This document shows, piece after piece, positions 1 to 63,238 of a DNA stretch of 63,238 nucleotides. Source of the stretch: Bacteroidales bacterium Bact_19 (GTDB lineage Bacteria > Bacteroidota > Bacteroidia > Bacteroidales > ML635J-15); contig LUZK01000038.1 of NCBI GenBank assembly GCA_001603595.1, positions 1-63,238 of the forward strand. The letters are read 5' to 3'. The notes beneath the pieces are model-generated. The model saw only the letters and a program-made list of their open reading frames with translations. It was not told where the DNA came from and made no database searches. The position numbers and the translations under genes are program-made. Every line of letters starts with the position of its first letter. Position 1 is the stretch's first letter.

Positions 1-149
1 TAAAGATGGAGGAATTGTACAAAGACTTCTTGAATAATAATTTTTTATCATATCCAGATTATGTTGCGATAAAGCGTAAGTGGAAATCAAATAACATAAT
101 ATTTAAGGTTGATTTTAGTGAAAATTTAATAAATAACTATACTTATTAA
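1..149 (+). CDS. C-terminal end of an unknown protein (5' truncated by the window edge)
   Basis: An open frame (codons in register with position 3) runs from the left edge to a TAA at 147-149 and encodes about 48 residues, including a basic stretch KRKWKS and an Asn-rich tail. No start can be assigned because the gene begins outside the window; an internal ATG at 6 exists but is probably not the start. The fragment has no recognisable domain. It could be a short spurious frame, but the other two forward frames close quickly here while this one stays open to the edge. Confidence 0.4.
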   Translation, partial: KMEELYKDFLNNNFLSYPDYVAIKRKWKSNNIIFKVDFSENLINNYTY

Positions 150-396
150 CGAAATACCTACATATAAAAATCTGCTTTGTATAGTGTAAAATACTCATTT
201 TGCTGGAATTGAACATTTGAGAAATTCAAATAGGCTGAAAAAATAATATATTTTTCCTTTTATACTAATTAGAATTTTTACACATATATTACCATCCCAT
301 GAGGTATTTTTGACGCATAATACTTTGTTATGAATGAATTTTTGTAAAAACAATCCTCTCTTAAATTTGTTATTTAGAAAAATTAAAAATAAAGTT

Positions 397-2022
397 ATGA
401 ATAATGCCATATTCACATTTGAGAAACCCAAAAATGAAGAAGTAAAAAAATACTTACCCGGCAGTGATGAGTTGAAACTTCTTGAAGCAGAGTTAAAGCG
501 ACAATCTTCTATGGAAATAGAGATACCGATAATAATAGGAGGTCAAGAGATTAGAACAGGCAACATCGGAAAAGTTGTTATGCCTCACGACCATTCTCAT
601 GTTCTAGCTACATATCATCTTGCTGGTGAAAATGAAATTCAAATGGCTATCGAAGCAGCCAAAGAGGCTAAACGTAAATGGGAGAGGATTTCATGGCTTG
701 AAAGAGCTTCGATAATGTTAAAAATTGCTGAACTTATAAGTAAAAAATACAGAAACTTGCTTAATGCTGCTACGATGTTGGGACAGAGTAAAAATATTTA
801 TCAGGCAGAAATAGATGCAGCATGTGAAACAATTGATTTTTTGAGGTTTAATGCATATCTTGCATCGCGAGTTTATTCAGCACAACCTTTTTCTACAGAA
901 ACTCAAATTAATCGTCTGGAATATAGGGCACTTGAGGGATTTGTTTTTGCTGTTTCTCCTTTTAATTTTACATCCATAGCCTCCAATTTAGCTCTTGCTC
1001 CGGCACTTATGGGCAATACTGTTGTATGGAAACCTGCCACAACAGCTCTTTTATCGAATTATTATTTGATGCAGATATACAAGGAAGCAGGGTTACCTGA
1101 TGGGGTTGTAAACTTTATTCCTTCAAAGGGCAGTGATGCCGGAAATGTTGTTCTTGCTCACAGAGATTTCGCAGGACTGCATTTTACAGGTTCAAATTCA
1201 ACCTTTAACATATTGTGGAAAAAAATTGCTCAAAATCTTGAGAATTATAAATCTTATCCGCGTATTGTCGGAGAAACCGGAGGAAAAGATTTTGTTTTTG
1301 TTCATAAATCTGCAAAACCAATTGAAGTTGCAACTTCGATAGTTGCCGGAGCTTTCGAGTATCAAGGACAAAAATGTTCAGCTGCTTCAAGGGCATACAT
1401 ACCGGAATCACTTTGGATCGAAATAAAATCAGAAATTCAAAGAATGTTAAGTGAAATAAAAATCGGATCCCCGGTTGTTTATCAGAATTTTGTAAATGCG
1501 GTTATTGATAAAAATGCTTTCGACAGGATTATGTCCTACATCGAAGAAGCAAAATATTCACCTGATTGTCAGATAATTTCCGGTGGAAATGGAGACGACT
1601 CTAAAGGTTACTTTATTGAGCCTACAATAATTTTGACAAAAAATCCAAATTTCAAAACGATGCAGGAAGAAATATTCGGTCCTGTAATGACAATTTATGT
1701 ATATCCGGATGATAAATACTCCGAAACTCTTGAGCTATGTGATGAAACTTCTCCTTACGGACTTACCGGTTCAATATTCAGCAACGACAAATATGCTACT
1801 GTTGAAGCTTGTGCTAAATTACGTCACGCTGCCGGAAATTTTTATATAAATGATAAACCCACTGGTGCAGTAGTAGGATTACAACCTTTTGGCGGAGCAA
1901 GAGCTTCGGGAACAAATGATAAAGCAGGTGGCCATTTTAATCTAATGCGATGGACAAGCCCCCGTACTCTCAAAGAAACTTTTATTCCTCCTACGGACTA
2001 TAGATATGATTATATGAAATAA
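397..2022 (+). CDS. pruA: L-glutamate gamma-semialdehyde (1-pyrroline-5-carboxylate) dehydrogenase
   Basis: Oxidises glutamate semialdehyde/P5C to glutamate with NAD, the second step of proline (and arginine-derived) catabolism, in the cytosol. The 541-residue product is a full-length aldehyde dehydrogenase: the NAD-binding region carries AVSPFNFTSIA (~185-195) and WKPA, the general-base segment is VGETGGKDF (Glu ~293), and the nucleophile segment is GQKCSAASR (Cys ~327). An upstream in-frame ATG at 334 adds 21 residues of poor, Lys/Asn-rich sequence; I chose the ATG at 397 because family members begin close to MNNAIF...KPKNEEV. It stands alone with no proline dehydrogenase beside it. An IS remnant follows about 70 bp downstream. 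Confidence 0.93.
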   Translation: MNNAIFTFEKPKNEEVKKYLPGSDELKLLEAELKRQSSMEIEIPIIIGGQEIRTGNIGKVVMPHDHSHVLATYHLAGENEIQMAIEAAKEAKRKWERISWLERASIMLKIAELISKKYRNLLNAATMLGQSKNIYQAEIDAACETIDFLRFNAYLASRVYSAQPFSTETQINRLEYRALEGFVFAVSPFNFTSIASNLALAPALMGNTVVWKPATTALLSNYYLMQIYKEAGLPDGVVNFIPSKGSDAGNVVLAHRDFAGLHFTGSNSTFNILWKKIAQNLENYKSYPRIVGETGGKDFVFVHKSAKPIEVATSIVAGAFEYQGQKCSAASRAYIPESLWIEIKSEIQRMLSEIKIGSPVVYQNFVNAVIDKNAFDRIMSYIEEAKYSPDCQIISGGNGDDSKGYFIEPTIILTKNPNFKTMQEEIFGPVMTIYVYPDDKYSETLELCDETSPYGLTGSIFSNDKYATVEACAKLRHAAGNFYINDKPTGAVVGLQPFGGARASGTNDKAGGHFNLMRWTSPRTLKETFIPPTDYRYDYMK

Positions 2023-2090
2023 CTTCTTTTAATATAAAGAATCAGTACTGACCGAGTAAATTTTTAATAAAAAGTAGGGCTACTACCATA

Positions 2091-3415
2091 AGGGTTCACC
2101 CTAATTTGGTAAATTTGTTTTGCAAAAAATAAAAAACGACATGAGCAAAAATATAAATAAAAATTTATTCGGTCAGCCGATTTTTAAACAATTGATAAAA
2201 TTACTGCCAAGAGATCAATTTGATGTTTTGGTAAAACAATGTAAAACCGACCGTTATTATAAGTCATTTTATTCATGGGATCAATTAGTTGTTATGCTCT
2301 TCGGAATTTTTTCCCGCTGCGACTCTATGGGCGAAGTATGTGATGGGATGCGTGCTTTATTAGTAAAACTTAATTATCTTGGCATGGATAGTTCTCCGTC
2401 AAAAAGTACGGTTGGAGATGCATTGCGAGATCGAGACAATTAACTATTTATGCTGTATTATTTCGCATTGATATAATATTTTAAGCCACTTTTGTCGGTC
2501 AGCCGAAAAGAAAAGATAAACTTTGAGAAGTTTTATGCTTTTGATTCAACTACGATAGCTTTGTTTTCAGATGTAATAAAAGGTGTTGGGCGTAATCCGA
2601 AAGGCGAAGGAAGAAAAAAGGAGGACTGAAAGTACACATGCAAACCGACATCCATGGAGATACGGCAGTTTTTGCCAAAATTAGCGAGGCAAAAATGCAC
2701 GACAAGAAATTTTTACAGCATTTGAACCCCTCAAAAGGCAGTATGTTGGTTTTCGACAAAGCCTACAACTATTATAAACAATTTGCTGAATGGACAGAAG
2801 AAGGTGTATATTTTGTGTGGCGATTGAAAGAAAATTCAAAAGCAGAAGTTCAGGATGTTATTCTATATAAAGTTCTTAAAAAAGATAAAAATGGCGTATA
2901 TAGGATTAAACATATACACCTGAAATACAAAGAAGACAAGCGGGAAAAGACACTTCGCTTGCGCTTGGTTTTTTATCGTGATGAACAGGGTCGAAAATAC
3001 AAATTTATAATCAACAACTGGGATATAACAGCGGAAGAAGTTGCCTTGATTTACAAATATCGATGGACTATAGAAACAACTTTTAAGAAATTAAAAAAGA
3101 ATTTTTAGTTACGTTTTTTCTATTCTGATACAGAGAATGGAATAAAAACTAAAATTTGGTGTACACTAATAGCTCATTTGCTGCTTAATGTAATCAAGGC
3201 TCTAACAAAGAGTACAAAAGCATTTTCGGCAATAGCAGCTTTAATAAGGATACATCTGATTAGTCATCTAGACTTATCTTGGGTAATAACAAATGGTCGA
3301 CGAGCATATTCTAAGCGCAGGACAAGCAAAAACAAGAGTCCATCCGAAGTCCAGCTGTCCATGTTTTGACAAAGGGTAGGTTTTTAAAAACTACAAAACA
3401 ATTACCATAAACCCT
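2091..3415 (+). mobile_element. Degenerate IS4-type insertion sequence (DUF4372 transposase group)
   Basis: A transposase reading frame of about 1.2 kb (2141-3369) is flanked by imperfect inverted ends. AGGGTT at 2091-2096 faces AACCCT at 3410-3415, and each is followed inward by a related TGGTAA...TTGTTTTG block, although the left end carries extra bases. No clear target duplication was found, so the boundaries are tentative. Element size (~1.3 kb) suits an IS4-family element. At least three lesions disable the transposase, so this copy cannot move by itself. Confidence 0.6.
2141..3369 (+). pseudogene. Broken IS4-family transposase
   Basis: The N-terminal piece (2141-2443, MSKNINKNLFGQPIFKQLI...) matches the DUF4372 domain of Bacteroidetes IS4 transposases. 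The catalytic parts follow in separate frames: FYAFDSTTIALFSD (first Asp, ~2530-2570), VFDKAYNYY (second Asp, ~2755-2775) and YKYRWTIETTFKKLKK (Glu, ~3055-3095). Three lesions are visible: a scrambled or shifted segment at ~2440-2500 after ALRDRDN; a one-base loss near 2620-2630, where restoring a base gives GRKKGGLKVHM in place of GRKKED-stop; and an in-frame TAG at 3106-3108, one transition away from CAG. The frame is otherwise open through to 3369. The decay pattern indicates an old, inactive insertion. Confidence 0.85.
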
Positions 3416-3497
3416 TGAATATCTGATAGTTACAAAACCAAATTTTTAAATTTTAATTTTTGTCGTTTGATACTGAAAAAAAATTTATTTATATAAA

Positions 3498-3520
3498 AAG
3501 AGACTCAAAACGAGCCTCTT
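3498..3520 (-). terminator. Probable terminator of the glnS-coaD operon
   Basis: An inverted repeat AAGAG-A-CTC / GAG-C-CTCTT with a 5-base loop and one mismatch lies about 90 bp past the coaD stop. Read on the minus strand it is followed by a T-rich run (positions 3497 down to ~3480), as expected for intrinsic termination of leftward transcription. Confidence 0.55.
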
Positions 3521-3612
3521 AATTTGAAATAATTGTTACCCCAAAAATTTTTATCATCAGCAAGTTTATAAACTCAATTTTTGCAAAATTGGTTGCATAG
3601 AATTAATAATTT

Positions 3613-4089
3613 TTAAATCAAGTCTTTTTTGGTAATTCCTGTGGGTAAAAATTTTTCAACAGGACCATTGTTTTTTAGAACATCGCGAACAATACCCGAC
3701 GAGATAAAAGTATGTTCGGGTAATGTCAAAAGAAATACTGTTTCGATATTTGAGTTTAAGAGTTTATTAGTTTGTCCAATAGCTCTTTCAAATTCAAAAT
3801 CTGCTGAAGTTCTTAGTCCTCTGAGAATATAATTGCAGCCTTTTTCTAAACAAAAATCCACTGTTAGTCCTTTGTATGTACAGATTTCGATTTTTGTTTC
3901 GTCTTTGAAAACTTTTGAAATTAAATCTAACCGTTTAGCAACATTCAACAAATTTGTTTTGGAGTTATTTTCTCCAATTCCGATTATAATTTTGTCGAAC
4001 AGAGGCAATGCCCGCCTAACGATTGACTCATGTCCAACTGTAAAAGGGTCGAATGAACCCGGAAAAAGTGCAATTCTATTCTGTTTCAT
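3613..4089 (-). CDS. coaD: Phosphopantetheine adenylyltransferase
   Basis: Transfers AMP from ATP to 4'-phosphopantetheine, the penultimate step of coenzyme A synthesis. The 158-residue length is normal. The nucleotidyltransferase motif is at the N terminus ([10 protein letters not shown], residues ~11-20, the T-x-G-H type active site), with the family segment [16 protein letters not shown] in mid-protein and the second nucleotide-binding motif FISSGIVRD near the C terminus. The start overlaps the end of glnS by 14 bp, so the two are probably translated from one message. Another CoA gene, coaBC, lies 24 kb away on the other strand. Confidence 0.95.
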
Positions 4090-5761
4090 TAGAAATAATT
4101 TTTGCCCATGAATCTTTTAGTGTTACTGTACGGTTAAAGACTAATTTTTCGGTTGTAGAGTCTTTATCTACACAGAAATATCCTTTTCTTTCGAATTGAA
4201 ATGTATTGCCCGGTTTTGCAGATACTAAAGTTTTTTCCAATTTTGCATTTACAATCACCAGCGATTCAGGATTCAAATAATCCGTATAGTTTTCATCTTC
4301 GGCGAGGTCATCCAAGTTCTCTTTAGTAAAAAGTCGGTCGTAAAGTCTAAGTTCAGATTCTATACAATCGTTTGCATTTACCCAGTGTATTGTGCCTTTA
4401 ACCTTTCGCCCGTCGGGAGATTGTCCACCTTTTGAGAGAGGATCGTAAGTACAACGTAACTCGACAATTTCTCCCTTTTCGTCTTTTATGACTTCTTCGC
4501 ATTTTATAAAATAAGCCCATCTAAGACGAACTTCGCCACCTGGTTGCAGTCTGAAGTATTTTTTAGGAGGATTTTCCATAAAGTCGTCTTTCTCGATGTA
4601 GATTTCGCGGCTGAAGCTTACCTTTCTGGTTCCGGCAGATGGATCTTCAGGATTATTGATTGCTTCGAGATATTCTGTTTGTCCTTCGGGGTAATTTGTT
4701 ATTACAACCTTTAGGGGATTTAAAACAGCCATAACTCTGTTGGCTTTTTTGTTTAAGTCTTCGCGGATAAAATATTCGAGCAGACCTACGTCAATAAGAT
4801 TGTCGCGTTTTGCAACACCAATTCTTTCAGCAAAATTTCTAATGGATTCGGGAGTATAACCTCTGCGCCGAAGTCCGCTGATGGTAGGCATTCGCGGGTC
4901 GTCCCAGCCACTTACAATTTTATTTGTAACGAGTTCCAGAAGTTTTCTTTTACTCATTACTGTATAAGAAACATTTAATCTCGCAAATTCTATCTGACGC
5001 GGTCTTTTCCCGGTTTTATCAATTTGATCCAAAAACCAATCATATAATGGACGATGTACTTCAAATTCCAAAGTGCAAATGGAATGTGTAATTCCTTCAA
5101 TATAGTCGCTTTGTCCGTGTGCATAGTCATACATTGGATAAATACACCATTTATCTCCCGTGCGATCATGAGGTTTCTTAATGATTCGGTACATTATTGG
5201 ATCTCTCATGTGCATGTTGGGAGAATTCATATCAATTTTTGCTCTAAGTACCATCGAACCTTCCGGATGAAGCCCCATACGCATTTCTTCAAATAACTTC
5301 AGATTTTCTTCAGGACTGGTATATCTGTAAGGACTTTCTATTCCGAGTTCGGTAGGGGTTGTACGCTGACGACTGATTTCTTCAGGACTTTGCTTATCTA
5401 CATAAGCTTTACCTTCTTTAATAAGCATTACTGCCCACTCGTAAAGCTGATCAAAATAATCGGAAGCATAACATAATCTATCCCATTCAAATCCCAACCA
5501 ACGAACATCTTCCATAATGGAATTTACATATTCTACGTCTTCTTTGCTGGGATTTGTATCATCAAAACGCAAATTGCATTTTCCTTTGTATTTTTCTTTT
5601 ATCCCGAAATTCAAACAAATTGACTTGGCATGTCCGATATGTAAATAACCATTAGGCTCTGGCGGGAAACGAGTGTATATTTTTGACCATTTACCGGTTT
5701 TTAAATCTTCTTCGATAATTTCTTCAATAAAATTTAATGACTCATTTCTTTTTTCTTCCAT
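4076..5761 (-). CDS. glnS: Glutaminyl-tRNA synthetase
   Basis: Charges tRNA-Gln with glutamine in the cytosol. The 561-residue class I synthetase shows the HIGH motif in [17 protein letters not shown] (~31-46) and the KMSKS-equivalent VMSKRKL in the middle. The C-terminal half is the anticodon-binding beta-barrel region ([24 protein letters not shown]). The glutamine-type family is supported by [13 protein letters not shown] and by the short gap to the catalytic region. It is the first gene of a two-gene operon with coaD. A TATTTTTG -7 box lies 17 bp before the start codon. Confidence 0.96.
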
Positions 5762-5777
5762 AATCCAAAATTTTTTG

Positions 5778-5785
5778 CAAAAATA
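5778..5785 (-). promoter_or_regulatory. Predicted -7 box for glnS
   Basis: On the minus strand the bases read TATTTTTG, matching the Bacteroidetes sigma-factor -7 consensus TAnnTTTG, 16-24 bp upstream of the glnS ATG. No clear TTG -33 element was identified. Confidence 0.45.
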
Positions 5786-5841
5786 ATCTAAAATTTTTTT
5801 TGATGGTGAATAATTAAAAACTATTAAACTTTATTTACTAT

Positions 5842-6711
5842 CTATTCGTTTTTTAAAATTTTTATAGCCTCTTGAATTTTATATTTTTCGTTTTCAGACA
5901 ATTCAGGATATCTAAGATTCAAAGAATTTAGCTTATTTATTATAATCTCGCTGACGAGTAATCTTGAAAAATATTTTTTGTCAGCCGGAATTACATACCA
6001 TGAAGCATGTTCACTGGAGGTATTTTTCAACATAAGTTCGTATGCTTCCATGTATTTTTCCCAATATTTTCTTTCTTCAATATCGCTTGCCGAAAATTTC
6101 CAATTTTTTTCGCTGTTTTCAAGTCTTTCCAGAAATCTTTTTTTCTGTTCTTCTTTAGATATATATAAAAAGAATTTTAAAACATGTATCCCGTTTTCAA
6201 CAAGGTATTTTTCGAAGTTAACCATCTGTTGGTATCTTTCATTCCAGAACTTTTCAGTATTTATGTGTTCGACCGGAAGATTCTGATATTTTAATAATTC
6301 GGGATGAACCCTGCACACAAGTACTTCTTCGTAATATGATCTGTTGAAAATTGCAATATTACCTCTTTCAGGCAAATATTTTGTACATCTCCACATATAA
6401 TCGTGGTCGAGCTCTTCGCTTGATGGCTTTTTAAAACTGCGTACCTGACATCCCTGTGGATTTACGTTATTCATCACATGTTTGATGATTCCGTCCTTTC
6501 CTGCTGCATCCATAGCCTGCAAGATTATTAACAAGCCATGACGATTGTCGGCATAAAGTTTCTCCTGCAGATCGGCTAATATCAAATTATTTTTTTCGAG
6601 TTTTTCTTCTGCTTCTTTTTTGCTTTTGAATTTTCCGGGTTCTTCAGTTGAAAAGTCCGATAGACTTTGATTGGCGTGAAAGATAAAATTACTAATTTCA
6701 ATTGGTTTCAT
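5842..6711 (-). CDS. PPK2-family polyphosphate kinase / nucleotide phosphotransferase
   Basis: Uses inorganic polyphosphate to phosphorylate nucleoside mono- or diphosphates (or the reverse). The 289-residue single-domain protein has the Walker A-like loop MDAAGKDG (~66-73), the segment VRSFKKPSSEELDHDYMWR that follows it in PPK2, and the lid-side motif GNIAIFNRSYYEEVLVCRVHPE. Subclass (AMP- versus ADP-preferring) cannot be decided by eye. Its start overlaps the end of the upstream radical SAM gene by 14 bp, making it the last gene of the ispE-lipoprotein-rSAM-PPK2 run. No ppk1 or ppx is nearby. Confidence 0.9.
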   Translation of the reverse strand: MKPIEISNFIFHANQSLSDFSTEEPGKFKSKKEAEEKLEKNNLILADLQEKLYADNRHGLLIILQAMDAAGKDGIIKHVMNNVNPQGCQVRSFKKPSSEELDHDYMWRCTKYLPERGNIAIFNRSYYEEVLVCRVHPELLKYQNLPVEHINTEKFWNERYQQMVNFEKYLVENGIHVLKFFLYISKEEQKKRFLERLENSEKNWKFSASDIEERKYWEKYMEAYELMLKNTSSEHASWYVIPADKKYFSRLLVSEIIINKLNSLNLRYPELSENEKYKIQEAIKILKNE

Positions 6712-7780
6712 TGTACTTCATTTTATAATTTAAACAACATAAAATTTCTGAATTTTCTTCAACTCGTAAGTGCATTGCACCCCCTAAACAATATTTATAT
6801 TCATTACAATTTTTGCAAATTCCGTTTTTCATCCATTGCCTATTTCTGAAGGATTTGAATTCGTTTTCCCAAATTTTTGTGAATTCTCTTTGGTAAATAT
6901 TTCCTTGTATAAAATTTCTGCTTATGTTTGGGCATGCTGAAACCGAACCGTCTGCAAGGACAGAGCCAATATTTATTCCCGCTCTGCAATAGAATAATCC
7001 ATCCCTGATTTTATTTTCATATTCACCTGTATATGCTTCGCAACTGAAATTTATTTTTATTATGTCATCATTTCGATGTGATTTTATAAATTCAAAAAGA
7101 TATTTTATTTCTTCTCCCGATAATGATAAATCTTCGAATAGTTTAGCTCTTCCTATCGGAGCTATTGTGAATAATCTCCATGCCTTTACATTATGATATA
7201 GTAGAAGTTGACGTATTTCTTCAAGCTGATTGATATTTCTTTTATTAACACAAGTAACAACATCATAAACCAAATTGGGGGCTTTACTAATAATTTTTAA
7301 TGAGTTAACTGCTCGTGTGTAAGATTTTTTATTTTCTCTAATCCAGTTGTGATTTTCTTCCAAACCGTCCAAGCTAAGTGTTACAGCCCCTAGTCCGGCA
7401 TTTAAAAGATTTTGAAACCTTTCCTCTGTAAGAGTAAAACCGTTTGTTACCATTCCCCATGGGAAACCTTGGTTGCGTATTTGGCGTCCACACTCTTCTA
7501 AGTCTTTTCTAAGAGTAGGTTCTCCTCCTGTTAGAACTACCATAACTTCAGAAGATTTGAATTTTGTTTTTATGTTTTTTAAAACCGAAACAAAATCGTC
7601 TATAGGCATGTCACTTATGTTGCTTTCTTTTCTACAATCGCTTCCACAATGTAAGCAATTCAGATTGCAACGCAGCGTACATTCCCAAAAAAGATAGCTT
7701 AAAGAATGGACCTTTGCTTGAGACTTTTTATACCCGGCAAATAAATTTCGAATGATTCTTTCCTTTATCGAAAGCGACAT
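6698..7780 (-). CDS. Radical SAM/SPASM enzyme of the rSAM/lipoprotein pair
   Basis: A 360-residue radical S-adenosylmethionine enzyme. The cluster motif CNLNCLHC (C38-x3-C42-x2-C45) is followed by a GGEPT SAM-binding motif (~85). A C-terminal Cys-rich SPASM-like region (CKNCNEYKYC...CCLNY) probably binds auxiliary iron-sulfur clusters. The N-terminal layout and the partner match the Bacteroidetes rSAM/lipoprotein system I know as TIGR04133/TIGR04134; this assignment is from memory. The upstream lipoprotein gene shares one base with it (TGATG), so they are translationally coupled. The likely substrate is the partner lipoprotein, but neither modification nor product is known to me. Confidence 0.85.
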   Translation of the reverse strand: MSLSIKERIIRNLFAGYKKSQAKVHSLSYLFWECTLRCNLNCLHCGSDCRKESNISDMPIDDFVSVLKNIKTKFKSSEVMVVLTGGEPTLRKDLEECGRQIRNQGFPWGMVTNGFTLTEERFQNLLNAGLGAVTLSLDGLEENHNWIRENKKSYTRAVNSLKIISKAPNLVYDVVTCVNKRNINQLEEIRQLLLYHNVKAWRLFTIAPIGRAKLFEDLSLSGEEIKYLFEFIKSHRNDDIIKINFSCEAYTGEYENKIRDGLFYCRAGINIGSVLADGSVSACPNISRNFIQGNIYQREFTKIWENEFKSFRNRQWMKNGICKNCNEYKYCLGGAMHLRVEENSEILCCLNYKMKYNETN

Positions 7781-8163
7781 CAGGAGATTTTGTTAATCTT
7801 AAAAACAAGATTATTCTCGCCGGTAATAACAATCGTTGTGTCTTTATCTTCATAAAGCCCATTTAATTTTCCATCAACGTCTATAATTTTAAAATCTAAA
7901 GTTCCCCCGGTTGTTTTTATCAATGTAGTAAAATCCCCGTTGGAATCAGAAAGAAGGGTCATTTCTTGAGAATCTGATTTAACCTTCATCTGAATCCCTT
8001 CTATGCCTGTACCAGATTCGTTATCGGTGATTTTTCCGCTAACCTCCGTATAGTTTTGAGGAGTTCCATAACAAGCTTGAAAAATCATTAAAAAACTTGC
8101 AGCTCCAAATATGCCGAGTAGTCTCTGTATTAAATTTGATTTGAATTTTGCAATTATTTTCAT
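7780..8163 (-). CDS. Radical SAM-associated putative lipoprotein
   Basis: A 127-residue exported lipoprotein. The signal peptide (MKIIAKFKSN...LMIFQAC) ends at a Cys (~31) followed by YGTP, the CYGxP start characteristic of lipoproteins paired with TIGR04133-type radical SAM enzymes. The mature part resembles a carboxypeptidase-regulatory/Ig-like beta-sandwich (VSGKITDNESGTGIEGIQM, LSDSNGDF). I chose the ATG at 8163 over the one at 8208: the longer form would put 15 residues before the signal peptide and overlap ispE by 35 bp. It follows ispE by 10 bp and overlaps the radical SAM gene by one base. It is probably the substrate or the carrier of the modified product. Confidence 0.82.
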   Translation of the reverse strand: MKIIAKFKSNLIQRLLGIFGAASFLMIFQACYGTPQNYTEVSGKITDNESGTGIEGIQMKVKSDSQEMTLLSDSNGDFTTLIKTTGGTLDFKIIDVDGKLNGLYEDKDTTIVITGENNLVFKINKIS

Positions 8164-8173
8164 GGTTAAAATT

Positions 8174-8983
8174 TTATTGCAATTTAATAATTTTATAATC
8201 ACATTCAACTTTAAATTTCAAATTTTTGGGTTCATAATCGAAAATTCCGTAAATAGCCGAACCGCTTCCGGACATTAAAGCAAAGATTGAACCATTAAGA
8301 TAAAGATCTTCTTTTAGTTTTTTTAAGTCTGAATATTTTGTAAATACAGTATTTTCAAAATCATTAACTAAATAATCTTTCCAATAATGAATTTCTGTTT
8401 TGAGGATTTCAGGTATATTTTTAATAGGCTTTTGAGGTAAGCAATTGTTATATGCTTCGGAAGTTTTTACTGAAAATTTTGGCAAACATAGCAACAAGTA
8501 ATAATTTTTTAAAGAAATTTCTATGTTACTGAATTTATCTCCCTTTTCGATGGCAAATACAGGCTTGTTTTTTATGAAAAATGCACAATCTGCTCCCAAT
8601 AAAGAAGCAATGCTGATTTGTTCGTCTTCCGTAAGATTTAATGCAAATAGCTCATTTAAACTTTTTATTGTAAATGCCGCATTTGATGAGCCTGCTCCCA
8701 GACCGGTGCCATAAGGAACATTTTTATGCAAAATTATTTTTACCGGACCAATACCATATTTTTTGTCAACTAACTGCCAAGCTTTGTAACAAAGATTCTG
8801 CTCAATGTTGCAGTCTATTTTGATGCCGGTGTTTATAAATTTGAATTTGTCGGATTTTATTATCTCAAGAATATCGTTGAATTGAACCGGATAAAAAACT
8901 GTTTCGATGTTGTGATAACCATCAGGTCGTTTTTCAATAATGTTCAGACCCAAATTTATTTTTACATTTGGAAAACTTATCAT
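8174..8983 (-). CDS. ispE: 4-diphosphocytidyl-2-C-methyl-D-erythritol kinase
   Basis: Phosphorylates CDP-methylerythritol in the non-mevalonate isoprenoid pathway. The 269-residue GHMP kinase has the substrate segment VKINLGLNIIEKRPDGYHNIETVFYPV at the N terminus, the glycine-rich ATP loop YGTGLGAGSSNAA (~88-100) and the C-terminal motif LMSGSGSAIYGIF. It heads the run ispE-lipoprotein-rSAM-PPK2 with gaps or overlaps of 14 bp or less. The functional link to the downstream genes is not obvious and may be only co-expression. Confidence 0.93.
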   Translation of the reverse strand: MISFPNVKINLGLNIIEKRPDGYHNIETVFYPVQFNDILEIIKSDKFKFINTGIKIDCNIEQNLCYKAWQLVDKKYGIGPVKIILHKNVPYGTGLGAGSSNAAFTIKSLNELFALNLTEDEQISIASLLGADCAFFIKNKPVFAIEKGDKFSNIEISLKNYYLLLCLPKFSVKTSEAYNNCLPQKPIKNIPEILKTEIHYWKDYLVNDFENTVFTKYSDLKKLKEDLYLNGSIFALMSGSGSAIYGIFDYEPKNLKFKVECDYKIIKLQ

Positions 8984-9037
8984 AAATTTTTTTGCTAAGG
9001 TATAAAAATCTGTGATAAAAAAATTCCGAATTATGAA

Positions 9038-9937
9038 TTATCCAATTAAATTTCTCAAAGCAGAAGTAATATCCGGATAAAGAAATTTAAAATCTCCTTG
9101 GTGTAAAATACTTTTTATTTTTGTTCCTTTTGTTACTACATCGGCCATTTCTCCAAATATTAATTTTATGACAAAAGTTGGGATTTTTATTATAAGGCCT
9201 TTTCCAATAACTTTTTTTATTGAACGGGAATATTCAAGATTTGTAATTAATTGGGGAGCAACTGCATTTATTGTTTCATGTTCTTTATTATGTATTGAAT
9301 AAAGATAAATTCGTGCGAGGTCTTCGATATGTATCCAAGGATAATATTGTTTACCTGATGAAAATACAGGTATTGCTCCAAATTTTGCCAGGTCTAAAAT
9401 TTTCTTCAATGCCGGATCCTTTTTATCTTGGACTATGCCTGTACGAATTTTTACAACTCTTATTCCAATATCTTTAAATTTATCTGCTGCTTTTTCCCAT
9501 TCTTTGCATACTAATGCGGTAAAGTTATTCCCAGCTTGACTTTTTTCGTCGAAAATATCACCATCGAAAGAGAAAACGGGATAATATCCAACTGCTGAAG
9601 CCGAAATAAAAACTTCAGGCTTTTTCGCCAATTCTGAGATTTTATTATAAAGAAACTCTGCCGACTTTACTCTGCTCGCAATAATTTCTTTTTTACGGGA
9701 TTTTGTCCATCGTTTTTCGCCAATATTTGCACCGGCAAGGTGTATAACTACATCAATGTCTTTAAGAGCACCCTCTTCTATAAAATTGTTTTTGTAATCC
9801 CAAGTAAATAGTTTGTAATCAGATTTTTTATTCTTGTTGCGAGTTAAAATTCTGACCTCAAATGAATTTTCAGCCAGTAGTTTTGATAGTTTTGTACCTA
9901 CTAAACCCGTGCCCCCGGTGATTAAAATTTTTTTCAT
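9038..9937 (-). CDS. TIGR01777-type NAD-dependent epimerase/dehydratase family protein
   Basis: A 299-residue extended short-chain dehydrogenase-like protein. The Rossmann glycine motif is at the very start (MKKILITGGTGLVGTKL), with DVVIHLAGANIGEKRW, the SASAVGYYP active-site region and the C-terminal segment typical of the SDR39U1/YfcH group. An ATG six codons further upstream (9955) exists; I chose 9937 because the fold begins there immediately. The substrate is unknown for the family. It is divergently placed from the S15 hydrolase, 59 bp apart. Confidence 0.85.
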   Translation of the reverse strand: MKKILITGGTGLVGTKLSKLLAENSFEVRILTRNKNKKSDYKLFTWDYKNNFIEEGALKDIDVVIHLAGANIGEKRWTKSRKKEIIASRVKSAEFLYNKISELAKKPEVFISASAVGYYPVFSFDGDIFDEKSQAGNNFTALVCKEWEKAADKFKDIGIRVVKIRTGIVQDKKDPALKKILDLAKFGAIPVFSSGKQYYPWIHIEDLARIYLYSIHNKEHETINAVAPQLITNLEYSRSIKKVIGKGLIIKIPTFVIKLIFGEMADVVTKGTKIKSILHQGDFKFLYPDITSALRNLIG

Positions 9938-9972
9938 AGCAAAATTTTCTATCAAAGTTAACTTTTTCTGAG

Positions 9973-9980
9973 TAATTTTG
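9973..9980 (+). promoter_or_regulatory. Predicted -7 box for the secreted S15 hydrolase
   Basis: TAATTTTG fits the Bacteroidetes consensus TAnnTTTG and lies 16 bp before the ATG at 9997. No convincing TTG -33 element is apparent. Confidence 0.45.
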
Positions 9981-9996
9981 TTAAAAAACTTAATTC

Positions 9997-11886
9997 ATGA
10001 AAATAACAATTTCTGCATTATTTTGTTTTTTAACGGTTTCGGTACTGTTTTCTCAGCCACTTAATCCAATAAGTGTAAATATTCCTATGCGTGATGGCAA
10101 ATATCTTGCTGCAGATGTTTATTTACCTGATAATGAAATTGCTCGGCCGACAATTCTAATTCAAACTCCTTATAATAAGTTTTATTATCGCTTCAGTTTG
10201 CCACTTGGAATAGGAACGAACATATCGTCCAGCCCGTATAATTTTGTGATAGTTGATTGGCGTGGATTTTATGGAAGTGCCTCTGCAGCAGTGTCTCAAC
10301 CCGATAGAGGTAAAGATGGTTACGATGTAATTGATTGGATTGTTCAGCAGGAATGGTCTAATTCTAAGGTTGGAACCTGGGGACCATCGGCTCTCGGAAA
10401 AATTCAATATCAAACAGCCAAAGAGCAACATCCCGCACACATTTGCGCTGTACCATTAGTTGCAAGTCCCGAATTTTTATATCAAACCTACTATCCAAAT
10501 GGAGTCTACCGCAAAGAATATCTCGACCAACTCGATGCTCTTGGCTTTGGATTATCAGGGATTGTGCTAGCAAATCCTCATTACAATTTAACTTGGTATT
10601 ATGCTGAAAATTTTAATTTTTATCCTCAACAAATTAAAATACCAATGCTTTTAATTGGTGGTTGGTACGACCATAATATATTTGAAATGGTGAAATATTT
10701 TAACGATTTAAGAACTTTATCTGATCCGTCAGTTCGTAACAAGCATAAATTTCTTATTGGTCCTTGGGCTCACGGCGGTTTTGGAATGACACAGGTTGGA
10801 ACAGCTCAACAAGGCGAACTTTATTTTTATGAGGCTGCCGGTTACAGCGATTTAAAAGCCAGACAATTTTTGGATTATTATCTGCTTGATGCTGAAAATA
10901 ATTGGGAAGCAAATCCTGATTATTTGTATTTTCAGATGGGAGATATGCAATGGCTCGAATCTGATGTATGGCCTCCGCAGAATCTTGTTGAAAGAAAGTT
11001 TTACCTCAAACAAGGCGGAGAGTTAAGTAGTAATATATCTGTCGAGACAGCAAGTTTTTCGGAATATTTTTACGATCCGCGCGATCCATCTCCAACCATT
11101 GGCGGAGCCACATTACGTAATGATTTACTGCAAGGTCCTTATGATCAGGCTCCCATTGTTGAAAGCAGAAACGATATACTAATTTTTACTTCGGAGGTAC
11201 TTAGCACGCCAATAGTTCATAAAGGGAAGCCGCAGGTAAAACTATTTGTGTCGAGTGATAAACTTGATACTGATTTTTGTATTCGTCTTTGTGATGTTTA
11301 TCCCGATAATAGGAGTATGTTGTTGAATGATAATATTTTCAGAATGCGTTTCCGGAATGGTTTTACTATTAACGATACTGTTTTTATGAATCCAGGTGAA
11401 ATTTATGAAATTAATGTCTCATTGCCGGATCTGGCTCATACTTTTCTTCCCGGACATAGAATTCGTCTCGATATTACTTCTTCAAATTATCCGCGTTACG
11501 ACAATAATCTTAATAATGCTGGAACAATGTATGTAGCGGGAGATACTCTCGTTGCTCTGAATAAAATCTATCATCAAGCAGATAAGGCATCGTTCATCAA
11601 ATTTAGTGTTGATGAGAGTTCTGTCAAAATTCAAGAACAATTTAAAGTTTCAGAAAACCTTAATATTTATCCTAATCCGGCAAGCAACGGAGAGTTAGTT
11701 ACAATAAATTTAAATGAGTGTGTTAATGAAATTTCGGTAAAAACAATTTTCGGACAAGAGATTTTAAATATTTCTGCATTATCTCAGATTCAGTTAAATA
11801 CAGCAACATTAAAGCCGGGAATTTATATTGTGGAGGTAGAAACGGAAAATCAAAGAACAATTCGTTCTAAATTAATAGTTAGGTAA
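9997..11886 (+). CDS. Secreted CocE/NonD (peptidase S15-like) hydrolase with T9SS sorting domain
   Basis: A 629-residue exported alpha/beta hydrolase. A signal peptide (to about residue 20) leads into the S15/CocE core: PMRDGKYLAADVYLP, VDWRGFYGS and the nucleophile elbow GPSALG (Ser ~131). The acid and base are likely in GGWYDHNIFE and GPWAHGGFG. A beta-jelly-roll C-terminal domain follows (FYLKQGGELS ... FLPGHRIRLDITSSNYPR). The last ~75 residues (NIYPNPASNGE ... LKPGIYIVEVE) form a T9SS type A sorting domain, so it is exported across the outer membrane. Relatives are acyl-peptidases or ester/amide hydrolases (X-Pro dipeptidyl peptidase, cocaine esterase, glutaryl acylase); the substrate cannot be chosen. 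Confidence 0.88.
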   Translation: MKITISALFCFLTVSVLFSQPLNPISVNIPMRDGKYLAADVYLPDNEIARPTILIQTPYNKFYYRFSLPLGIGTNISSSPYNFVIVDWRGFYGSASAAVSQPDRGKDGYDVIDWIVQQEWSNSKVGTWGPSALGKIQYQTAKEQHPAHICAVPLVASPEFLYQTYYPNGVYRKEYLDQLDALGFGLSGIVLANPHYNLTWYYAENFNFYPQQIKIPMLLIGGWYDHNIFEMVKYFNDLRTLSDPSVRNKHKFLIGPWAHGGFGMTQVGTAQQGELYFYEAAGYSDLKARQFLDYYLLDAENNWEANPDYLYFQMGDMQWLESDVWPPQNLVERKFYLKQGGELSSNISVETASFSEYFYDPRDPSPTIGGATLRNDLLQGPYDQAPIVESRNDILIFTSEVLSTPIVHKGKPQVKLFVSSDKLDTDFCIRLCDVYPDNRSMLLNDNIFRMRFRNGFTINDTVFMNPGEIYEINVSLPDLAHTFLPGHRIRLDITSSNYPRYDNNLNNAGTMYVAGDTLVALNKIYHQADKASFIKFSVDESSVKIQEQFKVSENLNIYPNPASNGELVTINLNECVNEISVKTIFGQEILNISALSQIQLNTATLKPGIYIVEVETENQRTIRSKLIVR

Positions 11887-12036
11887 GTGCAATATTATGA
11901 AGTTAAATTACCCCAAATTTCAAGAGATTAAAAAAATCTGACATAAAAGAGCTAACTTGCAGCCGATGTACAAGAAGAAGCCTAATGCGTAAATGGTGAT
12001 TTTATCCCCACCCAAATTTTGGCTGAAATGCAAAAA

Positions 12037-12054
12037 GGCTTTCTCTCGAAAGCC
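12037..12054 (-). terminator. Hairpin with minus-strand T run, possibly terminator-like
   Basis: GGCTTTC / GAAAGCC form a perfect 7-bp stem around TCTC. On the minus strand it is followed by TTTTTG. No minus-strand gene is known just upstream, so it may instead be left over from the IS110-type insertion or serve the plus strand weakly. Confidence 0.3.
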
Positions 12055-12162
12055 ATTTGAAACATTCAATGATGAAACATTAGTTATCTCGCATAGAATA
12101 ATATTAGCAAAGATAATGCATTTCCTTGTACTTATTTGTTTAAACTTTTATATTTTAAAAAG

Positions 12163-12605
12163 ATGAAAAAATTTGACAAAATGCAAGTTGTTAATCCCTT
12201 TGCTGCAGGTATTGACGTAGGCTCACGTTCACATGTTGTCAATGGGTTACGATTAGCTCCAAATAATAAAATTACGGGAAGCAAAAAATAAGCAGTAGAA
12301 CTCCTAAAGTGAAAAACAATTTTGCATTAGCCTTAAGGAATGCCGCTAATACAATTGAAAACTCTAAAGATGGCTTTTTACTTATGTTTTTTAGAAGAAT
12401 TGTCTACAAAAAAGGTAGAGCCGCAGCAATAACTGCCACTGCAAGAAAGCTAGCAGTTATAATATGGAATATGATAATGAAAAAACAGAAATATACCCAC
12501 ATCAATTCCGAAGAATATAAAGAAAAAATGAAGGAGATTAAAACCAAACAAATACAAAAAATGATACGGAACTATAATATAGATTTAAACTCATTATCAG
12601 TATGT
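12163..12605 (+). pseudogene. Internally deleted IS110-family transposase
   Basis: The first ~26 codons (from ATG 12163) give NPFAAGIDVGSRSHVV, the first catalytic Asp segment of the IS110 DEDD domain. They run directly into GLRLAPNNKITGSK, a motif that in intact IS110 proteins lies in the C-terminal Tnp_20 domain. A frameshift near 12280-12290 then moves the frame, after which ISSRTPKVKNNFALALRNAANTIEN...YKKGRAAAITATARKLAVIIWNMI continues to the C terminus near 12605. Roughly 250 or more codons are therefore missing from the middle. With most of the catalytic core gone, the element is dead. IS110 ends lack inverted repeats, so its boundaries cannot be set. Confidence 0.8.
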
Positions 12606-12608
12606 TAG

Positions 12609-12787
12609 AAATTTAGTTAGATAGAATTAAGCATTAGTAATGATATGAATTAATACTTAGCTGTTTTAAAAATTGTGGTTTCAGCTTCGCTCAACAATCT
12701 TTAATATCCAGTAACTGCGTCATCAAAGTCTTCGATGATAAAACAAACATATTGATAAAACAATTGTGAATTTATTATTGTTAGGTG
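12609..12787. other. Non-coding stretch between the IS110 remnant and the repeat flank
   Basis: AT-rich sequence without an open frame, tRNA or strong hairpin. It may contain the distal end of the IS110 copy. I see nothing else in it. Confidence 0.4.
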
Positions 12788-12856
12788 TAATTAGTGTTTT
12801 TGATTTTTGTCACAAGTTCATGAACAACAAAACTTCATTTAACCCAAAATCTTTAC
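12788..12856 (-). repeat. Conserved distal flank of RGTT tract 1
   Basis: Read on the minus strand this begins GGTAAAGATTTTGGGTTAAA and continues to a block ending AACACTAATTA. It matches the sequence at 54636-54725 with a few substitutions and a gap of about 20 bp. The flank sits on the side of the tract away from the upstream gene at both loci. Its second half resembles a TGTGGTTCGTGAACTCATGGC-type dispersed element I recall from several environmental genomes, which I cannot verify here. Confidence 0.7.
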
Positions 12857-13011
<155 letters not shown>

Positions 13012-13013
<2 letters not shown>

Positions 13014-13669
13014 ATTCAACAACAGTAATCTTAATAATTTTTACATCTTCAACCGGTCTGTCTTTATCATTTGTTTCGACTCCGGCTATTTTGTCAATCA
13101 CATCGTATCCCTCAATGATTTCTCCAAAAACCGTATATTGAGCATCAAGATGAGGAGCCCCGCCAATTTCAACATAGGTATCTCTTTGTTCTTTAGTGAA
13201 TTTGGTATTCATTTGTTTTTCCATGCTATCGAGTTGCATGTCGGTAAATTTCTTACCGTGAACAATGTAAAACTGCGATCCTGAACTACGGCGTTGTGGA
13301 TTCATTTGATCGCCTGTACGGGCAGCTGCAAGAGCTCCTTTTTTGTGATAATATTTCGGAATTATTTCAGCCGGCAAAGTATATCCTGGGCCTCCATTGC
13401 CTAATTGTTTTGTTAAAGGAGCATTTTTTGATTCCGGATCTCCCTCCTTGAATCATAAATGTATTTATAACCCTGTGAAATAATAAACCTTCGTAAAATC
13501 CTGATTCTGCAAGTTTCACAAAATTGTCGCGATGGATTGGAGTTTCGTCGTAAAGTACGGCTACCATTGTTCCTTTGGAGGTTTCAATCTTTACTTTTAT
13601 TGATTGAGCATAAGCCGTAAATAAAAATAAACTCATAAATGCAAATAATAATCCCGTTTTCATAGTCAA
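13012..13669 (-). pseudogene. Secreted cyclophilin-type peptidyl-prolyl isomerase, frameshifted
   Basis: Two frames together encode a cyclophilin of about 218 residues. The first (from 13669) carries a signal peptide ([22 protein letters not shown]) and [27 protein letters not shown]...[12 protein letters not shown]. The second (to 13012) carries [26 protein letters not shown]...GSQFYIVHG and HLDAQYTVFGEIIEGYDVIDKI. They are joined by one extra G in a GGAGGG run (plus-strand C run 13442-13444). Dropping it restores [28 protein letters not shown], the normal sequence. All active-site segments are otherwise intact, so this is a very recent mutation, a programmed or phase-variable run, or a sequencing error. 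Confidence 0.88.
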
Positions 13670-13691
13670 TAAATTTTTGTTAATATTAAAT

Positions 13692-15518
13692 TTAAAAATA
13701 ATTCAAATAAATTAAAATACAGGCGGCAAGATACGAAGAATTTTCGATTTTTAAGTCTTTTGTTTCATCCATATATCGAGTTATATTCCCTTTAGAAAAA
13801 TTTGTAACAATATTTTCTTTTAAATCTGTAATGATTTGTTGGGCATCGTCGTTAAATCCATAAGAAATCAAACCTTTTATAAGGAATATAAAATATGCCG
13901 GATCATTAATTTTGTTGAGTTGTACATTTTTGTAATACCCATTCTGAATTTTTGGGCGAATATCGTTTTCTATTATTAGTCTGGCAATATCCCATGAGGC
14001 AAGTCCAGCCCAAAAAACATATCCGCAAGCTTCATCGGTGGTGTACCAGCTGCTGTCGGTGGAGTTGTAGTTATAATAGCGAAGGTCCTCCGGATTAAAA
14101 AATTTGTAATTAAAAGTGGTTACAATTTTCTTAATTTCTTCATCATATTTTTTTTCATTTTCACTGTCATGTAGAAATTTGTATAAGTTTTTCAAATTAT
14201 GTTTTTCGTTGAAAAGCATCGCATTAAGTTTAACGTTTTCCATACCTTCGTTGTCTTCACAATAACCATTAAAATCAAAATCCCTGTATGAATACCAATA
14301 TTGGTGTAATTTTTCAAGAATTTTTATAGTATTTTGAGCTATTTCGGGTTGAGGATTTATACTGAAGGCATTCCATACCGTCCAGGATGATAATGGATTT
14401 TGATAAATTTCAGTACTTATTTTATTTGTATCGCTTATGGGGATTAGTTTGTTAAGCGAGCCGTCGTCGTTTTGTTTTAAGATAACCGAAAGAATATTGT
14501 GCAATGAAAGTTTCGTGTCGTAAGCTACAAGTGCAGAACTTACAATCCATGATTCGTCAGTATTTATAAAATTACTTTTATTAATTCCGTCTTTAAAGCC
14601 AAAATGAGTAAATCCCGGTAAATTACTACGCATGTTAAACATGATTGTTTGAAATGCTTTTTGAGAAATTTTTTGATATTCTCTATTTTGATTGTTAAAG
14701 TTCCCCGAAATATAATTCCACCAGTCAGCATTCTTCTTAAAAAATGAATAGGGCTCATTCAATGCATTGTTTGTTATTTCGATGTCTTGCTGAGTATCGC
14801 CTATAAAATATTGCGAAATGGAGATTATAAGTTTAAGACTGTCATCGGGTGCAAGGTCTTGCATCATCCTGTATGATAATTCAAAATGAGAGTTACTGTA
14901 AGCAAAGTCAAGTTCCCCTTGAATTTTTACTCTTACAATCCATAAAACATTAGGAAAATCTTTAAGTTTTATCATCCAACCATCGGTAAATTTATCACCT
15001 AGGGCTATATCAGGAAAAATATTTCCTCCGACAGAAATGTTGAAACGTTTTTGTTTATCGGAAGTGTTTACTACATAAGTTTCAAGAATTGAGGTACGTG
15101 GGGTAACATACATAAGTTTACTCTCGAAATGGAATTCATCAAAAACATAACTCTGTAAAAGATGTGTGGGATATTGACTAATTTCGATTTCATTTGCGGA
15201 GGCTAAAAGGATTTCTCCTTGTCCGCCAACTGTTAATCCGGTTCTAAGCAACGAACGGCTTAACCATTTGTTTGTATAATAACAGAATGGTCCGCCATAA
15301 CTGCCAAGATCGTTTGTGTTGTGTACTTGTGGTAATGTATATCCGTGCCATAGACCTCTACCTGTACAAGTTGCCCCAAAGTCATCAGGATTTGAAGGAA
15401 AATAATTACATGGTATTTGATCGGGAGGATAATTAACGTTTATCTGTGCATATGTAAAGAATGAGAAAATAGAAAATAATATAAATAGGAATGTACTAAA
15501 AAATAATCTCGATATCAT
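13692..15518 (-). CDS. Exported GH63-like (alpha/alpha)6-barrel glycosidase
   Basis: A 608-residue protein with an N-terminal signal peptide (~24 residues ending TYAQ). An N-terminal beta-rich domain ([22 protein letters not shown] ... [33 protein letters not shown]) is followed by an alpha-helical barrel with [45 protein letters not shown] and [18 protein letters not shown]. The two-domain layout and acidic motifs resemble GH63 and related mannosyl-oligosaccharide glucosidase-like enzymes. Catalytic residues were not pinned down, so enzyme class is tentative. No T9SS tail is present, so a periplasmic location is likely. It is 22 bp from the cyclophilin, same strand. Confidence 0.6.
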
Positions 15519-15702
15519 AAAATAAATTTTCTGCTAAATTAACGAATATCTTTAATAAAAAGCATGCCGAAATTTAATTTGATTTATTGATTTTGAGTTA
15601 TAAGTTTTAATATTAGCATTAGACTTTTAAAATTTTGTTAAAAATGATTTTAATTATTTGAAAAATGGTTTAAAACATTCAAATTTGTGAAAAATACTAA
15701 AT

Positions 15703-16470
15703 ATGAGAGGAAAGAGAATTATTATAACAGGGGCGTCGTCCGGAATAGGTTATGAATTGTTAAAGCAATTGAGGAATGACAACAAGATTTTTGCTGTTTC
15801 GAGAAATATAGAAAAAATTGAAGAAAGTGAAAATGTTAAAGCATTTTCATGTGATGTTTCAGTAGCAGAGAATGTTGATCGTTTATTTGAGGAGGCTTTA
15901 GTTTTTTTAGGCAGAATTGATGTGTTTTTTGCAAATGCAGGCTTTGCATATTACGAAAAGATTGAAAATCCTGATTGGAAACATAACCTGAAGATTTTTG
16001 AAACAAATGTTTTATCAGTTTTATATTCATTGCAGAAATTAAAAGAAATTAAAAGGGGTTCAGAATTTACTTTTATCATTACTGCATCAGCGATGAGTTA
16101 TCTTGCTGTGCCAGGATATGCTTTGTATGCTTCAACAAAGTTTGCATTAAAAGGATTTGCAGATGCATACAGACATGAACTTGAAAAAGGACAAAATTTG
16201 TGTTTAGTTTATCCTGTTGCAACTTTAACAGAATTTTTTAATACAGCACATGCAAACGAAATTCCATGGCCACGTCAAACTGCCGATGTGGTGGCTAAAA
16301 AAATAATTAAAGCTGTTTCAAGAGGGAAAATTAATATTTATCCATGTTTTATATTCAGTATAGGCTTAATCTTAAACAAAATATTTCCAATTTTTAAATT
16401 ATATCATTTTATAGAAGGTAAAAAATACAAAAGAAAAATTGAAAATAATTTAAATTTATCTACAATATGA
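15703..16470 (+). CDS. Short-chain dehydrogenase/reductase
   Basis: A 255-residue classical SDR. It has the cofactor motif TGASSGIGYEL (~8-18), the NAG motif ANAGFAYYEK, the active-site Ser in IITASAMSYL and YALYASTKFAL with Tyr-x3-Lys. A longer C-terminal hydrophobic segment (FIFSIGLILNKIFPIF) suggests membrane association or a lipophilic substrate. It overlaps the next gene by 4 bp (ATGA), so the two probably act together on one substrate. Confidence 0.88.
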   Translation: MRGKRIIITGASSGIGYELLKQLRNDNKIFAVSRNIEKIEESENVKAFSCDVSVAENVDRLFEEALVFLGRIDVFFANAGFAYYEKIENPDWKHNLKIFETNVLSVLYSLQKLKEIKRGSEFTFIITASAMSYLAVPGYALYASTKFALKGFADAYRHELEKGQNLCLVYPVATLTEFFNTAHANEIPWPRQTADVVAKKIIKAVSRGKINIYPCFIFSIGLILNKIFPIFKLYHFIEGKKYKRKIENNLNLSTI

Positions 16471-17126
16471 CTCAAAACTATCCTGCTCCCTGGAATTTAA
16501 CCGGTAAAGGTTATATATTTATTTTAAAAAACAGAAAAAAGTTCTTTAGTAGAGATAATTTTACAGATGGATTTTTTAAGAATAAGTTTTGTGGCGGTTG
16601 GGGACTTATGATGCTGGTTGAATATTCCGAGTCTAATGCCGGACCATATAACGAATTATTGTTTATTCCAGGAAAATTCAAGTTTGGTAATCGAAAGAAA
16701 TATTCCATAACTAAAATTTATGTAAGCTCACCCAGCTCGGTGGAGTGGGGTCGTAAGAATTGGGCTATACCAAAGGAATTAGCAAATATATATTTTACAG
16801 AAGTAGGAGATAATATCGAAAATGTAAATGCTTCGATGAATGGAAAAAATTTCTTTTCAATTTTATTGAGAAAACTACACATTCCTTTTCCGGTGCATAC
16901 TTCTTTTTTTCCTGTTCCTCTAGTTCAAATTGAAAAGGAACATAAAAAATTATTTTACACAAAATTTAAAGGGAAAGGTGTGGGTTATCCTGTAATCGTA
17001 AAAGATATTGAAATACATTCAGATTATTTTCCTGAAATCAGTAAAAAACAAATTTTATTCGGGATTAAAGTTGAAAATTTTAAAATTACTTTTCCTCTTC
17101 CTATAATAGTAGAAATTCAACAATAA
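16467..17126 (+). CDS. Acetoacetate decarboxylase-like protein
   Basis: A 219-residue protein of the acetoacetate decarboxylase superfamily. It begins with the family pattern PAPWNLTGKGYIFIL and contains SNAGPYNELLFIPG, KIYVSSPSSVEWGRKNW and AIPKELA. The Lys of that last motif (~103) lines up with the Schiff-base lysine of acetoacetate decarboxylase (YPKK). Family members include decarboxylases and other Schiff-base enzymes, so the reaction is uncertain. Coupling by ATGA to an SDR points to a two-step conversion of a keto- or hydroxy-compound. It converges on the HAD gene with 2 bp between stops. Confidence 0.78.
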   Translation: MTQNYPAPWNLTGKGYIFILKNRKKFFSRDNFTDGFFKNKFCGGWGLMMLVEYSESNAGPYNELLFIPGKFKFGNRKKYSITKIYVSSPSSVEWGRKNWAIPKELANIYFTEVGDNIENVNASMNGKNFFSILLRKLHIPFPVHTSFFPVPLVQIEKEHKKLFYTKFKGKGVGYPVIVKDIEIHSDYFPEISKKQILFGIKVENFKITFPLPIIVEIQQ

Positions 17127-17128
17127 AA

Positions 17129-17569
17129 CTATTTGAATAAATTTTGCCAAAAGCCTTTTTTTCTATTAGTTTGATTATTAGGGTTGTTTTTGTTATTTTT
17201 TAAATATGGAGAATCGGGAATTAGAATTTCGCGAATTTTATACCATCCCGGAAAGCCTCCGACATTTCTATCATCAATGAAAACATCTGCATCAATTTTA
17301 CGGCTAATATATTTGTTAAATTCTTCGTCAGGAAAGCTAGCATTTACTGCCCAGAAGATAATTCCTTTCGAAAGGCAGTAATCAACAGCATTTTGAAGGT
17401 CAATTCCATCTCTTACCGTCCATAGGATAAGTCTGTGTCCTCTTTCTTGTAATTCTTTAAGCACCTCGAATGCTCCGGGTAATTCTTCACCAATTTCAGG
17501 ATAACAATGTTCGACTATTGTTCCGTCAAAATCTACAGCAATGGTTAAAGCTTTTTTTGCGAAATTCAT
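17129..17569 (-). CDS. Small HAD-superfamily hydrolase (BT0820-like)
   Basis: A 146-residue HAD protein with motif I VDFDGTIVEH (~12-21), motif II in LILWTVRDG and the acidic motif DADVFIDDRNVGG near the C terminus. It lacks a large cap domain, as in small Bacteroidetes HAD proteins annotated as putative phosphatases. The substrate is unknown. It follows the lipocalin-like gene by 2 bp and is probably co-transcribed with recF and that gene. Confidence 0.82.
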   Translation of the reverse strand: MNFAKKALTIAVDFDGTIVEHCYPEIGEELPGAFEVLKELQERGHRLILWTVRDGIDLQNAVDYCLSKGIIFWAVNASFPDEEFNKYISRKIDADVFIDDRNVGGFPGWYKIREILIPDSPYLKNNKNNPNNQTNRKKGFWQNLFK

Positions 17570-17571
17570 TG

Positions 17572-18009
17572 TTATTTTTTTACTTTATACATGTATGCTT
17601 TTGAATTGGTAGCTGTTGGGTCATCGGGAGCTAAAATAAGTCTATCGTTAGTTAAACTTATTATTAAGGTTTTTTCAACTTTTGTTTCACCATCAAGTTT
17701 AACCAAAACATATTTTCCGTCTGTTGAAATACTCCATGCTCCATGCTTTTCGCCTTCAATCCCTTTTTTGAAATATCTTTTATCTTTGGTAAATGTTACT
17801 TCTGTTTTTTCCATAATTTCAGGAAGTTTTTGTTTTATCATTTCCTGATACTGTGGTGCAAGATTATAATTTCCAAATTCTAAGGAGTCAAGTTTCCAAG
17901 TTCCAACAAGGTAATCAGAATATAGTTTTTTTACGTTTTGGGAAATTGTAATCTGCGTTGTCGAAACGATTAAAAACGCAAAAGTCAAAAATTTAATCAT
18001 TCTTTTCAT
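17572..18009 (-). CDS. Exported lipocalin-like domain protein
   Basis: A 145-residue exported protein: signal peptide (MIKFLTFAFLIVSTTQITIS), then LVGTWKLDSLEFG and alternating strands ending TNSKAYMYKVKK, which resemble the lipocalin-like/DUF4488-type proteins of Bacteroidetes. The start is ambiguous. The ATG at 18009 has a GGAGG only 3 bp ahead, while the ATG at 18000 (MIKFL) has that GGAGG at a better ~11 bp. An ATG at 18051 overlaps recF and would precede the signal peptide, so I rejected it. Function unknown. Confidence 0.65.
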   Translation of the reverse strand: MKRMIKFLTFAFLIVSTTQITISQNVKKLYSDYLVGTWKLDSLEFGNYNLAPQYQEMIKQKLPEIMEKTEVTFTKDKRYFKKGIEGEKHGAWSISTDGKYVLVKLDGETKVEKTLIISLTNDRLILAPDDPTATNSKAYMYKVKK

Positions 18010-18043
18010 ACCTCCAAATTTTGACTGTAAATATAAATATTTT

Positions 18044-19123
18044 TCATTCACCTAAAAGTATAGTTTTTTGCTCGATATCCAATTCTTTAAGAATATCCGG
18101 CATTCTTGTACGACTTGTGTCTGTAATAAAAATTTGTCCGAAATCTTCTTTTGAAACCATTCCCGTAATATTTTTTACTCTTGTTTTGTCAAGTTTATCG
18201 AAAATGTCGTCTAAAAGCAATATTGGTGCCAAACCGGTTTTATTTTTAATGTACTCGAATTGTGCAAATTTCAGACTTATTATATAAGATTTTTGTTGAC
18301 CCTGAGATGCGTATTTTTTTAATTGGAATCCGTCTAAACTGAATTCAAAATCATCACGGTGAACACCAAAACTCGTATATCCGAGTATTTTATCCTTTTC
18401 AAAACCGTTTTTTAATGATATGGTAAAATCTTTTTCGGTGCAGTTTGAAAAATATCTTAATGCTACTTTTTCTCGTTCTTCTCCAATTAAACTATAATAT
18501 TTCTGAAAAATTTCGGAAATTTCTTTAATAAATTGCATTCGTTTATGAAAAATTTCTTCACCGATATTTGCGAGTTGAAAATCCCATGCTTCAAAATGTT
18601 CGTAAGAGGGGTTTTGCGGGTTTTTTAAAAGAGAATTTCGTTGTTCTAATATTTTATTGTATTTAATTATAGAGTTCAGATAGTTTTTATCGAATTGAGA
18701 AATTACTACATCAACAAATTTTCTTCTTATTTCGCTTCCAAGGTAAATCAAATCCGAATCATTAGGATTAGTGAAAACTACCGGAAGCAAACCGATATGT
18801 TCTGAAAGTTTTTTATATTCTACTCCGTTACGGCGAAAAGATTTTTTTTGCTCTTTATTAAAACCGCAATAAATGTGTTCAGGTTCGTCAAATCTTGTAA
18901 AATTACCTTCAATAATAAAAAAAGATTCACCGTTTTTGATATTCTGGCTGTCTTTTAAATTTAAAAGACTTTTGCAAAACGATAAATAATGAATACTGTC
19001 AAGAATATTGGTTTTTCCCGTACCATTATTTCCTATAAAACAATTAATTTTTGGAGAAAACTCCAATTCCAGATTTGAAAAATTTTTAAAGTTGACTAAT
19101 GTAATGTTATTAATTTTAAGCAT
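18044..19123 (-). CDS. recF: DNA replication and repair protein RecF
   Basis: A 359-residue SMC-like ATPase that loads RecA at single-strand gaps with RecO and RecR. It begins LKINNITLVNFKNFSNLELEFSP, with Walker A GNNGTGKTN (~35-43). The signature segment is YASQGQQKSYIISLKFAQ and Walker B is APILLLDDIFDKLD. An in-frame ATG at 19168 exists, but the family begins at 19123. recR is also in the window (50746) but far away. A TACATTTG -7 box sits just upstream. recF heads a run with the lipocalin-like protein and the HAD hydrolase. Confidence 0.95.
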   Translation of the reverse strand: MLKINNITLVNFKNFSNLELEFSPKINCFIGNNGTGKTNILDSIHYLSFCKSLLNLKDSQNIKNGESFFIIEGNFTRFDEPEHIYCGFNKEQKKSFRRNGVEYKKLSEHIGLLPVVFTNPNDSDLIYLGSEIRRKFVDVVISQFDKNYLNSIIKYNKILEQRNSLLKNPQNPSYEHFEAWDFQLANIGEEIFHKRMQFIKEISEIFQKYYSLIGEEREKVALRYFSNCTEKDFTISLKNGFEKDKILGYTSFGVHRDDFEFSLDGFQLKKYASQGQQKSYIISLKFAQFEYIKNKTGLAPILLLDDIFDKLDKTRVKNITGMVSKEDFGQIFITDTSRTRMPDILKELDIEQKTILLGE

Positions 19124-19147
19124 TAGATATTGTAAGTCGTTAAATTG

Positions 19148-19155
19148 CAAATGTA
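19148..19155 (-). promoter_or_regulatory. Predicted -7 box for recF
   Basis: The minus strand reads TACATTTG (TAnnTTTG consensus) about 25 bp upstream of the recF ATG. Confidence 0.45.
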
Positions 19156-19501
19156 AATAAATTTTCAAAAAGCTTCATTTAAATAAATGAAAATATTCTC
19201 ATTTAAGAATGTTTAACCTTTGAATTACTTTTTAAATTTTGTTTTCAGAATGCGACAATAAACTCGTTGAACATTCTGCAAATTATCTTAGATAAATAAA
19301 TGGATTTTATTCTCAAATGAATTAGTTTTTAATTAATTTTGAGATATTAATTTTGAGTTTTAATGTTGGGTTTGAAGTATTTAATTTTCCCTTTTTACTT
19401 AATGAATTCTACCTTATTACCTTGTTTGTTTTGGCGTGGGTTGATCCGAAATCAGGATAAACATAAATTGAGTAAATAATATTTTCCTAAATTTATAAAA
19501 A
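19156..19501. other. Intergenic region between recF and tRNA-Lys
   Basis: About 350 bp of AT-rich sequence without a credible open frame or strong structure apart from the tRNA terminator at its right edge. Nothing further was recognised. Confidence 0.4.
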
Positions 19502-19520
19502 AAACCTCACAAAGAGGCTT
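19502..19520 (-). terminator. Terminator of tRNA-Lys
   Basis: On the minus strand, AAGCCTC-TTTGT-GAGGTTT forms a 7-bp stem (one G-U pair) followed by a run of T, 12 bp after the tRNA 3' end. This is a typical intrinsic terminator. Confidence 0.75.
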
Positions 19521-19531
19521 TCTGATATTTG

Positions 19532-19604
19532 TGACTGATCGGAGACTCGAACTCCGGACCCCCTGCTTAAAAGGCAGGTGCTCTACCTGCTGAGCTAATC
19601 AGTC
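19532..19604 (-). tRNA. tRNA-Lys (anticodon TTT)
   Basis: The minus strand folds into a cloverleaf of 73 nt. It has a 7-bp acceptor stem GACTGAT/ATCAGTC with discriminator A, a D-arm with AGCTCAGCAGGTAGAGC, the anticodon stem CCTGC/GCAGG around CTTTTAA (anticodon TTT, Lys), and a T-arm with GTTCGAGTC. CCA is not encoded. A near-consensus promoter lies upstream and an intrinsic terminator downstream, so it is a single-gene transcript. Confidence 0.97.
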
Positions 19605-19622
19605 GTTAATAATTTTGGACGG

Positions 19623-19655
19623 CAAAGATATAGACTTTAAATCTAATTTCCCAAA
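19623..19655 (-). promoter_or_regulatory. Promoter of tRNA-Lys
   Basis: On the minus strand TTTG is followed after 21 bases by TATCTTTG, a textbook Bacteroidetes -33/-7 pair. The -7 box ends 19 bp before the tRNA 5' end. This is one of the two best promoter matches in the window. Confidence 0.75.
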
Positions 19656-19780
19656 TTTTTTTTTAAAAAAAAGCAAAAAAAAAATCAAAGTATTGATAAT
19701 GAGGAATTTTAATAATGCTAAAAGTTTTTAAGGCAACCAAATATTTTATAATTTCGTCTCGGTGATAAGAAAATTTTGTT

Positions 19781-19788
19781 TAATTTTG
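19781..19788 (+). promoter_or_regulatory. Predicted -7 box for the PKD protease
   Basis: TAATTTTG (TAnnTTTG) lies 47 bp before the ATG at 19836, in an AT-rich leader. A weaker alternative (TATTTG) occurs about 20 bp further downstream. Confidence 0.4.
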
Positions 19789-19835
19789 AAAATATTTATT
19801 TTATTTGCATATAAATCTTTATAAAAAAATAAATT

Positions 19836-22800
19836 ATGAAAAAACTTGTACTGGTAGGTTTATTTATTTACTTATTTAGTTGCATTTCTGTTTACGCACA
19901 ACAAAGTTATGGGGGGACTCCGTTAAGTTTTACTCACAAAAATTTAACTAAAGATGTTGATAGAATAATAGTGCCACAACCTGACATGAGTTTAATTTCA
20001 ATTGAAGATCAAGCAAGAGAAAAAAACGGCGAGTTATTCAGGGTTGGAGTAGTTATTGATGTTGATATTAATATGAATAACAGCGGAACATGGGATATTC
20101 TGGATGATGGCACAAAAATATGGCGGTTGCGTATTTCTTGTAAGGATGCTCAGGCTCTAACGCTTTTGTACAGTCATTTTTATCTTCCCGAAGGATCGCA
20201 GTTGTTTTTATATAATGAAAACCGCAGTCAAGTTCTAGGTTCTTTTGATAATAGAAATAATCCAATACGAGGAACTGAATATTCAACACAAATGGTTCAA
20301 GGAGAAACAACATGGTTGGAGTATATTCAATATTCACATGCTACCGAACAAGCTGTCTTAAATATTTCCGGGATTGTTTACAATTATAGAAATGTAGAAA
20401 GTTTTGTTGGATACTACAAAGATGATAAACCTACAGGATTTGGAGGATCAGGTTCTTGTAACGTTAATATAAATTGTCCTGAAGGAGCTAATTGGCAAAC
20501 TGAAAAAAGAGGAGTTGCCGAGATATATGTAATTGATGGATGGAGTGCAGGATTTTGTTCCGGTACTTTAGTTAACAATACTGCACAAGATGGTAAACCT
20601 TACTTTTTAACAGCTGATCATTGTGGTGGAACAGTTTCTGCCGCTAATTTAAATCAATGGCAGTTTTACTTTCACTTTGAGGCTTCAGGTTGTTCAAATC
20701 CTTCTTCCGAACCATCATATCAAACAATTATCGGAGCAACTTTCAGAGCAAGAGGACCAGAATCAGAAGGATCAGATTTCTTGTTGATTGAATTAAATAC
20801 AACAGCAGCAAACATCGCAGCTATTAATGGTTATTACAACGGTTGGGACAGAAGTACCACAGCTAGCCCTTCAGGAGTGGGGATTCATCACCCTAGCGGT
20901 GATATCAAAAAAATATCAACATATACTTCTCCATTAACAACAGTAACTTGGTCAGGTGGGATGCCTAATGCACATTGGAAAGCAGACTGGGTGGCTACCA
21001 CAACTAATTGGGGAATAACAGAGGGGGGATCATCAGGTTCACCTCTTTTTAATGGTGTAAATAAACTTGTTGTAGGAACACTTACAGGGGGTTCATCTGC
21101 TTGTGGGGTACCGGCTTCTCAAGCAAATGATTATTACGGGAAGTTTACTATTCACTGGGAATCTAATGGAACAACTGATGACAAAAGACTAAGACCTTGG
21201 TTAGACCCAGAAGGCACAAATCCCACAACACTTCCGGGTTATGATCCTAATGCAACCGCCGGAGATCCTCCGGTAGCAGATTTTGTAGGTAATCCCACTA
21301 CCGTAACTGCAGGTGGTACAGTTAGTTTTACAGATCTATCAACAAATAATCCCACATCATGGTCATGGTCATTTCCGGGTGGAACTCCCAATAGCAGTAC
21401 TCAACAAAATCCTACTATAACATACAACACACCCGGTACATATTCAGTAACTCTCACGGCAACTAATGCACATGGAAATGATCAGGAAGTTAAAAATAAT
21501 TATATAACTGTAGTATCTGCAGGTTCTCTTGTTGCTGATTTTGTAGGTAATCCTACTAACATAAATCCAGGAGAAACAGTATCATTTACAGATATGTCAG
21601 TTGGAAATCCCACTTCGTGGAGTTGGACATTTCAGGGAGGAACACCTGCAATAAGCACCGATCAAAATCCAACAATACTTTATCCTAATCCAGGTGTTTA
21701 TTCTGTTACCTTAACTATAAGTGACGGAACAAACAACGATACTAAAGTCAGATCAAATTATATTACTGTTGCAGGAGGCGGTGGTGGTGATCTTGTTGCA
21801 AATTTTGTTGCCTCATCATATAATATAATAGCAGGTCAGTGTATTAATTTTACCGATTTATCAACAGGAAATCCTACTTCATGGGCATGGAGTTTTCCCG
21901 GGGCAACACCTTTAAGTTCAACCAATCAAAATCCTAGCAATATTTGTTATAATACTCCAGGAATGTATGATGTTGTTTTGCAGGTTCAGAATGCAACAAC
22001 TCAAAATACCTACATTTGCTCCCAGTGTATTACTGTTATTCCCGACCCAAATGCCCCAGTTGCTGATTTTGAAGCAGATAGAACAGTTGTCCCTGTTGGG
22101 GGTGTAGTGAGATTTACAAATACTTCACAAAACGGACCTTTCAACCAATGGGCATGGACTTTTGAAGGAGGTACTCCTGGCACGTACAATGATTCTGTTC
22201 CTCCCCCAATTGCTTATATGACAGTTGGAACTTATGATGTAGAATTACGTTGTCGCAAAACAAACGGAGTTCAGGATGTAGAATTAAAACAAAATTATAT
22301 AAAAGTTGTACCGAGAGCAACAACACCTCCAACCGCTAATTTTGCTGCGAATTATACAGTTATAACTCCTGGAGAATCAGTAAACTTTATAGATTTAAGT
22401 TCAGGTACACCTTACACATGGCAGTGGACTTTCCAAGGAGGCACTCCAAGTTCGAGCACACAGGTAAATCCCATGGGTATTGTTTATAACACTGCTGGTC
22501 AGTATTCTGTTACTTTAAGAGTTACCAATGAGTTTGGAGAAGATGTAATGACAAAAGAGGCTTATATCATCGTAAGCGAGACAGATCCTTGTACTGAAGC
22601 TCCACAAGTTGCATTTACTGCTAATCCAAGACTTATACCAGTAGGTGAATCTGTTAGATTCCAGGATTTATCCACAGGTTTGCCTACATATCATTCTTGG
22701 TCATTTCCGGGTGGTACTCCATCATATAGTAATGAAGGAACTCCAACAGAACCAATTTATTATAATACTGCCGGAATTTACAATGTTGGTTTAACCGTTA

Positions 22801-23687
22801 ATAATTCCTGTGGTGCAACAACTCTTACCAAACCAAGATATATTTATGTATTCAGTGGACCTGTTCAGGCTTATTGTGATACAATTACAACTATTTCACC
22901 AAATGAAGATATAGAACCACGTGTTCCACCATCAACATGGGGTTTTATTGCAGGACAAAATGGTGATAAAATTACGGCTTATGCAAATTATTTTAATGAA
23001 TATACTTTCAGCGAAATACGTAGAATTATTGTTCCGGTTAAATATGCTGTATATGGATCTTATACTTCGTATGTGAGATTTACTGTTTGGGACGGAAACA
23101 CCCCAACTCCTCAAAATATTCTTGGTGAAAAGAAAGTATATATTAGAGATTTAGTAGCTAATCAAAATAATGTTATTACATTTGATTCTCCAGTTAGTAT
23201 AAATGGGCCATTTTATCTTGGATATACCTTGAATTATCCAGATTCTGATAATGACGGATTCAGCGATGATAGATTTGTTGTTGGAATTGCTGCTCCAAGA
23301 GGAACTGATCCTGCCAATAACACTCTGTATTTGAAGAAATCAAACAATTGGTACACATGTACAGAATTTTATGGTTATAGCTCATCATTGCCATTAAAGC
23401 CTGTTACTTGTTTGGTTGATATTGAAGACTTCATTGCTGAGTATAGCATTACTCTTTATCCTAATCCTGCAAAAGATAAAATTAATATTAATATCAGTGA
23501 TGAAAATATTATCAATCCGCATATTTTTGTTTACGATGCTCTGGGTAGAAAATTGAATGTTAACTTTGTCAAAAACTCTATTTATGAATATTCTGCCGAT
23601 GTTAGCGGCTTGCCCGAAGGAATCTACTTTGTGAAAATCTACACCGACAATCTGGTTATTAACAAAAAACTGTTACTTGTAAAATAG
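19836..23687 (+). CDS. Secreted lysyl-endopeptidase-like serine protease with six PKD domains and T9SS tail
   Basis: A 1283-residue exported protease. After a signal peptide (to ~21) and a propeptide-like region comes a trypsin-fold domain (~225-455) with all three catalytic residues: His262 in LTADHCGG, Asp314 in GSDFLLIEL and Ser402 in EGGSSGSPLF. The arrangement and Cys pattern resemble Achromobacter lysyl endopeptidase. Six PKD repeats follow (~475-1010), each with the xDFxxNPT...GxxVxFTDxS...WxWxFPGGTP pattern; they occur in many extracellular hydrolases. A C-terminal adhesion-like domain and a T9SS type A sorting domain (LYPNPAKDK...LPEGIYFVKIYTDNL) end the protein. It is monocistronic, ending in a strong terminator. 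Primary specificity (Lys or other) is not provable here. Confidence 0.9.
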   Translation: MKKLVLVGLFIYLFSCISVYAQQSYGGTPLSFTHKNLTKDVDRIIVPQPDMSLISIEDQAREKNGELFRVGVVIDVDINMNNSGTWDILDDGTKIWRLRISCKDAQALTLLYSHFYLPEGSQLFLYNENRSQVLGSFDNRNNPIRGTEYSTQMVQGETTWLEYIQYSHATEQAVLNISGIVYNYRNVESFVGYYKDDKPTGFGGSGSCNVNINCPEGANWQTEKRGVAEIYVIDGWSAGFCSGTLVNNTAQDGKPYFLTADHCGGTVSAANLNQWQFYFHFEASGCSNPSSEPSYQTIIGATFRARGPESEGSDFLLIELNTTAANIAAINGYYNGWDRSTTASPSGVGIHHPSGDIKKISTYTSPLTTVTWSGGMPNAHWKADWVATTTNWGITEGGSSGSPLFNGVNKLVVGTLTGGSSACGVPASQANDYYGKFTIHWESNGTTDDKRLRPWLDPEGTNPTTLPGYDPNATAGDPPVADFVGNPTTVTAGGTVSFTDLSTNNPTSWSWSFPGGTPNSSTQQNPTITYNTPGTYSVTLTATNAHGNDQEVKNNYITVVSAGSLVADFVGNPTNINPGETVSFTDMSVGNPTSWSWTFQGGTPAISTDQNPTILYPNPGVYSVTLTISDGTNNDTKVRSNYITVAGGGGGDLVANFVASSYNIIAGQCINFTDLSTGNPTSWAWSFPGATPLSSTNQNPSNICYNTPGMYDVVLQVQNATTQNTYICSQCITVIPDPNAPVADFEADRTVVPVGGVVRFTNTSQNGPFNQWAWTFEGGTPGTYNDSVPPPIAYMTVGTYDVELRCRKTNGVQDVELKQNYIKVVPRATTPPTANFAANYTVITPGESVNFIDLSSGTPYTWQWTFQGGTPSSSTQVNPMGIVYNTAGQYSVTLRVTNEFGEDVMTKEAYIIVSETDPCTEAPQVAFTANPRLIPVGESVRFQDLSTGLPTYHSWSFPGGTPSYSNEGTPTEPIYYNTAGIYNVGLTVNNSCGATTLTKPRYIYVFSGPVQAYCDTITTISPNEDIEPRVPPSTWGFIAGQNGDKITAYANYFNEYTFSEIRRIIVPVKYAVYGSYTSYVRFTVWDGNTPTPQNILGEKKVYIRDLVANQNNVITFDSPVSINGPFYLGYTLNYPDSDNDGFSDDRFVVGIAAPRGTDPANNTLYLKKSNNWYTCTEFYGYSSSLPLKPVTCLVDIEDFIAEYSITLYPNPAKDKININISDENIINPHIFVYDALGRKLNVNFVKNSIYEYSADVSGLPEGIYFVKIYTDNLVINKKLLLVK

Positions 23688-23710
23688 AGAAAATTTTAAG
23701 TAATATTTTA

Positions 23711-23748
23711 AAACCTCTGATTATCTTTGCATGGTCAGAGGTTTTTTT
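23711..23748 (+). terminator. Strong intrinsic terminator of the PKD protease gene
   Basis: AAACCTCTGA (23711-23720) pairs perfectly with TCAGAGGTTT (23735-23744) across a 14-base loop and is followed by Ts to 23748. The next gene's ATG is at 23749. The loop contains TATCTTTG, a consensus -7 box. Confidence 0.88.
23722..23729 (+). promoter_or_regulatory. Predicted -7 box for the ABC importer operon, inside the terminator loop
   Basis: TATCTTTG matches TAnnTTTG exactly and is followed by CA, as at other promoters here. Initiation about 6-8 bp downstream would yield a leader of only ~12-15 nt that carries AGAGG ahead of the ATG at 23749 and only half the terminator stem. Confidence 0.6.
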
Positions 23749-24873
23749 ATGATGAGATTTGATTATATATTGATTTTTTTATTTTTTGTATTCATATTTT
23801 CCTGTAAAAATCACAAGTTTAAGGAAACGGACGCAAAAATTATTACTAATAAATATGCTTCCGGTTTTGAAATTAACGAAATAGAAAACGGCTTTATTGT
23901 TAAAATTAAAGACTTTAACAAAAATAACGATTCCACTTTACAAAGTTTTCTTTTAACAAAAGTTCATCAAGAAAAGGCAGATAAAAATGTTATTAATATT
24001 CCCGTCCGAAAAATTGTTTGCCTTTCTACAACACATTGTGCATTTATTTCAACACTTGGAGAAGAAAATACTATTAAAGGAATTGGCGGGACTAATTATG
24101 TTTATGATTTTAAAATACGAAGTTTGATAAATCGTAAAGAAATCCAGGATGTAGGTTATGATAATCAACTTAACTTAGAAAAAATATTATCAATAAATCC
24201 TGATGTGGTTTTTGCTTTTGGAATTGACAACGCAGGAATATCCTCGTTTCAAAAACTAATTGATGTTGGCATTCCTGTAGTTTTTGTTGGAGATTTTAAA
24301 GAAAAATATCCTCTTGGCCGTACCGAATGGATAAAGCTATTCGGATGTTTTTTTAACAAATACCAACAGGCGGTACATTATTTCGACAGCGTGGAAAATA
24401 ACTATCACAATAAAATTAATATAATAAAATTGGAAACTCAAAAACCAAGAGTTCTGGTTGGGCTGCCATGGCAAGGAACATGGTGGGTGCCAGGCGGGGA
24501 TTCATTTTTTGCAAAATTTATTAAAGATGCCGGCGGAGATTATATCTTTTCAGACAATAGCTTGAATGAAAGTATTCCAAAAACTATTGAAGAAATATTT
24601 TCTCAGGTAAAGAATGTTGATATTTGGCTAAATCCGGGACCTTATAACAGCAAGCATTCGATGCTATATGCAGATAAAAGAATTCAAGAATTCCCAGCCT
24701 TTTCTAGTTCTAAAATTTATAACAATAACAAAAGAGTAAATAATTTTGGCGGAAATGATTTCTGGGAATCAGGAGTTGTTCAACCCGACAGAGTGTTAAA
24801 TGATTTGATTATAATCTTTTCCCAAAATGAAAATATTGAAAATGATTTATATTATTACAAACTACTGGAGTAA
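23749..24873 (+). CDS. Periplasmic-binding lipoprotein of a metal-chelate/corrinoid ABC importer
   Basis: A 374-residue substrate-binding lipoprotein of the BtuF/FepB helical-backbone class. It has a signal peptide with lipobox FIFSC (~18 residues), then PVRKIVCLSTTHCAFISTLGEE, the NLEKILSINPDVVFAFG motif and GVPVVFVGDFKE-like second-lobe entry. Start: ATGs at 23731, 23749 and 23752 are in frame. The first lies within the terminator/promoter loop, so 23749 or 23752 is more likely. It is 3 bp from the permease, forming a three-gene operon. The substrate (B12, haem or siderophore) cannot be decided; no TonB receptor or B12 riboswitch is adjacent. Confidence 0.85.
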   Translation: MMRFDYILIFLFFVFIFSCKNHKFKETDAKIITNKYASGFEINEIENGFIVKIKDFNKNNDSTLQSFLLTKVHQEKADKNVINIPVRKIVCLSTTHCAFISTLGEENTIKGIGGTNYVYDFKIRSLINRKEIQDVGYDNQLNLEKILSINPDVVFAFGIDNAGISSFQKLIDVGIPVVFVGDFKEKYPLGRTEWIKLFGCFFNKYQQAVHYFDSVENNYHNKINIIKLETQKPRVLVGLPWQGTWWVPGGDSFFAKFIKDAGGDYIFSDNSLNESIPKTIEEIFSQVKNVDIWLNPGPYNSKHSMLYADKRIQEFPAFSSSKIYNNNKRVNNFGGNDFWESGVVQPDRVLNDLIIIFSQNENIENDLYYYKLLE

Positions 24874-24876
24874 ATA

Positions 24877-25896
24877 ATGAAAAATAAAAACCTTAAAATA
24901 TATTTGAGTTTTTTTATTCTTTTAATAATCCTTGTTGTTGTTCTTTTATGGGATTTAAGTACCGGCAATGCAAAAGTTCCTTTTAATGAATTGTTGAAAT
25001 TTATTTTTCCTTGGGAAAAATCTTCTGATGAATACTATGTATTAATTCGGGAATTCAGGTTTTCGAGGGTAGCTATGGCATTTATTGCTGGAACTGCACT
25101 CTCGGTTTCGGGATTACTAATGCAAACTATTTTCCGAAATCCACTTGCAGGACCTTATGTACTTGGTATCAGCAGCGGAGCAGGCCTTGGAGTTGCACTG
25201 GTAGTTCTTGGCACCGGATTTTTATCGTTTTCGTTAAGCAGCATCACAATAATTTTTTCCGCAATTATCGGGTCTGCAGCAGTATTACTTATTATTCTTG
25301 CTATTTCTATGCGAATGAGAGATACTGTAAGTATTTTAATTATAGGTATTCTTTTGTCGGGAGTGATTGGCTCTATAATCAGCATTTTACAATATTATGC
25401 AGCCGATATCAACGTAAAATCTTATGTTATATGGACAATGGGTTCGTTAAGTTCTGTTTCTTTTACGGATATAAAGTTGATCTTTCCTATTATATTGTTA
25501 TTTAGTTTTGCTGCATTCATTTTGTCAAAAAAGTTAAATCTCCTCCTGCCCGGCGAAAGTTTTGCAATAACTATGGGAGTTAATTTAAAAGTAATTAGAA
25601 TATTCACTTTTATTATTGTTAGCATTTTAACAGGTGTGGTCACGGCTTTTTGCGGACCCCTCGGATTTATCGGAATTGCAGTCCCTCATATTGCAAGATG
25701 GTTGTTCAATTCGTCCAACCATTTTTTGATTATTCCGGCGAGTTTTATCATTGGCGGAATTGTGATGCTTTTCAGTGATATTCTTACTCATGTTTTTGTT
25801 TCTCAAGGAATTATACCCGTAAATGCAATTACAGCTATTATTGGTGCTCCCGTAGTTGTTTGGATTGTAGTTAAAAATAAAAGAGTGATAGTATGA
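24877..25896 (+). CDS. FecCD/BtuC-family ABC transporter permease
   Basis: A 339-residue inner-membrane permease with about ten hydrophobic segments. Family motifs are RFSRVAMAFIAGTALSVSGLLMQTIFRNPLAGPYVLGISSGAGLG in the N-terminal third and GPLGFIGIAVPHIARWL in the C-terminal third. These are the substrate-channel and coupling-helix regions of the iron-chelate/B12 importers. It lies between the binding lipoprotein (3 bp upstream) and the ATPase (4-bp overlap). Confidence 0.95.
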   Translation: MKNKNLKIYLSFFILLIILVVVLLWDLSTGNAKVPFNELLKFIFPWEKSSDEYYVLIREFRFSRVAMAFIAGTALSVSGLLMQTIFRNPLAGPYVLGISSGAGLGVALVVLGTGFLSFSLSSITIIFSAIIGSAAVLLIILAISMRMRDTVSILIIGILLSGVIGSIISILQYYAADINVKSYVIWTMGSLSSVSFTDIKLIFPIILLFSFAAFILSKKLNLLLPGESFAITMGVNLKVIRIFTFIIVSILTGVVTAFCGPLGFIGIAVPHIARWLFNSSNHFLIIPASFIIGGIVMLFSDILTHVFVSQGIIPVNAITAIIGAPVVVWIVVKNKRVIV

Positions 25897-26621
25897 AGCA
25901 GGATACGGGTTTAAATATTCATGATTTATCTGTAGGATATAAATTTCCAATATTGGAAAATATCAATCTAAGATTGCTTCCGGGAAATATTGCGTGTTTA
26001 ATTGGTGAAAACGGGTCGGGGAAAACAACATTTTTAAATACTATTGCTGGATTAATAAAGCCAAAAAATGGTAAAATTCGACTCGGAGAAAAAAATGTAA
26101 CGGATTTAAGCGTTTCACATCGAAGTAAACTGATAAGTTATGTTTCTTCAAAGATAGATGCTTTTGTTCAGTTATCCGTGTATGATATTGTTGCAATGGG
26201 AAGAAGTCCATACACAAATATTTTCGACCTTAAGTCTGAAGAGGATAAAGAAATAATTGAGAAAGCTCTGGAAGATTTTAATCTAAAAAGGCTTACCTGT
26301 AAAAAACTTTTTGAAATAAGCGATGGTGAACGACAAAGATGTATGATCGCAAGAGCTTTTGTGCAACAAACTCCACTTATTTTACTGGACGAACCGGCTG
26401 CTTTTCTTGATTATCATAATCGAAAAAAACTTATAGAAGATTTAGTGAAGTTGACAGAATTTGAGAAAAAAATGATAATTTTTTCGAGTCATGATATAGA
26501 TTTAGTATCAAAGAAAATTCAATTATTTTGGATTTGCAACAGAGAGTTCAGTACAATATATGAATATGACCTGTCCAAAGAGAAAGAAAATAAAAGTATC
26601 TTTGAAATTATTGGTAGTTGA
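25893..26621 (+). CDS. ABC transporter ATP-binding protein (FecE/BtuD type)
   Basis: A 242-residue ATPase with Walker A GENGSGKTT (~38-46), Q-loop region LISYVSSKIDAFVQLSVYDIVAMGR, signature ISDGERQRC and Walker B LILLDEPAAFLDYHNR, followed by the H-loop SSHD. The Q-loop glutamine appears replaced or shifted (SSK), common enough in this subfamily. It overlaps the permease by the ATGA tetranucleotide. It is the last gene of the operon; no obvious terminator follows. Confidence 0.93.
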   Translation: MKQDTGLNIHDLSVGYKFPILENINLRLLPGNIACLIGENGSGKTTFLNTIAGLIKPKNGKIRLGEKNVTDLSVSHRSKLISYVSSKIDAFVQLSVYDIVAMGRSPYTNIFDLKSEEDKEIIEKALEDFNLKRLTCKKLFEISDGERQRCMIARAFVQQTPLILLDEPAAFLDYHNRKKLIEDLVKLTEFEKKMIIFSSHDIDLVSKKIQLFWICNREFSTIYEYDLSKEKENKSIFEIIGS

Positions 26622-26960
26622 GAAGAAAAATAGTACAGGATTTTGCGATCTTTTGCGAGAAATTTGAAGTTTTTTCATTTTAAATACTGGAAGTTTTTTA
26701 AATTAGTCCCCAAAATCCTCAAATCAAAAGATAAAGCAGCCTCAATAAACATATTATTAATCTAGCTTCTATGGACTTGATTATTTCGATCGTCACCCAA
26801 ATTATTATAACTCAAATAAACGCTTTAGAATTTTGATTCTATTGAGTAATTTTGTTTTATTAAAAAGTTTTGAACTTGAAACAATAAACTTCGTTATATT
26901 TTGGCAATAAAATCGAATAGAAGACGTTTTAGACTTTGGATTTTAAATTAGAAAAAATTT
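26622..26960. other. Intergenic region upstream of bamD
   Basis: About 340 bp of AT-rich sequence without a credible open frame or RNA fold. It ends in the bamD promoter. I see nothing else in it. Confidence 0.4.
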
Positions 26961-26993
26961 TTGTTGAATATATATCTTTTTAATGTATCTTTG
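26961..26993 (+). promoter_or_regulatory. Promoter of the bamD-rpoZ-coaBC-DUF4835-recN operon
   Basis: TTGTTG (26961-26966) and TATCTTTG (26986-26993) are separated by 19 bases, matching the Bacteroidetes -33/-7 arrangement. The -7 box ends 11 bp before the ATG at 27005, so the leader would be extremely short. Confidence 0.7.
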
Positions 26994-27004
26994 CAATTTA
27001 AAAA

Positions 27005-27808
27005 ATGAGTAAAATAAAATTATATATATTGCCACTGATTTTTGCTGTAACTTTTTCGTGCAGCGATTATCAAAAGCTTTTAAAAAGCAATGATAACGAG
27101 TTGAAATATGCTCGTGCAGTTGAGTATTTCGAAAAGAAGGATTTTTACAAAGCTCAGACTTTACTTGAAGATTTAAGAGGAATTTTCCGCGGTACCGATA
27201 AAGCCGAAATGGTTAGTTATTATTATGCCTATACTACCTACGAAATGGGCGAATTATCGTTAGCCGCATATTTATTTAAAAATCATGCAATGACTTTTCC
27301 GTCGAGTCCTAAAAAGGAAGAAGTGGAATTCATGGCTGCATATTGCTATTATCTGATTTCACCCGAACCTTCTCTCGATCAAACATACACAAAATCAGCA
27401 ATCACAGAACTTCAAAATTTTATCGAAAAATATCCTAATTCGGAGAAAAGGGCAGAGGCAGAAGAATTATTAAGAAAATTGCAATTTAAACTCGAAACAA
27501 AAGCTTACAATAACGCGATGTTGTATTTTAGGATTATGGATTATAAAGCAGCAATTATTGCTTTAAAAAATGTGCTTGCTGAATTTCCTGACACAAGATA
27601 TCGTGAAGATATAATGTTTACAATCATCAAGGCATCGTATCTCTTGGCTGAAAATAGTATTTACAGTAAACAGATTGAAAGATACAAAGCTACAATAAAC
27701 GAATATCTAAATTTTGTTGATAAGTTTCCTGATTCAAAAAGAATAAAAGAGGCTGAGAAAATATATACTAACTCACTTAAAATTTTAGAAAGTAAAAATG
27801 GACTATAA
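27005..27808 (+). CDS. bamD: Outer membrane protein assembly factor BamD
   Basis: An outer-membrane lipoprotein of the beta-barrel assembly machine. The 267-residue product has a signal peptide with lipobox TFSC (Cys ~20), followed by the Bacteroidetes BamD start SDYQKLLKSNDNELKYARAVEYFEKKDFYKAQTLLEDL. Five TPR-like helical repeats follow (YYYAYTTYEMGELSLAAYLFKNHAMTFPSSP and so on). It is the first gene of a conserved operon and overlaps rpoZ by 11 bp. Confidence 0.93.
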   Translation: MSKIKLYILPLIFAVTFSCSDYQKLLKSNDNELKYARAVEYFEKKDFYKAQTLLEDLRGIFRGTDKAEMVSYYYAYTTYEMGELSLAAYLFKNHAMTFPSSPKKEEVEFMAAYCYYLISPEPSLDQTYTKSAITELQNFIEKYPNSEKRAEAEELLRKLQFKLETKAYNNAMLYFRIMDYKAAIIALKNVLAEFPDTRYREDIMFTIIKASYLLAENSIYSKQIERYKATINEYLNFVDKFPDSKRIKEAEKIYTNSLKILESKNGL

Positions 27809-28151
27809 AAAAACAGAAGCACCGGTCACAACGGTAACACGCAACATTGTTGCATTGGGCGAAAAAACCGGAAATATCTACGAGGCTGTGATGATTTGTG
27901 CCAAAATGGCCGATAAAATTAATCAAGAACTGAGAGAAGAACTCTACAAAAAACTTGAAGAGTTTTCTTCTTATACCGACAATCTCGAAGAGATTCACGA
28001 AAATCGTGAGCAAATTGATGTTTCAAAGTATTATGAAAAACTTCCAAAACCAACTTTAATTGCAGTTGAAGAATTTATTAACGACAGAATTTATTACAAA
28101 ACTGTCGAAGATGAAGAGACTGAAAGAATAGATTCTTTAGATGCCGATTAA
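27798..28151 (+). CDS. rpoZ: RNA polymerase omega subunit (Bacteroidetes type)
   Basis: A 117-residue small RNA polymerase subunit. TTVTRNIVALGEKTGNIYEAVMICAKMADKI corresponds to the omega helical core that clamps the beta' C terminus. The extra acidic tail is usual in the phylum, where it was long annotated as hypothetical or DUF4301-like. The start lies inside the bamD end (11-bp overlap). Placement between bamD and coaBC matches the phylum-wide order. Confidence 0.88.
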   Translation: MDYKKTEAPVTTVTRNIVALGEKTGNIYEAVMICAKMADKINQELREELYKKLEEFSSYTDNLEEIHENREQIDVSKYYEKLPKPTLIAVEEFINDRIYYKTVEDEETERIDSLDAD

Positions 28152-28164
28152 TTAAAATATGTGA

Positions 28165-29367
28165 ATGTTAAAAGGAAAAAATTTTTTATTGGGAATAACA
28201 GGTAGTATTGCAGCTTATAAGGCTGCAATACTTGTTAGATTACTTGTTAAAGAAGGATCAAACGTCAAGGTGATAATGACACCCAAAGCTAAGGAATTTA
28301 TCACTCCGTTGACGATGGCCACGCTTTCGAAAAATCCTATTCTTGTAGATTTTTATAATCCCGAAAACGGAGACTGGAATTCTCATGTTGACCTCGGAAT
28401 CTGGGCAGATGCTTATATAATTGCTCCAGCTTCAGCAAATACACTTGGGAAAATGGCAAACGCCATTGCCGATAATTTGCTCGTTACTACTTATTTATCT
28501 GCAAGATGTCCTGTTTTTATTGCTCCAGCAATGGATATGGATATGTATGCTCATCCTGCCAATTTAAAAAATATTCAAATTCTGAAATCTTTCGGCAATA
28601 TTTTTATAGAACCGGCTGAAGGTGAGCTAGCCAGTGGCTTAGTTGGCAAAGGCAGAATGGAGGAACCTGAAAATATTGTTAATTTTATTAAAAATTACTT
28701 CTCAAAAAAAAAATCTCTTGAGGGAAAAATAATACTCGTAACTGCAGGCCCAACCTACGAAAAGATTGATACGGTAAGATTTATTGGCAATTATTCTTCA
28801 GGGAAGATGGGCTATGCTATTGCAAACGAAGCAGCTTCTCGCGGAGCCGAAGTAATTTTAATATCAGGACCATCGAACGAGAAAATTCCAAATTCTCCAA
28901 ATATTAAACTCCACAAAGTAGAATCTGCCGGAGAAATGTATGATGCAGTTATGAGGCATTATCCCGAATGTGATGTTGCAATTTTCGCTGCTGCAGTATC
29001 CGATTTTACTCCCGAAACAACAAGCTCCGAAAAAATAAAAAGAAAATCCGATTCACTCGAAATAAAACTTATTCCTACTCGTGATATTGCTTATGAAGCA
29101 GGCAAATTAAAACGTCCCGACCAGTTAAATATTGGGTTCGCACTCGAAAGCGAAAACGAAATTTTTAATGCTCAGGAAAAATTGAAAAAGAAAAATTTTG
29201 ATTTCATCGTCTTAAATTCATTGAAAGATTCGGGAGCCGGATTTAATACCGATACCAATAAAATTACTATCTTTGATAATAAACTTCAAAAAACAGAGTT
29301 TAATTTAAAATCAAAAACTTTGGTTGCAAAAGATATTATTGATAAATTAGAGGAAATTTTAAAATAA
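28165..29367 (+). CDS. coaBC: Bifunctional phosphopantothenoylcysteine decarboxylase/synthase
   Basis: Catalyses two consecutive CoA steps: joining phosphopantothenate to cysteine, and FMN-dependent decarboxylation. The 400-residue fusion has the CoaC flavoprotein first: TGSIAAYKAA, the active-site His segment WNSHVDLGIWADAYIIAPASANTLGKMANAIADNLL, and PAMDMDMY. The CoaB domain follows from ~188: ILVTAGPTYEKIDTVRFIGNYSSGKMGYAIA, AAVSDFTPE and the lysine motif KIKRKSD. The third gene of the operon; 13 bp follow rpoZ and 8 bp precede the DUF4835 gene. Confidence 0.96.
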   Translation: MLKGKNFLLGITGSIAAYKAAILVRLLVKEGSNVKVIMTPKAKEFITPLTMATLSKNPILVDFYNPENGDWNSHVDLGIWADAYIIAPASANTLGKMANAIADNLLVTTYLSARCPVFIAPAMDMDMYAHPANLKNIQILKSFGNIFIEPAEGELASGLVGKGRMEEPENIVNFIKNYFSKKKSLEGKIILVTAGPTYEKIDTVRFIGNYSSGKMGYAIANEAASRGAEVILISGPSNEKIPNSPNIKLHKVESAGEMYDAVMRHYPECDVAIFAAAVSDFTPETTSSEKIKRKSDSLEIKLIPTRDIAYEAGKLKRPDQLNIGFALESENEIFNAQEKLKKKNFDFIVLNSLKDSGAGFNTDTNKITIFDNKLQKTEFNLKSKTLVAKDIIDKLEEILK

Positions 29368-29375
29368 TCCGAAAA

Positions 29376-30290
29376 ATGAAAATAAATATTGTAATAATAT
29401 TATTGCTGTTAATTTCTCCCTTCATAAGCATAGCTCAGGAACTTGATTGCAGAATTCAAATAAACCATTCCAAACTTCAGGGTACTACTTACGAAAAGTT
29501 GTTCCAAACAATGAATCAGGAATTGTATAAGTTTGTAAATAATACTAACTGGACGAAAAATGTATTTGCAAAAGAAGAACGGATAGAGTGCAATATAATG
29601 ATTACAATTGACGAGCAAGTGTCTTCAGATGAATTTAAAGGTAAAATACAGGTTTCAAGCTCCAGACCGGTTTATGGGACATCATACAACTCTCCGATAT
29701 TAAATCTGCAGGACAATTATTTTCAGTTTAAATATGTTGAGTTTGAACCACTGGAATTTAATCCCAACATGCATTCAAGTAATTTGGTTTCGGTCATTGC
29801 CTATTATGTTTACATTATAATAGGTTTTGACTATGACAGTTTTGGTCCAAATGCTGGAACTCCGTATTTTCAAATTGCAGAAAAAATTGTACAAAATGCA
29901 CAATCGGCAGTGGAACCCGGTTGGAAGGCTTACGAAAACTTGCGAAATCGTTACTGGCTTGTCGAAAATCTCTTAAATGATCAATACAGTGGCGTGCGAG
30001 AATTTATGTATAAGTATCATCGTCAGGGAATGGATCGTTTGGGAGATAAACCCGCCGATGCTCGTCAATCAATCGAACAGGCAATTGATGATTTGAAAAA
30101 TGTTCACAGACGTAAGCCTGAATCTTATATTATGACTTTAATTACAAGTGCAAAAGGAGATGAAATTGTAAATATCTTTTCCGAAGGCTCGCCCGACCAA
30201 AAAGCCAGAGTTGTTAACGTTATGAAAGAACTAGATCCCGCAAATTCAAGTAAATACGATAAAATAATGCGTGAATCATCTTCATTCTGA
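29376..30290 (+). CDS. DUF4835 family exported protein
   Basis: A 304-residue protein with a cleavable signal peptide (MKINIVIILLLLISPFISIAQ). The conserved family start ELDCRIQINHSKLQGT is followed by DSFGPNAGTPYFQIAEKIVQNAQ, EPGWKAYENLRNRYWLVENLLNDQY and YKYHRQGMDRL. The family has no established function but is nearly always found between coaBC and recN in Bacteroidetes, as here. The periplasmic location and link to bamD suggest an envelope role; that is inference. Confidence 0.88.
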   Translation: MKINIVIILLLLISPFISIAQELDCRIQINHSKLQGTTYEKLFQTMNQELYKFVNNTNWTKNVFAKEERIECNIMITIDEQVSSDEFKGKIQVSSSRPVYGTSYNSPILNLQDNYFQFKYVEFEPLEFNPNMHSSNLVSVIAYYVYIIIGFDYDSFGPNAGTPYFQIAEKIVQNAQSAVEPGWKAYENLRNRYWLVENLLNDQYSGVREFMYKYHRQGMDRLGDKPADARQSIEQAIDDLKNVHRRKPESYIMTLITSAKGDEIVNIFSEGSPDQKARVVNVMKELDPANSSKYDKIMRESSSF

Positions 30291-30291
30291 T

Positions 30292-31953
30292 ATGTTGAAA
30301 TCTTTATTCATAAAAAATTATATTTTAATTGAAGAACTAAAAATTAATTTTAGCAAAGGTTTTAATATTATTACCGGGGAAACCGGAGCCGGGAAGTCAA
30401 TCATTTTAGATGCAATTGCTTTGTTACTCGGCAAAAGAGCCGAAACTGACGTACTTTACGATAATCAAAAGAAATGTATCATCGAGGCAGAAATTTTCAC
30501 TGACGATCAAGAAATTTTTCAAGTATTAGCAGATAATGATATTGATAAAGACAATAATATTATTTTAAGAAGAGAAATACTTCCGCAATCTAAATCAAGG
30601 TCTTATGTAAACGATACTCCTGTAAAACTCTCAGCATTAAAGGAAATAGGAGAGAAGTTAATTGATTTGCACTCTCAATACGAAAACCTCTCGTTATCAT
30701 TATATAATTACCGACTAAAAATTATTGATATTGCTGCCGGAACTGTTTCTTTACAAACAGAATATCAAAATAAGTTTAATAAATACAGTGAAAACAAGAA
30801 ATTATTACAAGAACTTGAAATTAGTCTTGCCGAAAAACTTAAGGATATAGATTATTATAAATTTCAATACGATCAGATATCTACTGCAAAACTAAATGAT
30901 GATGCAGAACTCGAAGAGTTGGAACAAAAAGCTTTAATGTTGGAGAATGCGGAAGAAATTAAAGAAAGTTTATTAAAAGCCTCCGATTTGATTTATGATG
31001 GAGAAATTTCAGCCTTATCTCTACTCAAAGAAGTGAAAATTTTGTTTGGCAAATTATCCGGCAAATATCCCAAAGCTGATGAACTCAACGAACGGATTGA
31101 TTCTGTTATTCAAGAGTTAAAAGATATTTCTTCCATAATTTCAGAGGATGCAGAAAATTCCGAAATTAATCCCGAATTGTTAGAGAATACAAATACAAGA
31201 ATAGATTTAATAAACAGTTTATTGATGAAACACAGGGTATCATCAATAAAAGAATTGAAACAAAAGGCAGAGGAGTTTTTGTCATATATAACGGGGACAG
31301 AAGATATTGAAAATCAGATAAAATCTTTACAAGAGACAGTTAAATCGGATTATTTGCAGTTAGTAACTATAGCAGAAGAGTTGAGCAAGAAGAGGGAAGC
31401 TGTTTTTGAAAAATTTTCCGAACGAATTATATCTTCCTTGGTTTACTTAGGTATCAAAGATGCTTCGTTTAAGGTTGTAAATAGCAAGAATTCCGAGCCG
31501 GAAAGCAGTGGTTTCGATAATATAGAATTTCTGTTTTCGGCAAATAAATCTATGGAGATGCAATCGCTTTCAAGGGTAGCTTCGGGGGGTGAGTTTTCTC
31601 GTTTGATGTTGGCCTTTAAATCGTATATTGTCAAAGCTTCTGGTGTGAGTTGTGTTGTTTTCGACGAAATTGATACAGGTGTTAGCGGAGAAATAGCTCT
31701 GAAAATGGGAAAAATGATGAAAGAGTTAAGTTCTGATATACAGGTGTTTGCGATTACTCATTTACCTCAGATTGCCGCCTTAGGAGATTATCATTTTAAG
31801 GTTTATAAAAGATCTGATAAATTAAAAACCTATACCGTTATTCAAGAACTTAACTTTGACGAAAGGATAAAAGAAATTGCCTCGATGATTGGTGGAGATA
31901 ATATATCCAACCAAACCATCGAGACAGCTAAATTATTACTTACAAAGAGGTAA
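30292..31953 (+). CDS. recN: DNA repair protein RecN
   Basis: A 553-residue SMC-like double-strand-break repair ATPase. It has MLKSLFIKNYILIEELKINFSKGFNIITGETGAGKS with Walker A near residues 31-38, a long mid-protein coiled coil (~150-370), the signature LSRVASGGEFSRLMLAFK and Walker B VVFDEIDTGVSG. The ATG at 30292 is one base past the DUF4835 stop. A longer frame from 30271 lies inside that gene and adds a non-conserved MNHLHSD, so it was rejected. recN ends the operon; the following gene converges. Confidence 0.95.
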   Translation: MLKSLFIKNYILIEELKINFSKGFNIITGETGAGKSIILDAIALLLGKRAETDVLYDNQKKCIIEAEIFTDDQEIFQVLADNDIDKDNNIILRREILPQSKSRSYVNDTPVKLSALKEIGEKLIDLHSQYENLSLSLYNYRLKIIDIAAGTVSLQTEYQNKFNKYSENKKLLQELEISLAEKLKDIDYYKFQYDQISTAKLNDDAELEELEQKALMLENAEEIKESLLKASDLIYDGEISALSLLKEVKILFGKLSGKYPKADELNERIDSVIQELKDISSIISEDAENSEINPELLENTNTRIDLINSLLMKHRVSSIKELKQKAEEFLSYITGTEDIENQIKSLQETVKSDYLQLVTIAEELSKKREAVFEKFSERIISSLVYLGIKDASFKVVNSKNSEPESSGFDNIEFLFSANKSMEMQSLSRVASGGEFSRLMLAFKSYIVKASGVSCVVFDEIDTGVSGEIALKMGKMMKELSSDIQVFAITHLPQIAALGDYHFKVYKRSDKLKTYTVIQELNFDERIKEIASMIGGDNISNQTIETAKLLLTKR

Positions 31954-31986
31954 AAAACCGTACTTTATTTCGTCCAGTTTTTTAAA

Positions 31987-32538
31987 TTATTTTGCAGGAG
32001 TAATAGAGAGAATTATATCCAATAATTCTTTTTCCCATTTATCATAAGCTTGATCAGTAGCAAAGAATAAAAGTGTCAGAATATTGATTTCGTCCGGGAT
32101 AAGAATCATGATAGAAGCTGACATACGATCTCTGCTGCCATCTTCGTTTACGTAATATCCGAATCCGTCAAGAGCAGTAAATGATATACCATTATTTTCA
32201 AATGTGTTCATATTTTCCTGCCAAGTTAAGTCTGTTAATAAAGTTTCAATAACATCGAATGCATCGTTAACAATAACTGTCATAGCATCTTCAGCATAGG
32301 GGTTTTCCGATGCCCATATCATAGTAATTAACCTTGATGTTTCACCGGAACCTTTTGGAGTTAGGCTTAGCAAATTATTTTCATCAGTAACATTCCAATT
32401 TGCAGTAGGAACCGAATATTTAATAATTGCGTCACCTTTTGAAGGGAAACTATAAGTAGTGTTTGTTACAGATTTTTGTGCAAATGCAAAACTGATTGTA
32501 AACACGGCAATGATGGTTATTAAAATACTCTTTTTCAT
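31987..32538 (-). CDS. Exported protein of unknown function
   Basis: A 183-residue protein with a clear signal peptide (MKKSILITIIAVFTISFAFAQ). The mature part is beta-rich and acidic with no recognised domain: KGDAIIKYSVPTANWNVTDENNLLSLTPKG, then a segment centred on NGISFTALDGFGYYVNEDGSRDRMSAS. A periplasmic or surface location is likely. It has its own -7 box. It converges on recN with 33 bp between stops, where only a weak AAAAAC/GTTTTT inverted repeat is seen. Confidence 0.7.
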   Translation of the reverse strand: MKKSILITIIAVFTISFAFAQKSVTNTTYSFPSKGDAIIKYSVPTANWNVTDENNLLSLTPKGSGETSRLITMIWASENPYAEDAMTVIVNDAFDVIETLLTDLTWQENMNTFENNGISFTALDGFGYYVNEDGSRDRMSASIMILIPDEINILTLLFFATDQAYDKWEKELLDIILSITPAK

Positions 32539-32583
32539 AGAATGATGTTTTTAGTTAATAATTATTTAAAATAGATAATTTTT

Positions 32584-32591
32584 CAAATATA
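32584..32591 (-). promoter_or_regulatory. Predicted -7 box for the exported protein at 31987-32538
   Basis: The minus strand reads TATATTTG (TAnnTTTG) about 46 bp before the ATG. It falls between the start of this gene and the stop of the large T9SS gene, implying independent expression. Confidence 0.45.
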
Positions 32592-32601
32592 AGACCAAAT
32601 T

Positions 32602-35600
32602 CTAATTTATTACATTAATTTTTATAATTTTTTCAAAATTTTGATTTTTTATCAATAAAAAGTAAATTCCTTCAGGTAAATATTTGTTTATTTCGAGGTT
32701 GTTATAATCTGAAAATACATTAAAATTTTCTAATACTTGACCTAAAGAATTATAAATGTAAATATTATAGGCTGAATTTTCTGTTGGTAAATTATTCATG
32801 AAAATTTTATTGAATTTATAATATGCAATTATTTCAAGCTCATTATCACCAGGATTTACGGAAATAATTTTAGAATATGAATAACTCCCGTCGAAGTCAA
32901 CCTGTTTTAGACGATAATAAATTGTTTTTCTTTCATAGTCAGAATCTATATGCTTATAATTAATTGTCTGATTACTGTTGCCTGCTCCTGGAATAATTGC
33001 GAGATCTTTAAAGAAATTGGGGGTAAATGATTTTTGTAAAATATAATAATCATTATTAAGTTCAGATGCTGAAGTCCATACAATTTCTATTTTGGATGGA
33101 CTAACTCGATTAGCAGAAAAGCTCACAAGGTTTACCGGCAAGGTTTCGTCCTGATTATTAAATGATATTGCCCAATCGGAAAAAGAAGTGATAGCGCTGC
33201 GTTTAACTGTAACTGTTCCGCCGGAAATGGATTGCGTTGTATTGCTATGAGTTCCATCCGGGATGAACCAATTTCCTCCATTTCGTTTTATTATTGCATA
33301 GGCAAATGGATTCGGACTTGCTCCGGAATACCCTCTGCCATAAAGTGTAATGTCAGCACTAAGGTTATCAATGTTTGAAGGAGTTAATGTCCAATACCCA
33401 TTATTTAAGCGATTGGTTAATATAGTTCCGTCAATGTATAATCCCAGGGAGCTTATATCTTCTCCAGAATCCGCGGTGAAATTTGCTGTAACACTAGGAG
33501 TTGAGAGCGAATTTAAATTGCTAAAATCTAATTCTACAAGTTGAGCATTTGAAGTTGTACCAACAGGAAAATAAAAATCAGATTGATTACTTACAACTCT
33601 GCTTAAATTTCCGGCCACGTATGAATTTACAAAATTTGTATTTCCTGTTCCTGCGACAATTGATGAATTTGAAGAATTATTAATTATAAGTGTATTTGAA
33701 CCGGTAACAACAATTCCATTATTCAATTGTAAAGTTCCGTTAACGAAATAATTTTGTCCGAGCGTTATTGTATTTGTAGAATTGTTTTTATCAACTGTAA
33801 GGTTAATAAAACTTGATGGTAACCCATCTCCCGGTACCTGGTTAACTCCGCCGATAAAACCATAGGAAGCATTTGAAGAATAAGTTCTGGAACCTGTTAC
33901 CGTTATATTTCCTATGTTAGTAGATTGTGTGATTCCATCTGCTGCACCGTAGAATAGAGATCCTCCGTCCTCTACGATAAAGTTCCCTGTACTTCTAACT
34001 TTGTATGTTGAAGCAATAGAAAATTTTCCTCCGTTCTTTATTGCAAAAGTTCCTGTTACGTAAATATCCCCACTTGAATTAGCAACATTGTTTCCGGTAA
34101 CTTCAATGTTAAAATAATTACGAGAAGCTGTTCCTCTAATTGTTTGTGTAGTTATGTTGTTGTTAGAAAACTCGATAGTGCCACCTGTAATGTTATAAGT
34201 TCCTTCCATATCAGGTTTTGTACCGGTACCTGCTATTATTAATCGTCCACTTGATATAGTTAAGTTTGTAATTTCTTTTCCAAAAATGAAATTTTTAGAA
34301 TCAACTATTGCATTGTTTTCGATTGTTACAGTTCCATTAATATCAGCTGTATAATTTGGGATTGTTTTAATTCCAGAGCCTGAAAATTTAATGTTGTAAT
34401 ATTTTACGTTTGGTCTTAAGTGTTGGTATTGGGATGTGCCTGCAAGAGTTATTGTTCCGCCTGAAATATTGGTTTGATTACCTGTTAGTCTCGGAAACCT
34501 GATTGTTGAAGATTCACTTACTGTTGATTCGAATATATACTCTCCACCCGACATTACAAGATCTCCTGCTCCTTGAACCTGTCTGCCTTGGGATGGAGTA
34601 GCAGCTTCAATAAGTTTTCCCGAACGTATTTCGAGTTTTCCTCCGGCCGCAATTTCTACAGCACTTGAAGTATTTATTCTGAATTCATAAGTATCATCAC
34701 TAAGTTCAATAATCAAATTTTTAGCTTCATGTGCAGTTGGTAAGGCATTTCCGGAGTATTGGTTTGAATTACCTATATAATGATAAGTTGCCGAATTTCC
34801 GTAATTTCTTGTTCCTGTAACTCTAATATTGCCTGTGGATTCTGATGTGGTAATTCCATCAGGATGTCCAATTTTCAGGATTCCTTCGTTAACGAGTTCA
34901 AAACCGCCGTTACCATCAACAATTTGTGTCGAAAGATTCAGGCAGGCTCCATTTTCTACCCATAAGGTATTATTTATGGTAATCCCATCATTTAATTTTA
35001 ATTCTGAATTTGTATTATTAATTTTAATATAATCAAAAGTGGTATGACCTATTAATGTTTTTATCCCTAAGGTAGAATTAAATTCAACCATTCTCCCATT
35101 GGGATTAAATGTTCCGGTTCTTGTCCAATTGCCACCAACAAATAAATCAGAACCTGAGGTGCTTGATAAACTTAGTGTTCCATTCAAAACAATATCTCCG
35201 CCAACAATTAAGTCGAAAGTATGTCCATTATCAAAAATTACTTCAGAACCTGAGTCAATAATCAAATTTCCACCTAAGCTTAAATTATTATTAAAAGCAT
35301 TAATGTTTAGATTAAGAATAGTATTATTTGATACTTGAACGTTCCATGGATTATTCCATTCTGTAACTCGATTATAATTACCTCCTTGTGAATATTTTAA
35401 TGTACTTCCAACTCTGAATTCAGGAGCGTTATAAATACTGCCGGCTTTTAAATCTAAAATACCATTAACTTTTGCAGTCGTATATAAAATAGTAACATCA
35501 AGTCCTTCAACGGTTATGTTGTTAAATTCAGTTTCGGAGCTACCTTCGATAATTGAAGTTCCATTAAGTACTATTGTACTTTGCATCCCTGTAAAAGTAC

Positions 35601-36963
35601 CATTATTTTTAAACGAGCCATTTGGTCCAATTGTTATAGTTTTTGTGCCGTTAACAATCAAAGTTCCACCACTTTCAATGGTTATTGAATTTACAGTAAT
35701 ATCAGAATTAATTGTTACAGTATGTCCGTTTTTTATAAAAACATGTTCGCCCAAAACAGGAACATTGTTATCCCAGGTTGTGTTATCTTCCCAATTTCCG
35801 GTTTGTACAGAATTTTTACCGAATCTTATAACACCGCTTATGTTATTAGTTCCATCCCATTCCCCTCCATTGTATCCACCAAAAAAGTAATCGCTGTTTC
35901 CATATTTAAATCTTGAGGCGTAATAATATGTTCCGGGTGAAAGTCCTGCATTTTTTGCATTGTAAACATATTCATGATTATTCCCGCTTTTTGAATTAAA
36001 ACTTGCTGGTTTCCATGCGCTTTCATTCCATGTTGATGGGTCGGTGTTTGTCGTGCTAAATCCTATCCATGCAGACAAATAACTTGATGGTGAGGATTGA
36101 GTTGTAATTCCATTTATATAAACTTGAGCATATATATTGAAATCATCTCCGGGCATCATTGTTCCTTCTTCCGGAAATTGTAAATTAACCCATTCTATAG
36201 CTCTCGGTATATAGCTAAAGTTAGAGCCTCCGTTGTTATTAAGGTTTATAGTAAAAAAATCAGCATCCGAATGTGAAATAGCTAAACCATTGCCAGAAGT
36301 AAAAACATAATATTGAACTAATTGGTCTTTAATATTTGCAGAGGCGGGAATTTGAGCAGAATAAGATGTTCCGCTACCTGTCATTTCAATTATTGTAGAA
36401 TTTGACCAGTTATCTGTTGTGTATCTTAAATAAACACCTTGTCCTGTGTTTAAACTGCTGTTTAGGTTTGCAGTAATTGTAACATTTTCGGAAGGAATAA
36501 CTGCAGCAGGATCTTGAGATACACTAGAAACTGAAGCAATGTTCCCTTGTATTCGAAAAACAACAAAAGCAGGATTTGATGGGGGATTTCCTCCACTACG
36601 TGTTTTAAAAACATAATTATCTGATGTGCTGCTGACATTAATGTAATAAGCTTTTGTTGCACAATTCTGACAAATACTAGTAGAACCTTCAACAGGAACG
36701 CCAATGCTTACCTGATAGTCTTCGGTTGTACTCGAAGGACCCCATTGGTTCCAGTTTCCATCCCAACATGTTACTAATCTAAAATATTGATTGCCTGTGC
36801 CATTAGCCGTTGTAATCCAAATTCTTGAGCTTCCTGCACCACCATTCCAACAGTCAGTAGTACTCCAATCATTGGTGCCAAAACCTGAACCAATAGTACC
36901 ATTTTGAGCATTCAGAAAGTTTAAAAATAAACCTGATAATATTATAATGATTAATCTTTTCAT
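32602..36963 (-). CDS. Giant secreted adhesin-like protein with T9SS sorting domain
   Basis: A 1453-residue exported protein. The signal peptide ends near residue 19 (LNAQ). An N-terminal Trp/Gly-rich carbohydrate-binding-like segment (WNGGAGSSRIWITTANG ... CWDGNWNQWGPSS) and Ig-like domains lead into a G8-like start (GNWEDNTTWDNNVPVLGEHVFIKNGHTVTINSDITV). A very long beta-helical stretch (~400-1130) follows, built from repeats such as SITIESGGTLIVNGT. It ends with a Bacteroidetes-type tail (LPVNLVSFSANRVSPSKIEIVWTSASELNNDYYILQKS) and a T9SS type A sorting domain (LPEGIYFLLIKNQNFEKII). Likely a surface adhesin or glycan-binding protein; no catalytic motif was seen. Confidence 0.82.
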   Translation of the reverse strand: MKRLIIIILSGLFLNFLNAQNGTIGSGFGTNDWSTTDCWNGGAGSSRIWITTANGTGNQYFRLVTCWDGNWNQWGPSSTTEDYQVSIGVPVEGSTSICQNCATKAYYINVSSTSDNYVFKTRSGGNPPSNPAFVVFRIQGNIASVSSVSQDPAAVIPSENVTITANLNSSLNTGQGVYLRYTTDNWSNSTIIEMTGSGTSYSAQIPASANIKDQLVQYYVFTSGNGLAISHSDADFFTINLNNNGGSNFSYIPRAIEWVNLQFPEEGTMMPGDDFNIYAQVYINGITTQSSPSSYLSAWIGFSTTNTDPSTWNESAWKPASFNSKSGNNHEYVYNAKNAGLSPGTYYYASRFKYGNSDYFFGGYNGGEWDGTNNISGVIRFGKNSVQTGNWEDNTTWDNNVPVLGEHVFIKNGHTVTINSDITVNSITIESGGTLIVNGTKTITIGPNGSFKNNGTFTGMQSTIVLNGTSIIEGSSETEFNNITVEGLDVTILYTTAKVNGILDLKAGSIYNAPEFRVGSTLKYSQGGNYNRVTEWNNPWNVQVSNNTILNLNINAFNNNLSLGGNLIIDSGSEVIFDNGHTFDLIVGGDIVLNGTLSLSSTSGSDLFVGGNWTRTGTFNPNGRMVEFNSTLGIKTLIGHTTFDYIKINNTNSELKLNDGITINNTLWVENGACLNLSTQIVDGNGGFELVNEGILKIGHPDGITTSESTGNIRVTGTRNYGNSATYHYIGNSNQYSGNALPTAHEAKNLIIELSDDTYEFRINTSSAVEIAAGGKLEIRSGKLIEAATPSQGRQVQGAGDLVMSGGEYIFESTVSESSTIRFPRLTGNQTNISGGTITLAGTSQYQHLRPNVKYYNIKFSGSGIKTIPNYTADINGTVTIENNAIVDSKNFIFGKEITNLTISSGRLIIAGTGTKPDMEGTYNITGGTIEFSNNNITTQTIRGTASRNYFNIEVTGNNVANSSGDIYVTGTFAIKNGGKFSIASTYKVRSTGNFIVEDGGSLFYGAADGITQSTNIGNITVTGSRTYSSNASYGFIGGVNQVPGDGLPSSFINLTVDKNNSTNTITLGQNYFVNGTLQLNNGIVVTGSNTLIINNSSNSSIVAGTGNTNFVNSYVAGNLSRVVSNQSDFYFPVGTTSNAQLVELDFSNLNSLSTPSVTANFTADSGEDISSLGLYIDGTILTNRLNNGYWTLTPSNIDNLSADITLYGRGYSGASPNPFAYAIIKRNGGNWFIPDGTHSNTTQSISGGTVTVKRSAITSFSDWAISFNNQDETLPVNLVSFSANRVSPSKIEIVWTSASELNNDYYILQKSFTPNFFKDLAIIPGAGNSNQTINYKHIDSDYERKTIYYRLKQVDFDGSYSYSKIISVNPGDNELEIIAYYKFNKIFMNNLPTENSAYNIYIYNSLGQVLENFNVFSDYNNLEINKYLPEGIYFLLIKNQNFEKIIKINVIN

Positions 36964-36992
36964 AAAAATGTTTCTGAAACCTCTTAATTTTT

Positions 36993-37000
36993 CAAATTTA
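36993..37000 (-). promoter_or_regulatory. Predicted -7 box for the giant T9SS protein
   Basis: The minus strand reads TAAATTTG (TAnnTTTG), 30 bp upstream of the ATG at 36963. Confidence 0.45.
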
Positions 37001-37058
37001 CAAATAAATATTTATGTTTTTAACAAATTATTTGTTTAATTGTTCAAGAAATACTATT

Positions 37059-38651
37059 TTAAATACATTTTTTTACCTTAAAAATTATCGAAACAATTAA
37101 AAAAATAAAAAATGTATAAACTGAAAATTTTGCAATGTAGTCTCCGTGTTTTGTATAGAATGTAATTGCTTGGTTTGTGTTTATTTGTCCGTTTAAGATT
37201 TCTGTTTTCCACCAGTTTGTTTCTTGAATGATTTGTCCTTTTTGATTAATTAAGCAACTTATGCCTGTATTAGCACATCGTGCAATAGACCTTCGGTTTT
37301 CAATAGCTCTAAGTCTAGCAAAATTTTTATGTTGTCTGTATCCAAGAGTATTGCCCCACCAGCCATCATTTGTTATGATAAACAAAATTTCTGCTCCATT
37401 TTTAACGAAATTACTTATAAATTCTCCAAAAACGGATTCGTAGCAAATTGCAGTAGATGTGAAAATATTCTTTTCAGAATGTTTAAAAACGCGTTGTACA
37501 CTATCGGTACTGTGAGTTCCACTTATTCCTCCGAGATTTAACATGAGTTTATTTAAAAATTTGAATATTTTCGTATAGGGAACCGTTTCGGCTCCAGGTA
37601 CAAGTTTAATCTTATGGTAAACTCTTATTTCTGAATTATGACCAAACATTAATGCAGAATTATATAGGTTGTAAAATTTATTGCTACCTTGTATTTGAAA
37701 AGAACTGCAACCAGCTTGTGAAGCATCGCTAAAAATTTCAAGTAATACTGCTCCCGCAATTATTTCAGAGGAAGGATATTTAGAGAAAATATTTCTTAAA
37801 TCTCTAATAAAAATATTATTATCTAACTGGTTAATCTGCACTCCAGAATGTATAAAAGTTTCGGGTAGCAAAATGTAATCAGGATTATTTAGATCAGTTG
37901 TGTTTAATAGTTTGTTGAGATTCTTAATTTGCTCGGAAACCGATGTGTTGAATTTTTCGTTATAAGGATCAACATTAGGCTGTATAATTGTTATTTTTAC
38001 CGGAGAATTGGGTTCATCATAGGTGTAGAATTTATAAAAAGAAATTATTATCGGAATGATTATAATTAAACTCGTTGTTAAATAATATATATTTTTTGAT
38101 GATGAATTTTGAGTTGAAATAGTATTGAAAATCAGATAATTGACCGATAGTATCCAAAAGCTGCCGCCAAATGTTCCGGTGGTATCGTACCATTGAATTA
38201 ATTTAGTATTATCGGCAAAAGCATTCCCTAAAGTCATCCATGGCCAGGAGAGTTGTGAGTGAGATAGAAAATATTCAATTGAAATCCAAACACTTATGAA
38301 TACAAGTCCTCCAATTGTTTTTCCAAATTTTTGTCTTGATATAAATATAATAGGTAAAGCAAAAGACATTATAAGAGCAGAAATAAATATTGCTGCAATT
38401 CCTCCTGCAATTGTGGAGTTAATAATCCAGTAAACGGAAATTATATTCCAGATTAAGAACGCCAAAAATCCATACAAATAAAATTTAAGTTTTGCCTTTT
38501 TGTCTGAAGATTTTATGAGACCTTCCATTATAAGCAGAACAGGCACAAAAGATATTAGTATTAAAGGCGATAACCCTGCTTGTAACCAACTTAAGCCTGC
38601 CAGAAGTCCTGAACTTACTGATAATAAAAGATATTTTTGTTTTTTTAACAT
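37059..38651 (-). CDS. lnt: Apolipoprotein N-acyltransferase
   Basis: Adds the third acyl chain to lipoproteins at the inner membrane. The 530-residue product has about six N-terminal transmembrane helices (1-205) and a nitrilase-like periplasmic domain. The triad segments are the Glu in LLPETFIHSG, the Lys in VYHKIKLVPGAE and the Cys in TAICYESVFGEF, and a final transmembrane helix follows. The family segment SWPWMTLGNAFADNTKLIQWYDTTGTFGGSFWI is present. The start shares one base with the EamA gene stop (TAATG). At least four lipoproteins in this window are potential clients. Confidence 0.95.
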   Translation of the reverse strand: MLKKQKYLLLSVSSGLLAGLSWLQAGLSPLILISFVPVLLIMEGLIKSSDKKAKLKFYLYGFLAFLIWNIISVYWIINSTIAGGIAAIFISALIMSFALPIIFISRQKFGKTIGGLVFISVWISIEYFLSHSQLSWPWMTLGNAFADNTKLIQWYDTTGTFGGSFWILSVNYLIFNTISTQNSSSKNIYYLTTSLIIIIPIIISFYKFYTYDEPNSPVKITIIQPNVDPYNEKFNTSVSEQIKNLNKLLNTTDLNNPDYILLPETFIHSGVQINQLDNNIFIRDLRNIFSKYPSSEIIAGAVLLEIFSDASQAGCSSFQIQGSNKFYNLYNSALMFGHNSEIRVYHKIKLVPGAETVPYTKIFKFLNKLMLNLGGISGTHSTDSVQRVFKHSEKNIFTSTAICYESVFGEFISNFVKNGAEILFIITNDGWWGNTLGYRQHKNFARLRAIENRRSIARCANTGISCLINQKGQIIQETNWWKTEILNGQINTNQAITFYTKHGDYIAKFSVYTFFIFLIVSIIFKVKKCI

Positions 38652-39520
38652 TACTTTTTATTTACAAGATAAACTCCAAGCATAATAATAATTGTTGCCA
38701 AGATCTGAAAAAGGTTCAATTTTTCTCCGTCGAGAATGCCCCAAAATATTGCAAAAACAGGGATTATGTATGTAACTGATGAGGCAAACATCGGCCCCGA
38801 CTTTGTAATGAGTTGATTTGCAATAGAAACAGCTACCGCTGATCCCATTAGCCCTAGAGTTATTATACAGAGTGTATGAAAAATAATTTCTGGAGAAAAT
38901 TTAATAGAATTTAAATCTGTATTTAAAAAAATTACTAAACTTGTTGGTCCGATGAACAAAAATGCTAAAGATGCAATTTCCAGTCCGTCGAGATTTTTAA
39001 GGTATATGCTCACCTGGTTTATATTTATTGAATACAGTATTGTTGCCGTAACAATATAAAGAGCAAAAAAATTCATTGTTCCGAATCTAAACGGATTTTT
39101 TGAAGTTATGAGCAGGGCTGCTCCTGCAAGTCCTATTATAACTCCCAAAATCTGCATAAGTGAGGTTTTCTTTTTAAAAAATAATATTCCTATTATTAAA
39201 ACAAAAACCGGTACTAAAGAATTTAAAACTCCGGCGACGTTACTGTCAACTTTGGTTTGTCCGAGTGGGAATAATATTGATGGAATTAAATTCCCTATGA
39301 ATGCAACAACAAGAATCGGAATTAAGTTTTTTCGGGATAGTTTTTTAAGGTTTTTTATAGTAAACGGAAGCAAAAAAACAAATGCACTAATCATTCTAAT
39401 ACTTGAAACCTGCCAGTAAGAATATGATTTAAGTCCTTGCTTCATCAGAATATATGAACCGCCCCAAATCAATGAAAGCAAAAGCAATAACATCCAGGAT
39501 TTTAAATCTTTTTTCTCCAT
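38651..39520 (-). CDS. EamA/DMT-superfamily transporter
   Basis: A 289-residue membrane protein with ten predicted helices in two five-helix EamA halves: SLIWGGSYILMKQGLKSYS opens the first, and IVTATILYSININQVSIYLKN the second. Substrates of such transporters vary (amino acids, metabolites, drugs). The ATG at 39520 (MEKKDLKSWMLLLLLS) was preferred to 39550, whose extra ten residues are not family-like. It is translationally coupled to lnt by a one-base stop/start overlap. Confidence 0.85.
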   Translation of the reverse strand: MEKKDLKSWMLLLLLSLIWGGSYILMKQGLKSYSYWQVSSIRMISAFVFLLPFTIKNLKKLSRKNLIPILVVAFIGNLIPSILFPLGQTKVDSNVAGVLNSLVPVFVLIIGILFFKKKTSLMQILGVIIGLAGAALLITSKNPFRFGTMNFFALYIVTATILYSININQVSIYLKNLDGLEIASLAFLFIGPTSLVIFLNTDLNSIKFSPEIIFHTLCIITLGLMGSAVAVSIANQLITKSGPMFASSVTYIIPVFAIFWGILDGEKLNLFQILATIIIMLGVYLVNKK

Positions 39521-39600
39521 TAAAAATGGTATAAAAATTGTTTTTGTCAAAACTAATAAAAAATTTTCTTGTTTATTAGATATGTTAAAAATTGAAATAA

Positions 39601-40191
39601 ATGAAAAAGTATATAATTCTGATAGTAATTTTTTCTATAGTTTTTTGTGAAGCATTTTCACAACAAAAAAAATTGCCATGGTATTACAAAGAAAGCATAA
39701 ATGTTGACAGTCTTATAAAACACAATCCATATGCTCTGTTTTTATTACCTGAGGCAGTTGTTTATCCGAAATCAAAAAAAGAATTAAGAAAACGAGATAA
39801 AATGCTAAATAACTTTTTGAGGGTATATCCTTATGCTCTTGAAATTTCTCAACTTTATCATCAGATTGAGGATTCACTTGCCAAGTTTAAAAATGATAAG
39901 GATAGAAAAAAATACCTTAAAGTTCGTGAGAAACAGATAATGGCTCATTATAAACCGCAACTGTCGAAGTTTACTTTATCGCAAGGTGTTATGCTGGTAA
40001 AACTTCTCGACAGAGAAAGCGGCAGTACTGCCTACGAAATGGTAGAAGAAATGAAAGGTTCGGTTAGGGCATTCTTCTGGCAGAATTTTGCTCTTTTGTA
40101 CGGCAATAATCTTAAACGGGAATACGACTCTAAAGGGAAAGATAAAGAACTCGAGTATCTTGTATTGAGATATAAATCCGGAACTTTGTAA
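39601..40191 (+). CDS. DUF4294 family exported protein
   Basis: A 196-residue protein with a signal peptide ending near SFSQ (~21). Family hallmarks are LPEAVVYPKSKKELRKRDKMLNNFLRVYPYALEI, the charged helical middle and the end segment QGVMLVKLLDRESGSTAYEMVEEMKGSVRAFFWQNFALLYG. Function is unknown to me; the family is Bacteroidetes-specific. It converges on ddl with only 9 bp between stop codons. Confidence 0.86.
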   Translation: MKKYIILIVIFSIVFCEAFSQQKKLPWYYKESINVDSLIKHNPYALFLLPEAVVYPKSKKELRKRDKMLNNFLRVYPYALEISQLYHQIEDSLAKFKNDKDRKKYLKVREKQIMAHYKPQLSKFTLSQGVMLVKLLDRESGSTAYEMVEEMKGSVRAFFWQNFALLYGNNLKREYDSKGKDKELEYLVLRYKSGTL

Positions 40192-40200
40192 GATTTATTT

Positions 40201-41175
40201 TTAAAAATTATCTTCAATTATCATTGTAAGAATATCAGTGATGTTTTTGCCTATAGATCTTATTTGTTTAGGGATAATGCTTTGTGCACTCATTCCGGGG
40301 ATTGAATTTACCTCGAGAAAGTATGGAATGCCGTCTCTAATAATAAAATCAATACGTACAATTCCTTTGCAACCGATAAAATCATATATAAATGAAGCAT
40401 ATGATTGTACAGCAAGGGTTTCTTCTTCGGATATTCGTGCTGGAGTTATTTCGTCCGTCAGGGTTGGGTCGTATTTTGCTTCGGTATCAAAGAAATCCTT
40501 TTTTGGAACAATTTCCGTTACCGGCAAAACAATTTCTTCTGATTTTGTTTTTATAACACCGCATGAAACTTCAGTGCCTTTAATAAATTCTTCAATTATA
40601 ACAATATTATCCTCTTGCATTGCAATGTTTACGGCTTCTATAAGATCTTCCTTTTTATAAACCTTAGACACTCCGAAACTGCTTCCAGCATTGTTGGGTT
40701 TTACAAAACAGGGAAGTCCGGTGATATCTAAAATTTCTTCGATGTTAAATGCTTCGGGATTATTTAAAATTACATATTTTGGAATTTTTACATCCGTATT
40801 TGACAGAAGTCTTTTGCATGCGGCTTTGTGTAATGTGTTAACCGAAGCAAATACTCCGCATGCAGAGTAAGGGATTTGGAGTATGTCGAGCCATGCTTGT
40901 ATTTTTCCGTCTTCGCCGGGAGAACCATGTAAAACAATAAATGCAAAATCAAATCTTATTTTTTCCCCGTTGTGCATCACAGAAAAGTCATTCATATCAA
41001 TATGTGCAAATTGTGCGGGATTTATTTCACATAAGAGTCCTTGTCGTGAAACATCTACAAAGTAAACATTATATTTATTTCTGTCAATTGAATTAAAAAC
41101 TTGTTTCCCTGAATTTAAACTTATATTGCGTTCGGATGTATAACCTCCCGCTAAAACAGCAATGTTTTTTTTCAT
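40201..41175 (-). CDS. ddl: D-alanine--D-alanine ligase
   Basis: ATP-dependent synthesis of D-Ala-D-Ala for peptidoglycan precursors. The 324-residue ATP-grasp enzyme has the N-terminal GGYTSERNISLNSGKQV, the substrate segment VLHGSPGEDGKIQAWLDILQIPYSACG, VKPNNAGSSFGVSKV, IIEEFIKGTEVSCGV, and the C-terminal metal/substrate motif IPYFLEVNSIPGMS. It stands alone on the minus strand. Confidence 0.94.
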   Translation of the reverse strand: MKKNIAVLAGGYTSERNISLNSGKQVFNSIDRNKYNVYFVDVSRQGLLCEINPAQFAHIDMNDFSVMHNGEKIRFDFAFIVLHGSPGEDGKIQAWLDILQIPYSACGVFASVNTLHKAACKRLLSNTDVKIPKYVILNNPEAFNIEEILDITGLPCFVKPNNAGSSFGVSKVYKKEDLIEAVNIAMQEDNIVIIEEFIKGTEVSCGVIKTKSEEIVLPVTEIVPKKDFFDTEAKYDPTLTDEITPARISEEETLAVQSYASFIYDFIGCKGIVRIDFIIRDGIPYFLEVNSIPGMSAQSIIPKQIRSIGKNITDILTMIIEDNF

Positions 41176-41258
41176 TTGAAATTAATTTTATGATTTTAAC
41201 GCTAATAATCTTAAAAAATAATCTTTACTAAAAATAAAAAATATCATAACTAATGTTA

Positions 41259-42818
41259 TTATTTTCTTCTGATTTTCAAATTTTGTCCGATACGTAAAGA
41301 AGAAGGATCGGATATATTATTGTTTTTTAAAATATCATCAACGCTTACACCGGGGAATTTTTTTGAAATACTATATGGAGTATCACCCGATTTAACGGTA
41401 TAGTATTCCCAATTTGGATCGGGAGGTTCTTCTTTTGGAGTATTTGTATTAGGATTTATTCCTATCATTTTTTGTTTTTCTTCGAATGATAAAGAATTTA
41501 CTACTTTGTATTTTGATTCGAGTGCTGCCGGCACATAAACTTTCAGTACCTGTCCAACTCTAATGTTGTTGCTGCTAAGTCCGTTCCATGCTTTAATATC
41601 AGCGATATTAACACCATACCATGAGGCAATTAATCCAATGGCATCTCCGGATTTTACGGTGTAATTAAGTTGTACTGTTCCTGCCGGTTGGGCAGCAGAA
41701 GGTATGTATTCAGCAACTTTATCGTCGGGTTTTATTTCAATTCTAGCATTGTTGAAGAATACAGAATCGCAATATTTATAAATAGAATCTTCAAGTTCGA
41801 TAAATTTAGTGATGTATTTTCTTTGAATTTTTAGTGGGTACTCTTTGTTTATGGCAGGTACAATATCTTTTTTGTATTGAGGATTTAATTCTCGGAGATG
41901 ACCTATTGGAATTCTTAAAATACTATCGAGAGCTTCAAAATGGAGTTGTTTTGTAATCATTACGGTGTCTGCATCTTCGATGAAAGGAATGAATTCTGGT
42001 TTAAATCCGTGTTTATCGGCGTATGTAAAAAGATAAACAATTGAAATGAATGCAGGAACGTAATTTCTTGTTTCGTTTGGCAAATAAGGTAAAATTTCCC
42101 AATATGTATTTTTCCCTCCCGAACGGCGAATAGCATTATTTATAGTACCAGGTCCTGCATTATAAGCTGCAAGTACGATGTTCCAATCCTTATATGTTTC
42201 GTAAAGTTTTTTCAGATATACGCATGCTGCTTCGGTAGACTTTTCTGGATCCATTCGTTCGTCCACATAAGTATTTATCTCCAGACCAAGTGCGATACCT
42301 GTTTTATACATTATCTGCCATAGACCTACGGCTCCGGCAGGTGATTTTGCTTTTGGATTAAGTGCTGATTCAATTATAGGCAAATATTTTAACTCTAGAG
42401 GCAAGTCATAAGCATCAAGTTTTTCTTCAAACATTGGAAAATATTGATGCGAAAGGCCTAAAAATTTTGGAGCTATCCATTTACCGTTAATTACATAACG
42501 TTCTATGTATTTTTTAACATGAGAATTATATGTTAGTTGAATTGTAGTTGGAATATTTCTTATTCTCATGGCAAAAAGGGAATCGGGAATATTGCTTAAT
42601 AAAAAATTGTTTCGGTCGGCAGGTTTCAGAAATTGAATTGTGTCGCGTCCGGTGTAATAAAACCATTCTGCAAGTAAACTATCAAGTTGGTCAACAAAAG
42701 CGATTTTTGATGAGGCAGATACTTTAGAATTTACCGATTCTTCTATTCGTGGAATTTGTGAGAAACTAAATGTATTAAACAGTGTTAAAAACAATATGGA
42801 ATAAAAAATTTTCTTCAT
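41259..42818 (-). CDS. MltD-like lytic transglycosylase with two LysM domains
   Basis: A 519-residue exported murein hydrolase. The signal peptide ends ~20. A lysozyme-like SLT domain (~115-280) carries the catalytic Glu (~150) in PIIESALNPKAKSPAGAVGLWQI and the LAAYNAGPGTINNAIRRSGG motif. Two LysM peptidoglycan-binding modules follow, each with YTVKSGD (starting ~385 and ~470). It cleaves glycan strands with 1,6-anhydro product formation. It is the last gene of a parA-parB-DUF5683-transglycosylase run, a common Bacteroidetes order, 2 bp from the DUF5683 gene. Confidence 0.92.
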   Translation of the reverse strand: MKKIFYSILFLTLFNTFSFSQIPRIEESVNSKVSASSKIAFVDQLDSLLAEWFYYTGRDTIQFLKPADRNNFLLSNIPDSLFAMRIRNIPTTIQLTYNSHVKKYIERYVINGKWIAPKFLGLSHQYFPMFEEKLDAYDLPLELKYLPIIESALNPKAKSPAGAVGLWQIMYKTGIALGLEINTYVDERMDPEKSTEAACVYLKKLYETYKDWNIVLAAYNAGPGTINNAIRRSGGKNTYWEILPYLPNETRNYVPAFISIVYLFTYADKHGFKPEFIPFIEDADTVMITKQLHFEALDSILRIPIGHLRELNPQYKKDIVPAINKEYPLKIQRKYITKFIELEDSIYKYCDSVFFNNARIEIKPDDKVAEYIPSAAQPAGTVQLNYTVKSGDAIGLIASWYGVNIADIKAWNGLSSNNIRVGQVLKVYVPAALESKYKVVNSLSFEEKQKMIGINPNTNTPKEEPPDPNWEYYTVKSGDTPYSISKKFPGVSVDDILKNNNISDPSSLRIGQNLKIRRK

Positions 42819-42820
42819 TG

Positions 42821-43357
42821 TTAAAATTTATATTTTACAGAAATACCGCCAACAGTTGCATAATTCGGACTTGTTATTGTTTGCACTCTCAAACTCAGAT
42901 TATCCGAGACATCAAACTCAAAAAGGTGTGCATCTACACTTGCATCAATCATCTGTATCAAATAAAAGGCAAAAAAACCAATCAGGTTAAGATCTCTTTG
43001 TTTTCTGTATTTTTCCATCTCGTTAATTAGAGCCTGAGAATTAAGTATATTGTAAAACTCATCAATGCCTCCGTTGTTTCTTGTTATGTAGGCATCGTGG
43101 TATTTGTTAAACTGTTTTTGATTATTATAAGCAAGATAAGAAAAACCTCCTATGCCTACATATACTATTGGGATTTTCCAGAATTTACGGTTGTATGCCT
43201 GTCCTGCTCCGGGTAAAACGGCTGAAAGCAGCATGGCTTTTTTTGGAGAGTGATATTTAATTTTATCATTTTCTTCAGTTTGCCCAAAAGAGGCAACCGA
43301 AATAATTAAGAAAATTTGCAGATATATCAGGTATGTTTTTAATTTCTTCAAAATCAA
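42821..43357 (-). CDS. DUF5683 domain protein
   Basis: A 178-residue protein with a signal peptide (to ~25) and the conserved stretch HSPKKAMLLSAVLPGAGQAYNRKFWKIPIVYVGIGGFSYLAYNNQKQFNKYHDAYITRNN. It then has hydrophobic segments and a beta-like C terminus (SLRVQTITSPNYATVGGISVKYKF). The family is consistently found next to parAB in Bacteroidetes. It is probably an envelope protein; its function is unknown. Confidence 0.85.
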   Translation of the reverse strand: MILKKLKTYLIYLQIFLIISVASFGQTEENDKIKYHSPKKAMLLSAVLPGAGQAYNRKFWKIPIVYVGIGGFSYLAYNNQKQFNKYHDAYITRNNGGIDEFYNILNSQALINEMEKYRKQRDLNLIGFFAFYLIQMIDASVDAHLFEFDVSDNLSLRVQTITSPNYATVGGISVKYKF

Positions 43358-43363
43358 AATTCT

Positions 43364-44245
43364 TTAAAGAGCTAATTTATCCAATAAAGCAATAATTCTT
43401 TCGAGGTCGGCGTCGTTTTTAAAAGGGATGATGATTTTTCCCTTACCTTTTGAATTTCTTTTAAACTCTACTTCAGTTGCAAAACAATTCGAAAGGTGAG
43501 CCTGCAATTGAACATAATCATCAATTTTTGTGGAATTTTTTTCTTTTTTTGCTTTTATTTCATCTCCATCGGAGTTAAGTTGCCGAACAATTTCTTCGAC
43601 TTTACGAACAGAGAAATCGTATTTGATAATTTGATCGTAAATCATAAGACGGGTATCTTCGTCTTCAATTGAAAGCAATGCACGGGCATGTCCCATGCTG
43701 ATTTTGTTTTCTTTTAATCCTGATTGAATTTTTACAGGCAAGTTTAAAAGCCTGATGTAGTTTGAAATTGTAGCACGTTTTTTTCCAACACGTTGACTAA
43801 GTTCTTCTTGAGTAAGGTTGCATTCGTCGAGCAGGCGTTGGTAACTGATGGCAATTTCAACGGCGTTAAGGTCTTCACGTTGTATATTTTCTACCAGAGC
43901 CATCTCAAGCATTTCTTGGTCATTTGCGCTACGTATATAAGCGGGAATTTTTGTGATTCCGGCAAGTTTTGAGGCTCTAAGTCTTCTTTCCCCGCTGATA
44001 AGCTGATATCTTCCGTTGTCGAGGCTCCGGACTGTGATTGGCTGTATTAGTCCCAATTCTTTTATTGAAGCCGATAATTCGTTAAGGGCTTCTTCGTCGA
44101 ATTCTGATCTCGGTTGATATGGATTTGTATCAATAAGTTCTATATCAATTTCGTTGGGTTGATTTACTGTATTTTCGGAATTTTTTACATTTGAAGTATC
44201 AATAAGAGCATCTAAACCTCTGCCAAGTGCGTTTTTCTTTGCCAT
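43364..44245 (-). CDS. parB: Chromosome-partitioning protein ParB
   Basis: A 293-residue CTP-dependent parS clamp. It opens with MAKKNALGRGLDALID, the usual ParA-stimulating N terminus. The ParB/Srx CTPase motifs QPITVRS and GERRLRASKLAGITKIP are at ~80-120, ENIQREDLNAVE is next, and the HTH LTQEELSQRVGKKRATISNYIRLLNLP is at ~155-180. A C-terminal dimerisation domain completes it. It is 3 bp from parA. No perfect TGTTTCACGTGAAACA-like parS was noticed in the window. Confidence 0.95.
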   Translation of the reverse strand: MAKKNALGRGLDALIDTSNVKNSENTVNQPNEIDIELIDTNPYQPRSEFDEEALNELSASIKELGLIQPITVRSLDNGRYQLISGERRLRASKLAGITKIPAYIRSANDQEMLEMALVENIQREDLNAVEIAISYQRLLDECNLTQEELSQRVGKKRATISNYIRLLNLPVKIQSGLKENKISMGHARALLSIEDEDTRLMIYDQIIKYDFSVRKVEEIVRQLNSDGDEIKAKKEKNSTKIDDYVQLQAHLSNCFATEVEFKRNSKGKGKIIIPFKNDADLERIIALLDKLAL

Positions 44246-44248
44246 AAT

Positions 44249-45049
44249 TTATCCGATTATTTTTTCTTCGTTACTAATTTTAGTCATATTATTACGTTGC
44301 AACAGTTCACGAGCAAGATTCAGGTAGTTTGCAGCTCCTTTAGATGCAGCGTCATAATCAAAAATTGTTTGTCCAAAACTTGGAGCTTCCCCTAACTTAA
44401 CGTTTCTGTGAATAACGGTGTCGAAAACCATTGTATCGAAATGTTTTTTTACTTCCTCAAGTATTTGATCAGAAAGTCTTACACGGCTATCATACATTGT
44501 CATAACAAAACCTTCGATATCGAGTTCAGGATTCAAACGACTCTGAACGATTCGAATAGTGTTGAGTAGTTTTCCTAACCCTTCGAGAGCAAAATACTCA
44601 CATTGCACCGGAATCAATACGGAATCGCTTGCAGTTAGGGCATTAACAACGATTAAACCTAAAGACGGAGAACAATCTATCAGGATAAAGTCGTAATTGT
44701 CTTTAATTTTTGCCAGAACGTTTTTAAGAACTTTTTCTCTTTCGGGCAGCTCGAGCATCTCAATTTCTGCACCAACCAGATCAATATGACTTGGCATCAG
44801 GTACAGATTGTCAATGCTGGCGGAGAGTATTGTATCTTTTGGATCATAATCTTTAATAAGAACTTCGTAAAGCCCGGCTTTAATGTTACGAACATCAAAT
44901 CCCATTCCTGAGGTAGCATTTGCTTGTGGATCGGCATCTACTACAAGAACCTTGTATTCCAAAACAGCTAAACTTGCTGCAAGGTTAATTGCTGTAGTTG
45001 TCTTTCCTACACCGCCTTTCTGATTTGCCAGAGTTATAATTTTTCCCAT
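44249..45049 (-). CDS. parA: Chromosome-partitioning ATPase ParA/Soj
   Basis: A 266-residue deviant-Walker ATPase: MGKIITLANQKGGVGKTTTAINLAASLA contains the KGGVGKTT signature at ~11-18. The Walker A' partner region is VLVVDADPQANATSG and Walker B is FILIDCSPSLG. Length and absence of an N-terminal HTH fit chromosomal Soj. It is first in the parA-parB-DUF5683-transglycosylase run. Confidence 0.96.
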   Translation of the reverse strand: MGKIITLANQKGGVGKTTTAINLAASLAVLEYKVLVVDADPQANATSGMGFDVRNIKAGLYEVLIKDYDPKDTILSASIDNLYLMPSHIDLVGAEIEMLELPEREKVLKNVLAKIKDNYDFILIDCSPSLGLIVVNALTASDSVLIPVQCEYFALEGLGKLLNTIRIVQSRLNPELDIEGFVMTMYDSRVRLSDQILEEVKKHFDTMVFDTVIHRNVKLGEAPSFGQTIFDYDAASKGAANYLNLARELLQRNNMTKISNEEKIIG

Positions 45050-45068
45050 TTCTAAAAATTTTGAAGGC

Positions 45069-45076
45069 CAAATTTA
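45069..45076 (-). promoter_or_regulatory. Predicted -7 box for the parAB run
   Basis: The minus strand reads TAAATTTG (TAnnTTTG), 20 bp upstream of the parA ATG. Confidence 0.45.
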
Positions 45077-45237
45077 CTACTATTAAACAAAAGTTTATAA
45101 TTTGTTATTGTTCTTTTTTTAACATTATTAACAATTTTTGTCAAATAACAAAATATAGTTTTGATTTTCAGGTGTTTATAATTGTTAATTGTTGATAAAT
45201 TGTTGATTATTTATTGGTTGGTAGAGTTTAGTTAGTT

Positions 45238-45840
45238 TTAGGGAAGATTGGAATTGCTATTAAGGTACTCAATTAAGTCTGTAAGTGTATTTATGTTATC
45301 GGATGGAACAATTCCTGAATTTGCTTTAAAAAATTTTGCGATTTCAATTCTGTTGTAAATATTATTTTTATAATCTAATTTCAATTTTAGATATGTTGAC
45401 GGTGAAGCGTAGAGGAAAATTCCTTTTAAAAATGTTCCGGCAGTCTTACAGGAACAGGTTTTAATCTGATATTTAGTTTCGACAAGTGCAAAAGCTGTAT
45501 CTCCGGCAATAATTTTAGCAAAACTATAGGATTCCATTCCGAAATTTTCCTCATCAAAATACATGCTTACGTAAGAGTAATCTTTTCCGTTTATGGAAAT
45601 AACTTCTTCGGGAATCAGATATTTAATTTTTTCATCTTCGGTTTTATATTTTGATCTGATAAAGCTGTAATATGAGCTTTTGTTAGGAGAAACAAGCATT
45701 TCGACTTTGAATCCGTCCCAAAAAACAATATTGGCTTTTGTGTATTTTTTTGATGATGAGCAAGAAATAAATATAAATGTTGCAATAATTAGATTAACAA
45801 TAGAAAATGTTTGAAATATCAATTTTGAGATTTTTTTCAT
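45238..45840 (-). CDS. Predicted lipoprotein of unknown function
   Basis: A 200-residue protein with a type II signal peptide (FIFISC, Cys ~27) followed by SSSKKYTKANIVFWDGFKVEMLVSPNKSS. Notable features are a Cys triplet TCSCKTAG in the second half (with the lipobox Cys, the only cysteines) and mixed beta/helix character. I do not recognise a family. It lies between ribH and parA on the same strand with sizable gaps (45 and 188 bp), so it is probably its own unit. Confidence 0.65.
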   Translation of the reverse strand: MKKISKLIFQTFSIVNLIIATFIFISCSSSKKYTKANIVFWDGFKVEMLVSPNKSSYYSFIRSKYKTEDEKIKYLIPEEVISINGKDYSYVSMYFDEENFGMESYSFAKIIAGDTAFALVETKYQIKTCSCKTAGTFLKGIFLYASPSTYLKLKLDYKNNIYNRIEIAKFFKANSGIVPSDNINTLTDLIEYLNSNSNLP

Positions 45841-45885
45841 TTAATCATAGTGTTTCTTTAGAGATTAACGGGATTTTTTTGAATA

Positions 45886-46398
45886 TTATTTACATTTTGA
45901 ACTAAGGCAATTTTTCAATTCGAGCATTTTTAAGACAGCCACAGCAGCCTCAATACCTTTATTTCCGTGTTTTCCTCCGGCTCTGTCGAGTGCTTGTTGC
46001 TGATTTTGAGTTGTTAAAACGCCAAAGGCAACCGGAACTTCGTATTTGTTCATAATATTCATTATGCCTTGAGTAACTCCCTGACAAACGAAATCAAAGT
46101 GTCGGGTTTCTCCCTGAATTACGCATCCTAAACAAATTACAGCTTCTGTATTTGCATACTTTATCAGATAGTCAGCAGCAAGTGGTAATTCAAAACTACC
46201 CGGAACAGCTTTAATTATAATGTCTTTGTCGGTAAAACCATATTTTTTAAGGGTATCAACAGCCCCTTTAGCAAGAGCCGAGGTAATTTCGCTATTCCAT
46301 TCCGAAACGGCGATTCCTATTTTCACCGGAGTATTAGGATTGTTTATATAAATACCGGTTTCGTCGTAAGCAGATAAATTTTTTTTTGATGATGCCAT
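45886..46398 (-). CDS. ribH: 6,7-dimethyl-8-ribityllumazine synthase
   Basis: Condenses the pyrimidine intermediate with 3,4-dihydroxybutanone phosphate in riboflavin synthesis. The 170-residue length is normal. Key segments are VSEWNSEITSALAKGA (N-terminal substrate site), VPGSFELPLAADYL, CLGCVIQGETRHFDFVCQGVTQG with the catalytic His, and VAFGVLTTQNQQQALDRAGG. It begins 13 bp after the terminator hairpin/T-tract of the TPR gene. No FMN riboswitch is visible. Other rib genes are not in the window. Confidence 0.95.
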   Translation of the reverse strand: MASSKKNLSAYDETGIYINNPNTPVKIGIAVSEWNSEITSALAKGAVDTLKKYGFTDKDIIIKAVPGSFELPLAADYLIKYANTEAVICLGCVIQGETRHFDFVCQGVTQGIMNIMNKYEVPVAFGVLTTQNQQQALDRAGGKHGNKGIEAAVAVLKMLELKNCLSSKCK

Positions 46399-46410
46399 AG
46401 TGATCTGATT

Positions 46411-46435
46411 TAAAAAAAAAGGGCTTTAAGCCCTT
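46411..46435 (-). terminator. Terminator of the TPR protein gene, just upstream of ribH
   Basis: AAGGGCTT-T-AAGCCCTT is a near-perfect inverted repeat whose minus-strand continuation is a run of about nine Ts. It lies between the TPR stop (46438) and the ribH ATG (46398), so read-through into ribH would be limited. Confidence 0.75.
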
Positions 46436-46437
46436 GA

Positions 46438-47136
46438 TTATTTTTTATTTTGTTCGATTTTTAATTCTGCTCTTGTAATGTATTTTTCGATTTCTCTTTG
46501 TTGAGGAGTATCGTAATAATCTTTATCAATTTTTTTGTAAAGTTCCAGAGCTTTTTCATAATCATTAAGTAATTCGCAAGTTCTGCCTGCTTTCATTAGA
46601 AATATAGGAGAAAGGAGGTCGTTGTCGGCTTTTTTTGCAGCATCAAGATAGTAATCGAGAGCTTTATCGAGGTCGCCTAATTCCATATAAGCGTCGCCAA
46701 TTAAACCTATAGCCATGGCACTAACCATTGCATCTTTGCTTTTGAATTTTTTAAGATGGCTGATAGCAGTTTCGTAATCGCCTAAACGCATGTAGCACAC
46801 ACCAGCATAATAGCGAGATGCTTTTCCGATAGGAGTTCTGCCGTAATCATCAATAATATCAAGTAATCCGGGATAAACTCCGTCGCCATTGAGAGCAAGA
46901 TTAAAGGAATCACGTTCAAAATACATTTCTGCTTTAAAAGCTTCTGCCCATGATTGTTTAATTCTTGGTTCTCTGATAAATCTGTAGTACCCTATAACCA
47001 ATAAAACAACCAAAAGTAAACCTGCTATCCCGTAAATAAATGCTTTCTGATTTTCTTCTATAAAATTTTCAGCTCTGCTTAATGATGATTCTACTGACTT
47101 GAAAGCATCTTTTTCTTCTGTTTTCTTTTTTGCCAT
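46438..47136 (-). CDS. Membrane-anchored tetratricopeptide repeat protein
   Basis: A 232-residue protein with a charged N terminus, a single transmembrane segment (AFIYGIAGLLLVVLLVIGYYRF, ~33-54) and a periplasmic TPR region with at least three repeats (KASRYYAGVCYMRLGDYETAISHLKKF, AIGLIGDAYMELGDLDKALDYYLDAAKK, AGRTCELLNDYEKALELYKKI). The layout resembles YfgM-like proteins, which work with the translocon and periplasmic chaperones in other bacteria; that comparison is loose. It has its own promoter and terminator. Confidence 0.8.
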   Translation of the reverse strand: MAKKKTEEKDAFKSVESSLSRAENFIEENQKAFIYGIAGLLLVVLLVIGYYRFIREPRIKQSWAEAFKAEMYFERDSFNLALNGDGVYPGLLDIIDDYGRTPIGKASRYYAGVCYMRLGDYETAISHLKKFKSKDAMVSAMAIGLIGDAYMELGDLDKALDYYLDAAKKADNDLLSPIFLMKAGRTCELLNDYEKALELYKKIDKDYYDTPQQREIEKYITRAELKIEQNKK

Positions 47137-47175
47137 AATAAAATTATTTATCTATCAAGTTTTTATTTAAGGCTG

Positions 47176-47183
47176 CAAATTTA
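47176..47183 (-). promoter_or_regulatory. Predicted -7 box for the TPR protein gene
   Basis: The minus strand reads TAAATTTG (TAnnTTTG) about 40 bp upstream of the ATG at 47136. Confidence 0.42.
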
Positions 47184-47234
47184 TATTATTAAATTCAATT
47201 TTGAAAGTTAGAATAAAATTTTTATACAATAATT

Positions 47235-48680
47235 TTATTGATTTTTATTTCCGAATATCCAGAGACCAATAAATGTTATTATTCCATTAAGTAAAAGTAG
47301 TTCGTATCCCATTTTGTAATCAAATGAATTCAGCAAAAATTTGTATGTAAAAAAGCAAATCACCGGACTCAAAATGCTTATGAAAGGAACAGCTTTGCCG
47401 TTAGTTGTTCGTTTTGTAAATAATCCGTATGCATAAATTCCAAGTAAAGGTCCGTAGGTGTAACCAGCTATTGTAAATATTGCGTCAATTACGCTTTTTT
47501 CGTTTATGATGTTAAAAATAATAATAATTGTTGCCATCAATATCGAAAAACTAATATGAACAATTGTTCTAATTTTTTTTATTTGATTTTCTGTTTTGTT
47601 TTTGATACCGATGATGTCCACGGTAAAAGATGTTGTAAGAGCAGTGAGGGCACTGTCGGCACTTGAATATGCCGAAGCCATTAATCCTATAAGGAAAAGT
47701 ATCAATATTCCTGTTCCGAGATATCTTGAAGCAATTATTGGATAAAGGTTATCGCCTTTTATGAGATTAGTATCAATATTGTGACTTGTGGCAAAAATCA
47801 TTAAAAGTACGCCAAGAGATAAGAAAAGTAAGTTTGCAGGAATAAAAGCAAAGCCATAGCTTATAACATTTTTTTTTGCATCTTTTAATGATTTGCAACT
47901 AAGATTTTTCTGCATCATATCCTGGTCGAGACCGGTCATTACAATCGTAACCAAAGCTCCGCTAATAAATTGTTTTACGAAATGCTGTGATGATTTCCAA
48001 TCGTAGAACTCAAAAATACGGAAATATTTACTTTCGGTAATGGCATTTACTGTTTCAGAAAAATTAAATTTTAACTCTGATGAAATAATTACTATTGTTG
48101 CTATTAATGTTGCAAAAAGAAAAAATGTTTGAAGTGTATCTGTCCAGATTATTGTTTTTATCCCTCCTCTAAAAGTGTAAACCCAAATTAGAAGTATTGA
48201 CAGACAAACCGTAAGATAAAAAGGTATTCCAAGTTCGTTAAAAATAGTTACTTGCAAAACGTTTGCGACAATAAATAATCTGAATGCCGACCCAATTGTA
48301 CGCGAAAGCAGAAAGAACGAAGCTCCTGTTTTATAAGTAATGGTGTCGAAGCGTTTTTCGAGATAAGTATATATAGACGTGAGTTGTAACTTATAATAAA
48401 CCGGCAAAAGAACATGTGCAATAAAAAGATATCCGAGAAAATATCCGAAAACCATTTGCATATATGTCATATCGGTAGTTTGTACCCATCCCGGAACCGA
48501 AATAAAAGTTACTCCGGAAATTGAAGACCCCAACATCCCAAAAGCTACTATGTACCATCTGGATTTACGGTTACCAAGAAAAAAACCTTCGGAATTTACA
48601 TTTTTTGAAGTGAAAACAGAGATTAAAATCAAAATTCCAAAGTATGAAAGTACTATTGCCAAAACAATCAGTGGATTCAT
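47235..48680 (-). CDS. Sodium:solute symporter (SSS family)
   Basis: A 481-residue membrane protein with about 13 transmembrane helices. Family signatures include SEGFFLGNRKSRWYIVAFGMLGSSISGVTFISVPGWV (first helices and sodium site) and GLMASAYSSADSALTALTTSFTVDI (eighth helix motif). The substrate is not predictable; relatives carry sugars, proline, pantothenate or sialic acid. It is divergent from the esterase gene, 93 bp apart. Confidence 0.9.
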   Translation of the reverse strand: MNPLIVLAIVLSYFGILILISVFTSKNVNSEGFFLGNRKSRWYIVAFGMLGSSISGVTFISVPGWVQTTDMTYMQMVFGYFLGYLFIAHVLLPVYYKLQLTSIYTYLEKRFDTITYKTGASFFLLSRTIGSAFRLFIVANVLQVTIFNELGIPFYLTVCLSILLIWVYTFRGGIKTIIWTDTLQTFFLFATLIATIVIISSELKFNFSETVNAITESKYFRIFEFYDWKSSQHFVKQFISGALVTIVMTGLDQDMMQKNLSCKSLKDAKKNVISYGFAFIPANLLFLSLGVLLMIFATSHNIDTNLIKGDNLYPIIASRYLGTGILILFLIGLMASAYSSADSALTALTTSFTVDIIGIKNKTENQIKKIRTIVHISFSILMATIIIIFNIINEKSVIDAIFTIAGYTYGPLLGIYAYGLFTKRTTNGKAVPFISILSPVICFFTYKFLLNSFDYKMGYELLLLNGIITFIGLWIFGNKNQ

Positions 48681-48773
48681 GCTTATATTTTTTGCAAATC
48701 ACGTTTTTTATTTTGTTTTTAGCAAAATATTTTTCAAAAAGTTATCATATTTGTAATGTTGAAAATATAACTT

Positions 48774-50426
48774 ATGATTTTAAGATTGATAACACTTATA
48801 CAGCTTTTAATAATTATCGTATTCTACTGTAGTGCAAAAAGTAATAATAATATAGAAAAACCTTATGAACAAACAATTATTAAACCTAAACTGAACAACT
48901 GGTATTATGCAAACATAAACGATTCATTAATTTATTTCCGAGTTAACATTCTGAAAGAAAATTATGCTGAAGGAGAATTTTTTTTGCTTGAAAAGTCACC
49001 TTATGCAAAAAAAGAAAAATTTAAGGTTAAAATTAATGACAATAAATATGAATTAAGTTACAGGGACAAAGTTTTGGAAATGAAAGTTTTAACAAGTGCC
49101 AGGAATGAAAATATTGTTTTTATTTATTCCTTGCGTAAAAAACCTTTTATGTGGATTTTCAACCGATGGGAAGAACCTAAAACTTTTTTTGCAGCAAAAT
49201 TTCGCGAACCTGATTATAAAACATTTCCTAAAAGATATAAAGAAAAGGTTTTTTCAGATATTAATGTTAAAAACGATATTATTTACGGAAAAGCAAAAGG
49301 CTACTGGACGAGCTATCCGGCAGAGGAGGAATCATATCTTGACATTCTTTTAAAGGGGATATTGTCAACATTGAAAAAAAAAGACCTTGAATTAAAAGCA
49401 GATGTTTATTTTCCGACCGAAGATACAATTAAGGAACGCCCTTTTATAATGTTTATTCATGGCGGAGCATTCTATATTGGGGATAAACAGTCGGATGCCA
49501 TGGTTCAGTTTTGCAGATATTTCACTTCATTGGGATATGTTACAGCATCTATAAATTACAGACTGGGGTTTATTCCATTAGGTTCGGAGGTCGAACGGGC
49601 CGGCTACAGAGCTTTACAGGACGCTCATGCAGCAATGCGTTATTTCGTTGAAAACAGAACAAGATTCGGAATTGACACTTCGAAAATTTTTTTAGGAGGT
49701 TCGTCTGCCGGCGGAATTACTGCCTTAAATCTGGCATTTATGCGTAATAATAACAGGCCAAAATCAAGTTTTAAAAATCTGTTGAACGAAGACCTAGGAA
49801 AAATTGAAAGTTCAGGGAACAATCTAAAGAAAAATTTTAGCATAAAGTCTGTGATTAATATGTGGGGAGCAGTTGAAAATACCGATATCTTGAAAAATTC
49901 TAAAGCCTCGGTCATCTCTTTTCACGGCGATGCTGATTTGGTGGTACCTATTAACTGCGATTATCCTTTTAAAGACATACAGGCAAATTTTTCATCTTTA
50001 ATTCTAAACAAAGTTTGCGGTTCTCTCGAAATTCACATTAAACTGCGTGAACTTGAACGTAAAGAGGAACTTCATATTCTGAAAAACAAGGGACATTCTC
50101 CTCATGTGGATGCTGCCAATAAATTAAATGATGTTTTTTATTTTATTTGTTCAAAGTCAACAGATTTTTTGTATTCTGAGCTATTGCCCGAATGTGCGAG
50201 GATTAATACTTATCCCAAAACTCCCGGCAAACGTGCTTCGAGTTTTTATATGGTGGATTGTAATAACTACAGACAAATATACTGGAGAATAAAAGGCGGT
50301 TTAATCATTGGTACTAAAAATAACACTGTGAGAGTTGTATGGTTTGATGATGAACCTGAACATAAATTATTTGCCTCTGTTTTATTTGATAATGGTATTA
50401 GTGAGGTTTTGGAGTATTGGTTTTAG
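48774..50426 (+). CDS. Secreted alpha/beta-hydrolase (carboxylesterase-like) with an extra N-terminal domain
   Basis: A 550-residue exported protein. A signal peptide (~20) leads to about 150 residues of beta-rich sequence that I do not recognise (LNNWYYANINDSLIYFRVNILKENYAEGEF...). The hydrolase core follows: oxyanion motif FIHGGAFYIGDK (~228), nucleophile GGSSAGG (Ser ~309), acid in FHGDADLVVP and base His in NKGHSPHVD. It ends with a short beta tail. The closest general family is bacterial carboxylesterases acting on acetylated or feruloylated glycans, unproven here. Its TAG stop (50424-50426) lies at the start of RGTT tract 2. Confidence 0.82.
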   Translation: MILRLITLIQLLIIIVFYCSAKSNNNIEKPYEQTIIKPKLNNWYYANINDSLIYFRVNILKENYAEGEFFLLEKSPYAKKEKFKVKINDNKYELSYRDKVLEMKVLTSARNENIVFIYSLRKKPFMWIFNRWEEPKTFFAAKFREPDYKTFPKRYKEKVFSDINVKNDIIYGKAKGYWTSYPAEEESYLDILLKGILSTLKKKDLELKADVYFPTEDTIKERPFIMFIHGGAFYIGDKQSDAMVQFCRYFTSLGYVTASINYRLGFIPLGSEVERAGYRALQDAHAAMRYFVENRTRFGIDTSKIFLGGSSAGGITALNLAFMRNNNRPKSSFKNLLNEDLGKIESSGNNLKKNFSIKSVINMWGAVENTDILKNSKASVISFHGDADLVVPINCDYPFKDIQANFSSLILNKVCGSLEIHIKLRELERKEELHILKNKGHSPHVDAANKLNDVFYFICSKSTDFLYSELLPECARINTYPKTPGKRASSFYMVDCNNYRQIYWRIKGGLIIGTKNNTVRVVWFDDEPEHKLFASVLFDNGISEVLEYWF

Positions 50427-50672
50427 TTAGTTGGTTAGTTGGTTGGTTGGTTGGTTAGTTGGTTAGTTAGTTAGTTGGTTGGTTAGTTAGTTAGTTGGTT
50501 GGTTGGTTAGTTGGTTAGTTAGTTAGTTAGTTAGTTGGTTGGTTAGTTAGTTGGTTGGTTGGTTAGTTGGTTAGTTAGTTGGTTGGTTAGTTGGTTAGTT
50601 AGTTAGTTGGTTGGTTAGTTAGTTAGTTGGTTGGTTAGTTAGTTAGTTGGTTAGTTGGTTAGTTGGTTGGTT
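50425..50672 (+). repeat. RGTT tetranucleotide tract 2: 62 perfect units
   Basis: 248 bp made only of AGTT or GGTT (29 GGTT, 33 AGTT by my count), with no departure from RGTT. It begins inside the stop codon of the upstream esterase (TAG at 50424-50426) and ends at TTGATAAATT. The order of A and G units is irregular but shows recurring AGTT-AGTT-AGTT-GGTT-GGTT blocks. Unlike tracts 1 and 3 there is no shared distal flank; the sequence after it is GATAAATTAGATGGGGGG. Confidence 0.97.
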
Positions 50673-50745
50673 GATAAATTAGATGGGGGGTGTGAAATAT
50701 TTGATTATTTTTGTGCTGTAAATTTTTTAGATATTTTGAAATTAT
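50673..50745 (+). promoter_or_regulatory. Region upstream of recR with predicted -7 box
   Basis: Between tract 2 and recR lies a G6 run (50685-50690) and a TATTTTTG -7 box at 50706-50713, 32 bp before the recR ATG. The promoter probably drives recR-unknown-unknown-folC. No -33 box was clear, partly because the upstream region is the repeat. Confidence 0.4.
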
Positions 50746-51372
50746 ATGAGTTTTGAAGGAAAATCAGGTAAGTATCTGGAAGATGTTGTTTTGCAATTCA
50801 CGGGATTCCCGGGAATAGGACGAAAAACGGCATTAAGATTTGCTTTGCACTTGTTGCGTCGTTCGGATACTGAGGTTGAATTATTTCTTGAAGCTGTTCG
50901 TAAACTAAAAACTCAAACTAAATTTTGCCGCATCTGTCATAATCTTTCGGATGAAGATATTTGCCCGATTTGTTCGGATAATAAACGCAACCATTCTCTG
51001 ATTTGCGTTGTGGAAGGTATTCATGATGTTATAGCCATCGAAAGTACTTCTCAATATAATGGTTTGTATCATGTTCTGGGCGGATTAATTTCACCAATAG
51101 ACGGAATTGGGCCTAACGATATTAAAATAAAATCCTTAATCGAAAGGCTTGAAAATAATAAAGTTGATGAGGTAATATTTGCACTTCCTGCTACAACTGA
51201 AGGGGATACGACAAACTACTACATCGGCAAAAAAATTAACGGATTGTGCAACGAGATAACTGTCATTTCAAGAGGTGTAGCAGTTGGCGAAGAACTTCAA
51301 TACACCGACGGAATTACCCTCGGACAATCTATAATTAACCGAAAACCATTTTTTGAAATTATGAAAAAATGA
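50746..51372 (+). CDS. recR: Recombination mediator RecR
   Basis: A 208-residue clamp-like protein acting with RecF/RecO to load RecA. The N-terminal helix-hairpin-helix is LQFTGFPGIGRKTALRFALHLL (~14-36). The zinc finger CRICHNLSDEDICPIC (~57-72) is followed by the Toprim domain ICVVEGIHDVIAIESTSQYNGLYHVLGG. The C-terminal motif TEGDTTNYYIGKKI is family-typical. It is the first of four same-strand genes with gaps of 3 and 10 bp and a 4-bp overlap. Confidence 0.96.
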   Translation: MSFEGKSGKYLEDVVLQFTGFPGIGRKTALRFALHLLRRSDTEVELFLEAVRKLKTQTKFCRICHNLSDEDICPICSDNKRNHSLICVVEGIHDVIAIESTSQYNGLYHVLGGLISPIDGIGPNDIKIKSLIERLENNKVDEVIFALPATTEGDTTNYYIGKKINGLCNEITVISRGVAVGEELQYTDGITLGQSIINRKPFFEIMKK

Positions 51373-51375
51373 TTT

Positions 51376-52080
51376 ATGAAAAGGCTTTATTCCTTTATAA
51401 TTTTTGTTTTGATCTTATCTTCTCTGAATTCTTTTAATTCTATTGCTCAGGAGGAAGAAGAGTTTATAAACTATGAATTCGGATTATTATTTAACGACGG
51501 CATTTTTTTAGATTTTAACAGTTTTCGTAACAATATACCGATGGATTTCGGGAGAATGATAATTCCGTCGTATGATTTGCCCGATTTTTTCAGAATTTTA
51601 GATACTGTTTCGGAGATTGTTTACAGCGATGATTTTGGAATAAGTCAAAGAATATCAAAAAAAAACGTCTGGGGTTATAGCAAAAACGGACGTCCTTATA
51701 TTTTTTATAATGGTAAAGCTAATCTGATACCTTATGTAGGCAGTATTTCGCACTTTGTAAGCACTGTTAAGGTAATTTATCAGAGCTTTTCGGATCCGTT
51801 TTATTATCCGTATTACTCTCCATTTTATGACCCGTATTATTCATTTAATCATAGAAATCGTACTTATCAGAGTGAAGAACTTGTACACTATATTATTGAT
51901 ATGGAAACCGGAACAGTTTTGGAATATAACTCAAGTAACCTTGAAGAAATTTTTAAACGTGAGCCAAAAATTTATGAAGAATTTTCTAAATTGAGTAAAC
52001 GAAAGAAGAATAAACAGTTGTTTTATTACGTTAGACTTTATAATGAATTAAGACCTTTGAAATTTCAACAATACAAATAA
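51376..52080 (+). CDS. Exported protein of unknown function in the recR-folC operon
   Basis: A 234-residue protein with a signal peptide (MKRLYSFIIFVLILSSLNSFNSIAQ) followed by an acidic EEEEF stretch. It is rich in aromatics: FSDPFYYPYYSPFYDPYYSFNHRN is a Tyr/Phe/Pro-dense segment (~140-163). I recognise no domain. It begins 3 bp after recR and is separated from the next unknown gene by 10 bp, so the two unknowns are probably co-expressed with recR and folC. Confidence 0.65.
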   Translation: MKRLYSFIIFVLILSSLNSFNSIAQEEEEFINYEFGLLFNDGIFLDFNSFRNNIPMDFGRMIIPSYDLPDFFRILDTVSEIVYSDDFGISQRISKKNVWGYSKNGRPYIFYNGKANLIPYVGSISHFVSTVKVIYQSFSDPFYYPYYSPFYDPYYSFNHRNRTYQSEELVHYIIDMETGTVLEYNSSNLEEIFKREPKIYEEFSKLSKRKKNKQLFYYVRLYNELRPLKFQQYK

Positions 52081-52090
52081 TTTATTTTTT

Positions 52091-52948
52091 ATGAGAAAGA
52101 TATTATGGTTTTTAATTTTAATGTTAAATCTAAGCTATTATTACTCACAGGTAGAAATTCCTGTTGCAAGTCAGACTGACCTGAATAAATTTTTAAGATC
52201 AACAACACTAGTAGTACTTAAAAATGATAGAACATCTGATTATAATGATGCCATTCGTGAAGCTGTAGAAAAGTTCTGGACTCTCACTCCTTATGAGTTT
52301 ATTTATGAATCGGATTTTAAAAAATATATGAAAGATTCAGGAAAATCATTTCTTATGATAAATCAGGTTTATTTCGAAAAAGATAAAACACAAACTCTTT
52401 TTGATTTTTTAATATTAACAAACGGAGGTAATTACAAGGATGTTAATGATATGCCAACTATTGCGGCAGTTCCATTGTGCTACAACGGAGCTTTGGAGTC
52501 CGAATATGCCTATAAGATGGGAGCAATTGTTAAATTTGTTCAATTACACGTTAAGACATGCAAAGAAAATCCTTCTTTAAATAAAGATAATATTGCAAAA
52601 TATTATCTCGAAAAATCCGGTAGCCCCCGAAAAAAAACATTATACTTACTAAAAACTGAAATTGAACCCGATATCCGAACTAAAAATTCTCTTGCCTCGG
52701 TTTATCCTTTTTCTTTTGAATATGCAGAACGGGAGGATATAAAAAAACTAATTGATAAAGAGGATGAAAATGCAATAATGCTACATTTAATTAAACCAAA
52801 ACTTAGTTCTACACTTTCATATTGCGTGAAAATTATTTTTGATGCAAAATCCGGTTTGATATATTATTATGATTCGCATAAAATTACTGAAAAAGCCAGG
52901 GATTACATACTTAAATCGGATATCAAAAAATTAGCCTCAAAAAAATGA
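52091..52948 (+). CDS. Exported protein of unknown function in the recR-folC operon
   Basis: A 285-residue protein with a signal peptide (to about SYYYSQ). The mature part begins VEIPVASQTDLNKFLRSTTLVVLKNDRTSDYNDAIREAVEKFWTLTPYEFI, an alpha/beta pattern reminiscent of periplasmic proteins of unknown role. YCVKIIFDAKSGLIYYYDSHKITEKARDYILKSDIKKLA lies near the end. No catalytic motif is obvious. It overlaps folC by the ATGA tetranucleotide, so translation is coupled to folC. Confidence 0.68.
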   Translation: MRKILWFLILMLNLSYYYSQVEIPVASQTDLNKFLRSTTLVVLKNDRTSDYNDAIREAVEKFWTLTPYEFIYESDFKKYMKDSGKSFLMINQVYFEKDKTQTLFDFLILTNGGNYKDVNDMPTIAAVPLCYNGALESEYAYKMGAIVKFVQLHVKTCKENPSLNKDNIAKYYLEKSGSPRKKTLYLLKTEIEPDIRTKNSLASVYPFSFEYAEREDIKKLIDKEDENAIMLHLIKPKLSSTLSYCVKIIFDAKSGLIYYYDSHKITEKARDYILKSDIKKLASKK

Positions 52949-54237
52949 ATTACGAAGAAGTACTGAAGTTTATGTACGAGTCGCTGCCAATGTATCAGAG
53001 GATAGGAGCAGCGGCATATAAGGCAGATCTCAATACTACAATTAAGCTTGATGATTATTTCGGGAATCCTCACAAACATTATAAAACCATTCATATAGCA
53101 GGTACAAACGGTAAGGGATCTGTTTCACATTCGCTGGCATCTGTTCTGCAAGAAGCAGGTTACAAAACAGGACTATATACATCTCCGCATCTTGTTGATT
53201 ATCGCGAAAGAATTAGAGTAAATGGAGAAAAAATCTCAAAAGAATTTGTAACTGATTTTATAAATAATAATCTTAAAGTCTTGAAAGAATTAAAACCTTC
53301 TTTCTTTGAGATGTCTGTTGCTTTGGCGTTTGAGTATTTCCGTTTTATGAAGGTAGATATTGCTGTGATAGAAGTTGGAATGGGAGGGAGGTTGGATTCT
53401 ACTAACATTATCAATCCCATAATTTCAGTCATAACAAATATTGATTATGACCACACTCAATTTCTTGGTGATACAAAAGAAAAAATAGCAGTTGAAAAAG
53501 CGGGTATAATAAAACCAAAAGTTCCTGTAATTATAGGAGAATCCTCTCCGGAAACTGATAATGTGTTTTTACAAAAAGCAAAGTCTGAAAATTCCCGCAT
53601 TTTATTCACAGATAAAATAAGCACTTGCGAACAAATCAAAAGCGATTTTGAAAATTCTATATACAGATTTTCAAAAAATGGTATTAGCAACGAATTTAAT
53701 TTTGCTTTAGGTGGAAATTATCAACATAAGAATTTAAACCTAATAATTAATGCCGTTGAGTGTATAAATGATATAGGTGTAAAAATTAATGATGATAGTC
53801 TAGCAAACGGATTAAAAAATGTAGTTAAAAATACAAGTTTCAGAGGGAGATGGGAAAAACTAAACGACAACCCTCTTTGTGTCTGCGATACCGGACATAA
53901 CAAAAATGGAATCACCGAAATAATTAAACAAATTAAAAATATAAAGGCAGATAAATACCATTTTGTCTTGGGTTTTGTAAGCGATAAAAATGTTTCCGAA
54001 CTTCTGGAACTTTTCCCTAACGACGAAAGAAATAAGTACTATTTTACTCAAGCATCAATTCCAAGGGCAATGTCCATTGAAGATTTAAAAAATATTGTAA
54101 TTACAAAATGTTTTTCGCAGGTAAGTTTTTATTCCAATGTTCCTTCAGCATATAATGCAGCAATGAGTTCTGCGGGTGAAAATGATTTTGTTTTTGTTGG
54201 TGGTAGTAATTTTGTTGTTGGGGAGATAGTTGGTTAG
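52945..54237 (+). CDS. folC: Dihydrofolate synthase / folylpolyglutamate synthase
   Basis: Adds glutamate to dihydropteroate and folates. The 430-residue Mur-ligase-like enzyme has the ATP loop HIAGTNGKGSVSHSLASVLQ (~49-68), the substrate loop YTSPHLVDYRERIRVNG, the metal/ATP motif VIEVGMGGRLDSTN, ITNIDYDHTQFLG, and the C-terminal domain entry RGRWEKLNDNPLCVCDTGHNKNG. The natural C terminus is nearly intact (FVFVGGSNFVVGEIV). The last Gly codon and the TAG stop (54235-54237) are part of RGTT tract 3, so the repeat has replaced the native stop. Confidence 0.95.
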   Translation: MNYEEVLKFMYESLPMYQRIGAAAYKADLNTTIKLDDYFGNPHKHYKTIHIAGTNGKGSVSHSLASVLQEAGYKTGLYTSPHLVDYRERIRVNGEKISKEFVTDFINNNLKVLKELKPSFFEMSVALAFEYFRFMKVDIAVIEVGMGGRLDSTNIINPIISVITNIDYDHTQFLGDTKEKIAVEKAGIIKPKVPVIIGESSPETDNVFLQKAKSENSRILFTDKISTCEQIKSDFENSIYRFSKNGISNEFNFALGGNYQHKNLNLIINAVECINDIGVKINDDSLANGLKNVVKNTSFRGRWEKLNDNPLCVCDTGHNKNGITEIIKQIKNIKADKYHFVLGFVSDKNVSELLELFPNDERNKYYFTQASIPRAMSIEDLKNIVITKCFSQVSFYSNVPSAYNAAMSSAGENDFVFVGGSNFVVGEIVG

Positions 54238-54635
54238 TTAGTTAGTTGGTTGGTTAGTTAGTTGGTTAGTTGGTTGGTTAGTTAGTTGGTTGGTTAGTTG
54301 GTTAGTTAGTTGGTTGGTTAGTTGGTTGGTTGGTTAGTTAGTTGGTTAGTTAGTTAGTTGGTTGGTTAGTTGGTTAGTTAGTTGGTTGGTTGGTTGGTTA
54401 GTTAGTTGGTTGGTTAGTTGGTTAGTTAGTTGGTTGGTTAGTTGGTTGGTTGGTTAGTTGGTTGGTTGGTTAGTTGGTTAGTTAGTTGGTTAGTTGGTTA
54501 GTTGGTTGGTTGGTTAGTTGGTTAGTTGGTTAGTTGGTTAGTTAGTTGGTTGGTTAGTTGGTTGGTTAGTTAGTTGGTTGGTTAGTTGGTTAGTTGGTTG
54601 GTTGGTTGGTTAGTTAGTTAGTTAGTTGGTTGGTT
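54228..54635 (+). repeat. RGTT tetranucleotide tract 3: 102 perfect units, overlapping the folC 3' end
   Basis: 408 bp consisting only of AGTT and GGTT (about 55 GGTT and 47 AGTT), beginning inside the last codons of folC. A 68-bp run (17 units in identical A/G order) appears at 54272-54339 and again at 54392-54459, suggesting growth by segment duplication as well as by slippage. The tract is followed at 54636 by the conserved flank shared with tract 1. Confidence 0.97.
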
Positions 54636-54725
54636 GGTAAAGATTTTGGGTTAAATGAAATTTTGTGGTTCGTGAACTCATGGCTAAAATTTAAGCCACT
54701 GATAGTACAAATAAACACTAATTAG
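54636..54725 (+). repeat. Conserved distal flank of RGTT tract 3
   Basis: Starts GGTAAAGATTTTGGGTTAAA and ends ...AAACACTAATTA. It aligns with the reverse complement of 12788-12856, with a ~20-bp gap in the other copy. A small hairpin TGGCT/AGCCA occurs inside (54680-54697). The rest of the gap to the Crp/Fnr gene (54726-54869) shows nothing recognisable. Confidence 0.75.
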
Positions 54726-54869
54726 TATAGTACAGTTGCTTTTTTTTATTAAATGAAATTATTAAACTTTTTCTATTTCGAGGCTACAGTATTTAATATG
54801 TAGTTGTATAATTGTGATTGTTGATTATTAATAATTTTTTCGAAAAAATGAGGGATTAAATACTAAAAA

Positions 54870-55535
54870 TTATCCTTTTCTTGAAATTTCATCAAGTTTG
54901 TTGAGGGATTTTATTACGATATCTTTATTTTTAAGTTCAATAATATATTCTTGTTCGAATTCTTTGAGAATTTTTATTGCCGATTCTGTGTTAATACTTG
55001 CAAATTCTGCTAAATCCTGTCGAGTTAACAAAGGAAAAATGTTTTCGGATTTCTGACTTATCTCGTAAATGTATAGTAATGTTGAAGCTAATTTTCCTCG
55101 CATTTGTTTGTAGGATATGTTTCTTATTATCTCAAGCATACGATTTTCGTCATACATGTTTCTTGAATTGATTTGATAAGCAAAGTCGGGATTTGATAAA
55201 ATTAGTTTTAGCAAGGCATCTTTTTCTATCATACAGATTGTTGAATTTCTGATAGCCGATGCACTATATTGATAATATTTTTCACCATAAACAGTATTGA
55301 AGGCCAAAAATTCACCTGTAGTTGAAATTTTTATATTGAGTTGTTTATCAAAATCGGTTTGTATATAAGTCTTTACTATCCCGTCAATTATAAAGAAAAC
55401 ATGATGAGCAAAAGTTCCCTGTTTAAAAATTAGTTCGGATTTACTGTAAGGGATCTGTTTTTTAAATAAGCCGATTTTTTCAAGTTCTTCCGGATAAAGG
55501 TTGGCAAAACAACGGGATAATTCTTCTATGTTCAT
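54870..55535 (-). CDS. Crp/Fnr-family transcriptional regulator
   Basis: A 221-residue regulator. A cyclic-nucleotide-binding-like beta-roll (LIFKQGTFAHHVFFIIDGIVKTYIQTDFDKQLNIKISTTGEFLAF) is linked by a dimer helix to a winged helix (LLTRQDLAEFASINTESAIKILKEFEQEYIIEL). Only two cysteines are present and the FNR 4Fe-4S pattern is absent, so oxygen sensing by that route is unlikely; the effector is unknown. It is transcribed divergently from the thiol-redox operon across 148 bp, making that operon the most likely target. Confidence 0.9.
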   Translation of the reverse strand: MNIEELSRCFANLYPEELEKIGLFKKQIPYSKSELIFKQGTFAHHVFFIIDGIVKTYIQTDFDKQLNIKISTTGEFLAFNTVYGEKYYQYSASAIRNSTICMIEKDALLKLILSNPDFAYQINSRNMYDENRMLEIIRNISYKQMRGKLASTLLYIYEISQKSENIFPLLTRQDLAEFASINTESAIKILKEFEQEYIIELKNKDIVIKSLNKLDEISRKG

Positions 55536-55552
55536 AAAAAATAATTTTTTTA

Positions 55553-55560
55553 CAAATATA
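55553..55560 (-). promoter_or_regulatory. Predicted -7 box for the Crp/Fnr regulator
   Basis: The minus strand reads TATATTTG (TAnnTTTG), 18 bp before the ATG at 55535. Confidence 0.5.
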
Positions 55561-55630
55561 TTGAAATATGACAGTTTTTTATCTGAAAAGATTCATTTTT
55601 GAAATTGTGTTCTTTCATTACCGTTGTATG

Positions 55631-55653
55631 AACAGTGAATTCAAAGAACTGTT
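55631..55653. promoter_or_regulatory. Inverted repeat, candidate operator before the redox operon
   Basis: AACAGT (55631-55636) and ACTGTT (55648-55653) form a dyad with an 11-bp spacer, just ahead of a TATTTTG -7-like element and 31 bp before the first ATG. Its position and symmetry suit binding by a dimeric regulator such as the divergent Crp/Fnr protein, but the half-site is not a known Crp or Fnr sequence. Confidence 0.35.
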
Positions 55654-55683
55654 TATTTTGCAGAAATTTTAAAATAAAATAAT

Positions 55684-56034
55684 ATGAAAATGTTAAGAAC
55701 TTCATTACACGAAATTGAAACATCTGAAGAATTGAAAAAACTTCAGGAAGAAAATGAAAATTTAATGGTATGTTGCGGTCGAATGGGTCCGATGTGTATT
55801 CCTGTTTACGACATAATGGAAGAATTAGAAGAGGAATATCCTCATGTAAAATTTGCAGTTATGGCATTTGATAATCCCGAAGCTGCAATTATAAGAAACG
55901 ATCCGGCATGCAGAGGATTTATGGGATTACCTTTTACAATGTACTATAAAAACGGGAAAACTGTAAAAGCAACAACAAGTATTCAAAATCGTCAGCAAAT
56001 TACATCAATTTTAAATGAGTATTTTCAAAAATAA
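55684..56034 (+). CDS. Thioredoxin-fold protein with a non-canonical Cys motif
   Basis: A 116-residue thioredoxin-like protein. In place of CxxC it has CCGRMGPMC (Cys30, Cys31, Cys38). The cis-Pro segment GLPFTMYYKNGK and the last helix (SIQNRQQITSILNEYF) are normal. I recall similar proteins beside trxB in other Bacteroidetes, so the motif is probably conserved and not decayed. It is 8 bp from trxB and heads a redox operon. A role as a TrxB-linked thiol protein or peroxide/disulfide sensor is inference. Confidence 0.8.
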   Translation: MKMLRTSLHEIETSEELKKLQEENENLMVCCGRMGPMCIPVYDIMEELEEEYPHVKFAVMAFDNPEAAIIRNDPACRGFMGLPFTMYYKNGKTVKATTSIQNRQQITSILNEYFQK

Positions 56035-56042
56035 ATTTTAAC

Positions 56043-57005
56043 ATGAACGAAATTTTTGATGTAGCAATAATAGGAGGAGGACCTGCAGGACTATCTGCAG
56101 GGATTTATTCCTCCAGAGCGAAACTGAAAACTGTAATTCTTAATTCAGGAAGTTTCGGTGGTCAGGTAGTGCTTACCGATGAGGTAGCTAATTATCCAGG
56201 AGTGGAACAAACAAAAGGGTTTAATCTTGCTGCTGTAATGAAAAAGCAAGCAAAAGATTTTGGATGTAAATTAATTGGTAATATAGAAATTACAGAATAT
56301 CATCTCAATGATGAAATCAAAAAAATTGTCTTATCCGATGGCAGAGAGATAAAGGCAAGAGGAGTGATTTTTGCAACCGGTGGTCGTCCGAGATTGCTTG
56401 GTGTCGAAGGTGAAAATGAATTCAGGGGAAGGGGTATTTCCTTTTGTGCTACCTGTGATGGGGATTTCTTTACAGGCAAGGAAGTAGTAGTTGTTGGAGG
56501 TGGAAATTCTGCACTGGAAGAAGCCATAAGTCTGACAAAATTTGCTACAAAAGTAACTATCGTTCATCAGTTTGATCATTTTCAAGCATTTCCGGCAGTG
56601 ATTGATGAGGCGAAAAAAACTCCTAAACTTAATTTCATTATGGAATCAAGGATAGTAAAATTTTTGGGGTCGGAAAAACTTGAAGCTGTTGAAATAGAGC
56701 ATATAACAAGCGGTACTAGACATATTTTTAAAACAGATGGTGTGTTTATCTTTATAGGATACATTCCAAATACAGAAGATTTAAAAGGGATATTACCATT
56801 AAATGATCGTGGGGAAATAATTGTTGACAGTGATATGTTTACCGGTATTCCGGGAGTTTATGCCGCAGGAGACAGCATCGCTAAAAAATATAGACAAATT
56901 ACTACTGCTGTTGCTGAAGGAACAATTGCATCTTTAAGTCTAGCAGAATATATTAAGTCTAAAGTTAAAATTTTCGAAGATGAAAAAAATTTGGTCGTTG
57001 GATGA
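56043..57005 (+). CDS. trxB: Thioredoxin-disulfide reductase
   Basis: A 320-residue FAD/NADPH flavoenzyme. FAD motif AIIGGGPAGLSAG (~8-20), active-site CATC (Cys135, Cys138) in ISFCATCDGDFF, NADPH motif VVVVGGGNSALEEAISL, and the C-terminal FAD motif GVYAAGDSIAKKYRQITTAVAEG are all intact. The end overlaps the glutaredoxin-fusion gene by 26 bp. It would supply electrons to the neighbouring thiol proteins. Confidence 0.96.
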   Translation: MNEIFDVAIIGGGPAGLSAGIYSSRAKLKTVILNSGSFGGQVVLTDEVANYPGVEQTKGFNLAAVMKKQAKDFGCKLIGNIEITEYHLNDEIKKIVLSDGREIKARGVIFATGGRPRLLGVEGENEFRGRGISFCATCDGDFFTGKEVVVVGGGNSALEEAISLTKFATKVTIVHQFDHFQAFPAVIDEAKKTPKLNFIMESRIVKFLGSEKLEAVEIEHITSGTRHIFKTDGVFIFIGYIPNTEDLKGILPLNDRGEIIVDSDMFTGIPGVYAAGDSIAKKYRQITTAVAEGTIASLSLAEYIKSKVKIFEDEKNLVVG

Positions 57006-57540
57006 ATTAAAGGAACATATTAGTAAAAACGAAAAAACATATTTGTTAATTTATAAATCAGGAAGCGAGCTAAGCGATTGTGCTTTTAATAATTTATCGG
57101 CAAATAATACTGAAAATGTTATTATTGCTGATGTAAACAAGGTACGAGATATTCATCCCGAATTTGGAATTAATACAGTGCCGGTGTTGTTATATTTTGA
57201 AAAATCTGATTTAAAAAATGTTATCAAAGGATGTCAATCTGTTGATTACTATAAATCTTTGTTTGAGAACACATACAATACGAACATGTTTGTTGAGAAG
57301 CCCAAAAAACGAGTTATAGTTTATAGTACTCCAACTTGTTCGTGGTGTAATGCTTTAAAAGCATATTTACGTAAAAATGGGGTTCTGTTTGTAGATGTAG
57401 ATGTTTCGCGTGATCAGAGAGCTGCTGAAGAATTAGTCAGGCGAACGGGTCAGCAAGGTGTACCCCAAACCGATATTGATGGACAAATTGTTGTTGGATT
57501 TGATAAAGCTAAAATTGATTTGCTACTGGAATTAAAATAA
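56980..57540 (+). CDS. Thioredoxin-like/glutaredoxin fusion protein
   Basis: A 186-residue two-domain protein. Residues 1-100 form a thioredoxin-like fold with no CxxC (only Cys34 in SGSELSDCAF) but with a cis-Pro segment NTVPVLLYF. Residues 109-186 are a glutaredoxin: VIVYSTPTCSWC (Cys120-x2-Cys123), the loop GQQGVPQTDIDGQIVVGFD, and the final helix. The arrangement recalls glutaredoxin-fused monothiol reductases. It is coupled to trxB upstream and to groES downstream (TAATG). Confidence 0.88.
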   Translation: MKKIWSLDELKEHISKNEKTYLLIYKSGSELSDCAFNNLSANNTENVIIADVNKVRDIHPEFGINTVPVLLYFEKSDLKNVIKGCQSVDYYKSLFENTYNTNMFVEKPKKRVIVYSTPTCSWCNALKAYLRKNGVLFVDVDVSRDQRAAEELVRRTGQQGVPQTDIDGQIVVGFDKAKIDLLLELK

Positions 57541-57851
57541 TGTTTAACAAAAAATTAAAAGCTATGAAAGAACTACATCCAGTTAATCAAAACATTTTAT
57601 TGGACATTACTCCGGAACAAACTGAACAACGAACAAGTTCCGGTTTAATAATTCCTGATACCGCCAAAGAGAAAGAAAATGTTGGAACTGTTATTGCTTT
57701 GAGCAGAATTGACGAACCTGAGATTAAAGTCGGAGATCGAGTTGTTTATAAGCAGTATTCTGGTACTGAATTAGAAATGGAACATAAAAAATATCTTATA
57801 ATTCAGTACTCGGATATTCTTGCAAAAGTTGTTGAAACAGAAGAAATTTAA
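57540..57851 (+). CDS. groES: GroES-like co-chaperonin
   Basis: A 103-residue Hsp10. ELHPVNQNILLDITPEQTEQRTSSGLIIPDTAKEKENVGTVIALS carries the mobile-loop region. GDRVVYKQYSGTELEMEHKKYLIIQYSDILAKV is the barrel. The chosen ATG overlaps the preceding stop as TAATG, which favours coupled translation; the ATG at 57564 (MKELHPVNQ) is an alternative start that matches other family members more closely. No groEL follows, and its location in a redox operon is unusual. It could be a second, stress-specific copy. Confidence 0.85.
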   Translation: MFNKKLKAMKELHPVNQNILLDITPEQTEQRTSSGLIIPDTAKEKENVGTVIALSRIDEPEIKVGDRVVYKQYSGTELEMEHKKYLIIQYSDILAKVVETEEI

Positions 57852-57873
57852 AATTAAATAACAGAAATAAGAT

Positions 57874-57905
57874 TGTCCTCTATGGAAAATACTTACCATA
57901 GGGGA
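57874..57905. terminator. Bidirectional terminator between groES and pgi
   Basis: GTCCTCTATGG and CCATAGGGGAC form an 11-bp stem (one G-T) around a 10-base loop, between two convergent genes. Poly-T tracts are weak on both sides, so its efficiency is uncertain. Confidence 0.6.
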
Positions 57906-57924
57906 CTTTAAATTATACAAAAAA

Positions 57925-59196
57925 CTATTTCTTTCCAAGCAGTTTAAACATATTTTGTTTGTAATCTTCGACTCCGGGTTGATCAAATGGATTTACATCA
58001 AGTAAATATCCGCTTATTCCGCAAGCAATTTCAAAGAAATAAATCAAACTGCCAAGATTGTACTCGTTAATTTTATCAATTTCAATGATAATATTAGGAA
58101 CATTTCCGGCAACATGAGCCATTATGGTTGCTTGTGCAGCAGTTCTATTTACATATTCCATTTTTTTACCTGCAATATAATTCAGTTGATCAAGATCTTC
58201 TTCATCTTGAGGTATGATAGGGGAGTCAGAATCATCATTAACCAGGATATTAGTTTCAAAAAGATGTCGTTCTCCTTGTTGAATATACTGACCCAAAGAG
58301 TGTAAATCTGTTGAAAATGACACTGAAACCGGAAAAATTCCTTTTCCTTCTTTACCTTCACTTTCTCCGTATAATTGTTTCCACCATTCTGAGAAATAAT
58401 TTAGTTTGAAATTATAATTTACCAGTAATTCCATCTTTTTGCCTTCATCGTAAAGCACATTTCTCAAGGCAGCATATTGTATAGCTGGATTTTCAGGATT
58501 TTTGTTAATACAAATATTTCTCATGTTGGCAGCTCCATGTAATAAACTTTTAATATCGTATCCGGCTATTGCAATTGGCAATAAACCTACTGGTGACAGT
58601 ACCGAAAACCTGCCTCCTACATTATCATCAATAACGAAAGTTTTAAAACCTTCCTTGTCGGCAAGTTTTCTTAAGGCTCCTTTTTTAGCATCGGTAATTG
58701 CAACAATCCTTTTTTTAATGGTTTCTTTATCAAACTTTTGTTTTAAATCTCTGTACAATAACCTGAAAGCAATTGCTGGTTCGGTAGTTGTGCCTGATTT
58801 TGAGATTACAATAATTCCGTAATGTTTATTATTAAGATATTTTAAAAGTTCGGAATGATAATTTCCGCTAAGGTTATGTCCTGCGAAAATAATTTCGGGT
58901 TTAGGTTTGTCGAAGTGAGGTTTCAAAGCTTCGTGAACAGCTTTAGCTCCAAGGTACGAACCTCCAATACCAATAATGACAACAGCATCAAGATTTTTAA
59001 AAGTTTTAGCAGTTTCAACAATATCAGTTATTATAGAGTTTGTAATGTTAATAGGTAAATCAATCCAACCTAAAAAGTCGGAGCCTTTGCCATTTCCATT
59101 GATTAATTTATTTAAACAATCAACAGCCAGTTTTTTTTTGTTTTCAAAACTTTCAATCTTACAAAATTGAATTGCATTTGATAAGTCTAATCTCAT
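57925..59196 (-). CDS. pgi: Glucose-6-phosphate isomerase
   Basis: Interconverts glucose-6-phosphate and fructose-6-phosphate. The 423-residue enzyme has SIS-type motifs VIIGIGGSYLGAKAVHEAL, IVISKSGTTTEPAIAFRLL, VDDNVGGRFSVLSPVGLLP and the C-terminal NPFDQPGVEDYKQNMF, all typical of the short bacterial PGI form. It is monocistronic with its own -7 box. Confidence 0.95.
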   Translation of the reverse strand: MRLDLSNAIQFCKIESFENKKKLAVDCLNKLINGNGKGSDFLGWIDLPINITNSIITDIVETAKTFKNLDAVVIIGIGGSYLGAKAVHEALKPHFDKPKPEIIFAGHNLSGNYHSELLKYLNNKHYGIIVISKSGTTTEPAIAFRLLYRDLKQKFDKETIKKRIVAITDAKKGALRKLADKEGFKTFVIDDNVGGRFSVLSPVGLLPIAIAGYDIKSLLHGAANMRNICINKNPENPAIQYAALRNVLYDEGKKMELLVNYNFKLNYFSEWWKQLYGESEGKEGKGIFPVSVSFSTDLHSLGQYIQQGERHLFETNILVNDDSDSPIIPQDEEDLDQLNYIAGKKMEYVNRTAAQATIMAHVAGNVPNIIIEIDKINEYNLGSLIYFFEIACGISGYLLDVNPFDQPGVEDYKQNMFKLLGKK

Positions 59197-59212
59197 AGTT
59201 TTAAGTTTTTTG

Positions 59213-59220
59213 CAAAAGTA
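59213..59220 (-). promoter_or_regulatory. Predicted -7 box for pgi
   Basis: The minus strand reads TACTTTTG (TAnnTTTG), 17 bp upstream of the pgi ATG. Confidence 0.5.
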
Positions 59221-59274
59221 AAAAATTTGAAATTACCCTTGTTAATTAATTATTTTTTTAATAAATTATACACG

Positions 59275-60150
59275 TTACTTATTATGTACTAGTCCTTTTG
59301 GTTCTATGTGGATTGTGGTGCAGATATTTAATTCTTTTAGGATTTCTTTTTGAATTTTTGTTGCAATTTCATGTGAATCGTGAACGCTCAAATCGGGATT
59401 TACGTAGATGTGAAAGGTGAGTTCTTTATGGTTTCCATAATTGTGAATATGGAAGTGGTGTGCCTCAAAATCATACCCGTAAAGATTTGTAATAATCTGT
59501 TTAACATTTTCTTTTGTTTCTTCGGGGATTTCTTCACCTATTAACTTTGAGATTGTATCTTTGAAAATTTCAAAAACAGCATAAGCTAAAATCAGTGAGA
59601 CAATAATTCCTAAAACAGCATCAATCCACCAAATTTTATTTTGTAGAGAAATTCCAACCAGAACAATTATTGAAGAAAGAGCATCGCTTCGATGGTGCCA
59701 AGCATCAGCTTTCATTGATGAATTTCCAGTTCTTCGTGCAATATAAAATGACATTTGAGCCATCGCCTCTTTAGTAAAAATTGAAATTATAGTAACAATA
59801 ATTGCAAGATTCCCGAAAACTGCTTTTTCTCTGGCGGAAAGGCGAGTAATGGCGTCGATGATAAATTCGTAAGCGACAACAGCAAGTAATACTCCAATAA
59901 ATATTGCAGCAATTTGTTCATAACGCCCGTGTCCAAAAGGATGTTTCAGGTCGGGTTTTCGCGATGATAATTTTGTCCCGGCAATGACAATTCCCGATGT
60001 AAACGAATCACTTAGAGTATGCCATGCATCTGCCATCATTGCAACAGAATTTGATACTATTCCTGCCCAGTATTTAAGTACGAATAAAATTAAGTTTACA
60101 AAAATAGAAATACCTGCACCAAGATAATTTAATCGGCTGTTTCGAGTCAT
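59275..60150 (-). CDS. Cation diffusion facilitator (zinc/iron/cobalt efflux) transporter
   Basis: A 291-residue CDF-family antiporter. Six membrane helices carry the metal-site residues: SVAMMADAWHTLSDS (HxxxD, helix 2) and SSMKADAWHHRSDALSS (HxxxD, helix 5). A cytoplasmic ferredoxin-like domain follows, with HHFHIHNYGNHKELTFHIYVNPD, which binds metal in characterised members. The ATG at 60150 is preferred over 60189, which would overlap the kinase gene by 29 bp and add residues not typical of the family. It is 10 bp downstream of the kinase. Confidence 0.9.
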   Translation of the reverse strand: MTRNSRLNYLGAGISIFVNLILFVLKYWAGIVSNSVAMMADAWHTLSDSFTSGIVIAGTKLSSRKPDLKHPFGHGRYEQIAAIFIGVLLAVVAYEFIIDAITRLSAREKAVFGNLAIIVTIISIFTKEAMAQMSFYIARRTGNSSMKADAWHHRSDALSSIIVLVGISLQNKIWWIDAVLGIIVSLILAYAVFEIFKDTISKLIGEEIPEETKENVKQIITNLYGYDFEAHHFHIHNYGNHKELTFHIYVNPDLSVHDSHEIATKIQKEILKELNICTTIHIEPKGLVHNK

Positions 60151-60160
60151 AAAAATAAAG

Positions 60161-60781
60161 TTAGAATAATCCGTGAATTTCAGCGTCAATTTTATTTATC
60201 ACAGTTCTAAGGTCTTCTGGTTTTTGAGCAAAATCAATATTATCAACATCAACTATCAATAACTTACCGTTTTTATAGTTACCAATCCAAGCTTCGTATC
60301 TTTCATTTAATCTTTTGAGATAGTCGAGTCGGATTGTATTTTCATATTTTCGACCTCTTTGCTGAATGTTCTGAACAAGTTTTGGAACGCTGGCTCTAAG
60401 GTAAATCAGCAAGTCGGGAGCTTGAACGAGAGATGACATCAATGTAAATAAACTAAAATAGTTGTCGAAATCTCTTGTAGTCATCAATCCCATTGCGTGC
60501 AGGTTAGGTGCAAAAATGTAAGCATCTTCATATATGGTTCTGTCTTGAATGATAGTTTTACCTGATTTTCGAATTTCGAGTACTTGATTAAACCGGCTAT
60601 TCAAGAAATAAACCTGAAGATTAAAAGACCATCTTTGCATATCTTCGTAAAAATCACTTAGATAGGGATTATCATCAACATCTTCGAAATAAGGAGTCCA
60701 TCCGTAATGTTTCGATAAAAGTTTTGTAAGGGTTGTCTTCCCGGCACCGATATTACCAGCTACAGCAATGTGCATACTCAT
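60161..60781 (-). CDS. Deoxynucleoside kinase (deoxyadenosine/deoxyguanosine kinase type)
   Basis: A 206-residue salvage kinase. P-loop AVAGNIGAGKTTLTKLL (~6-22), the base-recognition segment YFEDVDDNPYLSDFYEDMQRWSFNLQVYFLNSRF, and the DRT motif TIIQDRTIYEDAYIF are present. The lid region is QQRGRKYENTIRLDYLKRLNERYEAW. It phosphorylates deoxynucleosides in nucleotide recycling; dA versus dG preference is unresolved. Upstream of the CDF gene. Confidence 0.9.
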   Translation of the reverse strand: MSMHIAVAGNIGAGKTTLTKLLSKHYGWTPYFEDVDDNPYLSDFYEDMQRWSFNLQVYFLNSRFNQVLEIRKSGKTIIQDRTIYEDAYIFAPNLHAMGLMTTRDFDNYFSLFTLMSSLVQAPDLLIYLRASVPKLVQNIQQRGRKYENTIRLDYLKRLNERYEAWIGNYKNGKLLIVDVDNIDFAQKPEDLRTVINKIDAEIHGLF

Positions 60782-60835
60782 ATTACAATTATTTCAGTTT
60801 TAACAAGACAAAGCAAAAAAAAAAAATTGTAAAAA

Positions 60836-61642
60836 TCAATTTTCAAAACGAAAAATTATTAACCTTTTATCAGAAAGTATGAAAACTTGATTTTCATGAA
60901 TAGCAAAACTTGTAATTTCTTTTATATTCTTTAGTTCTGCGATTTTTTGTATCTCGTGTTTTCCTTTATCTGAGGGATTAAAAATATATATATAGTTTTG
61001 ATTGTCAAGAATGATAAATGTATTTCTGTAACTTACAATATCTTTTGCTTTTACATCATTAAATACTGAAATAAATGTTCCGAAAATATCGAAAATGTAA
61101 ATATTTCCGGTATCGTCAAAAGCTAAAACATGATCATTGATTTCAAGTATTTTAGTTATTTTAACATTAAAAGATAGAAAATTTAAAGAACTGCTCCGCT
61201 GCATGATTCTTAAATTGTTGTCAATAAGCTGAATACAATTGCAATTATTATTAAAAATTCTGAAACTTCCGAAATTCGAAGAACAAACTGCAGCAACTGA
61301 AAAATATTCTATATCATCTAAAAATATTGTGCTACGTAATTGATTAAAAACCTTATCTAAAAACACAATGGAATTAAATTGAGGATAAAAGATCATTAAT
61401 CTGAAAGGGTCAAGAGCATCAATACTACCGATATTACCTTTGCTTTTATCTGAGAATTCAGCTATTGTGTCAAAATTTTTATCAGTTTTAATAATCTTGT
61501 CTCCTTTGACAAAATAGAAATTTCCAAATTTATCAATTGTAAAGAAGTCAGCTGAAACTTCTGTTTCTGCAACAATTTCGAGTTGAGCAAATATCCGAGC
61601 CAAATAAAACAGCAAAAATGTAAAAAAAATAAACTTTTTCAT
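60836..61642 (-). CDS. Exported beta-propeller-like protein of unknown function
   Basis: A 268-residue protein with a signal peptide (to ~19, ARIFAQ). The mature part consists of short recurring strand units (ADFFTIDKFGNFYFVKGDKIIKTDKNF, LAFDDTGNIYIFDIFGTFISVF, FIILDNQNYIYIFNPS), as in small beta-propellers. No catalytic residues are visible; a structural or binding role is likely. It is 54 bp upstream of the kinase and 117 bp downstream of the Spy-like gene's stop. Confidence 0.65.
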   Translation of the reverse strand: MKKFIFFTFLLFYLARIFAQLEIVAETEVSADFFTIDKFGNFYFVKGDKIIKTDKNFDTIAEFSDKSKGNIGSIDALDPFRLMIFYPQFNSIVFLDKVFNQLRSTIFLDDIEYFSVAAVCSSNFGSFRIFNNNCNCIQLIDNNLRIMQRSSSLNFLSFNVKITKILEINDHVLAFDDTGNIYIFDIFGTFISVFNDVKAKDIVSYRNTFIILDNQNYIYIFNPSDKGKHEIQKIAELKNIKEITSFAIHENQVFILSDKRLIIFRFEN

Positions 61643-61663
61643 TTTAAATAAATATTCTGTAAA

Positions 61664-61691
61664 TTTAAAAAAAAAGCCGGAATTACCGGCT
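61664..61691 (-). terminator. Terminator of the Spy-like gene
   Basis: AGCCGG-5-CCGGCT is a perfect 6-bp stem; on the minus strand it is followed by a run of nine Ts. It lies about 70 bp after the Spy-like stop and just before the propeller gene start. Confidence 0.8.
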
Positions 61692-61759
61692 CAGTTTTAA
61701 TTTGATTAAAATTATTTTGGATGTTTTTGTCATTTATGCGGTTCGGTTTTATTATGTCC

Positions 61760-62263
61760 TTATTCGTGTTTGAGGGGGTTGGGTGCCGACATATTTCTAC
61801 AACCCGGATGTTGTTCACCATCATGGAAATTATGCATTTGTTTATTTCTCATTTGATGATGACGGTCGAATTTGATTTTTTGTTCTGGAGTTAACTCGCT
61901 TCTTATAGCAAGGTGTGCAGCAGTTCTTTCTTTTTGTATGCTTGCTTTAATAACCGAGATTTCATCAATTTTTTTATCAATAGCTTTTTTGTCCGGATTG
62001 TCTGCAATGATCATTTTATCAAGTTCGGCATCCTTAATCTTTAATTCAGCTTTCAATTCCTGAATTTTCTTGTCGCTGTCGAGTTTGATTTTTTCGATTT
62101 TCGATTTTTGTTCATCAGTTAATCCTTCAATAAAACATTCATGGGATTTTGGCGGCTGTTCATGCCCTTTGCAACCGTGATGTTGAGCCAATAAAGGTTT
62201 AATTAACAACAAACTGCTAAAAACAATAACTAAACTTGTAATGATCAATTTTTGTGTTTTCAT
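61760..62263 (-). CDS. Spy/CpxP-like periplasmic chaperone
   Basis: A 167-residue exported helical protein: signal peptide (to ~26, LLAQ), then two LTxxQ-type motifs (LTDEQKSKIEKIKLD and LTPEQKIKFDRHHQM) separated by long charged helices. It is rich in His/Cys at both ends (HHGCKGHEQPPKSHEC; HHQMRNKQMHNFHDGEQHPGC), suggesting metal binding. In other bacteria relatives bind misfolded envelope proteins or metals and are induced by stress. No regulator is adjacent. Confidence 0.85.
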   Translation of the reverse strand: MKTQKLIITSLVIVFSSLLLIKPLLAQHHGCKGHEQPPKSHECFIEGLTDEQKSKIEKIKLDSDKKIQELKAELKIKDAELDKMIIADNPDKKAIDKKIDEISVIKASIQKERTAAHLAIRSELTPEQKIKFDRHHQMRNKQMHNFHDGEQHPGCRNMSAPNPLKHE

Positions 62264-62370
62264 AAGATTTGAATTTTAAATTTACAGAAATTTGACTTTT
62301 GAAATAGAAAAAGGTTTAATGGGAAGAAAAAAATTATAGATTTGGATGAGTGAAATTAAAATTATAGGAC

Positions 62371-62775
62371 TTCATATTCAAATTTATGTTGTTAAAAAAA
62401 ATTTCCAAAATATCACTAGAAATAGGAAGTGATTTAATTTAGATAGAGTGATGTTTTTCTGTTATTCATATTCAAATTTATGTTGTTAATAAAATCCTGA
62501 AAGTGTCATTAGAATTTGAAAGGGATTAATTATAAAGGATGTTTTTAAGGGTTCATGTTATAAATAATGATGTTGAAAATTTGTTGAAAGATAAATGGGA
62601 AAATTGAAATTGAGTTTTGAGATTTGGGAATAAGGTTTTTAATACGATTTTCATATTCAAAATAGTATTGTTAAATTATTGAAATAAAATTGTAGAGTTA
62701 AAATTGCGATGTGGGAATGTAATTTATTACTTTTAATTTTGAAAGAAAAAATTCATATTCAAATTTATGTTGTTA
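62371..62775. repeat. Decayed ~94-bp tandem array with a 24-bp core
   Basis: Cores beginning TTCATATTCAAA and ending TGTTGTTA are identical at 62371-62394, 62465-62488 and 62752-62775, with degenerate copies at 62650-62673 and 62552-62576. Start-to-start spacing is 94, 87, 98 and 102 bp. The spacers after the first two cores are also similar (ATCACTAGAAAT...GATGTTTTTC against GTCATTAGAATT...GATGTTTTTA), so the true unit is about 94 bp. It fills the gap between the Spy-like gene and the IS1595-type transposase. The outermost core leads directly into that gene's promoter. The rest of this gap (62264-62370) shows nothing clear. Confidence 0.85.
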
Positions 62776-62784
62776 GATTTGTTT

Positions 62785-62792
62785 TATATTTG
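62785..62792 (+). promoter_or_regulatory. Predicted -7 box for the transposase gene
   Basis: TATATTTG (TAnnTTTG) followed by CA lies 10 bp after the last repeat core and 22 bp before the ATG at 62814. Any -33 contact would fall inside the repeat core. Confidence 0.5.
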
Positions 62793-62813
62793 CACTAATA
62801 ATTTTGCTTTCTG

Positions 62814-63238
62814 ATGAAAAAAGTTTTTCAAAACATTAGTTCTGAGTTGTTGGAAATTTACTCCAAAAAGTTGAAAGTAAATTCTTGTCCTCATTGTAAC
62901 AGTAAGAGATTCATAAAGCACAGCAGATACAAGTACACGCAGCGATTTAAATGTTTGGAATGTGGGCGAACTTTTATTCCGAGTACCGGAACAAGTTTAC
63001 ATTATCTACACAAGAAGGAAGTTTTCCTAGAATATTCAAAGATAATACGTGAACAAGGGCTATTGTCCTTGAAAAAGATGCGAGAGCTTTGTAATATAAG
63101 TCATTTAACGGCCTTTGATTGGAGGCATAAGATATTACTGTCAATACCGGAGCGCAACAGGAGATTTAAGGGAGAAGTTTACTGTGATGATATATGGTTT
63201 GTATACAGTGAGAAGGGGCGAAAGTTAGTGGCAGAAGC
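62814..63238 (+). CDS. IS1595-type transposase, truncated by the window edge
   Basis: The frame from ATG 62814 stays open for 141 codons to the right edge. Its N terminus has a zinc ribbon (CPHCNSKRFIKHSRYKYTQRFKCLECG, Cys24, Cys27, Cys47 and Cys50). GTSLHYLHKKEVFLEYSKII follows, then a helical segment resembling a HTH (KKMRELCNISHLTAFDWRHKIL), and the start of the DDE core FKGEVYCDDIWFVYSEKGRKL with the first catalytic acid. Layout and motifs fit the ISXO2/IS1595 group. The gene is intact as far as visible; its 3' part lies outside the window. Confidence 0.78.
   Translation, partial: MKKVFQNISSELLEIYSKKLKVNSCPHCNSKRFIKHSRYKYTQRFKCLECGRTFIPSTGTSLHYLHKKEVFLEYSKIIREQGLLSLKKMRELCNISHLTAFDWRHKILLSIPERNRRFKGEVYCDDIWFVYSEKGRKLVAE

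What the first reader, a model, noticed from the sequence alone, without database searches (positions are those of the whole stretch)
54228..54635. 408 bp of uninterrupted RGTT (102 units) replacing the 3' end of folC
Every one of 102 consecutive units is AGTT or GGTT; only the first base varies. A pure tetranucleotide run of this size is exceptional in a bacterial chromosome. It also supplies the folC stop codon (GGT TAG) and the last Gly codon. Free slippage would give uniform units, but here A and G alternate irregularly, so something either preserves RGTT while letting R drift or builds the tract by duplication.
Basis: seen in the sequence. Interest (0 to 1): 0.8.

Follow-up and report, generated by a model that had tools for sequence, protein, structure and literature searches.

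The report
Gene-edge arrays of RGTT repeats
A 408-base run of one four-letter DNA repeat at the end of a folate gene is real, and it is one of at least fourteen such runs in this bacterium that start at gene edges and point the same way, much like unexplained repeats already known from Xanthomonas and Nostoc.

Summary
The tract is real: 102 perfect AGTT/GGTT units at 54228-54635. It is one of at least 14 such arrays in this Bacteroidales genome, three of them in the window. It supplies the last codons and the TAG stop of folC, which ends 2-5 residues short of most homologues.

In all 13 arrays that could be scored, the 5' end of the RGTT strand lies at a gene edge: 12 at the stop of a same-strand gene, one at the start of a divergent gene. 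The nearest relative has tracts or remnants at 11 of 11 comparable sites, same strand, with very different lengths, so the tract is not an assembly artefact. Several long arrays show duplicated multi-unit blocks. One array end plus 3' tail was copied between two loci of the window. Mixed A/G arrays in a Caldilineales genome show the same geometry; mostly uniform AGTT or GGTT microsatellites do not (15 of 51 against 40 of 43, p = 2e-10).

This is the geometry published for heptamer repeats of Xanthomonas and Nostoc. It is best read as a new tetranucleotide variant of that class, probably passive. How sites are founded, and why only R varies, is unexplained.

The parts
54228..54635 (+). RGTT array, 102 perfect units, sense strand of folC
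52945..54237 (+). folC (430 aa); last base of the Ile codon, Val, Gly and the TAG stop come from the array
   Evidence: full-length matches in 20 of 25 other same-genus genomes
54636..54722 (+). 3' tail, shared with the tail of the array at 12862-13013
   Evidence: local alignment score 81 against a maximum of 28 in 200 shuffles; the 23 bases at 54637-54659 occur at only these two places in the genome with up to 3 mismatches
50425..50672 (+). RGTT array, 62 units, beginning at the TAG stop of the esterase-like gene
48774..50426 (+). BD-FAE / alpha-beta hydrolase gene whose stop is the first TAG of the array
12862..13013 (-). RGTT array, 30 RGTT units with some imperfect ones, beginning at the TAG stop of a cyclophilin gene
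13012..13377 (-). C-terminal part of a cyclophilin-type isomerase gene
12774..12857 (-). 3' tail homologous to 54636-54722

Best explanation
The tract is one member of a genome-wide family of polarised tandem arrays, in the same general class as the gene-edge heptamer repeats of Xanthomonas and Nostoc. Each array has the 5' end of its G-bearing strand (RGTT) at a gene edge. Shown: the comparable sites are shared with the nearest sequenced relative, so they were occupied in the common ancestor; boundaries there are the same or nearly so while the interior differs greatly in length; several long arrays carry duplicated multi-unit blocks; an array end plus tail was copied once between two loci. 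Inferred: length changes by slipped-strand or unequal recombination of multi-unit blocks, which can keep a mixed A/G make-up instead of homogenising it; new sites arise rarely by copying of an array end to another locus, where it can replace spacer DNA until selection stops it at coding sequence or a promoter. Because AGTT carries TAG in every frame on the sense strand, an array abutting or entering a gene end supplies a stop, so its length should be neutral for the protein. The arrays are most likely passive.
For: 535 of 539 five-unit windows lie in 14 arrays. 13 of 13 scorable own arrays have a 5' gap of 50 bp or less, 12 at a sense stop and one at an antisense start; 1 of 13 has a 3' gap that small. 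5' gap of 50 bp or less: own, G004, Caldilineales and other mixed arrays 40 of 43, pure arrays 15 of 51, Fisher p 1.8e-10. 11 of 11 comparable sites in G004 carry a tract or remnant on the same strand, e.g. 20 against 102 units at folC. Exact internal repeats of up to 119 bp in one array and 71 bp here. Block repeats exceed first-order Markov shuffles at p 0.04 or less in 4 of 18 arrays tested, all among the 6 with 59 or more units. Two tails in the window score 81 against each other; the folC tail and its G004 orthologue score 41. Array genes stop with TAG in 10 of 11, other genes with 80 bp or more of spacer in 4 of 35 (p 2e-6). Ten array genes scanned have unrelated functions. The published geometry is the same (PMC4692102).
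Against: Passive slippage does not explain why every own locus has the same unit and the same degenerate position: in 691 parsed own units position 1 is A 395, G 289, T 7, while positions 2-4 depart 19 times (the parser skips units with more than one change, so departures are undercounted; in Caldilineales positions 2-4 depart 31 times in 506). The founding step was not observed. The tail copy is one event; other 3' flanks of different loci did not align above about 30. 14 of 18 arrays tested show no excess of block repeats, two of those with 59 or more units. Boundaries look static between G000 and G004 (by eye), so creeping towards the gene was not seen. Conserved sites could equally mean function.
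Confidence: 0.55

Rival explanations
1. Ordinary microsatellites born independently at each locus from a TAGTT-like seed at a stop codon and grown by simple slippage.
For: Long, mostly uniform AGTT or GGTT arrays occur in many other bacteria. The edge of a gene is where coding selection ends. AGTT carries a TAG, so an array entering a gene end makes its own stop. 14 of 18 arrays tested show no excess of block repeats.
Against: Pure arrays are symmetric: nearer their 5' gene edge in 27 of 51, against 36 of 43 for the other sets. One motif with one degenerate position at 14 unrelated loci is not what independent births should give. 11 of 11 comparable sites are shared with G004. Two own arrays and one in G004 lie at a start, not a stop.
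Confidence: 0.2
2. A functional gene-end element: the C-free G/U-rich RNA after the stop codon, or the DNA itself (G-quadruplex, R-loop, pausing), shapes transcript ends, decay or protein binding.
For: Sense stop in 12 of 13 scorable own arrays and 12 of 18 scorable Caldilineales arrays. Sites shared across species. Three convergent gene pairs in Caldilineales in which each gene has its own sense array (L072, L112, L116). Three 140-nt sense array pieces fold better than dinucleotide shuffles (z -3.5 to -4.0), while the antisense strand does not fold. In X. axonopodis pv. citri, transcripts started or stopped more often at the G4-forming repeats than at control repeats (PMC4692102, section 15).
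Against: The folds are weak in absolute terms, -6.4 to -8.6 kcal/mol per 140 nt, and the whole folC tract with its tail folds no better than shuffles (z +0.87). Only GG tracts, 0-3 GGTTx4 sites per array. A hairpin-plus-T terminator still follows the L055 array and its G004 orthologue, read by eye. Some arrays are antisense at start codons. G004 has only short remnants at two sites.
Confidence: 0.18
3. Templated addition: a trans-acting enzyme copying a short AACU-like template adds RGTT to DNA 3' ends at gene edges.
For: One unit and one degenerate position at all own loci. R is the only position that would be copied from a T or U, where G.T or G.U wobble is the easy error (inference). Tail copying shows some dispersal.
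Against: No enzyme or template RNA was searched for. Rfam at gathering thresholds gives only a tRNA in the window. The degenerate position of the Nostoc heptamer is not explained by the same rule (inference).
Confidence: 0.05
4. Assembly artefact of repeat collapse or chimerism.
For: A contig ends at or within a few bases of an array in both genomes, so some lengths are uncertain. Read type and length are unknown.
Against: The longest internal exact repeat at folC is 71 bp, which 150-bp reads could span. A separate assembly, G004, has the tract at the same place.
Confidence: 0.02

Closest known systems
GGGAATC / GGGGA(C/T)T heptamer repeats of Xanthomonas and Nostoc (Rehm et al. 2015, PMC4692102; abstract, passages, sections 15 and 16 read)
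   Same: Dispersed intergenic tandem arrays; G-rich strand at or overlapping the stop codon when sense, or next to the start codon when antisense; mostly between the same genes in two Xanthomonas species with length and sequence variation; inverted pairs; one degenerate position in Nostoc; genes of many functional classes; cause and role unknown.
   Different: Unit of 4 not 7; GG not GGG tracts; up to 146 units with no preference for four; 14 loci here against 183 repeats in one Xanthomonas genome; other phyla; the paper reports a non-coding-strand preference in Nostoc.
TAACTGA direct repeats of Beggiatoaceae, Cyanobacteria and five Bacteroidetes (PMC4679880; abstract and passages read)
   Same: One short unit in tandem at many intergenic sites; forward repeats give stop codons in all three frames; some overlap the stop of an upstream gene.
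   Different: In the Guaymas Maribeggiatoa genome mostly a few bases upstream of a start codon; heptamer, 2-6 copies per set there.
Tetranucleotide phase-variation tracts, e.g. Moraxella, Haemophilus (recalled, not tested)
   Same: Tetranucleotide tracts; the uniform GGTT arrays in Moraxella loci read (AACC)n on the other strand.
   Different: As recalled, those are uniform and sit in reading frames or promoters; here tracts are mixed and most begin at a stop codon, where length change should not switch the gene off.

Membership tests
Rehm-type gene-edge G-rich repeats | Array 5' end within 50 bp of an ORF edge: sense stop or antisense start | tested here: met
   13 of 13 scorable own arrays, 5 of 5 in G004, 16 of 18 Caldilineales; pure controls 15 of 51
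Rehm-type gene-edge G-rich repeats | Sites shared between sister species with variable unit number | tested here: met
   11 of 11 comparable sites, two of them short remnants in G004; 3 of 14 own sites had no orthologue found there
Rehm-type gene-edge G-rich repeats | Heptameric GGGNATC-type unit | tested here: not met
   Unit is RGTT
Rehm-type gene-edge G-rich repeats | GGG tracts and preference for four units | tested here: not met
   GG at most in the unit; own arrays have 6-146 RGTT units
Rehm-type gene-edge G-rich repeats | G-quadruplex formation | not testable with these tools
   0-3 GGTTx4 sites per array were counted; folding into G4 not measured
Phase-variable SSR (contingency locus) | Tract length changes reading frame or promoter spacing of a gene | tested here: inconclusive
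   Not met for 12 of 14 own arrays, which begin at a stop codon; for the two beside a divergent start, promoter spacing was not measured
Classical uniform microsatellite | Uniform units | tested here: not met
   A 395, G 289 of 691 own units
Described RNA family in Rfam | Covariance-model match in or beside the array | tested here: not met
   Only a tRNA at 19532-19604 in the whole window at gathering thresholds

The most novel reading that the evidence does not exclude
The arrays are built by a trans-acting, sequence-templated process that adds RGTT to DNA 3' ends at gene edges. The single degenerate base arises because it is the only one copied from a T or U, where G pairs by wobble. The Xanthomonas and Nostoc heptamers would be other outputs of the same kind of process.
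Probability: 0.05. Interest if true: 0.9.

Novelty: new variant of a known kind. Interest (0 to 1): 0.5.

Why it matters
Gene-edge tandem arrays have been described in Xanthomonas and cyanobacteria without a known cause. Here the same geometry appears with a different unit in a Bacteroidales genome and a Caldilineales genome, while mostly uniform microsatellites made of the same letters lack it. That separates two classes usually lumped as simple sequence repeats and makes the origin question testable: G004 and this genome form a natural pair with the same sites and very different lengths.

Tried and rejected
Stable RNA hairpin: RGUU can pair with itself through G.U and A-U; array pieces alone fold better than shuffles (z -3.5 to -4.0) but weakly, and tract plus tail no better than shuffles. 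Rfam: nothing at the arrays. A common 3' tail: rejected, only the two loci in the window share one. An A-rich to G-rich gradient along arrays: not significant (own p 0.055, G004 0.31, Caldilineales 0.97). A leading/lagging-strand rule: not tested; both orientations occur in this contig (one search gives the skew). Purely transcription-coupled expansion: disfavoured because some arrays lie antisense at start codons. A share tracking host GC: weak, since own (57% A of 691 units) and G004 (46% of 168) differ at equal GC. Short RGTN tracts of four or more units elsewhere in the fetched own sequence (about 175 kb): none outside the arrays. Phylum: 2 of 395 genomes matched the pattern used, own and G266, whose two matches are one GGTT followed by six AGTT. 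Of 60 relatives only G004 and G034 (13 uniform AGTT) matched eight units. Literature: the listed titles and abstract starts (25 of 76 papers listed), 48, 52, 58, 59, 66 and 67 describe no RGTT arrays; most subscription papers are not in that library.

Limits. Genes were called as longest non-overlapping ORFs, crude in GC-rich Caldilineales. The own, G004 and Caldilineales sets were not filtered for mixedness; one of 22 Caldilineales arrays is uniform. 'Pure' means at least 90% one letter; 9 of 111 other arrays, neither pure nor mixed, were left out. The mixed/pure split was made after the Caldilineales contexts had been seen. Two of the 10 other mixed arrays are a strict AG alternation. Arrays inside ORFs or without both neighbours were dropped from gap counts: own 1 of 14, G004 1 of 6, Caldilineales 4 of 22, other mixed 3 of 10, pure 41 of 92. 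Own and G004 arrays at the same genes are not independent; without G004 the contrast is 35 of 38 against 15 of 51, p 1.4e-9. Arrays within one genome share ancestry too. Folding and block tests used a few arrays as stated. The 68 viral-contig loci entered the listings only.

Full report
Observation. The sequence at 54228-54635 is 102 RGTT units without exception, 47 AGTT and 55 GGTT. Two more arrays lie in the window, 50425-50672 on the + strand and 12862-13013 on the - strand. Across the 3.07-Mb genome five units in a row occur 539 times (control, pattern read backwards: 1). Boundary patterns plus the window gave 14 arrays, which hold 535 of the 539. The longest is 589 bp.

Effect on folC. 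The array supplies the last base of the Ile codon, Val, Gly and TAG. In the search of 26 same-genus genomes all 26 had a match at E 0.001 or better, but G024 only through a short stretch that looks like a paralogue; 20 of the 25 others have a full-length match, G004 at 89% identity and the rest at 57-63%. In 18 readable array-free homologues, 16 end 4-7 residues after the VVGDL-like motif; own folC ends 2 after it and G004's 6 after it. So the conserved part is intact and the last few residues are array-encoded. The dihydrolipoyl dehydrogenase and cyclophilin genes with arrays end at the same residue position as array-free homologues in G003. Ten of the 12 genes with a sense array were scanned with Pfam, folC and the L052 gene not; all ten matched and their functions are unrelated.

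Geometry. For the 13 own arrays with both neighbours in view, the 5' end of the RGTT strand lies within 50 bp of a gene edge in 13 of 13: 12 at the stop of a same-strand gene, overlapping the gene by 1-46 bp, and one 16 bp from the start of a divergent gene. The fourteenth, cut by a contig end, is 47 bp from a divergent start. The 3' side is within 50 bp in 1 of 13. Array genes stop with TAG in 10 of 11, other genes with 80 bp or more of spacer in 4 of 35, p 2e-6, as expected if the array supplies the stop.

Control. A capped sample of long RGTT arrays from 117 stretches of public genomes holds 111 arrays outside Caldilineales: 92 pure (75 strictly uniform), 10 mixed, 9 neither. Pure arrays show no polarity: 5' gap of 50 bp or less in 15 of 51, 3' gap in 17 of 51. 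The own, G004, Caldilineales and other mixed arrays together: 40 of 43 and 12 of 43, p 1.8e-10 for the 5' side. Nearer to the 5' gene edge: 36 of 43 against 27 of 51; G004 alone is only 3 of 5. Caldilineales MAG_24 (Chloroflexota, recalled) has 22 arrays in the ten loci seen; 16 of 18 scorable ones are 5'-anchored, 12 at a sense stop. In three convergent gene pairs there each gene has its own sense array (L072, L112, L116).

Relatives. Of 60 relatives only G004 (same genus) and G034 (13 uniform AGTT) have eight units in a row. In G004, 11 of 11 comparable sites hold a tract or remnant at the same gene edge and strand: 20 against 102 units at folC, 16 against 63, 26 against 146, 60 up to a contig end against 44, and only short remnants at two sites. 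Read by eye, the 5' boundary is the same base or nearly so at most of them. Three own sites could not be compared because no orthologue was found in G004 (two of them re-sought as proteins). G004 also has one further array sense at a stop and one antisense between two genes; these were not sought in G000.

How it changes. The A/G strings carry long repeated blocks: 29 units in one array, 17 in the folC array, 18 in a third. Of 18 arrays tested, 4 exceed first-order shuffles at p 0.04 or less, all among the 6 with 59 or more units; the other two of those gave p 0.22 and 0.32. The A share is 57% in own units and 46% in G004, both at 33% GC, and 24% in Caldilineales at 64% GC, so a link with host GC is only suggested. 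The single tolerant position at every own locus is what passive slippage explains least.

Dispersal. The tails of the arrays at 54228 and 12862 align over about 85 bp (score 81, shuffles at most 28), better than the folC tail aligns to its own G004 orthologue (41); 23 bases of it occur nowhere else in the genome with up to 3 mismatches. An array end was thus copied between loci 41 kb apart on opposite strands, by the simplest reading after the split from G004. No cyclophilin orthologue was found in G004 to confirm that.

Known kind. Rehm et al. (PMC4692102; [quoted passage not shown] The geometry is the same; unit length, G-tract size and unit-number preference are not. The TAACTGA repeats (PMC4679880; abstract and passages read) lie mostly before start codons in the main genome studied. 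I therefore call this a new variant of a known, unexplained kind.

Function. No direct evidence for one. The sense RNA folds better than shuffles but weakly, a terminator-like hairpin still follows one array and its orthologue (by eye), and length change after a stop codon should not alter the protein. I put passive turnover first, with gene-end function and simple independent microsatellites as rivals.

Noticed in passing
13012-13669, - strand: The cyclophilin gene beside the third array appears as two overlapping ORFs in different frames (100 and 121 aa), while G003 and G011 have single ORFs of about 217 aa; a frameshift or an assembly error.
   Followed up: partly
62371-62781: Four copies of a 30-nt repeat beginning TTCATATTCAAA, start-to-start spacing 94-185 bp.
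   Followed up: no
L255 and L256, after folC: In two other same-genus genomes folC is followed by other tandem-like intergenic repeats, of CGCAAAG or CACAAAG type, so this gene end may collect repeats.
   Followed up: no
L103:2937-3803: Pedobacter arcticus A12 has a tract of 216 AGTT units, longer than any array here.
   Followed up: no
L072, L112, L147: Caldilineales MAG_24 arrays are followed by other C-free tandem runs such as GGTAGATT and by inverted copies of them.
   Followed up: partly
G004 genome: The reversed control pattern (TTGR units) matched 14 times forward and once reverse in G004, which hints at another tandem tract there.
   Followed up: no
45238, - strand, just after the stop: A gene ends in TAA followed by AACTAACTAAACTCTACCAACCAA, a short degenerate AACY run in the sense direction, the opposite strand to the arrays.
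   Followed up: no
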